Shown in pieces: positions 1 through 53,106 of a DNA stretch of 53,106 nt. The position numbers and the translations under genes were made by a program. The notes beneath the pieces are model-generated. The model was not told where the DNA came from and made no database searches. It saw nothing but the letters and a program-made list of their open reading frames with translations. This DNA comes from Mariprofundus sp. Its GTDB lineage: Bacteria; Pseudomonadota; Zetaproteobacteria; Mariprofundales; Mariprofundaceae. How positions within the stretch are numbered: the first letter of the stretch is position 1; each line of letters begins with the position of its first letter. The stretch is from assembly GCA_030951045.1 (NCBI GenBank), contig JAUZQJ010000025.1, positions 1 through 53,106 on the forward strand, written 5' to 3'.

Positions 1-2
1 CT

Positions 3-539
3 GCTTCTCTAGCTGCGGCGCGTGAGGCTCTCTCATCTACGCCTTTTAACCTGTTTCTATGTGATCTGGGCTTGCCTGATGGTAATGGCCTGGATCTGCT
101 TATGGACCCTGCCCTCAGGCACAAAGATATGATTACCATTGTCTCTACCATTCATGATGAAGATGAATATCTCTTCCCGGCCCTCCGTTTTGGGATTCAG
201 GGCTACATTCTCAAAGATCATCCGACTGAAGAGATTGCGGTCATGCTCGAACGGGCAGTCTCCGGTGACCCTCCGGTATCCCCAGCCATTGCTCGAAAAC
301 TGTTACAATTGTTCCATCACCCAGGACAAAATAAGCCCGAAATTCCTTTAAGCAATCGCGAAGAAGATGTGCTGCGTATTGTGTCCAAAGGTTACACTAC
401 AGCTGAAGCTGCCGGGCTGCTGGATATCAGCCAACATACGGCCCGCGAATATCTGAAATCCTGTTACCGTAAGTTGGAAGTCTCCTCTCGCTCGGAAGCT
501 ACTCTAGCTGCTATACGACTGGGCCTGACCAAGCCGTAA
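3..539 (+). CDS. LuxR/NarL-family response regulator, 5' truncated by the window edge
   Basis: The reading frame is already open at base 3, so the gene begins outside the window. The visible part starts late in a receiver domain: the phosphoacceptor Asp is in the CDLGLPDGNG motif (codon at 63-65), followed by the Lys of the switch region in YILKDHP. A linker leads to a C-terminal LuxR-type helix-turn-helix (LSNREEDVLRIVSKGYTT followed by a recognition helix with TAREYLKS), which binds DNA. Family knowledge: a partner histidine kinase phosphorylates the Asp and the protein then activates or represses promoters. The partner kinase is not visible here. A perfect hairpin overlaps the stop codon. 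Family assignment is secure, target genes unknown. Confidence 0.93.
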   Translation, partial: ASLAAAREALSSTPFNLFLCDLGLPDGNGLDLLMDPALRHKDMITIVSTIHDEDEYLFPALRFGIQGYILKDHPTEEIAVMLERAVSGDPPVSPAIARKLLQLFHHPGQNKPEIPLSNREEDVLRIVSKGYTTAEAAGLLDISQHTAREYLKSCYRKLEVSSRSEATLAAIRLGLTKP

Positions 540-569
540 CCATTACGGATAAATCTCTGTAATGGTTAC
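536..569 (+). terminator. Perfect 11-bp hairpin at the end of the response-regulator gene
   Basis: The arms 536-546 and 559-569 are perfect reverse complements (GTAACCATTAC / GTAATGGTTAC) around a 12-base loop, and the left arm overlaps the TAA stop. No clear T-tract follows, so intrinsic termination is only inferred. The hairpin could instead protect the mRNA 3' end. Confidence 0.5.
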
Positions 570-618
570 GCTCCAAGAGTTTATTGGATGTCGAATGCTT
601 GTTTGATCCAAGAAGCCT

Positions 619-1062
619 TCATGTAATACCTGCTGCAATTTTTGCCTGGATGAATTGTGAATGATGCAGGCCTAGCAGGTCAGCCACACGGCGAATTAGC
701 TGCTCTTCATAGGGATCAACTTGACCATCGGCCAGCGCCACAGCCCACAGCTCTGCCAGAATATCAATGCGCTCAGTGGTGTTAAAGCCCTTTACCACGA
801 CGGATGTAAACTGGTGCATATCCAGAGCATCTTCGACATGTTGTGATGCCTGCTCAATCAAGACATGAATCTCTGCATGGCTCAAGGCAAAACGCTTTTC
901 CAGATGTTTGATGATTTCACTGCGCTCAACATCCTGTAGCTTCTCATCCATACGCATGATTTCCACCATCAGGGCGGCGACCGCCAGCGATACATCGTGT
1001 TTCCGCTCTTCTTGTGGGCTCTCTGCTGCTTTTTTCCACATCTGTTTCAGTTTTTGAATCAT
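619..1062 (-). CDS. TerB-family (tellurite-resistance-like) protein
   Basis: A 147-residue, all-helical soluble protein resembling the TerB/COG4103 family: an acidic helical core with LAELWAVALADGQVDPYEEQ followed by a second helical hairpin (LIRRVADLLGL). In TerB the corresponding acidic positions bind divalent metal; the family is often annotated as tellurite resistance, but the physiological role of this short cytosolic branch is unknown. I chose the ATG at 1062 because GGGAGAAGG lies just upstream. A start at 1170 would add 36 residues unlike the family. It is a single gene, convergent with the response regulator. Confidence 0.8.
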   Translation of the reverse strand: MIQKLKQMWKKAAESPQEERKHDVSLAVAALMVEIMRMDEKLQDVERSEIIKHLEKRFALSHAEIHVLIEQASQHVEDALDMHQFTSVVVKGFNTTERIDILAELWAVALADGQVDPYEEQLIRRVADLLGLHHSQFIQAKIAAGIT

Positions 1063-1310
1063 GCCTTCTCCCGGTACGCTTTCGGCGACTCTAACCATCT
1101 CTTGTATGCATGCGAAACGGATGTTGTAAGAGATTAAGGCGACATGAATCTCGGGAGTCCTAATCGACATCTCACAATGGATATTCCGGATGCGCCTTTA
1201 AAGTGAGCGCATTGCCTCTTTACTCACATGCACACGCATTTGTCATGTTGATTCTGTAATGTTTTGATCAATGCAGCGACTTAGGCAGATATATCAGGAG
1301 ATTATCTCTT

Positions 1311-2150
1311 ATGAAGCACAAGAATATCCTATCGATTATTGCCTGCGCTATAGCCGCAGTTATTTCGATCACACCGATCTATGCGCATGAAACACTGCAT
1401 GCCATGGGGTCAACCACGGTCATGCCCGTCGTATCAGAGGCAGCAACAGCCTTTTACAAGGCTCATCCAGATATCTCGATCACCGTTTCAGGCGGTGGCT
1501 CCGGCGTTGGAATTGCGGCCATGATTCAACATACCGCACAGATCGGCATGGCTTCTCGCAACACTAGCCCTGAAGAGCAGGCTAAACTGAATGAGTGGGT
1601 GGATAATATCGTTATTGCCCGTGATGCGGTTGCTGTTGTGGTATCGAAAGAAGTTTATCTGGGGGGTGTGACACATCTGTCTCTGGCTCAGATTGCACGT
1701 ATTTATCGTGGTCAGATCACAAACTGGAAACAGCTGGGCGGGCCGGATGCACAGATTCTCGCTATCGATAAAGAAGCCAGTCGTGGCACCAGGCATGTCT
1801 TTGCCGAGGCCGTACTCGGCAATGCCCACGCTCGCGCGCCGGGCGCATCATTAATTTCGGGTTCGAATAATGAAGAACAGGCCATCGTCGCACGCAGTCA
1901 CCAGGCGATCGGTATGCTATCCAATGCATGGCTAAATGATCGGGTACGTGGGATTGCGATTGATATGGATGGTGTAGCGATCAGTCCAACACTAGAGCAG
2001 ATTCGTAACGGCCACTATCCTATTAGCCGTGGTTTGCATATTCTCATTGCCAAAGACGCATCTCCAGCCGCCCGTGCATTTGTGCAGTTCTTACTCTCTG
2101 AAAAAGGGCAGGGGATTGTTAAAAAAGTCGGGTATCTGCCTATTCATTAA
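1311..2150 (+). CDS. pstS: Phosphate ABC transporter, periplasmic phosphate-binding protein
   Basis: A 279-residue secreted protein. Residues 1-25 form a Sec signal peptide (KHK, a hydrophobic core, cleavage after IYA). The mature protein has the PstS phosphate-binding signatures: MGSTTVMPV near the N-terminus, SGGGSGVGI with its anion-binding Ser/Gly loop, and EASRGTRHVF in the second lobe. It captures inorganic phosphate in the periplasm and delivers it to PstCA. AGGAG precedes the ATG. It is the first gene of pstSCAB, with 12 bases between its stop and pstC. Phosphate starvation control is expected for the family, but I could not identify a convincing Pho box upstream. No phoU or phoBR is in the window. 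Confidence 0.96.
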   Translation: MKHKNILSIIACAIAAVISITPIYAHETLHAMGSTTVMPVVSEAATAFYKAHPDISITVSGGGSGVGIAAMIQHTAQIGMASRNTSPEEQAKLNEWVDNIVIARDAVAVVVSKEVYLGGVTHLSLAQIARIYRGQITNWKQLGGPDAQILAIDKEASRGTRHVFAEAVLGNAHARAPGASLISGSNNEEQAIVARSHQAIGMLSNAWLNDRVRGIAIDMDGVAISPTLEQIRNGHYPISRGLHILIAKDASPAARAFVQFLLSEKGQGIVKKVGYLPIH

Positions 2151-2162
2151 TGGCGCTATAAT

Positions 2163-3008
2163 ATGATTCTACTTAAACCGGGTCTGTATCTGATAACAAG
2201 CTTCATAGCCTTACTTGTACTGGCGGTGCCGTTCTTTCTGGTGCAGGCATCAGCGCCATTCTGGGCATCCGCCGGCATCAAGGTGTTAACGGGCACGGAA
2301 TGGTTTCCCTATGAAATGCTATTTGGCATGTTACCTGCCATTATCGGTTCAACATGGGCAATCTTGATTGCGCTATTTATAGCTATTCCATGCGGTGTTG
2401 CCACCGCCATTGTAACTACAGAATTGGTCTCTTCTTCACTGGCATCGGCTACGCGTATGGGTATGGAAGTGTTGGCTGCTATCCCTTCTATTGTTTACGG
2501 TTTGATTGGGCTGTGGTTACTACTGCCTCTACTTCAGTCTTCATTTGATCTATTGAGTGGGCATAGCCTGCTGGCTGCTGGCTTGATTCTGGCGTTAATG
2601 ATTTTACCTCTGATTACCTTGATGAGCATGGATGCTTTAAGGCTGGTGTCGAACACTCAACGCGAAGCAGGGATGAGTCTCGGACTGAGTTGGGAGGCAC
2701 TGCTTTTTCGCGTCCTGTTGCCACAAGCTTGGCCAGCTATTCGGGGCGGCATTCTGTTGGCAATGGGGAGGGCACTTGGAGAAACGATGGCTGTAATGCT
2801 AGTGGTTGGTTCACTTGATCGCATGCCGGAACCGATCATGAACATTCTGCAACCTGCCCAGACCTTAACCTCGCGCATCGGCCGTGAAATCGGAGAGGCT
2901 GCATTCGGCTCTATCCATTTTTCCGCACTGATGGCTTGTGGTCTGTTATTGGCACTTATCGGGCTGAGTATTTCGTTGTTTGCCCATACCAGAGTCGTTA
3001 AAGCATGA
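2163..3008 (+). CDS. pstC: Phosphate ABC transporter permease PstC
   Basis: A 281-residue inner-membrane protein with about six helices. The first spans residues 8-28, and a BPD_transp_1 permease core begins near residue 50. The cytoplasmic coupling loop that contacts the ATPase is seen as EAGMSLGLSWEALLFRVLLP, and the family signature GRALGETMAVMLVVG follows. With PstA it forms the phosphate channel through the inner membrane. Position directly after pstS and the four-base ATGA overlap with the next permease gene identify it as PstC. Confidence 0.93.
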   Translation: MILLKPGLYLITSFIALLVLAVPFFLVQASAPFWASAGIKVLTGTEWFPYEMLFGMLPAIIGSTWAILIALFIAIPCGVATAIVTTELVSSSLASATRMGMEVLAAIPSIVYGLIGLWLLLPLLQSSFDLLSGHSLLAAGLILALMILPLITLMSMDALRLVSNTQREAGMSLGLSWEALLFRVLLPQAWPAIRGGILLAMGRALGETMAVMLVVGSLDRMPEPIMNILQPAQTLTSRIGREIGEAAFGSIHFSALMACGLLLALIGLSISLFAHTRVVKA

Positions 3009-3859
3009 TGTTTTGGAAAGTATTGAAGCAATACAGGGTAAAAGGATTGCTTATACTGATTTCTTTGCCTGCTCTGGTTCTACCTACCATCTGCCTTGTT
3101 TATATTTTATGGCAAGGCCTACCTGTCCTCAATTGGCAAACACTCAGTGGTGAAGGTGTGACTGGATTCGGGCTTGAACATGGTATGTTTGGTCAAATAT
3201 GGGGATCATTGCTATTGATGCTCGGAGCCAACGTGCTTGCGGCTCCCGTAGCACTGGGCTTGGCTCTGTTTTTTAACCTCTATGCCAATCACAACACACA
3301 ACGAACGATCTTCACCCTATTGCATCTGCTCCAGTCTATCCCTCCTATTGTCTATGGTCTGTTTGGTTTGTTTGTCTTCGTTCATCTGCTGCATTTGGGG
3401 ATTTCGCTTTTGGCAGGGATGATTATCTTAGCAATGATTATTTTGCCTCTGTTGGTGCTCAATGCCTTACATGCTCTTAAAGCAATTTCAGTTGAGCAGA
3501 CGGAATCAGCCCGCTCACTTGGATTGAACGATATGCAATTGATTTGCCGGGTGTGGGCTCCGCTGGCATGGCCTACTATGCTCACAGGCCAACTGCTCGG
3601 CATGGCTCGCGCACTATCTGAAACCGCACCTATATTATTCACAGCAACAGTTTTTTCGGGCGTGTTGTGGCCGAGCTCCATATTTGAACCTGTCACTACT
3701 CTGCAAACACACATCTTCTACCTGGCCCAGGAAGGCGGCAATGCACACGTAGTCAGCATTGCCTGGGGGGCAGCTACGCTGCTTATTACGCTGGTCTTGT
3801 TGTTCAGCCTGACAGCACTGCTTTTACGACGAATCGATCAACACCACAGGATATCATAG
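3005..3859 (+). CDS. pstA: Phosphate ABC transporter permease PstA
   Basis: A 284-residue inner-membrane permease whose ATG overlaps the pstC stop codon (ATGA), which suggests translational coupling. It has an N-terminal membrane helix (about residues 14-34), a larger loop, then a five-helix permease core. The coupling loop is ESARSLGLNDMQLICRVWAP, and GMARALSETAPILFTATVF matches the PstA signature, where the E-T-A-P string separates PstA from PstC. It pairs with PstC and is driven by PstB. Confidence 0.93.
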   Translation: MMFWKVLKQYRVKGLLILISLPALVLPTICLVYILWQGLPVLNWQTLSGEGVTGFGLEHGMFGQIWGSLLLMLGANVLAAPVALGLALFFNLYANHNTQRTIFTLLHLLQSIPPIVYGLFGLFVFVHLLHLGISLLAGMIILAMIILPLLVLNALHALKAISVEQTESARSLGLNDMQLICRVWAPLAWPTMLTGQLLGMARALSETAPILFTATVFSGVLWPSSIFEPVTTLQTHIFYLAQEGGNAHVVSIAWGAATLLITLVLLFSLTALLLRRIDQHHRIS

Positions 3860-3861
3860 CC

Positions 3862-4656
3862 ATGCATCAACAACTAAACAGTATAGAAACGGTAGTGAAG
3901 CCAGTGAATAAAATTGAGGTAGAGGCAAGCAGACTCTGCATTGATCACCTCTCTTTGCAGCTTGAAGGCAGGGCAATTCTTTCCAAGCTCAGTACAACGC
4001 TGCCCGCCACCGGCATTACTGCGCTTATCGGGCCTTCCGGAGCAGGGAAAAGCACCCTTTTGCGTTGCTTAAACCGCCTGTATGAACAGTGGCAGGGTGA
4101 CATTACTTGGGGCGGCCAATCCATTCTCAATCGGGATACCGATCTGCTCAGACGCCAAATCGGCCTTATTGGCCAAAAGCCAGCTGTTTTTCCCTGCTCA
4201 ATACGGGATAATGTCATTTTCGGTTTATCGCGTCAGCAGCGCCGCGCTATTGCCGATGAAGAGATTCACGAAGCGCTTAAACAGGCGGCACTCTGGCAAG
4301 AAGTTGAGCATCGACTGGGAGAGCCTGCTGAGCATTTGTCGGTTGGCCAACAGCAGCGCCTATGTCTGGCCAGAGCATTGATCCTCAAGCCCGACATGTT
4401 GATGCTTGATGAACCGACATCCGCCCTTGATCCCCGTTCGCGAGATATTATTGAACGATCAATGATGGAACTGGGTAAATCCATGCCGTTGTTGTGGGTC
4501 AGCCATGACCTTGATCAGGCACGTCGCATCAGCAATCACATTCTGTTTATGTGTGATGGAAAACTTATCGAACAGTCGGATACCGAAAGCTTCTTCAATC
4601 ATCCGAAACGCATTGAATCACGTGAATTTATGCGTTGGAGCGTGTGCGACTGTTAA
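3862..4656 (+). CDS. pstB: Phosphate ABC transporter ATP-binding protein PstB
   Basis: A 264-residue cytosolic ATPase two bases after pstA. Walker A is GPSGAGKS (residues 57-64), the ABC signature is LSVGQQQRLCLARAL, Walker B is MLMLDEPTSALDP, and the H-loop is in LLWVSHDLDQA. It hydrolyses ATP to drive phosphate import through PstCA. The signature reads LSVGQ rather than LSGGQ, a common variation in this branch. The gene ends the operon; its stop overlaps the stop of the convergent pirin gene by four bases. Confidence 0.94.
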   Translation: MHQQLNSIETVVKPVNKIEVEASRLCIDHLSLQLEGRAILSKLSTTLPATGITALIGPSGAGKSTLLRCLNRLYEQWQGDITWGGQSILNRDTDLLRRQIGLIGQKPAVFPCSIRDNVIFGLSRQQRRAIADEEIHEALKQAALWQEVEHRLGEPAEHLSVGQQQRLCLARALILKPDMLMLDEPTSALDPRSRDIIERSMMELGKSMPLLWVSHDLDQARRISNHILFMCDGKLIEQSDTESFFNHPKRIESREFMRWSVCDC

Positions 4657-5372
4657 TCGACATATGGGCCGCGCTGATAGATTGTTTCATGATGAGGCTG
4701 CCCGAAACACCACATCAAGCGAGCACCATTGGTAGATTGCAGTTCCACCTGTGCAGCATCTTCGATAAAGGCAGCATCACCACTGACAACACTGTTCCCA
4801 TTGATCTCTGCACTGCCATGCACAACATAGATAAAACCGCGATATCCGGTGACCAGCTTGCGCGTATATGAAGACTCTGCATCCATGATTATATCAAAAT
4901 ACTCAACGTCCAAGTGTAAACGAATGGCTCTCCCTGCATCAACAATAGTCCTGATCGTAACGCCATTTTTCCGACTTTCGGGGATCATTTCTGATTGCAG
5001 TTGCTGATAATCAGGTTCAATCGATTTCAACCGTTTGGGGAGATTAATCCATAGTTGAATGCCATGTGCACGCTCATCTGGAAATTCTGAATGCACAATG
5101 CCGCGACCGGCTGTAAAGCGTTGCGCTCCACCGGCACTTACCGTGCCCCGATTACCAAGCGTGTCGGTATGTTTCATGCCACCATCGAAAAGGTAGGTGA
5201 TGGCCTCGAAACCCCGGTGCGGGTGATTAGGAAAACCACCCCCTGAAATATCAAAATGATCCCACAACACGAATGGATCGAAGTTACGCAATCCTGCCAC
5301 AGGCATTAGTCGCTTGACGGTCACACCATCACCTTCGGGTACTGTAATCGCAGATTGAATCGTAATGCTCAT
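4653..5372 (-). CDS. Pirin family protein (cupin)
   Basis: A 239-residue bicupin. The N-terminal cupin carries the pirin metal motif: HPHRGFEAITYLFDGGMKHTD supplies two His, and a further His and Glu come from GRGIVHSEFPDE. The C-terminal cupin is less conserved. Bacterial pirins bind Fe(II) and some have quercetin 2,3-dioxygenase activity or act as redox sensors; the substrate here cannot be told. I chose the ATG at 5372 because AAGAGG lies upstream; a TTG at 5390 is a weaker alternative. It is the last gene of a minus-strand block with glutathionyl-hydroquinone reductase and an Old Yellow Enzyme, which supports a role in quinone or electrophile metabolism. Confidence 0.92.
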   Translation of the reverse strand: MSITIQSAITVPEGDGVTVKRLMPVAGLRNFDPFVLWDHFDISGGGFPNHPHRGFEAITYLFDGGMKHTDTLGNRGTVSAGGAQRFTAGRGIVHSEFPDERAHGIQLWINLPKRLKSIEPDYQQLQSEMIPESRKNGVTIRTIVDAGRAIRLHLDVEYFDIIMDAESSYTRKLVTGYRGFIYVVHGSAEINGNSVVSGDAAFIEDAAQVELQSTNGARLMWCFGQPHHETIYQRGPYVD

Positions 5373-5448
5373 GCTAAACCTCTTTTTCAAGACTGAGTTG
5401 ATATGCGTTATACGGGGCTCTGAAAGATTAGGTGCACCTTCAGCAATC

Positions 5449-6411
5449 TTAAAGTGAATCCCGATGATTTAGAGAATCAAAATCCAAGTCGGGCCCTTTC
5501 GGTACAATACGGGTCGGGTTAATGGACTCATGACTATAGTAATAGTGATGCTTAATATGTTCGAAATTTACTGTCCCTGCGATGCCCTGCTGCTGATATA
5601 GATCGCGCAAATAGCCCCATAAATTTGGCATGTCGCAGATGCGATTCCGGTTACACTTGAAGTGGCCGACATAGACGGCATCAAACCGAACCAGGGTCGT
5701 GAACAAGCGCCAATCGGCTTCTGTGATCTGATTGCCAACTAAATAGCGCTGTCCGGATAATCTCTTTTCCAGTTTATCGAGTCCGGCAAACAGGCTGTCA
5801 AACGCCTCTTCATAAGGCTCTTGTGCCGTGGCAAAGCCACATTTATAGACACCGTTGTTGACATCACTGTAAACAAAATCGTTAACCTTGTTGATCTCAT
5901 CATGCAATGCATCCGGATAATAATCATCCATATTGCCGGTAAGCATGTTGAAGGCAGAATTAAACATGCGGATAATTTCGGCCGATTCATTGGAGACAAT
6001 CGTTTGCTGCTGTTTATCCCACAAAATCGGCACAGTCACCCGCCCTGTGTAGCTTGCATCGGCCTTACTATATAACTGATGCGCATGCTTAAATCCATAC
6101 AATGGCTCGGCTGGATCGAACTGCCAGCCTTGATCCAGCATGTGCGGGTGAACAATGCTCACGGGAATTAGCTCTTCCAGCCCTTTCAGTTTGCGGAAAA
6201 TGAGCGTGCGGTGTGCCCACGGACAGGCCATGGAAACATAGAGATGATAGCGATTTGGTGCAGCCTTAAAACCAGCCTTACCTGCGGGGCCTGCTGAACC
6301 ATCAGCAGTCAGCCAGTTACGGAATTGTGCAGCCTTGCGTTCAAATCGACCTCCTGTGCTTTTGGTGTCATACCATTGATCGGTCCATGTACCATTGACA
6401 AGCAGGCCCAT
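5449..6411 (-). CDS. yqjG: Glutathionyl-hydroquinone reductase (Omega/Xi-class GST)
   Basis: A 320-residue cytosolic enzyme of the YqjG/EcM4 family. The thioredoxin-like domain (about residues 45-160) has the catalytic Cys in SMACPWAHR, followed by a cis-Pro region (GRVTVPILWDKQ) and SNESAEIIRMFN, which binds glutathione. The C-terminal helical domain carries the family motif GNQITEADWRLFTTLVRFD and a Tyr-rich tail. The family reduces glutathionyl-hydroquinones, releasing hydroquinone and GSSG. Its ATG overlaps the stop of the upstream Old Yellow Enzyme gene (TAATG), so the two are probably translated together. Confidence 0.92.
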   Translation of the reverse strand: MGLLVNGTWTDQWYDTKSTGGRFERKAAQFRNWLTADGSAGPAGKAGFKAAPNRYHLYVSMACPWAHRTLIFRKLKGLEELIPVSIVHPHMLDQGWQFDPAEPLYGFKHAHQLYSKADASYTGRVTVPILWDKQQQTIVSNESAEIIRMFNSAFNMLTGNMDDYYPDALHDEINKVNDFVYSDVNNGVYKCGFATAQEPYEEAFDSLFAGLDKLEKRLSGQRYLVGNQITEADWRLFTTLVRFDAVYVGHFKCNRNRICDMPNLWGYLRDLYQQQGIAGTVNFEHIKHHYYYSHESINPTRIVPKGPDLDFDSLNHRDSL

Positions 6412-7481
6412 TATATTGTCTCCAATATTGGATAATCGGTGTAACCATGCTCATCACCGCCGTAAAATGTTGCCTGATCGGCGTCATTGAGTGCTGCATC
6501 CTGCATAAACCGTTCGGGTAGATCCGGATTGGCCAGGAAGGGGATGCCGTAGGCCACAATGTCGGCATCGCCATCTGCAATAACTGTATTGCCGCGTTTC
6601 CTGTCGTAACCACCGTTGGCAATATAGAGGCCATCAAAATGTTGTCTGATCTGTTGCATATCGACACTGCTGTCTGTTGCACCTGTCATCGAAACCTCAA
6701 CCACATGCAGAAAGGCTGGTTTGAGAGCAGAGAGTGCAGTGGCGACATGATTGAACAGTGCTTGCGGTGCGGAGTCCTGCATATCGTTGAAGGCATTGAT
6801 AGGTGAAATGCGGACACCCACTCTGTCTGCGCCGACTTCATTGCATACGGCCGTAGTGACTTCCAGTAACAAACGGGCGCGATTTTCAATGGAACCACCG
6901 TAAGCATCGATGCGGTGATTGCTGCCGTCACGTAAGAACTGATCCAACAAATAGCCATTGGCTGAATGGATTTCCACACCATCAAATCCAGCCTGCACAG
7001 CGCAGGCTGCGGCAAGACGGTACTGCTCGATGATGCCGGGAATTTCTGATAGATCCAGTGCTCTAGGGGTGATGAAATCTTTCAACCCTTCATAGGTAAA
7101 TGCCTGACCTTCCGGCTGGATAGCAGATGGCGCGACAGACGCTTCGCCCTGGTGAAAATCAGGGTGCGATACACGCCCGCAATGCCATAATTGCACAATG
7201 ATATGGCCACCCTTTGCATGCACGGCATCGGTGACAGCCTTCCAGCCGGCAATCTGCTCCTCGCTATAGATGCCCGGCGTGGCCGGATAACCGACGCCTT
7301 GCTCAGAAACTTGAGCACCTTCGGTGATGATCAATCCGGCACTGGCACGCTGTTGATAATATTCAGCCATCAGTGGAGTAGGCGTGCCACCCGGTGCGCG
7401 GTTGCGTGTCATTGGCGCCATCGCCATGCGATTGCCTAGAGTTAACGACCCCATTTGAACGGTCGAAAATAAACTTGTCAT
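6411..7481 (-). CDS. nemA: Old Yellow Enzyme family ene-reductase (NemA-like)
   Basis: A 356-residue FMN-dependent TIM barrel. Seen: APMTRNRAPGG near the N-terminus, which contacts FMN; VQLWHCGRVSHPD; the His-Ser-Ala-Asn motif in EIHSANGYLLDQFL, which binds the substrate carbonyl or nitro group; and the FMN phosphate site near YIANGGYD. NemA-type enzymes reduce activated alkenes, maleimides, nitroesters and quinones with NADPH. I chose the ATG at 7481, with AAGGAG five bases upstream; a GTG at 7487 is an alternative. It lies upstream of yqjG with an overlapping stop and start. The gene symbol is by family resemblance. Confidence 0.9.
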   Translation of the reverse strand: MTSLFSTVQMGSLTLGNRMAMAPMTRNRAPGGTPTPLMAEYYQQRASAGLIITEGAQVSEQGVGYPATPGIYSEEQIAGWKAVTDAVHAKGGHIIVQLWHCGRVSHPDFHQGEASVAPSAIQPEGQAFTYEGLKDFITPRALDLSEIPGIIEQYRLAAACAVQAGFDGVEIHSANGYLLDQFLRDGSNHRIDAYGGSIENRARLLLEVTTAVCNEVGADRVGVRISPINAFNDMQDSAPQALFNHVATALSALKPAFLHVVEVSMTGATDSSVDMQQIRQHFDGLYIANGGYDRKRGNTVIADGDADIVAYGIPFLANPDLPERFMQDAALNDADQATFYGGDEHGYTDYPILETI

Positions 7482-7499
7482 ACACACTCCTTAAAAATA

Positions 7500-7524
7500 T
7501 TTGCCACAGAGGACGCAGAGGAAA
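7500..7524 (+). repeat. CRCAGAG-type short intergenic repeat, copy 1
   Basis: Reads CCACAGAGGACGCAGAGG followed by AAAA. It is a variant of the CGCAAAG repeats found at 8781-8800 and 8979-9015. Together with those copies it brackets the nitroreductase-methyltransferase gene. Repeats of this short purine-rich kind occur between genes in many environmental bacteria; no function is known to me. Confidence 0.55.
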
Positions 7525-7550
7525 ATCTGATAGGCAATAAGTTTGAAAAC

Positions 7551-8756
7551 TCAGGTTTTTCTTAAAATAGAAAACAGGGCTTTGGGGGACTCTTCGCAGT
7601 CCGGCGAGCCAAAGCAGCTGTCGCGTGACCCGATCAGTTCAAAACCATCGGCGAATAAACGGTGGATATCTGCTTCGTTATATCGGCAGGGAGGCCCCAT
7701 CTCGCTGGTTTCATCCTTGTGAAAACATTTGAGCAGCAACAGGCTGTCCGGTGCTAATAGTTGTGCAATACTGTTCAGATAAGCTTGTTGGTCATTCGGA
7801 TTCGGGAAGCAGTGGAAGACACCGCGATCAATAATCAGATCAAAGGTGCCGTTGAGTTGGCTGTCCAACACATTGTCGACCGTACAATGGATATCGGCCT
7901 GTTCCTGTTCGGCCAGCGCCCGTGCAGATGCCACGGCCGAGCTCGAGACATCACTGGCGGTGACGCTGAATCCCATCTTTGCCAGTGCAACCGCCTGTGT
8001 GCCCGGGCCGCAACCAAGATCGAGAGCGGTGCCTCTGTTCAGGCTGCGATCTGCCAGTGTTCGGGCAAAGTCAGCATCCAGTTCAGGATAAAACCATGGT
8101 AGTTGTTCGACTGATGTTTCCTGATAACTGGCTTCCCAGCCGGCTGCTGTCGGTGGCTGGTAAGTCGTTCCCCAACGGCCATTATGAACGATTTCAGTCA
8201 GTGGCTTACGCGTTCTGGGGACTGCTTCCATGGGCTGGAAATCTGCATCGATTGCTGAGAGGTCTGCAGCATAACCCAAGGCTGTGATGCTCATGATCTG
8301 TAAATTTTCAGGAATAGCGAGTGCCCTACTCAGGGCATCAGAATCAAAGCCGCCCATCTGGTGGCTGGCAAGCCCCAGTGACTCTGCCTGTAAGCAAAGG
8401 CACTGGGTGGCCTGACCTGCATCATATTCTGCCCATCGGTTGGTCTTACCATTATGGGAAAATAGCGGATCTGTTGTGGTCACAATCAGCACAGGGGCAT
8501 GTTTTGCCCATAACTGGTTCTTCGGTGCCAGTGCGTCCAGCACCAACTGCCAGCTGGCAGCATCATTGAAACGGTCAGCGACAAGATATTGCCACGGCTC
8601 CGCTCCAAAGCAGGAGGGCGCCCAGCGAGCAGCTTCCAGGCAGCTGGCCACCTGTTCGGCTGAAACCGGCTTCGCTACATCAAAGGCACGCGTGCTCCAG
8701 CGCTTGGCAAACAACCGTTCAATCGGCGCCTGCACATTTATCCGTTGTTGTGCCAT
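7551..8756 (-). CDS. Nitroreductase-SAM methyltransferase fusion protein
   Basis: A 401-residue protein with two domains. Residues 1-195 are a nitroreductase-fold FMN domain: RWSTRAFD with the FMN-phosphate Arg/Ser, AARWAPSCFGAEPWQ, and ITALGYAADL near its end. Residues 205-400 are a class I SAM-dependent methyltransferase: motif I is ALDLGCGPGTQAVALA, motif II is the acidic TASDVSSSAV, and the post-I segment is FDLIIDRGVFHCF. The C-terminal half resembles small thiopurine or halide-type methyltransferases. Substrates cannot be inferred. No internal stop or frameshift separates the halves, and a linker (about residues 185-215) joins them. The neighbours handle reduced quinones and nitro compounds. 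Confidence 0.85.
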   Translation of the reverse strand: MAQQRINVQAPIERLFAKRWSTRAFDVAKPVSAEQVASCLEAARWAPSCFGAEPWQYLVADRFNDAASWQLVLDALAPKNQLWAKHAPVLIVTTTDPLFSHNGKTNRWAEYDAGQATQCLCLQAESLGLASHQMGGFDSDALSRALAIPENLQIMSITALGYAADLSAIDADFQPMEAVPRTRKPLTEIVHNGRWGTTYQPPTAAGWEASYQETSVEQLPWFYPELDADFARTLADRSLNRGTALDLGCGPGTQAVALAKMGFSVTASDVSSSAVASARALAEQEQADIHCTVDNVLDSQLNGTFDLIIDRGVFHCFPNPNDQQAYLNSIAQLLAPDSLLLLKCFHKDETSEMGPPCRYNEADIHRLFADGFELIGSRDSCFGSPDCEESPKALFSILRKT

Positions 8757-8780
8757 ATGAACTCCTTGATGTTTTTGAAT

Positions 8781-8800
8781 CGCAAAGGACGCAAAGGAAA
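8781..8800 (+). repeat. CGCAAAG short intergenic repeat, copy 2
   Basis: Two CGCAAAG units in the same phase (CGCAAAGGACGCAAAGGAAA) lie directly upstream of the nitroreductase-methyltransferase gene. It is related to copy 1 (7500-7524) and, on the opposite strand, copy 3 (8979-9015). Confidence 0.65.
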
Positions 8801-8978
8801 TACTTAAGAAATGGGAATGTCCGCTCCAGATTATGTTTTGGTTGCTGGTTCAACATAAATTTCAACTGCAAAAGTGCACAATGGATAAGCGAAAAAAGGG
8901 GCGATACATTGTGTGCTCGCTTTATGTTCCATGCAGTCGTATGTCATGAATGTATTCAGCACGCTATATATAATTTGC

Positions 8979-9015
8979 TTTTCCTTTGCGTATCTTTGCG
9001 CTCTTTGCGGTGAAA
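8979..9015 (-). repeat. CGCAAAG short intergenic repeat, copy 3
   Basis: On the minus strand it reads as three CGCAAAG units about 10 bases apart (CACCGCAAAGAGCGCAAAG and a third unit after ATA), ending in GGAAAAG. It sits just downstream of the CDGSH gene. Apart from repeat copies 2 and 3, nothing else is recognisable between 8757 and 9021. Confidence 0.65.
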
Positions 9016-9021
9016 GCGTTG

Positions 9022-9258
9022 TTACAGGTTGTTATGTGAGCCGTCGCAGAAGGGTGGATTTTTCGTCTGCTTACACTGACATAGTGCAACTGTTTTTTTC
9101 TCAGTGATTTCAATTACCTCGGGGGTAAACGCCGTGCCTTTATGTGAGCCATCACAAAATGGCTGATTGGCTGATTTACCACAGCTACACCAGTAATATG
9201 TACCAGCCTCAAGTTCAAGCACGGCGGGTTCTTTTGCTGCAATTGTTGCTTCACTCAT
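9022..9258 (-). CDS. Double CDGSH iron-sulfur domain protein
   Basis: A 78-residue protein made of two CDGSH [2Fe-2S] motifs: CSCGKSANQPFCDGSH (about residues 24-39) and CQCKQTKNPPFCDGSH (about residues 60-75). Each provides three Cys and one His ligand, as in the mitoNEET family. No membrane segment is present, so it is soluble. Tandem-CDGSH proteins in bacteria can pack both clusters in one chain; proposed roles are redox sensing and cluster transfer. A start-proximal AAGGAG is present. It lies between a strong terminator and the CGCAAAG repeats, within the redox gene block. Confidence 0.93.
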   Translation of the reverse strand: MSEATIAAKEPAVLELEAGTYYWCSCGKSANQPFCDGSHKGTAFTPEVIEITEKKTVALCQCKQTKNPPFCDGSHNNL

Positions 9259-9298
9259 ATCTAACTCCTTTTATTTATAATTTGTGCATAACGAATAA

Positions 9299-9336
9299 GG
9301 CCGGGGCGAGAGGAGGAGGCCCCGGCCAGTTTTTTT
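9299..9336 (-). terminator. Strong GC-rich terminator between yceI and the CDGSH gene
   Basis: A perfect 9-bp stem GGCCGGGGC / GCCCCGGCC (9299-9307 and 9319-9327) encloses an 11-base loop. A run of T follows on the plus strand (9330-9336), and TTATT follows on the minus strand. The only gene reading into it is yceI on the minus strand, so I assign it there. It may work in both directions. Confidence 0.85.
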
Positions 9337-9374
9337 CTGTTTGGATTATCGCGCGCTGGCAAGGCCAGTGCTTG

Positions 9375-9959
9375 CTATTGGCGAACACCCTCAATCGAGA
9401 AGAAGAGTTCGACGTTGTTAGCAACCGGACCGAGCATTGCAGCTTTTTTCATATTATAGTCGGAGAGGTGCAGCATGGTTGAACCTTCAAAACCGCGACG
9501 GAACCCGCCCCATGGATCTTTACCTGCACCAACCTGTTTCACATCAAATGATATTGCCTTAGTTACACCACGCAGTGTGAATTTACCCTTCAGTACGGCA
9601 GTGCCATTGCCCTTATCTTCAAAGCTTGTGCTGGTGAAGCTTGCCTTTGGATAGTTGGCAACATCAAAAAAATCAGCACTTCTTAAATGTTTATCACGTT
9701 CGGCATGGTTGGAATCGATACTAGCTACATCAATTTCTGTGCTTACGCTGCTGTTTGCAGGGTGCGCTTCATCATAGGTGTAAGAGCCGGTAAATGTGTT
9801 GAAGTTACCGATCAACCAGCTGTAACCCAGATGTTTTACCTTGAACTGGATAAAGGCGTGTTGGCCTTTGATATCAAATGTATAATTTTCCGCGGCTTGT
9901 GCTGTGGCGGTAAATCCCAGTGCCAGTATTAGCGATAGTAAAAGTTGTTTAAGTTTCAT
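9375..9959 (-). CDS. yceI: YceI family periplasmic protein
   Basis: A 194-residue secreted protein. The signal peptide is residues 1-22 (MKLKQ, a hydrophobic core, cleavage at AQA-AE). The mature part is the lipocalin-like YceI fold: YTFDIKGQHAFIQFKVKH at the start, HLRSADFFDVANYPKASFTS in the middle, and FTLRGVTKAISFDV. YceI proteins bind long isoprenoid or amide lipids in a hydrophobic barrel in the periplasm. The start overlaps the cytochrome b561 stop (ATGA on the minus strand). The yceI-b561 pairing is common and suggests quinone or lipid redox work at the inner membrane. Confidence 0.93.
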   Translation of the reverse strand: MKLKQLLLSLILALGFTATAQAAENYTFDIKGQHAFIQFKVKHLGYSWLIGNFNTFTGSYTYDEAHPANSSVSTEIDVASIDSNHAERDKHLRSADFFDVANYPKASFTSTSFEDKGNGTAVLKGKFTLRGVTKAISFDVKQVGAGKDPWGGFRRGFEGSTMLHLSDYNMKKAAMLGPVANNVELFFSIEGVRQ

Positions 9960-10510
9960 GGTGTATCTCCTTGTTTTTTTCCTAACATACGCATTAACGT
10001 AGTATCTTTATCGATAAAATGGTGTTTCAGTGCTGCTCCCACATGTGCGGCCGCCAGTGCTATGACTGCCCATGCGATATAGAGGTGAATCAGACCGATC
10101 AGGTCAGCTTCTTCTTTGGTGAATGAAAAACTAGCCGGCACAGTGAACAGGCCGAATAGATCAATGCCGACGCCTTCTGCGGTAGGGATCAAATAGCCCG
10201 TTATGGTGATGCCAAACAACAGCAGGTAGTGACTACGGTGAACCAGTAGAGCAATGCATTGTTCCCAGGCTTCTCCCATCAGGTTGGGACGTGTATTGCT
10301 TAACCTCCAAACCCATCGAAAGATCAAAGCAAATAGCAGTAACATGCCGATGCCTTTATGGATGTAGGGGGCATCGTGATACCAGCTGTCGTAATAGTTG
10401 AGCTCCACCATCCACAAGCCAAGCCCGAACATGCCGAAGATGATCAGTGCCATCAGCCAGTGCATAATGATGGCAATAAGGCCGTATGATGTTGATGTAT
10501 TGCGTAACAC
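9956..10510 (-). CDS. Cytochrome b561 (CybB type)
   Basis: A 184-residue inner-membrane di-heme protein with four helices. Candidate heme-ligand His are in AIIMHWLMAL (helix 1), YIHKGIGMLL (helix 2), HRSHYLLLF (helix 3) and LAAAHVGAALKHHF (helix 4), matching prokaryotic b561, which oxidises quinol or reduces superoxide. I start it at the GTG at 10510 because AAGAGGAGG sits nine bases upstream. A start at 10612 would add a 34-residue hydrophobic-basic extension foreign to the family. It is the first gene of the b561-yceI pair and divergent from a LysR gene, which probably regulates it. Confidence 0.9.
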   Translation of the reverse strand: MLRNTSTSYGLIAIIMHWLMALIIFGMFGLGLWMVELNYYDSWYHDAPYIHKGIGMLLLFALIFRWVWRLSNTRPNLMGEAWEQCIALLVHRSHYLLLFGITITGYLIPTAEGVGIDLFGLFTVPASFSFTKEEADLIGLIHLYIAWAVIALAAAHVGAALKHHFIDKDTTLMRMLGKKQGDTP

Positions 10511-10632
10511 TCTCTGTAGCCTCCTCTTTGTGACCTTCTTTTTGGATGAGGGAACTATGATGCGTAGAATGATTGAAAAAAAGTATAATAAACCAATAGA
10601 CTTGATTAACAAATCGAATCGTATAGTTTTTC

Positions 10633-11520
10633 ATGATGACGTTGGAACAGTTGCGTGCTTTGTGTGCGGTGGTCGAACAAGGTGGCTTTCATGCCGCCTC
10701 CATTTCCCTGTTTCGCAGCCAGTCGGCGATCAGTATTGCGGTAAAGAACCTGGAACAGGAACTGGAGATCTCTCTGTTTGACCGCAGCTCTTATCGTCCT
10801 GCCTTAACGCCAGAAGGGCAGGTGCTCTACGGCAAAGCCAAAAGTATTCTATCCCGTTCGGATGAGATGAGCAGTATTGCGAAACACTTTGCAAAAGGAG
10901 CCGAAACTGAAGTCTCTATTGCACTTGGGGCGATTGCTCCGGTAGAAGAGGTGTTGGAGGTCATCAAACAAATTTCTGAAACAGCGCCCGCCACACGCAT
11001 GAGTTTGCAGGTTGAAAATATGGGTGGCACGCTTGAACGCTTATTAGAAAAAGATGTTGATTTCGCCATTGCTGAGCGATTTATGCCAGTGCCGTACACC
11101 GAAGAGGTGCGTCTCACTTCCACAGAGATGATTGCAGTGATCTCCCCTGACTTCCCTCTGGCAACCCGTTACCCAGCTATCACCGCATCAGATCTGGAGC
11201 AGTATGTTCAAGTGGTGGTGCGCGACACCAGTCGCAATCAGCCCAGACGCTCAGCAGGTATTCTCGAAGGCGCCAACCAGTGGCTGGTCAACGATTTTGA
11301 CATGAAGAAACGCATGATTCAATCCGGTGCAGGCTGGGGGCGCATGCCTAAACACCGCGTCGCAGAAGAGTTGTTTGATGGCAGCTTGTTGCCTCTCTGT
11401 GGTAAAGAACTCGATCCGTTAAAGATCGATATCTATCTATTCAGAAGGGCCAACGAGCCCATGGGTCCCGTTGGCGAACGCCTCTGGCAACAATTGCAGT
11501 CCCGTATTTATATACCATAG
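10633..11520 (+). CDS. LysR-family transcriptional regulator
   Basis: A 295-residue DNA-binding protein. The N-terminal winged helix-turn-helix (residues 3-62) reads LEQLRALCAVVEQGGFHAAS, then RSQSAISIAVKNLEQELEISLFDR, a standard LysR recognition region. The rest is the two-lobed effector-binding domain (about residues 90-290). The inducer cannot be inferred. It is divergent from cytochrome b561-yceI across about 120 bases, and LysR proteins usually control their divergent neighbour, so the redox block on the minus strand is the likely target. No clear Shine-Dalgarno sequence is visible at 10633. Confidence 0.93.
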   Translation: MMTLEQLRALCAVVEQGGFHAASISLFRSQSAISIAVKNLEQELEISLFDRSSYRPALTPEGQVLYGKAKSILSRSDEMSSIAKHFAKGAETEVSIALGAIAPVEEVLEVIKQISETAPATRMSLQVENMGGTLERLLEKDVDFAIAERFMPVPYTEEVRLTSTEMIAVISPDFPLATRYPAITASDLEQYVQVVVRDTSRNQPRRSAGILEGANQWLVNDFDMKKRMIQSGAGWGRMPKHRVAEELFDGSLLPLCGKELDPLKIDIYLFRRANEPMGPVGERLWQQLQSRIYIP

Positions 11521-11576
11521 TCCACGTATTTGGTGGATGCTAGTGCAAAGCGGTTTTGCTGTGCTATGCTTTCGGC

Positions 11577-12386
11577 ATGATTCGCGGTGATAAACTTAGT
11601 AAAGTATATGGAACCACTACGGCAGTATCTTCCACAGATATACATGTGCGTGATGCTGCTATTACAGTTATTATGGGTGGTTCAGGTTCAGGTAAAACCA
11701 CCCTGCTCAGGCTGTTGGCTGGATTAGAGAAGCCTACTGCAGGTCATATCTGGTATGGTGATGAAGACCTCTGTACGATGACTGATGATCGTCTGTATGA
11801 ACTGCGCGAAAGCATGGGCATGCTATTCCAGTACTCCGCCCTGCTGAACTCCTTAAATGTCTATGACAATGTGGCATTTCCGCTGCATGAGCATACGGAT
11901 CTGGATGAAGAGGTTATTCGCACGATGGTATCCATGAAACTTGAACAGGTCGGGTTACGTGGCTTTGAGCATCTCATGCCTTCCGAGTTATCTGGTGGGA
12001 TGGCCAAGCGTGTTGCCTTTGCGCGTGCCATGGCGATGGATCCGAAAATCGTCTTTTTTGACGAACCGACATCCGGTCTCGATCCTATATCAGCAGGTGT
12101 AATCAGTACTTTGATTCGGGAAACATCAACCAAAAATCGCATGACATCTATTGTTGTTACCCATGATGTTGGTGCAGGCCTGTCTATGGCGGATAATGTT
12201 ATTCTGTTGTGGCAGGGTCGTATTATTGCTGAAGGAACCCCTGATGAAATCAGACACAGCGATGATGAACGTGTGCAACAATTTTTGGAAGGTCGGCCGG
12301 ATGGCCCGATTCCTTTTTCACGCAGTACAACATCCTATGTCGATGACCTAACCCACAAACCGGGCACAGTGAGATTAGAATCATGA
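11577..12386 (+). CDS. mlaF: Mla phospholipid transport ATPase
   Basis: A 269-residue cytosolic ABC ATPase. Walker A is MGGSGSGKTTLL, the signature is LSGGMAKRVAFARAM (LSGGM is typical of MlaF/Mkl ATPases), and Walker B is IVFFDEPTSGLDP. It powers phospholipid movement by the MlaFED complex, which maintains outer-membrane asymmetry. I chose the ATG at 11577 (MIRGDKLSKVYG); a TTG at 11556 is the upstream alternative. The C-terminal extension after EGRPDG is longer than the ATPase core, and in MlaF such a tail contacts the partner subunit. It overlaps mlaE by four bases. No mlaB is found between or beside these genes. Confidence 0.94.
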   Translation: MIRGDKLSKVYGTTTAVSSTDIHVRDAAITVIMGGSGSGKTTLLRLLAGLEKPTAGHIWYGDEDLCTMTDDRLYELRESMGMLFQYSALLNSLNVYDNVAFPLHEHTDLDEEVIRTMVSMKLEQVGLRGFEHLMPSELSGGMAKRVAFARAMAMDPKIVFFDEPTSGLDPISAGVISTLIRETSTKNRMTSIVVTHDVGAGLSMADNVILLWQGRIIAEGTPDEIRHSDDERVQQFLEGRPDGPIPFSRSTTSYVDDLTHKPGTVRLES

Positions 12387-13186
12387 GTGATGTGACATTT
12401 GTGCAACAATCAGCATTAGCCATTTTTTTTGGCCGTCTCGGGCGCTCCACACTCTCGGGCATGGAGAAGCTTGGCGATGCGACCATGCTTGGTTTTCATG
12501 CCTTAGGGCTTATTTTTTCCAAGCCATGGCAAGGCAAACATTTTGTACTACAACTTTATGCTTTGGGTGTTGGTTCCTTAGCCATTATTGTTGTTACCGG
12601 CGCTTTCACCGGCATGGTATTGGCGCTACAGGGTTATTACACCTTGGCCAAATTTGGTTCAGAATCACTGCTTGGAGCAGGTGTCGGCATGTCGATTATC
12701 AGGGAGCTCGGGCCTGTGCTTGGTGCTTTTATGATTATCGGGCGGGCTGGTTCCAGTATTACCGCTGAAATTGGTATTATGCGTGTTACTGAGCAAACCG
12801 ATGCGCTGGAAATGATGGCAGTAAATCCGAAACGGCGCATTCTGTTGCCACGTATTGTGGCTGTAATCATCGCCGTACCGCTACTGGTCGCCATCTTTGA
12901 TGTGGTAGGGATTGGTTCCGGTTATATCGTTGGTGTTGAGTTGCTCGGAGTGAACCCCGGCGCCTATATTGCCGAGTTGGTCGCCAAAGTCGGCATGCAT
13001 GATATTTATGGTGGATTGGTCAAGTCAGTCGTATTCGGTTTTTTGATAGGCATGATCTGTTCCTATATGGGCTACCGTTCGACCCCGACCACTGAAGGTG
13101 TTGCTCAGGCAACAACTCAGGCTGTGGTCATTTCATCGGTCAGTGTACTCATTGTTGATTACATATTAACCTCATTTTACCTGTAA
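12383..13186 (+). CDS. mlaE: Mla phospholipid transporter permease
   Basis: A 267-residue inner-membrane permease of the MlaE/YrbE family, starting inside the mlaF stop (ATGA). Seen: an amphipathic N-terminal helix, then five or six membrane helices. Family motifs are TGAFTGMVLALQGYYTLAKFG, ELGPVLGAFMIIGRAGSSI, EIGIMRVTEQTDALEMMAVNP (coupling region) and SYMGYRSTPTTEGVAQATTQ. It forms the core that passes lipid between the membrane and the MlaD ring. Confidence 0.94.
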   Translation: MSDVTFVQQSALAIFFGRLGRSTLSGMEKLGDATMLGFHALGLIFSKPWQGKHFVLQLYALGVGSLAIIVVTGAFTGMVLALQGYYTLAKFGSESLLGAGVGMSIIRELGPVLGAFMIIGRAGSSITAEIGIMRVTEQTDALEMMAVNPKRRILLPRIVAVIIAVPLLVAIFDVVGIGSGYIVGVELLGVNPGAYIAELVAKVGMHDIYGGLVKSVVFGFLIGMICSYMGYRSTPTTEGVAQATTQAVVISSVSVLIVDYILTSFYL

Positions 13187-13257
13187 TGACGATGATGAGA
13201 TTGATGCAATTTAAGAATTTATACAGTTTGAATATTCAACTGTAACTGGAGAATCAA

Positions 13258-13707
13258 ATGCAAGCGTATAGACGTGTTGAAATGACTGTAGGTGTTTTTG
13301 TGATTGTCGGGCTACTCGCTATTAGCTGGTTGGCTATCAAAGTGGGGCAAGTCGGAGGTATTGGTGAATCAGGTTATAAACTTGTTGCCAATTTTGATGA
13401 TGCTGGCGGCGTTCGCAAAGGTAGTGATGTAATGATGGCAGGTGTGGCTATCGGTCGTATCAACTCGGTAACACTCACGGATAATGATCACGCGACCATG
13501 GTGCTACGCATCAATGAAGGTATAAAAATTACTGAAGATGCATTCGCATCTGTGCGTACCAAAGGAATTATTGGTGATCGCTACATCAGAATCACGCAGG
13601 GCATGGACGATACAACTCTTGAACCCGGCAGTGAAATTGAAGAAACGGAATCTGCGATCAATATTGAAGACTTGATCAGTAAGTATATTTTCAGCGGTAA
13701 GGAGTAA
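13258..13707 (+). CDS. mlaD: Mla MCE-domain lipid-binding protein
   Basis: A 149-residue protein anchored by one N-terminal helix (about residues 10-27, GVFVIVGLLAISWLAI), followed by one MCE domain in the periplasm (about residues 38-118: YKLVANFDDAGGVRKGSDVMMAGVAIG and the FASVRTKGIIGDRYIRI strand). MlaD forms a hexameric ring on MlaE that threads phospholipid. The C-terminal region is short and lacks the long pore helix seen in longer MCE proteins. AGAATC and a purine-rich stretch precede the ATG, and 71 bases separate it from mlaE. Confidence 0.93.
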   Translation: MQAYRRVEMTVGVFVIVGLLAISWLAIKVGQVGGIGESGYKLVANFDDAGGVRKGSDVMMAGVAIGRINSVTLTDNDHATMVLRINEGIKITEDAFASVRTKGIIGDRYIRITQGMDDTTLEPGSEIEETESAINIEDLISKYIFSGKE

Positions 13708-13786
13708 AGATTCCACTTCGGGCCACCAAAACCTGGATGTAGTCTAAGCCTGTAATAATCTGTAAGTAGAGAATCAAGGAGTTATT

Positions 13787-14401
13787 ATGAAACACATTCA
13801 ATTAATTTTTACCATGATCATCAGCATGCTTTTCTCTATGCCGGCATGGGCGGAGAGTGATGGTAATCCTAAAGGTGTGATAGAAAGCACCATCACCCAG
13901 ATTATTGAGGCGCTCAATGCACGTGAAGATAAAACGATTATTTCGAGCCAAGACCGTGATGCGATCCGCCAAGCGATAGAAGGGCGCTTTGACTACAGTG
14001 ACATGGCCATGCGCAGTCTGGGCAAGCCATGGAAAAAGCTGGGTGACGCTGAACGGCTACATTTCACCGAGGTTTTTCGAGATCTGCTGGAACGTTCATA
14101 TGGTAACCGCTTAAGTGATTATAAAGGACAGAAAGTAATCTTTGCTGATGCGATCAGAAAAAATGATAAAGCACTGGTTAAATCCACTGTTGTGGATGGC
14201 ACACGTGAAACGCCCGTCGATTATAAGTTGCATCAAACTAATGGCGGCTGGCAGGTCTATGATATCCGCATTGAAGGCACCAGCATGGTGCGTACCTTTC
14301 ATCAGGACTTCAAATCCACACTTGGCGATGGCGGGTATAAAGCATTAGTGAAAGCACTGGAAGAAAAGGTCGCTAAATTAAAGGCTAAGGACCAAGGCTG
14401 A
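13787..14401 (+). CDS. mlaC: Mla periplasmic phospholipid-binding protein
   Basis: A 204-residue secreted protein. The signal peptide is residues 1-22 (cleavage at AWA-ES). The mature chain has the MlaC/Tol-Ttg2 fold: FDYSDMAMRSLGKPWKKLGDAERLHFTEVFRDLLERSYG, YKLHQTNGGWQVYDIRIEG and the closing helix. MlaC shuttles single phospholipids across the periplasm between MlaFED and the outer-membrane MlaA complex; no mlaA is in the window. CAAGGAG lies upstream of the ATG. Its stop overlaps the proposed CTG start of the next gene (CTGA), so coupling is likely. Confidence 0.93.
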   Translation: MKHIQLIFTMIISMLFSMPAWAESDGNPKGVIESTITQIIEALNAREDKTIISSQDRDAIRQAIEGRFDYSDMAMRSLGKPWKKLGDAERLHFTEVFRDLLERSYGNRLSDYKGQKVIFADAIRKNDKALVKSTVVDGTRETPVDYKLHQTNGGWQVYDIRIEGTSMVRTFHQDFKSTLGDGGYKALVKALEEKVAKLKAKDQG

Positions 14402-17400
14402 GTAAACCTCAGGTAACTACCAAACCTGGTAGTACATTCTCACGCGCGCTGGCTTCATGCCGGCGCGTAGTCCTTTTACTGCTCTTTTTTTTCACGGCCG
14501 GAGGAGCATGGCTGTATTGGAATGCACCCTCAATAGATACCATGCGGCCGAATATTGAAAGTTATTTGCAACAGCAGCTTGAATTAAATGAACTGCATCT
14601 CGGAGAGCTGTCTTTGCGCTGGGCGGGCTTTTTATGGCTGAAAGTGGATCGGCTGGATTTTACCAGTACCAATCATGGTATCGCCTATCATGATGGCAGT
14701 GCCAGCGTAAGAATTCCGCTAAGCGCCCTTTTTAATGGTGATATTGCACCGGATAAAATTTTGTTAAAACATGGTGCTCTGGATATAGAGCTGGATGACT
14801 CGGAAACCATTCTGCCTGAGCAACTCACGCTGGTAGATGTTCACGTGAGTTGGCATATCGCAGCTACGCCAGCGCACCCTGACTGGCGCGGGGAACTGCC
14901 TGATGTAAACCTCACGCTTCATGCAAAGTCACGTATGATCAATGCCAAATCACCGGTATTTAAATTATCGGCACAATGGGATGAGGATGGCTTTCCCGGC
15001 CAGTTAAATCTGCATTGTAACAACATTGACTGGCTGCCTGCATCCATTCGCCAGCTTATCAACGGATCACCGCAGGCTGATTTGACGCTACGGCGCAAAG
15101 ATCATCAGCGATGGGAGGTAAAGAGCTCCATTGCATCTCAGAATCCAGTCAGCCTACGTTTAACACCAATTGGTGATATCTATCAGTTCGATACGCTTTC
15201 AACAAAGCTACAGATTCAGATGCGCGGCAACACAAAAGAAACCGATGCATTCAAGCTGAAGCAGATCAATGTTGATGAACTGATATGGGCTTTAGGCGAA
15301 AGTAAAATCACTGCTCAGGGTGAGTGGAGTGATGGGACTTTACTAGTAAACGCTGCTTCCAACCTGCTACCTATGCCCCTGATCTGGTCATGGCTTCAAC
15401 CACTTGGCGATCCGGGCTGGCAGCAGTGGTTAAAACAGATGCAGCATGGCATTGCCAGACAGGCACAGGCAGACCTTTCACTGCGCTGGCCTGATCCGCT
15501 TCAGGTATGGCCAAACATTGAAGCATTTAAATCGATGTCCTATAAAATAAAGACTGATATTGAAGGTGCTGATATCGCTTTGGGCATATCCAATGGTTTT
15601 TTGAGCAATACCCGTGCCACTGTTGAGATAGATTCAGATGCCATAAACGCAAAAATTATAGATAGCATGCTGCCCAAAGATCTGGGCCACTCAAGCGGCA
15701 GCTTGTACATTCCACTGGACACCCTTTTATTGAACATTACAGGTTCTGCCAATACAGATGTAGCCAATCTGCTGCATTGGTTCGGTCCTGCCGAAGTCAA
15801 TGATTGGCAATGGAATAAAGCACGAGCCAATAGTCAGTTTGAGTTGATGTGGGACCTCACTAAAACTAGCCCTAAAGAGGCCCGTATTACCTTGTACCCC
15901 GATGGTTTATGGAATATTGACGTACTTAAATTTCCGCTTCAATTATCTAAGGGGGTTGTAAAGTGGGATATTAACAAAGGTATTTCATTGAAAAATATGC
16001 ACCTATCCGGCGCCCATATGCAAGGTATGTTCTCTTTTGATGCAGCAGCATCGTCCCGGACCGAAGCGTGGAAAATAACCTCTGTGCAAGCCCATGGCAG
16101 AAGTAAACTTGCCCCGCTTGCTGCGCACTTTCAGCTACCTCTGGCGCACGCTGGTGGCAGCATCAATAGCAGTCTGCGTTTCCAGGATGGCCAATGGTTT
16201 GGCAACCTTGATATGACAGATGCAAGCTGGGAACATTTACTAGGGTCCAACAAGAAAAAAGGCGAACCCTTGGCGTTGCAATATCTTGGCTTGCTGGATA
16301 TGAAGAGCAAACTCCCTACCATTCATATCAACAAGCTTACCAGCAGCGGAAATCACATCAAACTGCATGATGGGTCTGGCAGCATCAACAGCGCTGGCTT
16401 GCAACTACAACTTAATGGCCTACATACGCCATCATTCAGCGGCAACCTTGATGTTGATGTGCCATTTGATGACGGCATGGCATGGAACATTGATGTCAAA
16501 GCGAGTTACCTCAACCGTAATGCTCTACCGAACACACTGGATCACTCTGAAACGTTGATCGACAAAAACTGGTTGTTGCGTGCGAATATTGACCGGTTTG
16601 ACTGGGATGATGCACGTATGAGTGGTGTACACCTTAGACTGGCTTCCGATAAAGATAGCATCGGGGTTATGGAAGCAGCACTGGTTCATACTTCGCAATT
16701 GGACATCATGGATGTTGATGCACGTTTCACACTGCCGGGCGAGGGCAAAGTTGAACTGCGTAAATTTTCAGCCAGCTTTGAAAAACAGATATTAACCATT
16801 TCGGCAACCCTTTCTCCTGAAGCTGAGGGTGGTATGCGCTGGAAGGGGTTTGCAGAACTGCATGGCGATTTTGGCCATTTGATGAACAAGGGAGGCCTCT
16901 CCAGTCGTTTTTTAGAGGGTGATGGAAATTTGATTTTCTCGGGTCAGGGTCTCATTTTGAAAGAACAACCTTGGTGGAAGGGCTTGGATGGTCGTTTGCG
17001 TATGCGGGTTGATCAAGGGCGCATCCTGGAAGGAGGCACACTCACCACGCTGTTGTCCGCTATTAATTTGAGCCAACTGCCTGCCTTGCTCTTTGGTCAG
17101 CGTAAAGATCTATCAGGTCCCGGAATCATGTATGAGCGTTTGCAGATGGAAGCGATTATGCAGAGTCAGAATATTCATATTCGCAATGTTGCCATGCGCT
17201 CAAGCGCATTTGATCTGGTGGGGCAGGGCAATATGAATGTCGAGAACAATACCATTGATCTTTTTTTAATCGCCAAGCCGTTACAAAATCTGGATGCCTT
17301 ACTGGCTAAAATACCACTTGTGCGGGATATTCTTGGTGGCAGATCACATAGTTTGATGCGTAAAGTGTATCATCTGAGTGGTCCATTCACGGATGCAAAA

Positions 17401-17526
17401 GTAAAAGCAGTGCGGCCACGGGATGCTGGCCTATCTGACTCAGGTATCATTGAACGACTGTTTAATATTCCTAATAATTGGTTTGGCCCGAGTGAAAAAG
17501 AGCCGCCTGTGAAAGTGAGTCAATAA
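14398..17526 (+). CDS. AsmA/YhdP-like lipid-bridge protein, probable CTG start
   Basis: A large protein, 1042 residues from the proposed CTG start. It has one N-terminal membrane helix (about residues 24-41, VVLLLLFFFTAGGAWLYW), a long beta-rich periplasmic region with repeated DW/WxV-type strands, and a C-terminal AsmA_2-like segment (LRMRVDQGRILEGGTLTTLL, then GQGNMNVENNTIDLFLIAKP and IPLVRDILGG). This pattern matches YhdP-type AsmA proteins, thought to form hydrophobic grooves carrying phospholipid to the outer membrane. The first ATG in frame (14542) would remove the anchor. Upstream of it only CTG at 14398, preceded by AAGGACCAAGG, could start the frame, right at the mlaC stop. Its position after mlaFEDC supports a lipid-transport job. 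Confidence 0.82.
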   Translation: MSKPQVTTKPGSTFSRALASCRRVVLLLLFFFTAGGAWLYWNAPSIDTMRPNIESYLQQQLELNELHLGELSLRWAGFLWLKVDRLDFTSTNHGIAYHDGSASVRIPLSALFNGDIAPDKILLKHGALDIELDDSETILPEQLTLVDVHVSWHIAATPAHPDWRGELPDVNLTLHAKSRMINAKSPVFKLSAQWDEDGFPGQLNLHCNNIDWLPASIRQLINGSPQADLTLRRKDHQRWEVKSSIASQNPVSLRLTPIGDIYQFDTLSTKLQIQMRGNTKETDAFKLKQINVDELIWALGESKITAQGEWSDGTLLVNAASNLLPMPLIWSWLQPLGDPGWQQWLKQMQHGIARQAQADLSLRWPDPLQVWPNIEAFKSMSYKIKTDIEGADIALGISNGFLSNTRATVEIDSDAINAKIIDSMLPKDLGHSSGSLYIPLDTLLLNITGSANTDVANLLHWFGPAEVNDWQWNKARANSQFELMWDLTKTSPKEARITLYPDGLWNIDVLKFPLQLSKGVVKWDINKGISLKNMHLSGAHMQGMFSFDAAASSRTEAWKITSVQAHGRSKLAPLAAHFQLPLAHAGGSINSSLRFQDGQWFGNLDMTDASWEHLLGSNKKKGEPLALQYLGLLDMKSKLPTIHINKLTSSGNHIKLHDGSGSINSAGLQLQLNGLHTPSFSGNLDVDVPFDDGMAWNIDVKASYLNRNALPNTLDHSETLIDKNWLLRANIDRFDWDDARMSGVHLRLASDKDSIGVMEAALVHTSQLDIMDVDARFTLPGEGKVELRKFSASFEKQILTISATLSPEAEGGMRWKGFAELHGDFGHLMNKGGLSSRFLEGDGNLIFSGQGLILKEQPWWKGLDGRLRMRVDQGRILEGGTLTTLLSAINLSQLPALLFGQRKDLSGPGIMYERLQMEAIMQSQNIHIRNVAMRSSAFDLVGQGNMNVENNTIDLFLIAKPLQNLDALLAKIPLVRDILGGRSHSLMRKVYHLSGPFTDAKVKAVRPRDAGLSDSGIIERLFNIPNNWFGPSEKEPPVKVSQ
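14445..14467 (+). terminator. GC-rich hairpin in the mlaC/AsmA junction
   Basis: Arms CGCGCTGGC and GCCGGCGCG (14445-14453, 14459-14467) pair over 9 bp with one G-T wobble around TTCAT. Beyond them come CCTTTT and, 14 bases later, a run of eight T. It could be a terminator or attenuator after mlaC, but it also lies inside the proposed N-terminal coding part of the AsmA-like gene. Confidence 0.4.
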
Positions 17527-17604
17527 GATCTCAGCCGTCTCCGATGCACCTGCTGCTTTACCATTCTCTGTACCATGATTCGTTAACACGTTAAAGTTCT
17601 GCCC

Positions 17605-18957
17605 ATGCGCATTTGCCATATTGGACTCAATCATAAAACAGCCCCCGTTGAACTTCGCGAACGTCTGGCTGTGGCCGAAACAGATATTGCTGGTATTCTA
17701 AATCAGCGTATTCAACACCCTGCCATCCGTGAGGCTGCACTGCTCTCCACGTGTAACCGTGTGGAACTGACGGTGGTGACCCATGATCCTGATGCTGCCA
17801 TCGCTGCGGTGCATGAATGGTTTTCTGCCACAGCAAAAATGGAAATAGAAGAGGTTCGTGAGCATCTCTATTCACACACTACAGATGCAGCTATTCGTCA
17901 TCTGTTTTCTGTTGCCTCCGGATTAGACTCACTGGTATTGGGTGAACCTCAGATTTTAGGACAGGTTAAAACCTCCTATGAACATGCCTTGACGGCAGGT
18001 ACGGCAGGACATGTGTTGCATCGTTTGTACCAATCTACATTTGCTGCCGCCAAACGCGCCCGCAGTGAAACAGGTATTGGCAAACAATCCGTTAATATCT
18101 CCTCCTGTGCCGTTGAATTAGCGCGTCATATCTTTGGTGATTTAACTGGAAAAACCGTGCTGTTAATGGGCGCTGGAGAAATGGCTGAATTGGCCGCTCG
18201 CCATTTGCGTGGCAATGGCTGTACCGATATTCTGGTTGCCAACCGGACACTTGCACGGGCTCAGAATCTGGCTTTAGAATTTGAAGGGCATGCGCTAACC
18301 ATGGAGCAGTTGCCCGAGTATCTTGATGCTGCCGATATTGTCCTTTCCAGCACAGGCGCATCTACCTTTGTTTTATTGCCTGATGCCGTGAAAGCAGCGA
18401 TGAAGAAACGTAAAGGCAATGCCATGTTTCTGGTGGATATAGCTGTTCCTCGTGATATTGACCCGCGCATTGGCGATATTGATGGTGCCTACCTGTATGA
18501 TATTGATGATCTTCAACAAGTCGTGCAGGGCAACATGGAAAACAGACAACATGAAGCGGATCAAGCTCGCCTGCTGATTGAAGAAGAGGCGCAAGCATTT
18601 CTGCGATGGTTAAAATCACTGGAGTCCGTTCCGTTAATTCGCACCATTCAACAACAAATGAATGCGCGTCGTCTGGAAGAGCTTGAAAAAGCTCGGCGTT
18701 ATATGAAAGATTTTAATGATGAACAGTTGCAAGCTGTAGAGCAGTTTAGTCGTGCGCTGATGAAACGCTATATGCACCCGACACTTAGAACACTAAAAAG
18801 CCTGCCTGATGATATTGAGGGAGATTTGTTGATGGGCGCAGCCAATCGACTATTTGATCTGGACAATCCTTCTGTTGAATCAACCGTTTCAAACAACACA
18901 TCGATCAGTGATAATATCGCTCATATTAAGGGGCATAATGAACACTCGTCTTCATGA
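17605..18957 (+). CDS. hemA: Glutamyl-tRNA reductase
   Basis: A 450-residue cytosolic enzyme that reduces glutamyl-tRNA to glutamate-1-semialdehyde, the first committed step of C5-pathway tetrapyrrole synthesis. The catalytic Cys is residue 50 in [10 protein letters not shown]. The substrate-binding region [17 protein letters not shown] follows, then an NADPH-binding Rossmann domain ([16 protein letters not shown]) and a C-terminal dimerisation helix. Length is slightly above the usual 420 because of an extra Ser/Asn-rich tail overlapping the next gene. It heads hemA-prfA-prmC, a widely conserved order. No strong Shine-Dalgarno sequence is visible. Confidence 0.96.
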
Positions 18958-20005
18958 CATCCTGCATCGGCGTGATGAAATTACCAGTTTATTAGCCGAC
19001 CCTGACATCACCTCCAACAATAAGAAGTTCACGCAGCTAAGCAGAGACTTTGCTGAGATTGAACCTGTTGCCGAGCATGCTGAAAAACACCTGCAGTTGC
19101 TTCAACAGTTACAGGACAATCAGGAGATGTTGGCTGATCCGGATTGTGATCGCGAACTTAAAGAGCTGATGGAAGAGGAAAACCTCGAACTCAAACAGTC
19201 TATTTCAGATAGTGATGAGCAGCTTACTCTATTATTACTTCCTAAAGACCCGAATGATCAACGTAATGCAATTCTGGAAATCCGGGCAGGTACTGGTGGT
19301 GATGAAGCCGCCCTGTTTGCTGCTGATCTGTTTCGAATGTATAGCCGTTACGCCGAAACCCAGGGTTTTAAAGTGTCCATCTTATCCAGCAGTGAAATTG
19401 GCATTGGTGGCTACAAAGAGATTATTGCTCAGGTGACCGGTCAGGGTGTCTTCTCCCGTTTTAAATTTGAGTCAGGCACCCATCGTGTGCAACGCGTACC
19501 TGAAACGGAATCAGGAGGTCGCATTCATACCTCAGCCTGCACAGTCGCAATTCTGCCTGAAGCTGAAGAGGTGGATGTGAATATTCGCCCTGATGATATT
19601 CGTATTGATGTGTACCGTGCTTCCGGCGCTGGTGGCCAGCATGTGAACAAAACCGAATCTGCTGTGCGTATCACGCATGCACCAAGCGGTCTTGTTGTGA
19701 CCTGTCAGGATCAGGCCAGCCAACACAAAAACAAAGCGCAGGCGATGAAAGTGTTGCAAGCCCGTCTGTTCGATAAAGAACAATCAGAAGCCAATGCAGA
19801 ACGTTCCGGTATTCGTAAGGATATGGTTGGATCCGGCGATCGATCCGAGCGTATTCGCACCTATAATTATCCGCAGGGGCGTCTCACCGATCACCGCATC
19901 AATTTGACGCTGTACAAACTTGATCAGATTCTGGGTGGTGATATGAATGAGCTGATTGACGCGCTATTGAGCCACCATCAGGCTGAACTGCTCGCTACCC
20001 AGTGA
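18938..20005 (+). CDS. prfA: Peptide chain release factor 1
   Basis: A 355-residue class I release factor that recognises UAA and UAG and triggers peptide release. The GGQ catalytic motif is at residues 232-234 ([12 protein letters not shown]). The domain before it contains the RF1-type stretch [15 protein letters not shown] and the acidic hinge [18 protein letters not shown] start it at ATG 18938, preceded by AAGGGG. This overlaps the hemA 3' end by 20 bases; a start at 18854 would add 28 residues not typical of RF1. The Gln of GGQ is expected to be methylated by the next gene product. Confidence 0.95.
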
Positions 20006-20850
20006 GTCATGCAATAACCCTTCGTCAACTGATTCAACAAGCTTCAGCGTTATTAAAGCAGGTTAATTGTGATGCGCCTAAACGCGATGCTGAACTGTTG
20101 TTAATGTCTGTTTGGGGTATGCGTAGAACCGATCTGATTATTCGCGCTTCAGAACCTGTGCCTGAAGCGGTTGAAACAGTGTTCAGTGCACTGATTCAAC
20201 GCCGTATGCAACGAGAACCACTGGCCTATATTCTTGGCGAGAAAGAGTTCTGGTCACGCCCGTTTCATGTCACTTCTGATGTGTTGGTACCTCGACCGGA
20301 GACAGAACATCTGATTGAGGCGGTGCTTGAATATTTCCCGGATCAGCAAGGCGCTTACGATTTTTGTGATATCGGTACCGGCTCCGGCATTATTGCGGTT
20401 ACATTGGCTTGTGAATATCCAAAGGCGCATATCATTGCGACGGATATTTCTGAGTCTGCTCTAAGGGTTGCAACGGGCAACGCGATCCAACACAAGGTTG
20501 AAGACCGCATCACGTTCAAACAGGGCGATATGCTGCAAGCTATTGAGCAGCGTAAGACGCATCTTGATGCCATTATATCCAATCCGCCATATGTAGCGGA
20601 ACATGAGATGGCCTTGTTGGAACAGGAGCTGTCTTATGAACCTCGCAACGCGCTTACCGATGAATCGGATGGCCTGACGTTTTTAAGCGATATTCTCAAT
20701 ACAGGGCCGAAATTTTTACAAACATCCGGCATGATCATGTTAGAAACCGGCCCATGCGGTCTGCCCGTCACGCCGAATACACTGATCTTCGAAAAAACCA
20801 TTCACGATCTGGCAGGTCACGCTCGCGGTGGTATTTACCGCTGTGCCTGA
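20002..20850 (+). CDS. prmC: Release factor glutamine methyltransferase
   Basis: A 282-residue SAM-dependent methyltransferase that modifies the GGQ Gln of RF1 and RF2. Its GTG start overlaps the prfA stop (GTGA). The N-terminal helical domain (residues 1-80) recognises the factor. The catalytic domain has [14 protein letters not shown] (SAM motif I) and NPPY at residues 194-197, the diagnostic glutamine-methylation loop. The C-terminal end diverges slightly from the usual pattern ([19 protein letters not shown]) but keeps the DLAGH strand. I see no frameshift. Confidence 0.95.
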
Positions 20851-20857
20851 TTCATAG

Positions 20858-21460
20858 ATGGAAGAGTGGCTAAATATTGTGATTAGGCAGCTGATTCTCT
20901 ATAGCTTGCCAGTTCTCATTTCACTCACGCTTGTCGTGCTTATCGAATCACGTATGAGTAACACGCCCATCCCGCATCCCTTTTACGCCATCTCATGGCG
21001 CGGTACCTGGTTGCCTTTACTGGCTGCTCTGGCCTTTCATCGGGGCATTATCATTGCGCTGCCAAACACACTTGCCTCGGGTGTCAAAATATCATCGGTT
21101 CGATGTATGGCGCATGGTCTGCTTTGCCTGTTGGGTTTTTTGTTATTCAGCTGGAGTCTGGCGCATCAGATGCCAACCGGGCTACCTCCGCTGCATCACT
21201 GGTGGTCCAAGGTGCTAATGTTTTTCAATCTGTGCATGGCATGTTTACATCTCTTACCTTTACCCGGCTTACTGGCAGGAGAACTTCTGTTATCGACCCG
21301 TTGGGGTGATAAAATCCCTAGATATTTCAATATCAAGCATGGCTGGATTGTCATAACGGTGCTCGCAGCATCGCCGTTGTTGGACTTACTGTTGGGCGCA
21401 TCGGTGGTGTTCCCGATCTATGAATGGATGAGCAGCGCCGCCATAGCTATGGCGCGATAA
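20858..21460 (+). CDS. Polytopic membrane protein, possibly a degenerate M50-like fold
   Basis: A 200-residue inner-membrane protein of unknown function with about four or five hydrophobic segments (residues 10-28, 46-66, 80-102, 118-142, 160-184). The segment HLLPLPGLLAGELL resembles the NLLPIPPLDGG helix of site-2 (M50) proteases, but the metal Asp is Ala, and no HExxH is present (the nearest sequence is FHRGI). I infer an inactive relative, or chance. It starts seven bases after prmC and is probably cotranscribed with it. Confidence 0.7.
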   Translation: MEEWLNIVIRQLILYSLPVLISLTLVVLIESRMSNTPIPHPFYAISWRGTWLPLLAALAFHRGIIIALPNTLASGVKISSVRCMAHGLLCLLGFLLFSWSLAHQMPTGLPPLHHWWSKVLMFFNLCMACLHLLPLPGLLAGELLLSTRWGDKIPRYFNIKHGWIVITVLAASPLLDLLLGASVVFPIYEWMSSAAIAMAR

Positions 21461-21504
21461 ACAGTTCGAGTCATAATTGGCCTGATTATTGCTGGCTCAC
21501 CGAT

Positions 21505-22314
21505 ATGACATCATCTACTTTTGACAGAGCGTCAACCCTGGAGCTACTGCAGTTCAGCGAAGATCTACCATCGCTACCGGATCGTTTTGTAAAAATCCAG
21601 AATATTGCGCAAGATCCTGATTCCAGTGCCAAAGACCTGGCCAATGTTATTCGTAGTGATCAGGCCACCACGGTCATGATACTCAAGTTCGCCAATTCAC
21701 CTGCCTATAATGCTTCACACTCATCAATCAGTGAGTTGTCCAGGGCCATTGCCCGATTAGGCACCAAAGAAACAGTCCATATCGCCACAGCTATGTCACT
21801 GATGTATGGCATGATTTTACCAACAGGCATGGCCAATATCCGAATTTTCTGGTCACATGCATTTGCCGTTGCACTGGTAGCAGAACATTTGGCGAAAACG
21901 GTCGATCCGGCGCAACAAAATGGCTCGCACGAAGTCGCGTTTATGGCTGGCCTATTGCATGATATTGGCCGCGCAGCTTTGGGTATGCGTGTAGATTTCT
22001 CATATTTTGAATGTGAAACAGGTCATCTGCACGAAGGTGATTTAATCAAAGCCGAAGAAGAACACTACGGTGTTAATCATGCAGAAGCTGGCATGCATCT
22101 GCTGGGCTTATGGGGTTTTCCAAACGAGCTATGCGAAGCCGTAGCAGAACATCATCTGGCAGATAGCCCGACATTTCTTGCCAGAGTGTGTTATCTAGCC
22201 AATCAGTTCATCAATGTACACCTGCCCGAACGCACTGCATTTGATAATGTATTCGACATTGTTTTTGAGAAATTAGAAAGCTCACCACCTGACCTCTCGA
22301 CACTGAACGTATAA
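21505..22314 (+). CDS. HDOD domain protein
   Basis: A 269-residue cytosolic protein with a single HDOD domain: LPSLPDRFVKIQNIAQDPDSS, VIRSDQATTVMILKFANSPAY and IARLGTKETVHIATAMSL, then the degenerate HD site HDIGRAALG and NHAEAGMHLLGLWGFP. HDOD proteins are helical signalling scaffolds linked to motility, c-di-GMP and stress responses; most lack enzymatic activity. The start is uncertain: ATG 21505 begins at TSSTFDRAS close to the domain, whereas ATG 21424 would overlap the preceding gene and add an unusual polar tail. Confidence 0.85.
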   Translation: MTSSTFDRASTLELLQFSEDLPSLPDRFVKIQNIAQDPDSSAKDLANVIRSDQATTVMILKFANSPAYNASHSSISELSRAIARLGTKETVHIATAMSLMYGMILPTGMANIRIFWSHAFAVALVAEHLAKTVDPAQQNGSHEVAFMAGLLHDIGRAALGMRVDFSYFECETGHLHEGDLIKAEEEHYGVNHAEAGMHLLGLWGFPNELCEAVAEHHLADSPTFLARVCYLANQFINVHLPERTAFDNVFDIVFEKLESSPPDLSTLNV

Positions 22315-22444
22315 AACTGGTTTCAGGGCATCTAAAATTGCCGTCGAGCCTTACAAACCGTAACATCGGCATTATCTGCACTGTACTATTTGGCACGGAA
22401 CAGATTCAGATGACAGACACAGCGGGAGAATCGGGCAAACAACA

Positions 22445-24241
22445 ATGGTATTGTGGGAAACGCTGCTCGACAGCAAAAAAAGAGCTTTAGCATGGTCACG
22501 CGAGCAGGATACCGTGTACATCGTCATACTGGCTGTCGTGGTGGGTGTACTATCAGGTTACACAGCACTGTTGTTACGTTTCATGATCGAATGGGTCAGC
22601 CTGTTCTGGACAGGTGAACGCACTTGGGAAGAATCCATTACAACCCTTCCATGGTATATATATTTGATCGCACCTACCGTTACGGGCTTATTGGTGGGTT
22701 GGATTACTGTTCGTTTTTTGCCTGGTGGAGAACTGCGTGGTGTGTCCGGTGTGTTGGCCGATATGGTGGAACGCAAAGCTCGCGTACATCCTCGCCAGCT
22801 GGCTACAGAAACTGTGGGTACAGCATTGGCTATTGGTGGTGGTGTCAGTCTCGGGCGCGAAGGCCCAACCGTTGCACTTGGTGCTTTGATCGCCTCGGAG
22901 CTTGGTCAGCGCCTCAATCTTTCTGAGCAGCAGCTGCGTATTTTAATCGGCTGCGGTGTAGCCGCGGGTATTGCAGCCTCCTTCAACACCCCAATCGCCG
23001 GTGTGCTGTTTGCGCTGGAAGTGATTCTTGCTGATTACGCCATCGCCACATTCAGTCCTATTGTGATTGCATCTGTACTGGCGACCGTGGTCGCGCGCTC
23101 TGAACTGGGGAATTTCCCAGCCTTCACTGTTCCGGAATACCACCTCATCAGTATCTGGGAAATACCGACTTATCTTATTATTGGAGCTATTTGCGGGCTG
23201 GTCGCCACGGTCTTCATTAAATCGATGCAACCCACCCGTGCATGGCTGGGAAAACTGATTCCTGACCGGCGCATACGTCCTGCCATTGTTGGCTTTCATA
23301 TTGGATTGTTAGGGCTCATTTTACCGCAGGTTATGTCTATTGGTTACGGTACGGTAGAGGATATGTTACTCGAACGTATCCAGCCGGATATTCTCGGCTA
23401 TGCCTTGCCTCTGGCTGCATTTCTGGCCATTGTGCTGATTGGTAAGCTGATCGTGACCGTACTGAGTGCAGCAGGTGGTTTCCCCGGTGGATTATTCGGC
23501 CCGGCCCTGTTTATGGGGGCCACCGTTGGCGCACTATTTGGTGATCTCGCACATGCCTTTTCACCCTCATATTCGGAAAGCTACGGTGCTTATGCTTTGG
23601 TTGCTTGCGGTGCGTTAACGGCCGCTGCACTGCACGCTCCACTTACCGTCATGCTAATCGTCTTTGAAATGACAGCAGATTATCACATTATGTTACCTTT
23701 AATGGCGGCATGCAGTGTGGCGACGATGGTAACACGCTCCTTTAGCCGTGCTTCAGTATTTACTGAAGTACTGGAAGAGCGTGGCATTGATTCTAACTGG
23801 GGACTGGAGCAATCGTGGATGCGCTCGGTATCGATTAAAAGCATTCCGTGGCGCGCTATTCCCAGAGTGTCTAAACACGCTCGATTAAAAGAGTTGAAAC
23901 AGGTCTATACCGGTTCAGGAAAAGGCTGCGTACAGGTTGTCGATGATGATGGTCTGCTGGTAGGTATCGTTACCTTTGGAGATTTACAAAAATGGCTGAT
24001 TGACCCCACGCTGGATCAGGTGGTTGTAGCCAGCGAAGTTGCCAATACCAATGTGCAGGTGATTGCTGAATCCGACACCCTGCTGGATGCTATACATATC
24101 CTGGATCATGAAGAGTTTGAGCAGATGCCCGTGGTTGCCCATGACAATCCCCGCAAGGTGCTGGGCATGCTGTCCAGGAATGCTATTTTTTCGACCTATC
24201 ACAAAATGATCGTCAAACACGGTGAAGGTAGTAACAGATAG
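22445..24241 (+). CDS. ClC family chloride channel with C-terminal CBS pair
   Basis: A 598-residue membrane protein with about ten ClC helices, then two CBS domains (about residues 465-590). Ion-path motifs are GREGP (residues 137-141, whose Glu is the external gate) and GGLFGP. The internal proton-transfer Glu of ClC antiporters (second Glu of FIIEE in the E. coli protein) aligns with Val 193 in LFALEVIL. Established knowledge: channels such as CLC-0 and CLC-1 have Val there, so passive anion conduction is more likely than chloride/proton exchange. The CBS domains probably bind adenine nucleotides. The start at 22445 is the first ATG in frame. Confidence 0.9.
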   Translation: MVLWETLLDSKKRALAWSREQDTVYIVILAVVVGVLSGYTALLLRFMIEWVSLFWTGERTWEESITTLPWYIYLIAPTVTGLLVGWITVRFLPGGELRGVSGVLADMVERKARVHPRQLATETVGTALAIGGGVSLGREGPTVALGALIASELGQRLNLSEQQLRILIGCGVAAGIAASFNTPIAGVLFALEVILADYAIATFSPIVIASVLATVVARSELGNFPAFTVPEYHLISIWEIPTYLIIGAICGLVATVFIKSMQPTRAWLGKLIPDRRIRPAIVGFHIGLLGLILPQVMSIGYGTVEDMLLERIQPDILGYALPLAAFLAIVLIGKLIVTVLSAAGGFPGGLFGPALFMGATVGALFGDLAHAFSPSYSESYGAYALVACGALTAAALHAPLTVMLIVFEMTADYHIMLPLMAACSVATMVTRSFSRASVFTEVLEERGIDSNWGLEQSWMRSVSIKSIPWRAIPRVSKHARLKELKQVYTGSGKGCVQVVDDDGLLVGIVTFGDLQKWLIDPTLDQVVVASEVANTNVQVIAESDTLLDAIHILDHEEFEQMPVVAHDNPRKVLGMLSRNAIFSTYHKMIVKHGEGSNR

Positions 24242-24269
24242 TGCCAATTCTTACCGAGGCCAACACAAC

Positions 24270-26384
24270 ATGTTAAATCTTGCTCAACAACAAGCTGCCG
24301 AAGCTGGTGACGGCCCACAACTGATTCTTGCAGGTGCAGGTTCAGGCAAGACACGTACGATTGTGTATCGCATAGGGCACCTCATCGCAGAAGCAGGTGT
24401 GGCACCGCATCGTATTCTGGCGGTCTCGTTCACCAATAAATCGGCGGCTGAATTAAAAGAGCGCCTGAGCCTGTTAATTGGCGATAATGGTGGAGGTGTG
24501 GTTTCCGGCACATTCCATGCCATCTCACTGCGTTTTCTTCGCCGTTATGCTGATGCCTTGGGTTATCCGCTGGGATTTCAAATCATTGATAGTGATGACC
24601 AGAAAGCATTGATTAAACGCATTTTAAAAGCGCGTAATATTGCCACTGACCGCTTGCACCCATCCTACCTTATCAATTGGATTGAACATTGTAAGCATGC
24701 AGGACTTACGCCAGAGGAGACCCCTGAACACGGCTGGAACGGGATCAATATGGTTGAACTTTATGCCAGCTACCAGAGTGAATTAAAGCGCCATGAGCGC
24801 ATGGATTTTTCTGATCTTATTTTAAATGTTGTATTGCTCATGCGGAATCATTCCGATATCGCTACGGCCCTGAGGGCACGCTTTGATCATGTGCTGGTGG
24901 ATGAATATCAGGATACCAATCCCATTCAACATGAATGGCTAATCCATTTGTGCTCTGAACATAAAAATCTGACTGTTGTCGGGGATGATGACCAAAGCAT
25001 CTACGGCTGGCGGGGTGCTGATGTGCGCCACATTCTTGAATTTGAACAGCTATGGAGTGGTGCAACGCTACATCGTTTACAAGAAAACTACCGCTCCAGC
25101 GCCAATATTCTCGCACTGGCAAATGCCGTTATTCGTGAAAATTCAGACAGGCATGAAAAAACGCTCAAAGCCACCAAACAGGCAGGAGAGAAACCGGCCT
25201 GGAAAGTATGCAATGATGAATACGATGAAGCGCGCAAGATCGTGCGGCAAATTGAAGCGTGGCAAAAGCTTGGATATAAAAACTCAGAAATAGCTATTCT
25301 TTATCGCTCCAATCGCCAGTCACTTCCGCTTGAGCAGGTTTGTCGTGAAACCAATATCCCTTATCGTATTATTGGTGGCGTGGGTTTCTTCGAGCGTATG
25401 GAGATCAAGGATGCGCTGGCCTATTGGGCTCTGCTAAACCGCTGTGGTGATACCCTGCAACTGATGCGCATCTGTAACAGACCCAAGCGTGGTATTGGTG
25501 CAAAGGGGCAAGAACAACTGCTTGCTCAACTTTCCACGTCGGGCATGCAGGCGTGTGAATGGCTTGATCTGTTAGCAACCGGTCAGGCTGAAGGTGCAGC
25601 TAAGAAACTTGTGCCGCTGGCGCAGCTATTACTGGAAATACGCACTGAGTGTGATGGAGTGAACGATCATGCGCCGGCTGATCGCGGCCTCAATAAAGTT
25701 TTGCAGGCCTCTGGTTATCTGGACAGCCTCAATGCCATGGGTGAGATTGAGGCCGCTAGTCGCATCGATAACGTACGCACCCTGCAAGACTATATTGAAA
25801 TTTCAATGCTACAGGATCTAACACCGATTGAGTTCATGGATCGGGCTGCATTGCTACAAAGCGCTGAAGGCATCAATGATAGTGATGACGCTGAAGAGGT
25901 GGATTCTATTTGTATGATGAGTTTGCATCGTGCCAAGGGTTTAGAATTTGATTGTGTGGTACTTCCCGGTGTTGAAGAGGGTTTGCTGCCGCATCAGCGT
26001 TCGCTGGATGAAGGTGAATCGGGCATCGCAGAAGAGCGCCGCCTGTTATATGTAGGCATTACACGCGCCCGTGATTATGTGCTGCTCACCTCAGCCCGAT
26101 TGCGCCGCTTTTACGGTGAAACACATTATCCACTGCCCAGCCGTTTCATCAAAAATTTGAGTCTTGAGCTATTGCATCAGCAGGATGCTGTATCTATGCC
26201 TGTTCAACAAGAAGCAACCTCCGGTGGTATCAACATTGGTTCTAATGTTGCACATCCAAGTTTTGGTGAAGGTGTCATTCTGTCTCTGGAAGGGGCTGGG
26301 GATGGGGCACGAGTAACCGTACAGTTTCGCCGTTCAGGTACTAAACGCTTGATGTTAAAGTATGCGGCCTTAGAACTTGTTTAA
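24270..26384 (+). CDS. UvrD/PcrA/Rep-type superfamily 1A DNA helicase
   Basis: A 704-residue 3'-5' DNA helicase. Motifs seen: Q-motif region (NLAQQQAAE), Walker A in LAGAGSGKTRT, motif Ia VSFTNKSAAELKER, motif II VDEYQDTNPIQ, motif III GDDDQSIYGWRGAD, motif IV QENYRSS, motif V SLHRAKGLEFDCVVLPG, and motif VI EERRLLYVGITRARD. It translocates on single-stranded DNA and acts in repair or replication restart. The C-terminal Tudor-like tail (about residues 650-704, HPSFGEGVILSLEG) is typical of PcrA/UvrD and binds RNA polymerase. I start at ATG 24270 with MLNLAQQQ; a GTG at 24222 would overlap the ClC gene. Confidence 0.94.
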   Translation: MLNLAQQQAAEAGDGPQLILAGAGSGKTRTIVYRIGHLIAEAGVAPHRILAVSFTNKSAAELKERLSLLIGDNGGGVVSGTFHAISLRFLRRYADALGYPLGFQIIDSDDQKALIKRILKARNIATDRLHPSYLINWIEHCKHAGLTPEETPEHGWNGINMVELYASYQSELKRHERMDFSDLILNVVLLMRNHSDIATALRARFDHVLVDEYQDTNPIQHEWLIHLCSEHKNLTVVGDDDQSIYGWRGADVRHILEFEQLWSGATLHRLQENYRSSANILALANAVIRENSDRHEKTLKATKQAGEKPAWKVCNDEYDEARKIVRQIEAWQKLGYKNSEIAILYRSNRQSLPLEQVCRETNIPYRIIGGVGFFERMEIKDALAYWALLNRCGDTLQLMRICNRPKRGIGAKGQEQLLAQLSTSGMQACEWLDLLATGQAEGAAKKLVPLAQLLLEIRTECDGVNDHAPADRGLNKVLQASGYLDSLNAMGEIEAASRIDNVRTLQDYIEISMLQDLTPIEFMDRAALLQSAEGINDSDDAEEVDSICMMSLHRAKGLEFDCVVLPGVEEGLLPHQRSLDEGESGIAEERRLLYVGITRARDYVLLTSARLRRFYGETHYPLPSRFIKNLSLELLHQQDAVSMPVQQEATSGGINIGSNVAHPSFGEGVILSLEGAGDGARVTVQFRRSGTKRLMLKYAALELV

Positions 26385-26444
26385 TTGTAAGGCTATTCAC
26401 ATAGCTGTTGTTTAAAATAATTGAATGACCCATCAGGAGAAATC

Positions 26445-26792
26445 ATGTCCGTTACTATTTACCATAATCCACGCTGCTCCAAATCCCGACAAACATTGGC
26501 TCTGCTAGAGGAGCATGGTGTGCAGCCTGAAATCATCGAGTATTTGAAAACGCCGCCATCTGAAGGTGAACTGGATCGCATCTTAAATATGCTCGGCAAA
26601 GAACCGCATGAGCTTATGCGTAGTGGTGAAGAAGAATTCAAAGCTCACGTAAAGGATAAAAACCTGTCGCGCAACGAAGCCATCGCTTTAATGGTGGCTT
26701 ATCCCAAAATAATTGAGCGGCCCATTGTTATCAATGGCGACAGAGCTGCCGTGGGCAGACCTCCTGAAAGCGTGTTAAACATCTTAAATTAA
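26445..26792 (+). CDS. arsC: ArsC-type arsenate reductase (glutaredoxin-dependent)
   Basis: A 115-residue thioredoxin-fold protein. The catalytic Cys is residue 11 in YHNPRCSKSRQTL. The three Arg that stabilise the arsenate adduct in E. coli ArsC have counterparts in ELMRSGE, IIERPIVI and VGRPPESV. It reduces arsenate to arsenite with glutathione and glutaredoxin, although single ArsC-fold proteins without other ars genes may serve other thiol roles. CAGGAG is seven bases from ATG 26445. The stop overlaps the convergent kinase gene by four bases. No arsB or arsR is nearby. Confidence 0.9.
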   Translation: MSVTIYHNPRCSKSRQTLALLEEHGVQPEIIEYLKTPPSEGELDRILNMLGKEPHELMRSGEEEFKAHVKDKNLSRNEAIALMVAYPKIIERPIVINGDRAAVGRPPESVLNILN

Positions 26793-28882
26793 CTGCTTTC
26801 TATTAATTTCTGCGCTTTGGCAACCACGGAACGCAATGCTTCAAGGGTAAATGGTTTGCTGATAAAATCATTAGGTGGGCACTGATTATCCGGTGCCAAA
26901 GCACTCTTTGCATCGAAGCCCGAGGCCATTGCTACATAGATATCCGGCCTTATCTCTCGCAGCTTTTGTAAGCATTCCAGTCCACCCATCTTCGGCATGG
27001 TTACATCCAGCAATACCCAATCAAAATCAGAGTCTTTGATAAACAGGTCAATCGCCTGCTGGCCATTGCATGCGGTCGAAACTGTCAAACCCAGATGTGA
27101 TAACATACGGGTAGTAACCTGCAGCACGCTGGATTCATCATCTACCAATAATACGCGACCAGATAGTGCCCGTTTTACATCACCGGCTACGCTGGAATGG
27201 GTATAAGGATCACTATCAATTTCCGGAATCCATATTGTCATCGTAGTGCCTTTCCCTAATCGACTTTGAACTTCCATACCACCATCATGCGCACGCAAAA
27301 TGCCTAGCAACGCACTCAAACCCAAGCCACGGCCGGTAAACTTTGTTGTGAAAAACGGATCAAACATGCGCCCTGCCGTTTCAGCATTCATGCCCATACC
27401 ATTATCCTGCACCATCAACACAGTATAATCGCCCGGTTTCATATCGACATCGACAAAACGCTTCACTGCTTTCGCATCCAGAGATTTACGGCAGATTGAA
27501 ATGTGAATTTCTCCCGCCGCCTTGGTCCCGATGGCTTCTGATGCATTAATCACCAGGTTCAACAACACCTGTTTCATTTGGGAGCGGTCAGCCATGATCC
27601 ATGGTTGCTGCTTATCAACGTGCAGAAACAGTTCTGCATTTTTACTTTTGGATACTTCAAGCAGCGACAACATCTCCTCTATCAAAACTTGCATATTCAA
27701 TGCTTCAGGGCGGATCACTGTTTTTCCTGAATAATCCAACATTTGCCGACATAGATCGGTGGCGGTATGGGCGGCCGAGTCAACACAGGCCAATGTATCC
27801 TGCATGGATACAGACAGATCATCTTCCAGCTTGGCAAGTTCAATATTGCCCTGAATTACGGTTAGCAAGTTATTAAAATCATGGGCTATGCCACCAGCCA
27901 TTACGCCCAGTGATTCCAGGCGCTGTGAATGCTGAACCTGTTGCTCCAATGCCTTTTGCTCTATTTCTGCCGCTAGTTTTTCAGTGACATCAATCGCGAA
28001 ACCAACAAGGCCAGTGCCATGTGCATCGTTATCGGCCAGATGTACTTTGATAAAATCAAATGTTCTTATTTGCCCGTCAGCACATGTCATCTCATCACGG
28101 CCATAAAAGGCTTGTTTACTTTCCAGGCAGATTGCATCTGATGCTAACGATTTCTTCACCATACCTTCAGGCAGTAATAGCGTATAATCATTGGATTGCT
28201 GTGCCTGCTTTTCCGAAACACCACAGATCTCTACCCATGCCCTGTTTAAAAACTGAATTTTCCGATTGCCATCTATCATCCACATGCCAATCGGAGAATG
28301 ATCTAAAATCACCTGCATACGATTTTGTTGTTGCGTCAGTGCCCGATACGATTCTTCCAGCTGTATTTTGCGCCATTCAAGCTGGGATTGATAAATATGT
28401 GCGAACACCCAGTAAAAAAGCACCACAGACATGATTTGAAACAGTTGCATGCCCGAATACATGGTCTCAATCATCTCAAACGACTGCAACGCACTGATAA
28501 GCATCAGTTCAATCACAAATATAGCAACCCAGTAACGCGCCTTTTTCACCTGTTGAACGAAATAAGCTACAAAAGGAAAACCAGCCAACCAGTAGATGCC
28601 AGTGTTTTCAATGCTATCGAACAGTACCAGCGCAGAGAATAAGACGAGTCCTGATGCCATCAGCGTATTCTCTATCTGCAGCAGATCTGCTCCCTGGCGA
28701 ATGCGCCAGTAGCTGAATAACATCACCAGAGCCAACATCAATTCCAACGATGCAAGCGTCAAACAACATGATTGAAACCAATGTAAAAAAACAAAGATGA
28801 GCAGTGTGATGCTGCTGATCAAATGTACCCAGGCGAATACTTGGCGCCTGTCTTCAAATATTGATGTTACATTGATATTCAT
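26789..28882 (-). CDS. Hybrid sensor histidine kinase with PAS and receiver domains
   Basis: A 697-residue inner-membrane protein. Residues 15-165 hold about six hydrophobic helices, probably sensing a membrane or small-molecule signal. A coiled linker leads to a PAS domain (about residues 185-310). The HisKA phosphoacceptor is His 334 in GGIAHDFNNLL. The HATPase domain has LVINASEAIG (N box) and VQDNGMGMN (G1). A C-terminal receiver (about residues 575-697) has VDDESS, the phosphoacceptor Asp in DWVLLDVTMPKMGG, and SKPF. The output regulator is not visible. GAGGGG lies upstream of the ATG. It is divergent from the small membrane protein gene at 28971. Confidence 0.94.
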   Translation of the reverse strand: MNINVTSIFEDRRQVFAWVHLISSITLLIFVFLHWFQSCCLTLASLELMLALVMLFSYWRIRQGADLLQIENTLMASGLVLFSALVLFDSIENTGIYWLAGFPFVAYFVQQVKKARYWVAIFVIELMLISALQSFEMIETMYSGMQLFQIMSVVLFYWVFAHIYQSQLEWRKIQLEESYRALTQQQNRMQVILDHSPIGMWMIDGNRKIQFLNRAWVEICGVSEKQAQQSNDYTLLLPEGMVKKSLASDAICLESKQAFYGRDEMTCADGQIRTFDFIKVHLADNDAHGTGLVGFAIDVTEKLAAEIEQKALEQQVQHSQRLESLGVMAGGIAHDFNNLLTVIQGNIELAKLEDDLSVSMQDTLACVDSAAHTATDLCRQMLDYSGKTVIRPEALNMQVLIEEMLSLLEVSKSKNAELFLHVDKQQPWIMADRSQMKQVLLNLVINASEAIGTKAAGEIHISICRKSLDAKAVKRFVDVDMKPGDYTVLMVQDNGMGMNAETAGRMFDPFFTTKFTGRGLGLSALLGILRAHDGGMEVQSRLGKGTTMTIWIPEIDSDPYTHSSVAGDVKRALSGRVLLVDDESSVLQVTTRMLSHLGLTVSTACNGQQAIDLFIKDSDFDWVLLDVTMPKMGGLECLQKLREIRPDIYVAMASGFDAKSALAPDNQCPPNDFISKPFTLEALRSVVAKAQKLIESS

Positions 28883-28970
28883 TTGCCCCTCATCATGATT
28901 TTCTATACTAGAAACGCTTATACTGCAATACTACGTCGCAACACAGTATCATCAGAATATATCAAGGAGA

Positions 28971-29339
28971 ATGGATTTGCACGCGTCTGAAGTTATCTCA
29001 TTAAGCTGGATGATCTTTTTCTTCTTATTTGCAATAGCAGCATATTTCTTTGCTGACCGTGATCGCAATAATGACAGAATTGAGTGGATGAAGGCTGTAA
29101 TCTTTGCCAATATTATTGCAATCTCAATGCTTGGTGCCTTAACGCCTGAATTTATTGCCTATACGCTGGATATACCGTGGCGCACCAATTCAAGCCTGAA
29201 TACGACAGTCACGATAGTTGGCTTAATCACCAGTTGGGCGATTATGCAATGGGCCGTAGAATGGCTTGCAGGCTTGGCTGTTTTAGTGCTTGTTTCGGGT
29301 GCGATCAGCTGGATTGCAGTCCACCTGATAGGCTTCTAA
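28971..29339 (+). CDS. Small membrane protein of unknown function
   Basis: A 122-residue protein with about three or four hydrophobic segments (residues 8-28, 42-60, 78-96, 98-118). The charged loop ADRDRNNDRIEW separates the first two. AAGGAG precedes the ATG. I do not recognise a family. It is divergent from the hybrid sensor kinase, so a shared intergenic promoter region (28883-28970) serves both. Confidence 0.75.
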   Translation: MDLHASEVISLSWMIFFFLFAIAAYFFADRDRNNDRIEWMKAVIFANIIAISMLGALTPEFIAYTLDIPWRTNSSLNTTVTIVGLITSWAIMQWAVEWLAGLAVLVLVSGAISWIAVHLIGF

Positions 29340-29378
29340 GTATTTCTTATATCATGTCAGCCTACGCATAGTATTTCG

Positions 29379-29975
29379 ATGACGATGACCAATGGAATTG
29401 ATATCCGTATCCCTGATTGGCTGATAGAGCTGGTCAGTAAATCTGATCATCATTATGCAACATCAAAAGCGCGTATGATGTTTGCAATATCCTTGGCTCA
29501 ACACAATATTGAACATGGCACAGGCGGCCCCTTTGGAGCAGCCATCTTCGATATTGAGACCCATCAACTGATTGCTGTCGGTGTGAATCTTGTAGTTTCA
29601 TCACACTGCTCCATTGCGCATGCCGAGATGATTGCCATCAGTATGGCACAGCAGAAGCTAGCAAGCTTTGACCTCTCCAATCTGAGTCAACAAGCAGGAA
29701 GACGTTTTGAACTGGTTACCAGTTGTGAACCCTGCGCCATGTGTTTTGGAGCCATTCCATGGTCTGGAATCAAACATCTGGTATGCGGGGCTCGTGATGA
29801 AGATGCTCGCGGAATTGGTTTTGATGAAGGTCCTAAAATGGATGCATGGCGGCAGGCTCTTGAGCAGCGGGGCATTACAGTGGAAACGGATATCTGCCGA
29901 CAAAGCGCTATCGACGTGTTGCAACACTACGCCACCCATGGCGGTGCCATTTATAATGCGGGGGAGAGCAGATGA
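29379..29975 (+). CDS. Nucleoside/guanine deaminase (CMP/dCMP deaminase superfamily)
   Basis: A 198-residue zinc hydrolase. The active site is H81-A-E83 (HAEM), where Glu is the proton shuttle, and P118-C119-A-M-C122 provides the two zinc Cys. GPFGAAIFD is the substrate-binding strand. The extended C-terminus (GIGFDEGPKMDAWRQAL and DICRQSAIDVL) resembles guanine deaminases rather than tRNA deaminase TadA, but substrate choice is inference. Its last codons overlap the next gene start by four bases. No Shine-Dalgarno sequence is evident at ATG 29379. Confidence 0.87.
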   Translation: MTMTNGIDIRIPDWLIELVSKSDHHYATSKARMMFAISLAQHNIEHGTGGPFGAAIFDIETHQLIAVGVNLVVSSHCSIAHAEMIAISMAQQKLASFDLSNLSQQAGRRFELVTSCEPCAMCFGAIPWSGIKHLVCGARDEDARGIGFDEGPKMDAWRQALEQRGITVETDICRQSAIDVLQHYATHGGAIYNAGESR

Positions 29976-31012
29976 TCTACAACAGACTTGGCAGAACGGA
30001 TCTGAATGTATCCTCCATCTGCCTGGGCAGTATGACCTGGGGTGAGCAGAACGATCAGGATCAAGGCTTTGAACAGATGCACTACGCCCATGATCAGGGC
30101 ATCAATTATTTCGATACTGCCGAACTGTATGCCGTGCCGCCAAAGGCCGATACTTATGGCAAAACAGAAAGCATTATCGGAGCCTGGTTTAAAGAGACAG
30201 GCCTCCGCGATAACATCATTCTTGCCTCTAAAGCATGTGGCCCAACCTCCTGGTGTCCGCATATCCGCGAAGGCAAAGCGCGTTTGGATCGCAAAAATAT
30301 CATTGCCGCCTGCGAAGGATCGTTGCGCCGCTTGCAGACCGATTATATCGACCTTTACCAAACCCACTGGCCTGACCGCAATACCAACTACTTCGGCAAA
30401 CTGGGTTATCAACATCAACGTGATGAATCAGGTGATATGATTGAAGAGACACTGAGCGCCATGCAAGAGCTGGTAGATGCTGGAAAAGTACGTCACATCG
30501 GTATTTCCAATGAAACACCTTGGGGCGCGATGCAGCATTTGCATCTCGCCGAAACCAAGGCACTACCTCGCATTGCATCCATTCAAAACCCGTATAACCT
30601 GCTCAATCGCTCATTTGAGATTGGCTTAGCAGAAGTATCCTGTCGAGAAAACATGGGGCTGTTGGCTTACTCCCCGCTGGCCTTTGGTGTGCTAACCGGT
30701 AAATATTTGCATGGTAACCGTCCTGCGAATGCTCGAATCACGCTATTCGAACAATATACCCGCTACAGCAATACTGAAGCTGATCAGGCCACGACAGCTT
30801 ATATTGAGATAGCCCGCAAGCATGGGCTCGACCCGGCCCAAATGGCGTTGGCGTTTATCCGCCAGCAGCCGTTTGTCACCAGCACCATTATCGGAGCCAC
30901 CGACATGCAGCAATTGGCTAGCAATATTGACAGCCATACCATCACACTCACCGACGCATGTTTAGAAGAGATCGAAGCTGTTCATCGCATGCATCCGAAC
31001 CCATGCCCCTGA
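29972..31012 (+). CDS. tas: NADP(H)-dependent aldo-keto reductase, Tas-like
   Basis: A 346-residue TIM-barrel oxidoreductase. The catalytic tetrad is visible: Asp and Tyr in FDTAELYAVP, Lys in ILASKACGP, His in YQTHWPDR. The cofactor-binding C-terminus contains STIIGATDMQQL. AVPPKADTYGKTE and the NTNYFGKLGY insert match the Tas subgroup of E. coli. The physiological substrate of Tas is unclear. Its start overlaps the deaminase stop, so the two are probably cotranscribed. Confidence 0.92.
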   Translation: MIYNRLGRTDLNVSSICLGSMTWGEQNDQDQGFEQMHYAHDQGINYFDTAELYAVPPKADTYGKTESIIGAWFKETGLRDNIILASKACGPTSWCPHIREGKARLDRKNIIAACEGSLRRLQTDYIDLYQTHWPDRNTNYFGKLGYQHQRDESGDMIEETLSAMQELVDAGKVRHIGISNETPWGAMQHLHLAETKALPRIASIQNPYNLLNRSFEIGLAEVSCRENMGLLAYSPLAFGVLTGKYLHGNRPANARITLFEQYTRYSNTEADQATTAYIEIARKHGLDPAQMALAFIRQQPFVTSTIIGATDMQQLASNIDSHTITLTDACLEEIEAVHRMHPNPCP

Positions 31013-32202
31013 TATCAAACCACGCTCCTGCGCCACTGTTTATAGGCATGATGTCCGGTACTTCTGCCGATGGTATTGATGTCGCCGTTGTGCGCTGTGG
31101 TGAAAAGCCTGAACTACTCCAATTCAATGAATTTCCCATGCCTGATAGCCTGAGGCAAACCATTTTGCATCTGGCAGTCCCTGAAAAGGAAGCAGGCAAT
31201 AGTGAAATTGATGCTATGGGTGAACTCGATCGTGCGCTTGGAAATGCTTATGCCGAAGCAGTGCTCAAGACATTAGAGCAAGCTGGCATCCATACCGATG
31301 AAATTGCAGCCATTGGCTGTCACGGCCAAACCATTCGTCATCGTCCTGAATCCTTACACCCTTTCACACTACAGATCGGCTGTGCCTCGACAGTGTCAGA
31401 GGCTACCGGCATCACATGCGTATCTAATTTTCGCAGCCGCGATATTGCCGCTGGTGGAGAAGGTGCTCCGCTGGTGCCGTTTGCACACCGACACCTTTTT
31501 GCATCCAATCAACACAATACAGCGATCGTGAATATAGGTGGCATTGCCAATCTCACATGGATAAATCAACAGGGCCATACGACAGGCTTTGATATAGGGC
31601 CCGGCAATATGTTGATGGATGCGATCATGGTGCACATCAGTGCAGGTGAAAAAATATTTGATCAGGATGGCGCGATGGCCGCCAGCGGTCAGATCTCTAC
31701 TTCACTGCTGGCAAGACTCATGACGCATCCTTTTCTCAAACGCAGGCCGCCCAAATCAACAGGTCGTGAAGCCTTTGGTGAAGATATTGTGCAGCAGATC
31801 ATCGGCTGGCCCGATCTGTCTGATGCTGATCGCATGGCTACCGCCTGCGCTTTTACTGCTGAAGCCATTGTCGAGAGCATTATGACGATGATGGATGTCT
31901 CATGCTCTGATTCACCAGCACCCGTACTGATCTGTGGTGGTGGCGCACGCAATAAACATCTCATGAGTCTGCTCACTGAAAAGCTAGCGCCAGCCAATGT
32001 GCAACGCACCGATGCGGTCGGCATTCCTGCTCAGGCGGTGGAAGCGATCAGCTTTGCACTATTAGCACGTCACACCCTGATGGGAGCTCCCAATACGCTG
32101 GCCGCAGTTACTGGCGCTTCTCACAACGTCTGCGGTGGTCAGATCACTCCCGGTAATAACTGGGCATCACTATTACAAACAATCCCTGTCTGGAATCAAT
32201 GA
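31003..32202 (+). CDS. anmK: Anhydro-N-acetylmuramic acid kinase
   Basis: A 399-residue kinase of peptidoglycan recycling. It phosphorylates and opens anhydro-MurNAc to give MurNAc-6-phosphate. The N-terminal ATPase loop is GMMSGTSADGIDVAVV. Further motifs are GCHGQTIRH, NIGGIANLT, FDIGPGNMLMD (with catalytic acid) and ICGGGARNKHLM. I chose ATG 31003, which overlaps the tas 3' end by ten bases; the family usually begins close to the GMMSGTS motif. A start at 30958 would lie well inside tas. Confidence 0.94.
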   Translation: MPLISNHAPAPLFIGMMSGTSADGIDVAVVRCGEKPELLQFNEFPMPDSLRQTILHLAVPEKEAGNSEIDAMGELDRALGNAYAEAVLKTLEQAGIHTDEIAAIGCHGQTIRHRPESLHPFTLQIGCASTVSEATGITCVSNFRSRDIAAGGEGAPLVPFAHRHLFASNQHNTAIVNIGGIANLTWINQQGHTTGFDIGPGNMLMDAIMVHISAGEKIFDQDGAMAASGQISTSLLARLMTHPFLKRRPPKSTGREAFGEDIVQQIIGWPDLSDADRMATACAFTAEAIVESIMTMMDVSCSDSPAPVLICGGGARNKHLMSLLTEKLAPANVQRTDAVGIPAQAVEAISFALLARHTLMGAPNTLAAVTGASHNVCGGQITPGNNWASLLQTIPVWNQ

Positions 32203-32356
32203 CAGAATCGTGCATATACGCCGGAAGCATAATATCTCATCGGGCCTTGCAGAAATATATTTCGTTCATTTACCCTTAAGATAACTACATTATGATGCGA
32301 TACTGGTGACATAATTGTTTATAGTGTGCTTTGCATTATCACGGATGAGGTTTTAG

Positions 32357-32950
32357 ATGGCATTGTTAATGGATTGGAAGATGAAGTACCTGTTTGCGTT
32401 TGTATGCTCGGTTTGTTTTTTAATCGCAGGAGAGGCTCAGGCGCAAAATATTACGCGTGAGCACGACGAGGTTGATGATTGTGCCGACAGTTCCGTTGCC
32501 TATGAAGAGACTTCAGGTCTGACTAGAGAGGAAACCATTCATTTAATGGATCAGGCTCTGTTGAACTCCCTGAATAAATATGAACGTTGCCAGAACAGGC
32601 AGTTGAATGCTGCTGTTGCTAATGACGCAACAAATGAAGAGGAGAGTGGCAGCGAGAGATCAACTGCCAGTTCTGAAATGACGGGGACAAGTAAGAGCAC
32701 CGATGGTGAGCTTCAGGATCAGGCGGCAGGTGCTGATCCTGAAGCGCTGGATCAGCGTAAAAACGTTAAAGCGAAAAAGGTATTAGGCAGCGGAAAGGTG
32801 CCGGATGATATTCCACCTGCTGATAATGACAGTGTGCTTGAAGAGCAAATTCGTCAGGCTGCCATCAATGAGAGTGATCCTGTGATTAAAGAAAAACTGT
32901 GGAATGAATATAGGAAATATAAGGGTTTACCTGTTACTGGTAGTCATTAG
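32357..32950 (+). CDS. Secreted protein of unknown function, first gene of the VWA/proton-channel cluster
   Basis: A 197-residue protein. Residues 1-29 form a signal peptide (cleavage near AQAQN). The mature chain is hydrophilic and acidic: a short helical part with two Cys (DDCADSS and YERCQNR, perhaps a disulfide), a Ser/Thr/Glu/Gly-rich flexible middle (about residues 95-140), and a C-terminal helix with VIKEKLWNEYRKYKG. No family recognised. GAGG lies seven bases before the ATG. The 154 bases upstream (32203-32356) must contain the cluster promoter, but I could not place -35 and -10 boxes with confidence. A lipoprotein gene follows after 13 bases. Confidence 0.75.
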   Translation: MALLMDWKMKYLFAFVCSVCFLIAGEAQAQNITREHDEVDDCADSSVAYEETSGLTREETIHLMDQALLNSLNKYERCQNRQLNAAVANDATNEEESGSERSTASSEMTGTSKSTDGELQDQAAGADPEALDQRKNVKAKKVLGSGKVPDDIPPADNDSVLEEQIRQAAINESDPVIKEKLWNEYRKYKGLPVTGSH

Positions 32951-32963
32951 GAGGGCGAAAAGC

Positions 32964-34211
32964 ATGATGGTGTTTAAAAAGATGATTTCGATTTTTATTG
33001 CCTGCTCTGTATTGTTATCGGGCTGTGCGACAGGTGTTGGCAGTTCATCTCAGCCTAAGGTGGGGCCGCAACTCTCATCGGCATATGATAAAACGGTGGT
33101 GAAGAAAGAAGTCGCTCCAGCCATTGAGAAACCAAAACTTGATATCATTGTGCCTGTCTTCGATCCGGGGCTTCCTGATGATCCCGAAGATTATGAAGCT
33201 GAAGGTGTTTGGCCAGAACTGCGTCGTGCTGAAGCATCCCGTTTTGCCTACCAGATGAAACTGGCACTTGAAGAAACGGGAGCGTTTGGAGCGGTTCGGG
33301 TGATGCCTGATAGCAGTGCAACCGGTGATCTGTATGTTGTAGGTAAGATTAATAAGTCAAATGGTGTGGATATCGATATTGATATCAAGGTGTCTGATAT
33401 CAGTGGAAAAAAGTGGTTTGATAAATCATTTGACCATGAAGTGGCTGCCGACTTTTACAATAATATAAGAAATAAAGGTAAAGATCCCTACGCGCTAGTG
33501 TTCAAGAAGGCGGCAGAAAAACTGGTGGAAGCGTTGAATGATCATAAGGATAAGCAATTAACACAGCTGCAGGCGCTTACTGATTTGCGTTTTGGGGCAA
33601 ATTTTTCTGATGATGCTTTCTCCCAATACATGCGTGTGAAAGGCAACAAGTTTACGCTGCTGGGATATCCGGACGCTAACGACAGCATGTTAAGGCGAGT
33701 GAAGGCTATTCGGGTTAGGGATCAGTTGTTTATCGATCGCATGCAGCCGCATTACGAACAATTTAATCAGAAAATGGAAACCAGTTATGTATTGTGGCAA
33801 AAACAGAGTTTTGAAGAGGTGAAGGCGGCGCACAAGGCAAAAATGGAATCGATCAGTAATGCTGCTGCTGGTATTGGCCTGATTGCACTTGCTGTGCTAT
33901 CGGCTGTTGCCGGTGGAAACTCAAATTCCACCGGTGGTGTTGTGGCGGGAACAACCGGGGCTATCGTTGCAGGACAGATTGGCATGGGTATGTTGGGTTC
34001 CAGCGTACAGATGAATGAAGAGTCTAAATTTCATAGAGATGCGTTAATTGAGCTTGGTCAATCTATCGAGGGTGAAATTGCACCTCAGGTAGTCGAACAT
34101 GAGCAGACTACGGCTAAATTAACGGGAAGCGCAAAGGAGCAGTTTTCTCAATGGAGAGCCTTTCTTAAAAGAATGTTTGAGCAAGAAGTCACTCCAGATG
34201 TTCAGCTTTAG
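32964..34211 (+). CDS. Outer-membrane lipoprotein of the VWA/proton-channel cluster
   Basis: A 415-residue lipoprotein. The lipobox is VLLSGCAT with the lipidated Cys at residue 21; Ala at +2 predicts outer-membrane sorting by Lol. A periplasmic alpha/beta region (residues 50-200) resembles the fold of small peptidoglycan- or outer-membrane-associated lipoproteins, with VVGKINKSNGVDIDIDIKVSDISGK. A helical part follows, then a Gly/Ala-rich hydrophobic stretch (about residues 295-345: AGIGLIALAVLSAVAGG and GAIVAGQIGMGMLG) that could insert in a membrane as a glycine zipper. GGAGGG precedes ATG 32964. I do not recognise the family. Confidence 0.82.
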   Translation: MMVFKKMISIFIACSVLLSGCATGVGSSSQPKVGPQLSSAYDKTVVKKEVAPAIEKPKLDIIVPVFDPGLPDDPEDYEAEGVWPELRRAEASRFAYQMKLALEETGAFGAVRVMPDSSATGDLYVVGKINKSNGVDIDIDIKVSDISGKKWFDKSFDHEVAADFYNNIRNKGKDPYALVFKKAAEKLVEALNDHKDKQLTQLQALTDLRFGANFSDDAFSQYMRVKGNKFTLLGYPDANDSMLRRVKAIRVRDQLFIDRMQPHYEQFNQKMETSYVLWQKQSFEEVKAAHKAKMESISNAAAGIGLIALAVLSAVAGGNSNSTGGVVAGTTGAIVAGQIGMGMLGSSVQMNEESKFHRDALIELGQSIEGEIAPQVVEHEQTTAKLTGSAKEQFSQWRAFLKRMFEQEVTPDVQL

Positions 34212-34226
34212 CAGACCCCTTTTCAG

Positions 34227-35681
34227 ATGTTAGAAGAGAAACTACAACAAGCGAGTCAAGCCAGTCAAAAACAGAGCCAGCGTACGCTCTTGTGGGTTAC
34301 ATTGGTGCTTATGTTCAGTGTTGTGGCTGTAGTGCTGATGACAATGATTGGATCTGAGACGTCAGAACCCGTTGCTTCGCAGTCACCTTCAGTGGTCTTG
34401 CAAACTCAGACACCGGTTCAGATGCAGGTGCCGATTCAGGATATGCATCAGCAGGGGCTTCGCGAGGCTGTGATGAAGCGCTTGCAGGCATTTGAAGAAG
34501 AGCAGGAGCCTGCACTTGCGAGCGCGAACTTGGAGCAGTGGAAGCCGGAAAAAAATGCGGTACTGCATACACTGAAGGAAGATGTACTTTCATCATTTGC
34601 CAAAGGAGACTACGCCCTTGCAAGCCAGAGGCTTGATCAATTGGCGTTGCTGGCACAGCAGTTGTTAGCCGAGTGGGGTGAGACTTTTGTATCGGAAACG
34701 TTGATGGCGGAAAATGCTCTCAAAAATGATGATTATGTTGCCGGTAAATTGCATGTGACAAAAGCACTATTGCTTAAGCCGGATGAGCCTGGAGCAAAGA
34801 ACCTTCTGAAAAAACTGGAAGCGCTGCCTGAGCTGTTGGCATTATTGAAGCGGGCAGATGTAGCACGCATAGAAAATAATTTTGAGAAAGAGTTGACGGT
34901 ACTGGAACATGCGTTTGCGATTGCCCCCGATCGGAATGGCCTCAAACAGCGAAAAGATATGTTGGCTGAAACATTGAAGGAGAGGAGATTTTCGCAATGG
35001 ATAAGCAGCGCATGGCAGGCACTGGAAAAAAACGATATCAACACAGCCAGGCTTAATTATCATCAGGCAAAACGTCTGTATGCCAAACGCGGTGAGCTGA
35101 AGCCTCTCAATGACGCCATTGCTAAAACCTCGGCAAGGCTTGATCTAAAGCAGTCGCTTAGCGCTGCTGGGCAGATGATCAGGCAAGATGAGTGGCTTAA
35201 GGCAGAGCGTATCTACGCGAAATCATTACAGCGACATCCACAGGATAAAACGCTTCGGGATGGATTACAGCTGGCCACAAAGGTGGTGAGTTTGCAAGCT
35301 GCGTTGAACGACTATATCACACGATCAGATAGATTATCGGCACAAAATATTTCTGCCGCAGCAAAAGATACGCTGATTCAGGCAGAGGTATTTGCACGCA
35401 ATAGTAAACGATTAAGTTTTCAAATTACGAAGTTGAAAACATTGCTCGCAAAAGTGAATATAAAAAGAGCTGTAATGGTGAAATCGGATAATAATACATT
35501 TATTCTGGTACGCGGTGTTGGGAAGGTTGGTCTTACGCCCGGTCGTGAAATTCAGTTGAAAGCTGGAGAATATACCTTTGAAGGTAGCCGCCCGGGTTAC
35601 AAATCCAAGCTTGTGCAGGTGCGTGTGCCAATTGATGGAGCGATGATCAGGGTGGAGGTCATTTGTGATGAACGCATCTGA
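34227..35681 (+). CDS. Membrane-anchored helical-repeat protein with C-terminal PEGA-like module
   Basis: A 484-residue protein. A short cytosolic N-terminus and one membrane helix (about residues 20-43, TLLWVTLVLMFSVVAVVLM) place the rest in the periplasm. Residues 75-400 are helical with TPR-like character (ALKNDDYVAGKLHVTKALLLKPDEPGAKNLLKKL; ALEKNDINTARLNYHQAKRLY). The C-terminal 75 residues form a PEGA-like beta module (GKVGLTPGREIQLKAGEYTFEGSRPGY). TPR-like repeats and PEGA modules are protein-interaction or wall-interaction elements, so a scaffold role is inferred. The next gene starts inside its 3' end. Confidence 0.8.
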   Translation: MLEEKLQQASQASQKQSQRTLLWVTLVLMFSVVAVVLMTMIGSETSEPVASQSPSVVLQTQTPVQMQVPIQDMHQQGLREAVMKRLQAFEEEQEPALASANLEQWKPEKNAVLHTLKEDVLSSFAKGDYALASQRLDQLALLAQQLLAEWGETFVSETLMAENALKNDDYVAGKLHVTKALLLKPDEPGAKNLLKKLEALPELLALLKRADVARIENNFEKELTVLEHAFAIAPDRNGLKQRKDMLAETLKERRFSQWISSAWQALEKNDINTARLNYHQAKRLYAKRGELKPLNDAIAKTSARLDLKQSLSAAGQMIRQDEWLKAERIYAKSLQRHPQDKTLRDGLQLATKVVSLQAALNDYITRSDRLSAQNISAAAKDTLIQAEVFARNSKRLSFQITKLKTLLAKVNIKRAVMVKSDNNTFILVRGVGKVGLTPGREIQLKAGEYTFEGSRPGYKSKLVQVRVPIDGAMIRVEVICDERI

Positions 35682-37737
35682 ATCAGACAATCCAACGGGC
35701 GGAGAGAATCAAAATCCCAGCCATGTAGCGCGAATGACTGCCGAGCTATTGCAAGCCAAAGTGAGGCAGAGAAGACGATATATATTTGCCACGCTTGCGT
35801 TGATGCTCAGTCTGCTTGTTATGCTTGCGATTTTGGTGCTTTCGAATGCCACCAGCATAGATGTTGAGCCTGAAGAGGCCGGGCAGATTGCCGACGTTCG
35901 GGTTGTGAATGGCGTGGGAAAGGCTCTCGGTCATAAGGTCTATTCCTGGAGTGCAAATCCAACGATTGAAGTCTCTGCTACGGGGTTCAGGGCATCGCAT
36001 AAAACCTTATCAGCATCTGAAATTGGAGGAACGGTAAGGGTTGAATTGCAGGCCTTGCCAGGAGAGCTTCATATCATCACAACACCGGAGTCAGACCAAA
36101 CACGTTGGTTTGTTGACGACCGCATGGTGTCTGTTGGAGCGGCGTTCAAGCAAGATCTGTATGCTGGAAACTATAGCATTACAATCGATAGTCCCTACTA
36201 CCTGAAAAAAACGCTTCCCGTTACGATCAAGCGAGCTGAGCAGTTGCAGCTGAGTGAATCTCTGGAAAAGGTTTCCGGTCAGTTTCATATCAACACTGTT
36301 CCAGCCGGTGCCGAGGTTCATATCAATGATGAGCTGATTGGCAAGGCTCCAGTCTCCATAGCAAAGCAGGGCGGGGCATATCAGATTGTGGTCTCTTCTG
36401 GTGATTACGAGCCGATTAGCGAAGCGGTAGAGCTGACCAATAGCGCAAGTGTGGTGGAAAGAGATTACAGCTTGCTTTTGAAGGGGGCTTATCTGGATGT
36501 GCATACCGCCCCTCCGGGAGGGCAGTTGTTGTTGGATGGAAAGGTGGTGAAGGCCGGACGTTTACAGGTGAAGGCCGGGCAGATTCATTCACTCCGGTAT
36601 GATCAGGACGGTTACTTTCCACAATATCGCAAGGTCTCAGCAAAATCCGGCGAGGAGAAAAGCATCGCTTTCAACTTGAAGGCAGAGATGGGCCTTGTCG
36701 GTGTTGTCTCTAGTCCAATTGCGCGGGTGAGCATCGATGGCAAAGATGTGGGAAAAACTCCGTTGGAGCTCAAGTTGTCTGCAATATCTCATCATCTGAT
36801 CATCCATAAAAAAGGCTACCGTTCGCACCAACAACTTATTGTGCCAAGCAGCGCATCTGCGCAACGGGTCAGGGTGGTGTTGCCGACAGAGATAGAGGCC
36901 AAACTTGCAGAGTCAGCTGCATTGATGCGCAATAGTGCTGGCATTGAACTTAAACTGTTCAAGCCAGATGATCTGTTCGTGATGGGAGCGCCGCGCCATG
37001 AAAAAGGACAACGGGCCAACGAATTTTTAAGAACAGTGCGGTTGAGCAGACCATTCTACATTGCCACGCATGAGGTATCGCGCAGTCAATTTTCGCGATT
37101 TAAGTCTGTTGCCGGTGCCAAAAATGAACCGGCGACATCGATTAGCTGGATTGAAGCGGCGCAATTTTGCAACTGGCTTAGTAAGCAGGAGGGCATGGTT
37201 CCGTTTTATGATATTCGGGCTGGTCGTTTGATGGGGGCGAATATCGAATCGGCTGGATACCGCTTACCAAGTGAAGCGGAGTGGGAGTGGTTGTCCAGAA
37301 AGGCAGGCAAGTCAAAACAGACCAAGTTTGCCTGGGGCGATGACACCACGATTGCTCCGAAAGCAGGAAATATTGCGGATGAATCGGCCAAAGCTAGCAC
37401 AGCGCGCTATGTGCCCAATTATTCCGATGGCTTTGCCGGTGTCGCACCAACAGGCAGTTTTCCTGTTGAAAGTATGGGTTTATATGATCTGACCGGCAAT
37501 GTCAGTGAGTGGGTGCACGATGTATATGCGTTGGTACCGAATGCCGGTGTGAAGACAGAGGTAAACCCCTTAGGGGCGAGAACTGGTGATACCCATACCG
37601 TTAAAGGTTCAAATTGGCGTTCTGGCGGCATCACTGAACTTAGAGCGGCTTATCGTGAAGGTAAAAAAGCAGGACGAGATGATATAGGGTTTAGAGTTGC
37701 AAGGTATGTTTATGGAGGAATCAATGGAGAAAAATAG
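35668..37737 (+). CDS. PEGA-repeat protein with formylglycine-generating-enzyme-like domain
   Basis: A 689-residue single-pass protein. One membrane helix lies at about residues 38-60. The periplasmic part has about four PEGA-type modules (for example PAGAEVHINDELIGKAPVSI and SIDGKDVGKTPLEL). Residues 430-689 form an FGE-sulfatase/SUMF1-like domain: FYIATHEVSRSQFSRF, GYRLPSEAEWEW, GLYDLTGNVSEWVHD, VKGSNWRSGG and DDIGFRVAR. The Cys pair of true formylglycine-generating enzyme is absent (the strand reads SNWRSGGITELRA), so it is probably a binding domain, not an active oxidase. GGAGGT precedes ATG 35668; GTG 35665 is possible. It overlaps both neighbouring genes. Confidence 0.87.
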   Translation: MNASESDNPTGGENQNPSHVARMTAELLQAKVRQRRRYIFATLALMLSLLVMLAILVLSNATSIDVEPEEAGQIADVRVVNGVGKALGHKVYSWSANPTIEVSATGFRASHKTLSASEIGGTVRVELQALPGELHIITTPESDQTRWFVDDRMVSVGAAFKQDLYAGNYSITIDSPYYLKKTLPVTIKRAEQLQLSESLEKVSGQFHINTVPAGAEVHINDELIGKAPVSIAKQGGAYQIVVSSGDYEPISEAVELTNSASVVERDYSLLLKGAYLDVHTAPPGGQLLLDGKVVKAGRLQVKAGQIHSLRYDQDGYFPQYRKVSAKSGEEKSIAFNLKAEMGLVGVVSSPIARVSIDGKDVGKTPLELKLSAISHHLIIHKKGYRSHQQLIVPSSASAQRVRVVLPTEIEAKLAESAALMRNSAGIELKLFKPDDLFVMGAPRHEKGQRANEFLRTVRLSRPFYIATHEVSRSQFSRFKSVAGAKNEPATSISWIEAAQFCNWLSKQEGMVPFYDIRAGRLMGANIESAGYRLPSEAEWEWLSRKAGKSKQTKFAWGDDTTIAPKAGNIADESAKASTARYVPNYSDGFAGVAPTGSFPVESMGLYDLTGNVSEWVHDVYALVPNAGVKTEVNPLGARTGDTHTVKGSNWRSGGITELRAAYREGKKAGRDDIGFRVARYVYGGINGEK

Positions 37738-37870
37738 ACGATCCAGGACACGGTTCTTTATCCTTGCCATGCTCGGACTAGTGGCACTTGGCATGGCAGT
37801 AGGTGCTGCCAACGCTGCGATGCAGTCGATTAAGCTCAATTCAGCAGCAACATTTCCGGTGGATATATAA
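37724..37870 (+). CDS. 48-residue membrane or secreted peptide in the VWA/proton-channel cluster
   Basis: ATG 37724 opens a 48-codon frame ending with TAA at 37868-37870. GGAGGA (37714-37719) lies four bases upstream, a strong ribosome-binding site inside the end of the preceding gene. The peptide has a basic start (EKNRRSRTR), one hydrophobic stretch (FFILAMLGLVALGMAVG) and an AANA-A segment that could be a signal peptidase site, then a 16-residue polar tail. The stop codon abuts the ATG of the channel gene (TAAATG), a tight coupling. It may be an accessory subunit of the membrane complex. Function unknown. Confidence 0.75.
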   Translation: MEKNRRSRTRFFILAMLGLVALGMAVGAANAAMQSIKLNSAATFPVDI

Positions 37871-38629
37871 ATGACAGATATGATAAAGAGTTTTATAGCA
37901 CTGATTGTTAGTGCGATTTCCGTTCACCTTGCATATATCGGGTTTGTTCGGCCTCAGGCCGACTTGATTATGCAGATGGCCAAGCAGGCAGGGCAATCAG
38001 CACCGCGCGATATCCTTGTGATTATGAAAGATTACGAGCAGGAGATCTGCATTATCCTGATGATCTGGGCTGGTTATTTGATCTTGAGCAAATGCATGGC
38101 CATTCTCAAAGACCGCTATTTGTTCAGTGTTGATCTGCTCGATCAAAGTGAGCAGCGTGGTACTGATCTCCATAGCGCGCTAACGAATTTAGAAAGCTTG
38201 CCGGTGGAGACCAAATCAACACCGCTGGTGATGACATTAATGGCCAGCGTGCGCCGTTATCTGATCACCAGCGATGTGCAAAACACATCCGATGCGATTG
38301 ATTCGAGTATTGAGGCGATGGCCATTCGGCAAGATGCGGGTAACTCCATGATCCGGTATTTAATTTGGGCAATTCCTTCGATTGGATTTATCGGGACAGT
38401 GCGCGGCATTGGTGGAGCACTGGCTCAGGCCGACCAGGCCCTGGCTGGGGATATTGGTGGCATGACCAACAGTCTGGGGCTGGCCTTTAACTCAACCTTT
38501 GTGGCCTTGCTGATCAGTATTGTTTTGATGTTTATGCTGCATCAGCTATTGCGATTGCAGGATGATCTTGTGGTGGATACTCAGGATTATTGCGAGCAGT
38601 TTCTCCTGAAACGGATTTCCGAGCAGTAG
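37871..38629 (+). CDS. MotA/TolQ/ExbB-type proton channel subunit
   Basis: A 252-residue inner-membrane protein with four hydrophobic segments: residues 6-26, 58-78, 161-184 and 202-224. The long cytosolic loop (residues 80-160) is typical. The pore helices carry the family signatures PSIGFIGTVRGIGGAL and LGLAFNSTFVALL. Thr 176 and Thr 209 are 33 residues apart, the same spacing as the pore-lining Thr 148 and Thr 181 of ExbB. Family knowledge: five such subunits surround two B-subunit helices and pass ions to drive rotation or force. Here the B partners are presumably the two VWA proteins that follow at once. Confidence 0.93.
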   Translation: MTDMIKSFIALIVSAISVHLAYIGFVRPQADLIMQMAKQAGQSAPRDILVIMKDYEQEICIILMIWAGYLILSKCMAILKDRYLFSVDLLDQSEQRGTDLHSALTNLESLPVETKSTPLVMTLMASVRRYLITSDVQNTSDAIDSSIEAMAIRQDAGNSMIRYLIWAIPSIGFIGTVRGIGGALAQADQALAGDIGGMTNSLGLAFNSTFVALLISIVLMFMLHQLLRLQDDLVVDTQDYCEQFLLKRISEQ

Positions 38630-38636
38630 GCCCAAG

Positions 38637-39698
38637 CTGAAAATTCACCGTAAAACAGAAGGCTTTAATATTGCATTTTTGGATATTATGGCCTCAGGCC
38701 TTGGTGCGATTATCCTCGTGCTGATTCTGGTTAAACAGGATGTGGACAGAGCCTCTCCTGAAACGGATCTGTTGAATGCGGATCTGGCCCGTATTGAGCA
38801 GCAGGATGCTGATCTTAATCGTGCCATCGCCAGCGTTGATCAGGATAGTTTAAAAGCCGCCGCTGAAATCACCAAAGTGCAGGCGAAAATCTCAGATGTA
38901 AAATCCGAACTGATACAAAAAAGCGACCAGCTGTCGCAAAAAGCATTACAACTCTCGGCTGTAAAAGAGACGATAAAGAATGCGCCTAAAGCAAAAAAAG
39001 ATGATGTTGTTCGTAGTGATCCCGGTGGTGAAGAAGATTATATCATGGGGATCAAAGTAGAGGGTAAGCGAATCGTCTTCCTTATCGATAGCAGTGCATC
39101 GATGACAGATGAAAAACTCATCGACATCATCCGTCGAAAGAACAGTTCAGCGCTAGAGAAAAAAAGAGGGCCTAAATGGAAACGAACGCTACGTATCGTG
39201 CGTTGGTTAGTTGCTCGAAGTCCTAAATCCAGTCAGCTGGCTGTAGTCACTTTTAATAAACAGGCAACAGCACTTGGCGGTGGCTGGTTCTCCAGTCGCG
39301 ATGCGGCAGCACTTGAAACTGTTCAACGTGATCTCGATACGCTAGTGCCAACAGGCTCTACAAATTTACAACGGGGACTAAAAAAGTCAGTTGCCTTAAA
39401 TCCAACGGATATTTATCTGGTGACCGATGGCTTGCCTACCGCTGGCATATCAAGATACGCTAGTCTCAATCCGTTTGCTGCTTGCGGCTCGCTATTGGGG
39501 AAATCCAATAATATTTCAGGGTTATGTCGCGTGAAACTGTTTCGCCAGAGTGTTGCGGATAGTGCGCCGGGACAAGGCACTAAAATCAATGTCATTCTAC
39601 TGCCTATGGAGGGTGATCCGGATGCAGCACCTGAGTATTGGCGTTGGACTGCTGCAACAGGTGGTCTGTTGATTAGTCCGGCATCGAGCTGGCCATGA
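38637..39698 (+). CDS. ExbD/MotB-like stator protein with VWA domain, probable CTG start
   Basis: A 353-residue protein from CTG 38637. The N-terminal KIHRKTEGFNIAFLDIM leads into one membrane helix with Asp 16 in the FLDxM context, which matches the proton-binding Asp of ExbD/MotB. A Gln/Asp/Lys-rich coiled coil follows (about residues 40-115), then a VWA domain (from about residue 140) with an intact MIDAS: DSSAS at residues 151-155, the Thr in PTGSTNLQRG, and the Asp of LVTDGLPT. Upstream of TTG 38679 only CTG is near-canonical. TTG would remove the cytosolic tail that the paralogue keeps. A weak AGG at 38628-38630 lies six bases before CTG. Its stop overlaps the next start (ATGA). Confidence 0.85.
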   Translation: MKIHRKTEGFNIAFLDIMASGLGAIILVLILVKQDVDRASPETDLLNADLARIEQQDADLNRAIASVDQDSLKAAAEITKVQAKISDVKSELIQKSDQLSQKALQLSAVKETIKNAPKAKKDDVVRSDPGGEEDYIMGIKVEGKRIVFLIDSSASMTDEKLIDIIRRKNSSALEKKRGPKWKRTLRIVRWLVARSPKSSQLAVVTFNKQATALGGGWFSSRDAAALETVQRDLDTLVPTGSTNLQRGLKKSVALNPTDIYLVTDGLPTAGISRYASLNPFAACGSLLGKSNNISGLCRVKLFRQSVADSAPGQGTKINVILLPMEGDPDAAPEYWRWTAATGGLLISPASSWP

Positions 39699-40633
39699 AG
39701 TTACGTAGACACAATATTGAGATTTTTACCATCTCATTCCTGGATATTATCTCATCAGCCTTTGCAGCAGTGGTGTTACTGGTGTTGATCTCCAAGCCGT
39801 TACCTAATCCTTTGGATCTGGGGGAGACTGAATCGTTGCTGAAGCAGGTGGTGTCGGCGGAGAGTCAGCTTTCTGATTCAGCCAGAGAGCTTGAAAAGAA
39901 ACGTCAGGAGCTGGCTCGCTTGCAGCAAATTAATAGTTTACTGCAGGCTTCTGAGAAGGGCGCACGGAAACAGGTGGGGGATAAAACCAATCAGCTGGAG
40001 AAGCTCGATGGTGACCTTGATGGATTATCCTTGGTGCAATCATCTCTCAATAGAGCATCAATCCGACCAAGTTCAGCGACGGTAAGGGATGAAGAGGTTG
40101 GCGGCATTCCTGTTGATAGCGATTATATTATTTTTATTGTCGATACCTCGGGCAGTATGCTTCAAATTTGGAATAGCGTGTCTAAGACCGTGCTTAATGT
40201 GTTGAAGATTCATCCCAAGGTGAAGGGGTTCCAAATTATGAATGACAATGGTATGCCTCTGATCTCGAGTTATTCAGGTAAGTGGATTCGCGATACGCCG
40301 CAGCGGCGTAAGAGCGTGATGAATGTATTCGGAGCATGGAAAAGTGCGTCAAACAGTAGTCCGGTTGAAGGGCTTGAAGTGGCGCTGAAAAAATATGCCA
40401 AACCGAATATTTCGCTGTCGATCTATATTTTTGGAGATGATTATACCGGTGCATCGTATGATGCGGTGATTGATAGTGTTGATGCGCTCAATCGCAATAA
40501 GATCACAGGCAAAAAACTGGCGAAAATTCATGCGGTTGGATTTATGTCGAACTATGCTACTAACCGTTTTTCGATCCTGATGCGGGAAGTCACCAAACGA
40601 AATGGCGGAACGTTCCTGGCATTGCCTCTGTGA
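39695..40633 (+). CDS. Second ExbD/MotB-like stator protein with VWA domain
   Basis: A 312-residue paralogue of the preceding protein. The N-terminus KLRRHNIEIFTISFLDIIS enters one membrane helix (residues 12-33) with Asp 17 at the proton-binding position. A coiled coil spans about residues 45-110. The VWA domain starts near residue 142: DTSGS at 150-154 is the MIDAS loop, and FGDDYTG supplies the later Asp. MIDAS domains bind a divalent metal and a partner acidic side chain. It overlaps the first VWA gene by four bases (ATGA), so equal amounts are likely. It is the last gene of the cluster before a strong terminator. Confidence 0.9.
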   Translation: MKLRRHNIEIFTISFLDIISSAFAAVVLLVLISKPLPNPLDLGETESLLKQVVSAESQLSDSARELEKKRQELARLQQINSLLQASEKGARKQVGDKTNQLEKLDGDLDGLSLVQSSLNRASIRPSSATVRDEEVGGIPVDSDYIIFIVDTSGSMLQIWNSVSKTVLNVLKIHPKVKGFQIMNDNGMPLISSYSGKWIRDTPQRRKSVMNVFGAWKSASNSSPVEGLEVALKKYAKPNISLSIYIFGDDYTGASYDAVIDSVDALNRNKITGKKLAKIHAVGFMSNYATNRFSILMREVTKRNGGTFLALPL

Positions 40634-40663
40634 TCCAGTGCTTCGGGGATACAAAGCTTCATT

Positions 40664-40694
40664 AAAAAAGGGAGCCAAATGGCTCCCTTTTTTT
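40664..40694. terminator. Bidirectional intrinsic terminator
   Basis: A six-base A run, GGGAGCC (40670-40676), loop AAAT, GGCTCCC (40681-40687) and seven T form a symmetrical hairpin with T-tracts on both strands. It terminates the VWA cluster (plus) and nrdJb (minus), which converge here. Confidence 0.95.
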
Positions 40695-40714
40695 GTACTG
40701 CTTTTATGTGTGGA

Positions 40715-41356
40715 TTAACCGCACTTGGAGTCGCCGCATTCCAGACAGCAGTTACAATTATCTAAGCGTACTACAGCCATGGCGCCGCATTTGTCGCACT
40801 GGTTACCTTTGGCGATGCCTTCAGCACCAAGTTTCACTTCTGCTTCTTTACGCTTGGCTTGCAGCTCGTCGTTGTTGAGTTGGCCTTCCATCATGCCGAT
40901 AGAGACCAAGTGCTGCTGAATCACTTCACCGATTTCAGCAACGATAGATGGCATATATTTGCCGCCGCGTTTGTAATAACCGCCACGTGGATCAAATACC
41001 GCTTTGAGCTCTTCAACCAGGAAGGTGATATCGCCACCCTTGCGGAATATGGCGGATGTAATACGGGTCAGTGCTACAATCCACATGAAGTGTTCCATGT
41101 TTTTAGAGTTGATGAATATTTCAAATGGACGCTGGTGCGGTGATCCATCCGGGTCGGTGACGATGACATCGTTGATAGTGATATACATAGCATGATCGGA
41201 GTGCGGCGTTTTAATCTTGTAGGTGCTGCCTTCAAGAATGTCATCGCGTTCCAGTAGTGGTGCAATCTGATGGATTGTTGCTTTTTCCTGGTTGTCGTCA
41301 TTTTCTTTTTTTACTTCATAAGCAGTGATTTTTTTATCAATAGCTATATTCATCAT
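40715..41356 (-). CDS. nrdJb: Class II ribonucleotide reductase, NrdJb subunit
   Basis: A 213-residue protein matching the separate C-terminal part of split B12-dependent reductases (NrdJb of Pseudomonas). It has a TSCPD-like domain (about residues 40-150: YITINDVIVTDPDGSPHQRPFEIFINSKN, FRKGGDITFLVEELKAVFDP) and a Cys-rich C-terminal tail (CDKCGAMAVVRLDNCNCC and LECGDSKCG). The tail Cys are expected to re-reduce the active-site disulfide. GGAG precedes the tandem ATGATG. It lies 358 bases downstream of nrdJa in the same direction; a small possible gene and a hairpin lie between. Confidence 0.9.
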   Translation of the reverse strand: MMNIAIDKKITAYEVKKENDDNQEKATIHQIAPLLERDDILEGSTYKIKTPHSDHAMYITINDVIVTDPDGSPHQRPFEIFINSKNMEHFMWIVALTRITSAIFRKGGDITFLVEELKAVFDPRGGYYKRGGKYMPSIVAEIGEVIQQHLVSIGMMEGQLNNDELQAKRKEAEVKLGAEGIAKGNQCDKCGAMAVVRLDNCNCCLECGDSKCG

Positions 41357-41421
41357 TTATCTCCATACGTGGCGAATGCATTACCGCTGGTTCTTTTTTG
41401 TGCAGCGCTCTGCGCGTGTTT

Positions 41422-41613
41422 TCAGGTGTTGTCTTTATTTATAGTGGCATCATCGTCCATAACAGGGCTGATAATGGTCGTTAAGTCCACATTACTTTTG
41501 ATTGTTGCAGTGTTTTCATGGTTGGTGATAAACATGCCACTCTGGTGATCTGAAGAGATGATTCTAAATGCACTTTCCGATGGTTTATCTTCTGTGGCTG
41601 GTTTACGCTTCAT
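41422..41613 (-). CDS. Possible 63-residue protein between nrdJa and nrdJb
   Basis: ATG 41613 opens a 63-codon frame, hydrophilic and Thr/Asp/Asn-rich (KRKPATEDKPSESAFRIISS, then VMDDDATINKDNT). A weak AGGG lies upstream. No family recognised and no membrane segment. Its position between the two halves of a reductase, in the same direction, is suggestive but it may be untranslated leader. The opposite strand has only overlapping hydrophobic frames, which I consider shadows. Confidence 0.35.
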   Translation of the reverse strand: MKRKPATEDKPSESAFRIISSDHQSGMFITNHENTATIKSNVDLTTIISPVMDDDATINKDNT

Positions 41614-41674
41614 ATAAAACACCCTGTCTAATATTTTTTTATGACTTCCACTTCCACTTTCACTTGCAGTTAAA

Positions 41675-41700
41675 GGGTAAGGGCATGGATGCCCGTACCC
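41675..41700 (-). terminator. Hairpin downstream of nrdJa
   Basis: Arms 41675-41686 and 41689-41700 pair over 12 bp with one mismatch (GGGTAAGGGCAT / ATGCCCGTACCC); the minus strand then reads TTTAACTG. It may terminate or partly terminate nrdJa transcripts, setting the ratio to nrdJb. Confidence 0.5.
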
Positions 41701-41714
41701 CGTGTTAAATCATT

Positions 41715-43886
41715 TTAAAATTTACCGTAATAACCTTCTTTCAGAGCATCAAAGAGATTGGCGGCACTGTGCATTTCACCATCATATTCAATTTCATCGT
41801 TACCTTTGGCTTCAACGATGGAGCCGTCTTCCAGTGTGAATTTATAGGTGGTATTGGCCAGATCTTCTTCTTTCACCAGTACACCCTGGAATGCTTCCGG
41901 ATTGAATCGGAAGGTGGTGCAACCTTTCAGCCCCTGTTTGTAGGCATAGAGGTAAATATCCTTGAAATCTTCGTAGGGATAATCAGTCGGTACATTGGCT
42001 GTTTTGGAGATGGATGAATCGACCCAGCGCTGTGCTGCAGCCTGAATATCAACATGTTGCTTCGGTGTGACTTCATCCGCACTGATGAAATACTCAGGCA
42101 GTTTAGAGCCCTCTTCCTGCGAGGATGGCATGGCATCGGCATTGATCAGGGTGCGATAAGCAAGTAGTTCGAAAGAGAATACATCGACTTTCTCTTTCGA
42201 TTTTTTGCCTTCACGAATGATGTTGCGGGCATAATGGTGGGCGAAACTGGGTTCAATGCCGTTGGATGCATTATTGGCCAAGCTCAGAGAAATAGTACCG
42301 GTTGGTGCAATCGATGAGTGGTGCGTAAAACGGCAGCCCTTTTCAATCAGCGCTTCGATCATCGCACGGTCTTCATCATTGCCGGTAGCAAGGAACTTCT
42401 GCATATAGTTTGAATATTTGCCCCATAGCACTTTACCAGCTAATTGATCACCAAGCTTGATGCCATCGGCTGCCATGGCAGGGCATTTGGTCATCATTTC
42501 AGGCGTTACTTCAAATTGCTGATCCATAATTGGAGCAGCTCCTTTCTCTTCAGCCAGTTCTAGACCTGCCTGGAAACCGGTGCGTGCCATTTCATAAGCG
42601 ATCTGTTCGGTGAATGCGAGTGATTTTTCTGATCCGTATGGGGTGCGCAACATGGTCAGGGTAGAGCCCAGTCCAAGAAAACCCATGCCGTGGCGGCGTT
42701 TGGAGAGAATCTCTTCGCGCTGTTTTTCCAGTGGAAGACCGTTAATGTCTACAACATTATCCAGCATGCGGGTGAATACAGAGATGACTTCCCGGTAGCT
42801 ATCCCAATCAAAATACGCATCTTCTGTAAAGGCTTTGCGTACAAATTTGGTTAGGTTGATGCTACCCAGCAGGCAGGCACCATATGGTGGTAGAGGCTGT
42901 TCACCGCACGGGTTGGTGGCCCGGACATCTTCACAAAACCAGTTGTTGTTTAGTTCGTTTACTTCATCAATAAGGATGAAACCCGGTTCAGCATAATCAT
43001 AGGTGGAAGCCATAATAACATCCCACAGACGATTGGCTTTTAGTGTTTTATATACTTTGCAAGCTACGAAACCACGATCATCTTTCACAGCACCTTTCGG
43101 TGGGTTGGCAACATATTTGAATACGATGCGTGTTTCAGGATCATCAAGTTCAGCCTGGCTGGCAGGGAAGACAAGGTCCCAGTCAGCATCGTTGGTTACC
43201 GCTTCCATAAAGTCACGTGTAATCAGGCAGGAAAGGTTGAATTGACGTAGTCGACCATCTTCACGTTTAGCGCGAATGAAATCCATGATGTCCGGATGAG
43301 AAATATCAAATGTACCCATCTGAGCGCCGCGACGACCACCAGCAGATGAGACGGTAAAACACATTTTATCGTAAATATCCATGAATGAGAGGGGGCCTGA
43401 TGTGTAAGCGCCGGCACCGCTCACATAAGCACCTTTAGGTCGAAGCGTAGAGAATTCATAGCCGATGCCGCAGCCCGCTTTAAGCGTAAGCCCTGCCTCA
43501 TGAACCATGGAAAGAATACCGTCCATGGAGTCGGGCACAGTACCTGAAACAGTACAGTTGATGGTGGAGGTGGCCGGTTTGTGTTCGTGGGCACCGGCAT
43601 TGGACATAATGCGGCCAGCGGGGATGGCACCGTTCGCGAGAGCCCAAGTGAATCGATTGTGCCAAAATTCGCGGTTTTCTTCATTTTCAACGTCAGCCAA
43701 GGCGATGGCAACACGCTCATAAGTGGCTTGAATACCAGCGTCAACGGCGTTGTTGTCTTTATCTTTCAAACGATATTTTTTATCCCAAATATCCAATGAA
43801 GCTGGTTGAAAAGTAATCTCAGTGGTTTGGTTCTCTTCTATCTTTTCAATAGATGCAATGTTCAAAGCCTGCGAATTAGCGCTCAT
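41715..43886 (-). CDS. nrdJa: Adenosylcobalamin-dependent (class II) ribonucleotide reductase, NrdJa
   Basis: A 723-residue catalytic subunit that makes deoxyribonucleotides from ribonucleotides, with a radical from B12, independent of oxygen. Seen: AGAHEHKPATSTINCTVSG with a substrate-loop Cys, LKAGCGIGYEFSTLRPKGA, NPCGEQPLPPYGACLLGSINL with the radical Cys region, and SIAPTGTISLSLANNASNGIEP near the C-terminus. The chain ends after DALKEGYYGKF; the regenerating Cys tail is in NrdJb. I chose ATG 43886 because GGGGAG lies four bases upstream; a start at 43982 would run through the promoter and NrdR sites. Confidence 0.94.
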   Translation of the reverse strand: MSANSQALNIASIEKIEENQTTEITFQPASLDIWDKKYRLKDKDNNAVDAGIQATYERVAIALADVENEENREFWHNRFTWALANGAIPAGRIMSNAGAHEHKPATSTINCTVSGTVPDSMDGILSMVHEAGLTLKAGCGIGYEFSTLRPKGAYVSGAGAYTSGPLSFMDIYDKMCFTVSSAGGRRGAQMGTFDISHPDIMDFIRAKREDGRLRQFNLSCLITRDFMEAVTNDADWDLVFPASQAELDDPETRIVFKYVANPPKGAVKDDRGFVACKVYKTLKANRLWDVIMASTYDYAEPGFILIDEVNELNNNWFCEDVRATNPCGEQPLPPYGACLLGSINLTKFVRKAFTEDAYFDWDSYREVISVFTRMLDNVVDINGLPLEKQREEILSKRRHGMGFLGLGSTLTMLRTPYGSEKSLAFTEQIAYEMARTGFQAGLELAEEKGAAPIMDQQFEVTPEMMTKCPAMAADGIKLGDQLAGKVLWGKYSNYMQKFLATGNDEDRAMIEALIEKGCRFTHHSSIAPTGTISLSLANNASNGIEPSFAHHYARNIIREGKKSKEKVDVFSFELLAYRTLINADAMPSSQEEGSKLPEYFISADEVTPKQHVDIQAAAQRWVDSSISKTANVPTDYPYEDFKDIYLYAYKQGLKGCTTFRFNPEAFQGVLVKEEDLANTTYKFTLEDGSIVEAKGNDEIEYDGEMHSAANLFDALKEGYYGKF

Positions 43887-43941
43887 ACAACTCCCCTTGG
43901 ATAAATCATTTGTCCCTAGTGTTTCATAAATCTTGGTGGTG

Positions 43942-43969
43942 AGTGTAAGCACTATATGTAGGGTGTCAA
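43942..43969 (-). promoter_or_regulatory. nrdJa promoter (sigma70 type)
   Basis: On the minus strand TTGACA (complement of 43964-43969) is followed after 16 bases by TACACT (complement of 43942-43947). It sits about 55 bases upstream of the nrdJa start codon. The first NrdR-like box fills the spacer. Confidence 0.65.
43949..43964 (-). promoter_or_regulatory. NrdR-like box 1
   Basis: On the plus strand it reads GCACTATATGTAGGGT, matching the palindromic NrdR consensus ACACTATATATAGTGT at 13 of 16 positions. It lies between the -35 and -10 boxes of the nrdJa promoter and 32 bases (three helical turns) from box 2. Confidence 0.65.
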
Positions 43970-43980
43970 GAAAATAGAAC

Positions 43981-43996
43981 ACACTAGTTGTAGTAT
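43981..43996 (-). promoter_or_regulatory. NrdR-like box 2
   Basis: ACACTAGTTGTAGTAT matches the NrdR consensus at 12 of 16 positions. It is upstream of the -35 box of nrdJa and on the same DNA face as box 1 (32-base offset). Paired boxes at this spacing are the known NrdR repressor arrangement. Confidence 0.6.
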
Positions 43997-44018
43997 TTTA
44001 ACACACACAATTTATGCA

Positions 44019-44071
44019 CTGTTTATCCACAGAATGTACACCGGATGGTGCTCATGCCTGTGGATAAACAG
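44019..44071. promoter_or_regulatory. Perfect 14-bp palindrome with two consensus DnaA boxes
   Basis: CTGTTTATCCACAG (44019-44032) and CTGTGGATAAACAG (44058-44071) are exact reverse complements separated by 25 bases. Each holds a perfect DnaA box TTATCCACA (44023-44031, and the complement at 44059-44067). A near-match TTATGCACT lies just before (44012-44020). The site is between nrdJa and ubiE, so it may regulate either gene. Confidence 0.75.
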
Positions 44072-44115
44072 ACTTTATTTGGAGAGAAAGCCTCTGCCTG
44101 ATACGATGCGCATCC

Positions 44116-44946
44116 ATGAATAACCCTAATCATACAAACAATACGGACAGCTCCAGCGATCATGTGAGCAACCCTTCATTTGATCACACAGCAAATCATT
44201 CAGGCGATGCCACACACTTTGGCTACGAAACAGTCAGTGGAAGCGAAAAAGTTAATCGCGTGATGGGCGTGTTTTCATCGGTAGCTAGCCAATACGATGT
44301 GATGAATGATCTGATGAGCGCGGGCATGCATCGTTTGTGGAAGCGTCGCATGATTGCCACTGCAGCCATTGGTGCTGGCAGTCGGGTGCTGGATGTGGCG
44401 GCAGGATCCGGTGATATCGCGATTGGCTTGGCCAATAAAATGGGACCATCCGGACGCGTGGTATTGACCGATCTGAATGGTCCGATGCTGGCAGAAGGAG
44501 CGCGTCGCGTGATTGATGTGGGGTTGTTGCCCGGTCGTGCGGATTGCATTCAATCCGATGGCACCAAACTCGCCTTTGCAGATAACAGTTTTGATTGTGT
44601 GACCATTGCATTTGGTATTCGCAATTTTCTGGATGTCGATGCCGGCCTTGCTGAATTCTATCGCATTCTTAAGCCCGGGGGGCAGTTTATGTGTCTGGAG
44701 TTTTCGCGCCCCGTGTTGCCCGGTCTTGGTGTTATCTATGATGCGTATTCATTTAATATGATTCCGTTGATTGGTGAGAAGGTGACCGGTGATAGGGACT
44801 CTTACCAGTATCTGGTTGAGTCGATCCGCCGTTTTCCTGATCAACAGCGTTTTAGTAAAATGATTGCCAAGGCGGGATTTGATCTCATTAAACATGATAA
44901 TATGTCGGGTGGTATTGTTGCTCTGCATCGAGGATATAAGATATGA
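44116..44946 (+). CDS. ubiE: Ubiquinone/menaquinone biosynthesis C-methyltransferase UbiE
   Basis: A 276-residue SAM-dependent methyltransferase acting on the quinone head group. The UbiE signature FGYETVSGSEKVNRVMGVFSS and YDVMNDLMSAGMHRLWK is near residue 35. SAM motif I is VLDVAAGSGDIAIGLA, followed by LTDLNGPMLAEG and TIAFGIRNFLDVDAGL. The first 35 residues are an unusual Asn/Ser/His/Asp-rich extension, possibly disordered. ATG 44116 is the first in frame, with no strong Shine-Dalgarno sequence. Its stop overlaps the next start (ATGA). Confidence 0.94.
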   Translation: MNNPNHTNNTDSSSDHVSNPSFDHTANHSGDATHFGYETVSGSEKVNRVMGVFSSVASQYDVMNDLMSAGMHRLWKRRMIATAAIGAGSRVLDVAAGSGDIAIGLANKMGPSGRVVLTDLNGPMLAEGARRVIDVGLLPGRADCIQSDGTKLAFADNSFDCVTIAFGIRNFLDVDAGLAEFYRILKPGGQFMCLEFSRPVLPGLGVIYDAYSFNMIPLIGEKVTGDRDSYQYLVESIRRFPDQQRFSKMIAKAGFDLIKHDNMSGGIVALHRGYKI

Positions 44947-45617
44947 GTGTGATGTTTTTGCCGTTGCGTTTGATTCCTGTGCCGGTGCAATGCGTGGTGA
45001 TGACTACGGTGCTGGGTCTGGTTTTTTCTCGTGATGCATCGTTAAAGCCATATCTGCGTGATATGGAAGGTAAGGTGTTTCGTATTCATGTGCGCGATAC
45101 CGATACCATTATGTTTCTTGGTTTCACGCGCGGCAAAGCTTGGGTGCATTCAACCTATGATGGCATAGTAGATGTGCGCCTGAATGCGACGACGGCCGGT
45201 TTTGCGCGCATGTGTTTTGGTAATGAGGATCCGGATGATCTGGTCTTTCAGCAGGTGCTGAAGCTTTCCGGTGATTCTGATGCCATGCTGCGTTTTAAGA
45301 AGCTGTTTGCGGCGGCCGATCTGGATTGGGAACGTGAGTTGCGCGCTTCGTTCGGTGAATTTTTTGGTTCACGTGTAGCTCGTGCTGCGCACGCGTTGGT
45401 GGCGGCCGAACAAAAAGTGGCTGATGGGTCACGTCAGGCCGTTAGCAATAGTTTGCGTGAAATGAATATGCCTGATGCAGAGCGTTTGCAGGCCTGGCAG
45501 GCTGGCGTGGAGCATCTTTCCCATCAGATTTCACGCTGTAAAGGGCGCGTTACAAGAGTAGAGCATACATTGAAGCATCTGCAGGAACATGCCGCAGCAG
45601 CTCAACAGTCACAATGA
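44943..45617 (+). CDS. ubiJ: UbiJ-like SCP2-domain protein (ubiquinone biosynthesis accessory)
   Basis: A 224-residue protein placed between ubiE and ubiB, as in E. coli. An N-terminal SCP2-like lipid-binding domain (about residues 10-105: LPLRLIPVPVQCVVM, then GKVFRIHVRDTDTIMFLGFTRGKAWV, and FQQVLKLSGDSDAML) holds hydrophobic intermediates. A long helical, coiled-coil C-terminus follows (residues 120-224, with LSHQISRCKGRVTRVEHTLKHLQEH), a feature of UbiJ. It starts in the ubiE stop codon. Family identity rests on fold and synteny. Confidence 0.85.
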   Translation: MSVMFLPLRLIPVPVQCVVMTTVLGLVFSRDASLKPYLRDMEGKVFRIHVRDTDTIMFLGFTRGKAWVHSTYDGIVDVRLNATTAGFARMCFGNEDPDDLVFQQVLKLSGDSDAMLRFKKLFAAADLDWERELRASFGEFFGSRVARAAHALVAAEQKVADGSRQAVSNSLREMNMPDAERLQAWQAGVEHLSHQISRCKGRVTRVEHTLKHLQEHAAAAQQSQ

Positions 45618-45644
45618 CAACATGGCTGAGGGTGTGATTGCTAC

Positions 45645-47246
45645 ATGAGATTACCATCTAATATACGTCGCAATCTGCGTTTGATGCGTATTGGTCATAT
45701 ATTGGCCACGCATGGCATGGCTGCATTGGCCGTTCGAATGCGCCTTTTCCATCCCTATGTCTGGCTCGTTCAGCTGTTTCGCGGTGACGAACTGCCGAAA
45801 GACCTGGGGGCTCAGATTCGCCTGGTGTTGGAGCAGTTGGGGCCAACGTTCATTAAATTTGGTCAGATGTTGTCAACCCGAGTTGATTTGCTGCCCATGG
45901 ATGTGGCTCTGGAATTGAAGAAGTTGCAGGATGATGTACCAGCTGAGCCGTTTGAATCGGTTAAAAGGGTGATTGAAAAAAGTTTCAAAAAACCATTGAC
46001 CAGTGATGGTGGTCTGTTTGCGGTATTTGATGAGATGCCTGTGGCCGCAGCGTCCATTGCTCAGGTACATTTTGCTGAGTTGCATGATGGACGTCGTGTG
46101 GCGGTGAAAATCAGGCGTGACCATATCAGTAAAACCATTGAGTCAGATCTGGCTATTCTGAATTTATTGGCCGCGTTATTTGATCGTTATTTCCCTGAAT
46201 ATCATCGTTTGAAAGCACCGCAAGTGATTGATGAATTTTCCACAACCATTCGTGGTGAGTTGAATTTGCGGGCAGAGGCAGCTCATTGCACGCGTTTTGC
46301 TGAAAACCTTGTTGATGTTGAAGGTGTGCGTGTGCCTGAGGTGTTGTGGGATTATACGCAGACTGAAGTGCTGACCACTGAACGTATTTCAGGGCTTCCG
46401 ATTGATGAGCGAAAGGCGCTGACTGAGGCGGGTCATGATTGTCTGAAGCTGTGTGAGAGAACTGCAGCGCTATTTTTCCATACGGTCTTTGTAGATGGTT
46501 ATTTTCATGCGGATATGCACCCGGGCAATATTTTCGTAGATGCTAGTGGCGAGATTGTACTGATTGATTTCGGTATTGTCGGCCGTCTTGATATTAAATC
46601 CCGACGTTATATCGCTGAAATGTTGATCGCGTTCCTGAAAGAAGATTACAAGCGTGCTGCTGAAGTGCATGTGGAAGCAGGTTATGTGCCGTTGGATACC
46701 AATATATCAGCTTTTGAGGATGCTTTACGTGAAATAGCAGTGCCTATTTTTAATCGTCCATTGGCAGATATCTCGATTGCTGAATTGCTGTTGTCGATGT
46801 TTGCGGTGACCGAGCGCTTCAAAATGGAAACACAGCCAGAGCTGCTGCTGTTGCAGAAGACCATGGTGGTGATGGAAGGGGTGGCTAGAGAGCTAGCCAA
46901 TGATGTGAATATCTGGATGTTGGCGCGACCATTGATTTCAGAATGGGCCACGCGTCATATTGGCCCTATCGGAAAAACAGAGGCGTTGATTGAAGAGGTG
47001 CATGGTCAGCTGCGCAGTTGGATGCGGTTGCCGGAAAAAATCGATGCAGTACTGTCACGCATTGAAGAGGGCAGTGTAAACTTTACAGCCGAGCCGTCGC
47101 GTTTACCTGTAGTGGTTGGTTCTGTTTTGCTGGCTGGCGGGGCAGCCTGGTTGGCATGGTCAACAGCGCATGATGCAGCAGGCTTCACGATGTTGGTAGC
47201 CTCATCATTAATGGTATTGGGTTTGGTGCTGACGCTTTCCAGATAG
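45645..47246 (+). CDS. ubiB: UbiB-family atypical kinase/ATPase (ubiquinone biosynthesis)
   Basis: A 533-residue ABC1/UbiB protein. It has the KxGQ motif (LGPTFIKFGQMLSTR), the Ala-rich nucleotide loop (PVAAASIAQVHFAEL), the VAVKIRRD Lys, and HADMHPGNIFVD with the metal residues, then IVLIDFGIVGRL. The C-terminus has two hydrophobic segments (about residues 490-510 and 513-531) anchoring it to the inner membrane. UbiB-family ATPases help extract ubiquinone intermediates from the membrane. It lies 28 bases after ubiJ. Confidence 0.95.
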   Translation: MRLPSNIRRNLRLMRIGHILATHGMAALAVRMRLFHPYVWLVQLFRGDELPKDLGAQIRLVLEQLGPTFIKFGQMLSTRVDLLPMDVALELKKLQDDVPAEPFESVKRVIEKSFKKPLTSDGGLFAVFDEMPVAAASIAQVHFAELHDGRRVAVKIRRDHISKTIESDLAILNLLAALFDRYFPEYHRLKAPQVIDEFSTTIRGELNLRAEAAHCTRFAENLVDVEGVRVPEVLWDYTQTEVLTTERISGLPIDERKALTEAGHDCLKLCERTAALFFHTVFVDGYFHADMHPGNIFVDASGEIVLIDFGIVGRLDIKSRRYIAEMLIAFLKEDYKRAAEVHVEAGYVPLDTNISAFEDALREIAVPIFNRPLADISIAELLLSMFAVTERFKMETQPELLLLQKTMVVMEGVARELANDVNIWMLARPLISEWATRHIGPIGKTEALIEEVHGQLRSWMRLPEKIDAVLSRIEEGSVNFTAEPSRLPVVVGSVLLAGGAAWLAWSTAHDAAGFTMLVASSLMVLGLVLTLSR

Positions 47247-47349
47247 TGGGTGAAGTTGTGAATATTGAATCATTAGCTATACTGGCGACCAAATATTCTA
47301 ATATAATTTATAAACACTACTAAAGCTGTGTAAAATGGTGAGGAACTCA

Positions 47350-48519
47350 ATGAGTCAAAATTTTGTTTTTACGTCTGAATCTGTATCTGAAGGACATCCG
47401 GACAAGGTCGCTGATCGGATTTCTGACAGTGTGCTGGATGCCATTCTTGCACAGGATCCAAATGCCCGTGTGGCTTGTGAGACTATGATCAATACAGGCA
47501 TGATTGTGCTAGCGGGCGAAATTACTACATCCGCTGTGATTGATTACCAGCAGGTAGCTCGCGATGCTGTAAAAGATATAGGTTATGATTCGTCAGAAAT
47601 GGGTTTCGATTATAATAGCTGTGCCGTTCTTGTGGCGATGGACAAGCAGTCCGTTGATATTGCGGCTGGCGTGAATGAAGGTGAGGGCATTGATCTGGAT
47701 CAGGGCGCTGGTGACCAAGGCTTGATGTTTGGGTATGCCAGTAATGAAACAGACGTATTAATGCCAACAGCGATTCATTTGTCACATCAGTTGGTTGCCA
47801 AACAAGCAGAAGTGCGTAAATCAGGTGTGCTCTCTTTCTTGCGTCCGGATGCAAAATCACAGGTTTCTGTTCGTTATGAGAATAATGTACCTGTTGCGAT
47901 TGAAGCAGTCGTTCTTTCGACCCAACATTCTGAAGAGATTTCTCATGCCGACCTTTGTGAAGGTATTATGAATGAAGTGATCATGCCTGTATTGGAGCCA
48001 ACTGGCCTTTTGCATGAGGATACAAAATTCCATATTAATCCTACTGGTCGTTTTGTGATTGGTGGCCCCGTGGGTGACTGTGGCTTGACCGGACGTAAGA
48101 TTATCGTTGATACCTATGGTGGTTTTGGTCGTCATGGTGGTGGAGCATTTTCTGGTAAAGATCCGTCCAAGGTGGATCGTTCGGCAGCTTATGCGGGTCG
48201 TTATGTTGCCAAAAATATTGTGGCATCAGGCCTTGCTGATCGCTGCGAAGTGCAGGTTTCTTATGCAATTGGTGTGGCGCGCCCAACCTCGTTAATGGTG
48301 AATACATTTGGTACAGGCAAAATTGATGATATTGAAATCGGTAAGCTGGTAGAAGAGCACTTTGATCTTCGTCCTAAAGCGATTGTGCAGGGGCTCGATC
48401 TGTTGCGTCCTATCTATGCCAAGACAGCTGCTTACGGTCATTTCGGTCGTGAGTTGCCGGAATTTACCTGGGAGAAAACTGATAAGGCAGATGCTTTGCG
48501 CGCAGCTGCAGACATTTAA
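47350..48519 (+). CDS. metK: S-adenosylmethionine synthetase
   Basis: A 389-residue cytosolic enzyme making SAM from ATP and methionine. Motifs: [25 protein letters not shown] at the N-terminus, the Asp and Lys residues of [12 protein letters not shown], and the phosphate loop [20 protein letters not shown] chose ATG 47350, preceded by GAGGAA; ATG 47335 is a possible longer start. It is upstream of the SAH riboswitch and ahcY, so both halves of the SAM cycle are linked. Confidence 0.96.
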
Positions 48520-48585
48520 ATTATTATAAGAGGGAATATTTCTCATTTAGTGATAAATAAGCAGGTTGTGGCCTGATTATTTGCC

Positions 48586-48655
48586 CAGACTGAGGAGCAC
48601 TGCAGCAGATTTGTGATCTGCCAGGCTCAGTCGAAAAACAGTTCAACGGTGCTTA
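48586..48655 (+). ncRNA. SAH riboswitch upstream of ahcY
   Basis: The core fits the SAH (ahcY-type) riboswitch. Stem ACTGAG/CTCAGT (48589-48594 with 48626-48631) encloses GAGCACTGCAGC, a GCAGAT-TTGTG-ATCTGC hairpin and GCCAGGCTC. Downstream AACGGTGCT (48645-48653) pairs through GTGCT with AGCAC (48596-48600), giving the pseudoknot. The conserved strings GAGGAGC, CTGC, CCAGGCTC and AACGG are all present. It should raise ahcY expression when S-adenosylhomocysteine accumulates. Confidence 0.93.
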
Positions 48656-48664
48656 TATTTTTAT

Positions 48665-48690
48665 ACCTGAGTGGTGCAAACCATTCAGGT
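48665..48690 (+). promoter_or_regulatory. Hairpin before the ahcY ribosome-binding site
   Basis: ACCTGAGTGGT (48665-48675) and ACCATTCAGGT (48680-48690) pair over 11 bp with one G-T wobble around GCAA, eight bases before AGGAG (48698-48702). It could be part of the riboswitch expression platform or an mRNA-stabilising leader. There is no T-tract. Confidence 0.55.
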
Positions 48691-48709
48691 CATACATAGG
48701 AGTATGAGA

Positions 48710-50116
48710 ATGTCTGAATTTACTGATTACAAAGTGGCGGATATGTCTGCTGAAACAATTGCATTCGGTCGTAAAGAGCTGAATATTGCGGAAACTGAAA
48801 TGCCTGGTTTGATGGTGACCCGTGAAAAATATGCTGCTTCACAGCCGCTGAAAGGTGCGCGTATTGCTGGTTCTCTGCACATGACCATCCAGACAGGTGT
48901 ACTGATTGAAACACTGACAGCCCTTGGTGCTGAAGTGCGTTGGGCATCATGCAACATCTATTCTACACAGGATCACGCTGCTGCTGCGATTGTTGCAGAA
49001 GGCGTCCCGGTCTTTGCTCACAAAGGTGAAACACTGGAAGAGTATTGGGAATTTTGCCACAGCATTATGGAGTGGCATGACGGCGGTACGCCAAACATGA
49101 TCCTTGATGATGGTGGTGATGCTACAACCTTGCTGGTGTTGGGCGCTAAAGCTGAATTGGATGCATCTGTACTGGATAATCCTGGTTCTGAAGAAGAAGA
49201 GTATCTGTTTGCATCTATTAAAAAACGTCTGGCTACGCAGCCGGGTTATTATACTAGCCGTCGCGATGCGATTCAGGGCGTAACTGAAGAGACTACTACC
49301 GGTGTTCACCGTCTATATCAGATGCATGAGCGTGGTGAACTACCGTTCCCGGCTATCAATGTGAATGATTCTGTAACCAAATCCAAGTTTGATAATCTGT
49401 ATGGCTGTCGTGAATCACTGCTTGACGGTATCAAGCGCGCTACCGACGTGATGATTGCTGGTAAGATCTGTGTTGTTCTGGGTTACGGTGATGTTGGTAA
49501 AGGTTGTGCGCAGGCCTTCCGTGGTATGGGTGCAACTGTTTGGGTGACTGAAATTGATCCGATCTGTGCTCTACAGGCGGCAATGGAAGGCTATCGTGTA
49601 GTGAATATGGATGATGCGTGTAAGCAGGGTAATATCTTTGTAACGACTACTGGTAACTACCACGTGATTACACACGATCATATGGTGGCGATGCCGGATC
49701 AGGCCATTGTTTGTAATATCGGTCATTTCGATAATGAGATTGATGTAGCAAGCCTGAAGAAATACGAGTGGGACAATGTAAAACCACAGGTAGATCAGAT
49801 TATCTTCCCGAATGGCAACCGCATCACGTTGCTGGCTGAAGGACGTTTGGTGAACCTGGGTTGTGGAACAGGACACCCGAGTTTTGTGATGTCCAACTCT
49901 TTCACCAACCAGACATTGGCACAGATCGAGCTGTTCACACAGACTGGTCAGTATGTAAATGAAGTATATACACTGCCTAAGAAATTGGATGAAGAAGTTG
50001 CTCGCCTGCACATGGCTAAAGTCGGTGTAAACCTGACTCCTCTATCTCAGGAGCAGGCGGATTATATCGGTGTTCCTCTTGAGGGCCCGTATAAACCAAA
50101 TCACTACCGTTACTAA
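48710..50116 (+). CDS. ahcY: Adenosylhomocysteinase
   Basis: A 468-residue NAD-dependent enzyme hydrolysing S-adenosylhomocysteine to adenosine and homocysteine. Seen: [30 protein letters not shown], the NAD site [16 protein letters not shown], and GHFDNEID. The C-terminal Lys-rich tail ends in [13 protein letters not shown], the usual YKPxHYRY form. AGGAG is seven bases before ATG 48710. The SAH riboswitch and the leader hairpin precede it. A terminator-like hairpin follows 19 bases after the stop. Confidence 0.96.
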
Positions 50117-50121
50117 GACGT

Positions 50122-50418
50122 ATGCTTGAAATGAGAATGGCGATGATGAAAAGTTTTTTTCTCATCGCCATTTTTGTTTGTGCATTATCTACTCTAACCG
50201 CACAGGCTGCAGGTGGATTGTCTGTAGATGCCCGGTTTGATCTGACTGGTGACGGTATTGTTGATGCATCTGACTGGGTGAAAATGACAGAAGATGCCAA
50301 GCAAGGTTATGCCCATGCCTCGATTAAAGCGCTGGGCGAAGATCCTGATGCTTTGCTTGATGCCCGACAAAGCCGTGCTGATCGATTTCTTATTGGCCTT
50401 CGCGCTGTGTATGAATAA
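50122..50418 (+). CDS. Small secreted protein with EF-hand/dockerin-like calcium loop
   Basis: A 98-residue protein with a signal peptide (about residues 8-28, cleavage near TAQA-AG). The mature chain contains DLTGDGIVDASDW, a D-x-T-x-D-G-x-V-D-x-x-D calcium-binding loop as in EF-hands or dockerins, then a helical tail with a DARQSRAD segment. Several ATG codons lie in frame (50122, 50134, 50143, 50146), none with a clear ribosome-binding site, and the N-terminal codons fall inside a strong hairpin. Function unknown. Confidence 0.7.
   Translation: MLEMRMAMMKSFFLIAIFVCALSTLTAQAAGGLSVDARFDLTGDGIVDASDWVKMTEDAKQGYAHASIKALGEDPDALLDARQSRADRFLIGLRAVYE
50136..50175 (+). terminator. Terminator-like hairpin after ahcY, overlapping the next gene start
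   Basis: AATGGCGATGA (50136-50146) and TCATCGCCATT (50162-50172) are perfect 11-bp arms followed by TTTG. It ends ahcY transcripts plausibly, but it lies in the coding start of the small secreted protein, covering candidate ATG codons. Confidence 0.6.
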
Positions 50419-50488
50419 TTCCTTATACGCATGATTCTGATAATGGCAGTGTTCTCTGGTTGGAAGACTGTTTGATGAAGGAGTATGC

Positions 50489-51505
50489 ATGAGTAAAGTC
50501 TTGGTAACTGGTGCCGCTGGTTTTATCGGTTCACACGTTTGTATGCGCCTGCTTGAACGCGGCGATACCGTAGTGGGCTTGGATAATCTTAATGATTATT
50601 ATGATGTTGGCTTGAAAAAGGCGCGTCTGGCTCGATTTTCTGAGCACAAACAATTCCATTTTGTAAAGCTGGATTTATCAGACAGGGTCGGTATGGAAGC
50701 GCTCTTTGATACGCATGGATTTGATCAGGTGGTCAATCTTGCAGCTCAGGCCGGTGTGCGTTATTCACTTGAAAACCCGCACGCCTATATAGATAGTAAC
50801 ATTGTCGGTTTTTTAAATGTACTGGAAGGTTGCCGTCATCATCACATTAAACACTTGGTCTATGCCTCATCTTCTTCCGTATATGGAGCCAATGAAGCGC
50901 AACCATTCTCGGTGCACGATAATGTTGATCACCCTTTGTCTCTTTATGCAGCAAGTAAAAAATCCAATGAGTTAATGGCGCATAGTTATGCACATCTCTA
51001 CGGCCTTCCTACCACCGGGTTACGCTTTTTTACCGTTTATGGCCCATGGGGACGACCTGATATGGCGCCGTTCCTGTTTACAGATGCGATAGCCAATGGG
51101 CGTGCAATCAAAGTGTTTAATCATGGAAAGATGAAAAGAGATTTCACATATATTGATGATATTGTAGAGGGTGTCATTCGCACTCTGGATCACACCGTAC
51201 AAGGGAATGCTGACTGGGATGGCAATCATCCTGATGCGGCCAGTAGCAGGGCGCCCTGGAAGGTATATAATATAGGTAACTCAACACCGGTTAGTTTAAT
51301 GCGTTTTATTGAAGTGATTGAGAGCGCACTGGGTAAAGAGGCCGAAAAAATATTTATGCCGATGCAGCCGGGAGATGTGCATGAAACCAGCGCTAATGTG
51401 GATGCATTAATTGATGCGGTAGGCTTTCAACCGAGCACTCCATTAGAGCAGGGGATGCATGCATTTGTTGACTGGTATCATGATTATTATAATGGGAGAT
51501 CATAA
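50489..51505 (+). CDS. NAD-dependent UDP-glucuronate 4-epimerase-like sugar epimerase
   Basis: A 338-residue short-chain dehydrogenase/reductase of the extended epimerase type. The NAD fold starts TGAAGFIGSHVCMRLL (GxxGxxG). The catalytic Ser is in ASSSSVYG and the YxxxK is in SLYAASKKSNELM. DNLNDYYDVGLKKARL and TGLRFFTVYGPWGRPDMAPF match UDP-GlcA 4-epimerases, which make UDP-galacturonate for lipopolysaccharide or capsule. Substrate assignment is by resemblance. AAGGAG lies upstream of ATG 50489. The next gene starts directly after its stop (TAAATG). Confidence 0.9.
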   Translation: MSKVLVTGAAGFIGSHVCMRLLERGDTVVGLDNLNDYYDVGLKKARLARFSEHKQFHFVKLDLSDRVGMEALFDTHGFDQVVNLAAQAGVRYSLENPHAYIDSNIVGFLNVLEGCRHHHIKHLVYASSSSVYGANEAQPFSVHDNVDHPLSLYAASKKSNELMAHSYAHLYGLPTTGLRFFTVYGPWGRPDMAPFLFTDAIANGRAIKVFNHGKMKRDFTYIDDIVEGVIRTLDHTVQGNADWDGNHPDAASSRAPWKVYNIGNSTPVSLMRFIEVIESALGKEAEKIFMPMQPGDVHETSANVDALIDAVGFQPSTPLEQGMHAFVDWYHDYYNGRS

Positions 51506-52462
51506 ATGGCAGTGATCGATGTATTTAATGGAGATGCAGATGGGCTTTGCGCGCTGCACCAGATTAGGTTGGCTGACCCCTGTGAATCACTGCTTGTAAC
51601 AGGGGTGAAACGGGATATTGCCTTGCTTAACAGGGTTGATGCTAAAGCTGGTGATCAGGTGACAGTGCTGGATGTGTCGCTGGATAAAAACCGTGATGCG
51701 TTGAATCGTTTATTGGAGAAGCATGTAAGCATTCAATATTTCGATCATCATTTTGCTGGTGAGCTGCCTGTGTCTGAATGTTTTGATGCGCACATTAATA
51801 CCAGTGCGGATGTGTGTACCAGTTTGCTGGTCAATGACTATTTAAATGGGGCATATCTGGCATGGGCGGTGGTTGCAGCCTTCGGGGATAATCTGTTTGA
51901 TGCGGCGATTGTGGCTTCGAAGCCACTTCAGCTCTCAGAGCAGCAGTTATATCAATTGCAGCATTTGGGGACATTGCTGAATTATAATGGTTATGGCGTG
52001 ACACTGGATGATCTCTATTTCGCTCCCGATGATCTATATCGAGAACTCAGTGCGTTTGAAGATCCTTTTGCATTCATGGCAAGCTCAAAAGCTTATAAAG
52101 TGCTGGATCAAGGCTATAGCTCCGATATGGAGCAGGTGAAAAACCTTCCTTCTGAAATAGAAGAAGAGAAGATCAGCGTGCTGCTATTGCCTGATGAGGC
52201 TTGGACAAGACGTGTGTCCGGCGTATTTGCGAATGAATTAGCGCGATCGCATCCTGATAGGGCGCATGCTTTAATAACTTCGCTTCCCGATAATGCGTAC
52301 CGCATCAGTGTGCGGGCTCCTTTAAACAATAAAAGCGGTGCGGATGAGCTATGCATGCAATTTCCGACGGGTGGGGGTCGTAAGGCTGCTGCCGGCATCA
52401 ATCATTTGCCCGCAAGTATGTTTGGTTCCTTTGTCGATGCATTTAGAGAAAGCTATTCATAA
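51506..52462 (+). CDS. DHH-family phosphoesterase
   Basis: A 318-residue cytosolic protein with a DHH metal-dependent phosphoesterase fold. Residues NGDADGL form the first metal motif, VLDVSLDKN the second, and YFDHHFAG the DHH motif. The C-terminal DHHA1-like part ends with FPTGGGRKAAAGINHLP, the substrate-binding Gly loop. Relatives cleave oligonucleotides, cyclic dinucleotides or polyphosphate; which one applies is unknown. GGGAG lies upstream, and it follows the epimerase gene with no gap. Confidence 0.85.
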   Translation: MAVIDVFNGDADGLCALHQIRLADPCESLLVTGVKRDIALLNRVDAKAGDQVTVLDVSLDKNRDALNRLLEKHVSIQYFDHHFAGELPVSECFDAHINTSADVCTSLLVNDYLNGAYLAWAVVAAFGDNLFDAAIVASKPLQLSEQQLYQLQHLGTLLNYNGYGVTLDDLYFAPDDLYRELSAFEDPFAFMASSKAYKVLDQGYSSDMEQVKNLPSEIEEEKISVLLLPDEAWTRRVSGVFANELARSHPDRAHALITSLPDNAYRISVRAPLNNKSGADELCMQFPTGGGRKAAAGINHLPASMFGSFVDAFRESYS

Positions 52463-52649
52463 CCTGATATACATATTGTTGATCAACCAGCGAAGTGAAT
52501 AGCGTTATTACAGGCATTGTTTGCTGTGAGTGCGAAACACTTTACCAAATGATGCGAATTTACAGTCTGTAATTGAATGGATTTCTGATCAAAGATTGTT
52601 GCTATGATTGGTATATATGCCAGCACTGAAAATGATCCAATAATATGTG

Positions 52650-52677
52650 TTGACGAGGGTGAACTCGCCGCTATTGT
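52650..52677 (+). promoter_or_regulatory. Tandem rRNA-type promoter P1
   Basis: -35 TTGACG (52650-52655), 16-base spacer, -10 TATTGT (52672-52677), then the discriminator TCGCCGCCC, as in stringently controlled rRNA promoters. An interrupted CCCTC...GAGGG stem with T residues (52684-52719) follows. The 187 bases from 52463 to here show no gene or other clear element. Confidence 0.8.
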
Positions 52678-52762
52678 TCGCCGCCCTCCGAGAGAAGTTT
52701 TACTCTTTCAGAGGGTTTTCTTACGACGTTTTAAAGTGATTTAAGAGGTCGAAAGAAAGCAG

Positions 52763-52790
52763 TTGACGAACGTAATCTTCACGATAATGT
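52763..52790 (+). promoter_or_regulatory. Tandem rRNA-type promoter P2
   Basis: -35 TTGACG (52763-52768), 16-base spacer, -10 TAATGT (52785-52790), discriminator TCGCCGCCC (52791-52799). It starts 113 bases after P1. Confidence 0.8.
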
Positions 52791-52876
52791 TCGCCGCCCT
52801 CGCAACTCAGGCAACTGAATTGCTAGAGGGTAAGTTTCATAATCTCCTGTATATTTGGAGGGCATGAAATTAGAGG

Positions 52877-52904
52877 TTGACACCTCGAATGGCGGCCTTA
52901 TAGT
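52877..52904 (+). promoter_or_regulatory. Tandem rRNA-type promoter P3
   Basis: -35 TTGACA (52877-52882), 16-base spacer, -10 TATAGT (52899-52904), discriminator TCGCCGCCC (52905-52913). It starts 114 bases after P2 and is the closest to consensus. Confidence 0.85.
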
Positions 52905-52969
52905 TCGCCGCCCGCAGCAAGTGGATGTGACGATATTGTGACATCGAGTTGAAGCGGAAAAGTTAAGTT

Positions 52970-52981
52970 TGTTCTTTACAA
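52970..52981 (+). promoter_or_regulatory. boxA-like antitermination signal in the rRNA leader
   Basis: TGTTCTTTACAA resembles the rrn boxA core TGCTCTTTAACA and lies about 60 bases after P3. NusB/NusE/NusG-type antitermination of an rRNA operon is inferred. The 16S gene itself is not visible before the window ends. Confidence 0.65.
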
Positions 52982-53106
52982 TTAGTGATTTTTATTTGAA
53001 CTGTGGATGTGTCGGATCTTTCTAGCATTGGTTAGATCGACTCTGATACATAAACAGTTCGTTTTTTAAACGTTAACGTTTATATATTTGAGTTTGGTCT
53101 ATGTGA

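Follow-up and report, generated by a model that had tools for sequence, protein, structure and literature searches.

Which machine would be built around an ExbB-type channel protein and two VWA proteins, and what work would it do in the bacterial envelope? The question is raised by an eight-gene set (g1 to g8) at positions 32357-40633 of a 53,106-nucleotide stretch of DNA from the iron-oxidising Mariprofundus (Zetaproteobacteria), which we call the window. An earlier note on this DNA had proposed an uncharacterised, force-transducing trans-envelope complex in which VWA proteins act as stators. We analysed each gene product, the conservation of the set across genomes and its likeness to known ion-driven systems.

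Results

Eight genes form one compact unit

The ORF list confirms all eight reading frames, which lie on the plus strand throughout, as the earlier note had claimed. Its claim of tight spacing holds as well, since every gap is at most 15 nt or an overlap: 13 nt separate g1 from g2, 15 nt g2 from g3, 0 nt g5 from g6 and 7 nt g6 from g7; g3 and g4 overlap by 14 nt, g4 and g5 also overlap, and g7 and g8 share 4 nt (ATGA). The strong terminator said to close the set is found downstream as an intrinsic terminator at about 40664-40693 on the plus strand, with a GC stem between A and T runs; the region 40634-40700 folds with -26.5 kcal/mol (z = -4.5). A promoter scan of the window gave nothing above chance level. 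The neighbouring genes appear housekeeping-like by eye. As the GC content of the operon (0.473) equals that of its flanks (0.475), composition lends no support to a recent foreign origin, and the idea of a mobile island was dropped.

g6 is a TolQ/ExbB-type channel subunit

The product of g6 (37871..38629) matches Pfam MotA_ExbB (PF01618) above the cut-off (1.4e-12), and the closest structures to its AlphaFold2 model (pLDDT 85.5) are TolQ and ExbB, with TM scores up to about 0.7. Structure comparison was informative here where a sequence search of solved structures with the g6 and VWA profiles was not, the latter giving no informative match. Thr176 and Thr209 are invariant in the family (40/40 each) and Thr199 is kept in 39 of 40 sequences. 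The Pfam match and the predicted fold thus bear out the MotA/TolQ/ExbB-type protein of the earlier note, and g6 is an A subunit of this family, as found in 5:2 motors. A search of the host genome returned seven MotA/TolQ/ExbB-family matches, so g6 is additional to the ordinary members. Long open frames in three genomes had suggested a fusion of g6 and g7, which we rejected because a TAG separates the two genes in every Mariprofundus copy examined; a programmed frameshift is also unlikely as the frame relation varies between species.

g7 and g8 combine a MotB/TolR-type helix with a VWA domain

Both g7 (38637..39698) and g8 (39695..40633) encode a short basic stretch followed by a single hydrophobic helix (FLDIMASGLGAIILVLILV and ISFLDIISSAFAAVVLLVL, respectively), a coiled coil and a VWA domain with a MIDAS. 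The VWA assignment of g7 is given by Pfam VWA_2 (2.4e-6, above the cut-off); g8 reaches only 0.17 against Pfam VWA and is identified by its homology to g7 (profile comparison, E = 8e-18), so that two VWA proteins are indeed present. Each carries the DxSxS motif with the downstream T/S and D. In g7 the MIDAS residues D151, S153 and S155 are conserved in 38/38 sequences and D264 in 36/37, and in g8 D150, S152, S154 and D248 are conserved in 35/35.

The helix of each protein contains one Asp (Asp16 in g7, Asp17 in g8) that is invariant in 38/38 g7 and 35/35 g8 sequences. Alignment of the helices to MotB with hhalign places Asp on Asp with E = 0.0012 for g7 and 0.0002 for g8, compared with 0.07-0.24 for an anchor helix used as control; in statistical terms this likeness is modest, and neither protein matches Pfam MotB_plug (PF13677) at E ≤ 1. 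Both nevertheless appear to have the single pore-type helix with Asp that marks the B subunit of 5:2 motors, and no ExbD-, TolR- or MotB-like gene is found by ORF list and Pfam among the eight genes of the window. On account of this helix with its invariant Asp, g7 and g8 are best read as B (axle) subunits of the MotB/ExbD type. VWA partners of an ExbB-type channel are therefore retained from the earlier note, and its assignment of them as stators is replaced.

The most likely start of g7 is the CTG at 38637. A start at TTG 38679 was rejected because homology continues through LKIHRKTEGFNIAFLDIM, where ATG, GTG and TTG are missing; upstream of the conserved helix none of these codons occurs in any of the 12 copies from the Mariprofundus family. 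CTG (window 38627-38640) is the only start candidate that g7 has in common in all 12. Inefficient initiation of g7 at CTG, with g8 coupled to it through ATGA, would be in keeping with a low number of axle subunits relative to channel subunits.

Putative envelope partners encoded by g1 to g4

Judged by their N-terminal segments, all eight proteins are membrane-bound or exported. The secreted protein and the lipoprotein of the earlier note are recovered as g1 and g2. The former (32357..32950) is a flexible exported protein with a low-complexity middle and a conserved C-terminal motif (PDDIPPADNDSVLEEQIRQAA..E.DPVIKEKLWNEYRKYK). Just ahead of this tail a P-x-D-[IV] motif resembling the end of g5 is often seen, in the window (32790-32830) and in homologues, and some copies are without it. 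The lipoprotein g2 (32964..34211) has the lipobox LSGC (LSGC-A) and is probably located in the outer membrane. Its model comprises an alpha/beta domain (residues about 55-192), long helical segments, a low-confidence Gly-rich turn and a small C-terminal domain. The alpha/beta domain bears a weak likeness to FlgT, the TolB N-terminal domain, PelC and LptE, the best match having E 0.0013 and a TM of about 0.2 over the whole query.

The product of g3 (34227..35681) is a single-pass, N-in periplasmic protein with TPR-like repeats and a small C-terminal beta domain. The repeats are weak in the window and clear in a homologue (L028, 1e-12), which upholds the TPR-like single-pass part of the earlier description; its PEGA part is not supported, as the window copy has no Pfam match and the same homologue scores 0.003, below the cut-off. 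For g4 (35668..37737) the description as a PEGA/FGE-like single-pass protein proved correct, with Pfam matches above the cut-off to FGE-sulfatase (6e-34, C-terminal fold) and to PEGA (7.5e-28, three stretches). The cysteine pair near the C-terminus, which we take to be the active site of formylglycine-generating enzymes, is absent in the 9 aligned g4 proteins, whose only invariant Cys sits in FCNWLS. FGE catalysis by g4 was therefore rejected, and its FGE-like fold would serve in binding.

g5 belongs to a family with an invariant P-x-D-I tail

The 52-residue product of g5 (37712..37870), an exported or membrane-anchored peptide, ends in FPVDI. It had been listed as a generic membrane peptide and turns out to belong to a family whose C-terminus is always [F/Y/M]-P-x-D-I-COOH, the remaining sequence being poorly conserved (L020-L100). 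The loci examined contain 12,385 open frames of at least 30 residues, of which 41 terminate in P-x-D-I; 40 are the small gene of this cluster, not all of them independent as L020 and L072 are one genome, and the remaining frame is a chance match in L084. From their sequences, some copies look like cleaved secreted proteins and others, including those of Mariprofundus, may be membrane-anchored. The gene lies directly upstream of g6 in most copies, and where g6 is displaced (L096 and L097) it is kept between g4 and the next gene. In contrast to the additional gammaproteobacterial genes described below, the tail occurs throughout the cluster and is therefore expected to have a core protein as its partner.

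The gene set is conserved as a unit and is accessory in Mariprofundus

All eight genes are present in the closest named relative, Mariprofundus sp. EBB-1 (L017), with 91-100% identity. Counting the genome of the window, g6 occurs in 12 of the 23 Mariprofundus genomes, so that the set is accessory in the genus, and in two more genomes of the family. The downstream neighbours of the window are syntenic across the genus; in three genomes (G001, G012 and G019) the operon does not adjoin them, and its chromosomal place thus differs within Mariprofundus. Clustering of the neighbouring genes returned only g5-type small proteins, a loose ORF cluster (five loci) and flanks common to one genus. Plasmid, phage and viral collections yielded no relatives.

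Of 369 gammaproteobacterial genomes sampled across the class, 31 gave a strong match to g6 (E < 1e-70) and another six a weak one. An independent search with g8 found 32 genomes, namely all 31 with strong g6 matches and one with a sister system (G481). The genes are accordingly conserved together, and the lack of conservation that would have spoken against the earlier note did not occur. Other Mariprofundus and many gammaproteobacteria share both the genes and their order. Among loci on sufficiently long contigs, g1 was found at 21, g2 at 22, g3 at 23 and g4 at 23 of 24, and g7 and g8 at 26 of 27, with a nearly constant order. The recurrence of g1-g2-g3-g4-g6-g7-g8 across genera is far more than chance would give. 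The sole clear break of the cluster is seen in G599, where g6 stands alone (L095), with no P-x-D-I gene nearby, and g7 and g8 lie on another contig (G599:C5); two related genomes have g6 displaced behind g8.

Many gammaproteobacterial copies additionally encode a cytoplasmic-looking protein between g6 and g7, two lipoproteins, a BepA-like M48 protease and a TPR/TonB_C-like protein. As these are not found at Mariprofundus loci we place them outside the core. One copy of the gene between g6 and g7 (L087:1360-2700) has an FHA domain at its end (4.6e-13). An Hsp70/actin-like label for this gene had been given by eye only and was not kept, Pfam returning nothing except the FHA domain in that copy. 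Three further loci (L101, L102 and L105) represent sister systems, in which a g6-like gene lies near genes that look FHA-, PP2C- or HtrA-like by eye; the one in L102 includes a VWA protein whose membrane helix contains a D (FSMSALDLFASAMGA).

Discussion

A proposed motor with a VWA axle

MotAB, ExbBD and TolQR share an anatomy in which a pentameric channel encloses a two-helix axle. Because g6-g8 resemble these systems, we propose the same arrangement here and read g1-g8, with a probability of about 0.7, as an ion-driven envelope motor of the 5:2 type, with a VWA heterodimer as axle and g1-g5 as the remainder of a trans-envelope complex. In this motor g6 would build a pentameric, TolQ/ExbB-like inner-membrane channel, and g7 and g8 would pair as a heterodimeric axle. 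Their N-terminal helices would occupy the pore, where a single protonatable Asp on each would point towards the ring of Thr residues in g6. The passage of ions would turn the axle, or make it stroke, and the coiled coils would pass this movement to the two VWA heads, perhaps 10 nm into the periplasm, which may hold acidic ligands via their MIDAS metal sites. The single-pass proteins g3 and g4 would provide a periplasmic scaffold, g2 the outer-membrane partner, and g1 and g5 flexible exported linkers. We infer the stoichiometry, ion flow, rotation, partners and direction of force, and it is the gene order that suggests one complex of g1-g5 with g6-g8. The motor is supported by the invariant Asp, Thr and MIDAS residues, the MotB alignment, the lack of another B gene, and the strict co-occurrence and order. 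This is further supported by PMC12204202, in whose text the same core is independently proposed with AF3 models. A TolQ/ExbB-type channel with VWA partners in a conserved envelope set thus stands at the level of sequence, and force transduction, as the earlier note had it, is a proposal.

The VWA proteins might also not be an axle at all; they could bind the edge of g6 or act as independent, chaperone-like assembly factors. VWA proteins often have such a function, yet the invariant Asp lies within the helix, the helix aligns with that of MotB and the set has no other recognised B-subunit gene, which makes this distinctly unlikely. For the motor itself, the purpose that we consider most likely is outer-membrane maintenance or lipoprotein handling in functional parallel to Tol-Pal, a task for the machine and not an alternative to it, to which we incline only tentatively and at less than even odds. 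It would agree with the TolQ-like fold of g6, the weak likeness of the g2 domain to TolB, PelC and LptE, and the lipoproteins, BepA-like protease and TPR/TonB_C-like protein added in many gammaproteobacteria; the structural scores are weak, however, the extra genes are not found at Mariprofundus loci, and as the motor is not universal it cannot be an essential replacement for Tol-Pal.

Surface motility or adhesion ranks next, with a machine like Gld/T9SS or Agl-Glt whose VWA and FGE-like domains would act on an adhesin at the cell surface. In g4 the FGE-like domain matches GldK with 2.7e-19, but with 69.8 bits against an NCBIfam cut-off of 350. Gliding systems do contain VWA domains and 5:2 motors, and the text of PMC12204202 suggests a similar role for a related VWA family; however, no outer-membrane barrel, adhesin or T9SS gene was recognised among the recurrent parts and g6 resembles TolQ/ExbB, so we regard this purpose as unlikely. 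Phage defence of the Zorya type, in which infection would be signalled by ion flow through g6 with g7 and g8, comes last and is highly improbable. A weak likeness of g6 to ZorA in profile searches (E 0.01-0.03), the patchy occurrence in the genus (12/23 genomes) and the varying chromosomal places would fit it, but each of the eight proteins is predicted to be exported or bound to a membrane, the set contains no cytoplasmic effector such as a helicase or nuclease and gave no PADLOC match of note, its neighbours look housekeeping-like by eye, and searches of phage, plasmid and viral collections did not find it.

Within the proposed motor the g5 tail may serve as a ligand of the VWA domains, the MIDAS being hypothetically the most obvious site for an acidic ligand. 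The MIDAS of the axle heads might clasp P-x-D-I-COOH via its Asp or carboxylate and so form a metal-dependent link between rotor and envelope. We consider this conceivable though rather doubtful; if true, it would give a 5:2 motor a novel type of clutch.

Taken together, g1-g8 encode a real, conserved and probably ion-driven envelope machine. It is probably useful to its hosts, since Mariprofundus relatives and about 8% of the sampled gammaproteobacterial species have kept it as a unit. A function is known for very few families of ion-driven envelope motors. With the partner list, the predicted motor core becomes a defined candidate machine whose contacts can be tested, namely the VWA heads, the g2 lipoprotein and the g5 tail, and the sporadic occurrence in one genus allows strains with and without the gene set to be compared.

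Comparison with known systems

With TolQR and ExbBD the set has in common the fold of g6 and a single-helix B subunit with a putative pore Asp, whereas VWA domains replace the periplasmic domain of TolR/ExbD, two B genes are present and no TolA/TonB anchor was found in the core. The B-helix motif aligns with that of the MotAB stator; in contrast to MotB, g7 and g8 have no OmpA-like peptidoglycan domain, and the fold of g6 is closer to TolQ than to MotA. Zorya ZorAB shares the weak ZorA similarity, but its ZorA-ZorB pair with an OmpA-like ZorB and its effector genes are not found in the eight-gene set, which has VWA heads in place of the OmpA domain. The sister systems (L101, L102 and L105) possess a related g6-like gene, with FHA-, PP2C- and HtrA-like genes (by eye) instead of PEGA/FGE and g2.

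The closest parallel is the TPH-vWA family of PMC12204202 (2025), which starts from an Idiomarina query and is presented there as an AF3-modelled prediction of unknown function (Fig. 4c-d). As described in its text, a TolQ-like gene is paired with two different VWA proteins bearing a TolR-like transpore helix, and tolR/exbD are missing. The same holds for g6-g8, which comprise a TolQ-like gene and two different TPH-vWA genes with no adjacent tolR/exbD, and by description share the heterologous VWA pair and the conserved Asp. The motor core was already predicted in 2025, so the earlier note's 'uncharacterised' holds only in part; we found no description of the whole eight-gene composition. Unlike the Mariprofundus set, the family as given in the text of that paper includes no g2-type lipoprotein or PxDI peptide, and no PEGA, formylglycine, SUMF1/FGE or Hsp70 partners are mentioned there; partner genes may be drawn in its figures. 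Thus, the partner genes appear undescribed, and what is new here is the conserved partner set, the g5 tail, the g2 lipoprotein with its weakly TolB/FlgT/PelC-like domain and the conserved CTG start of g7.
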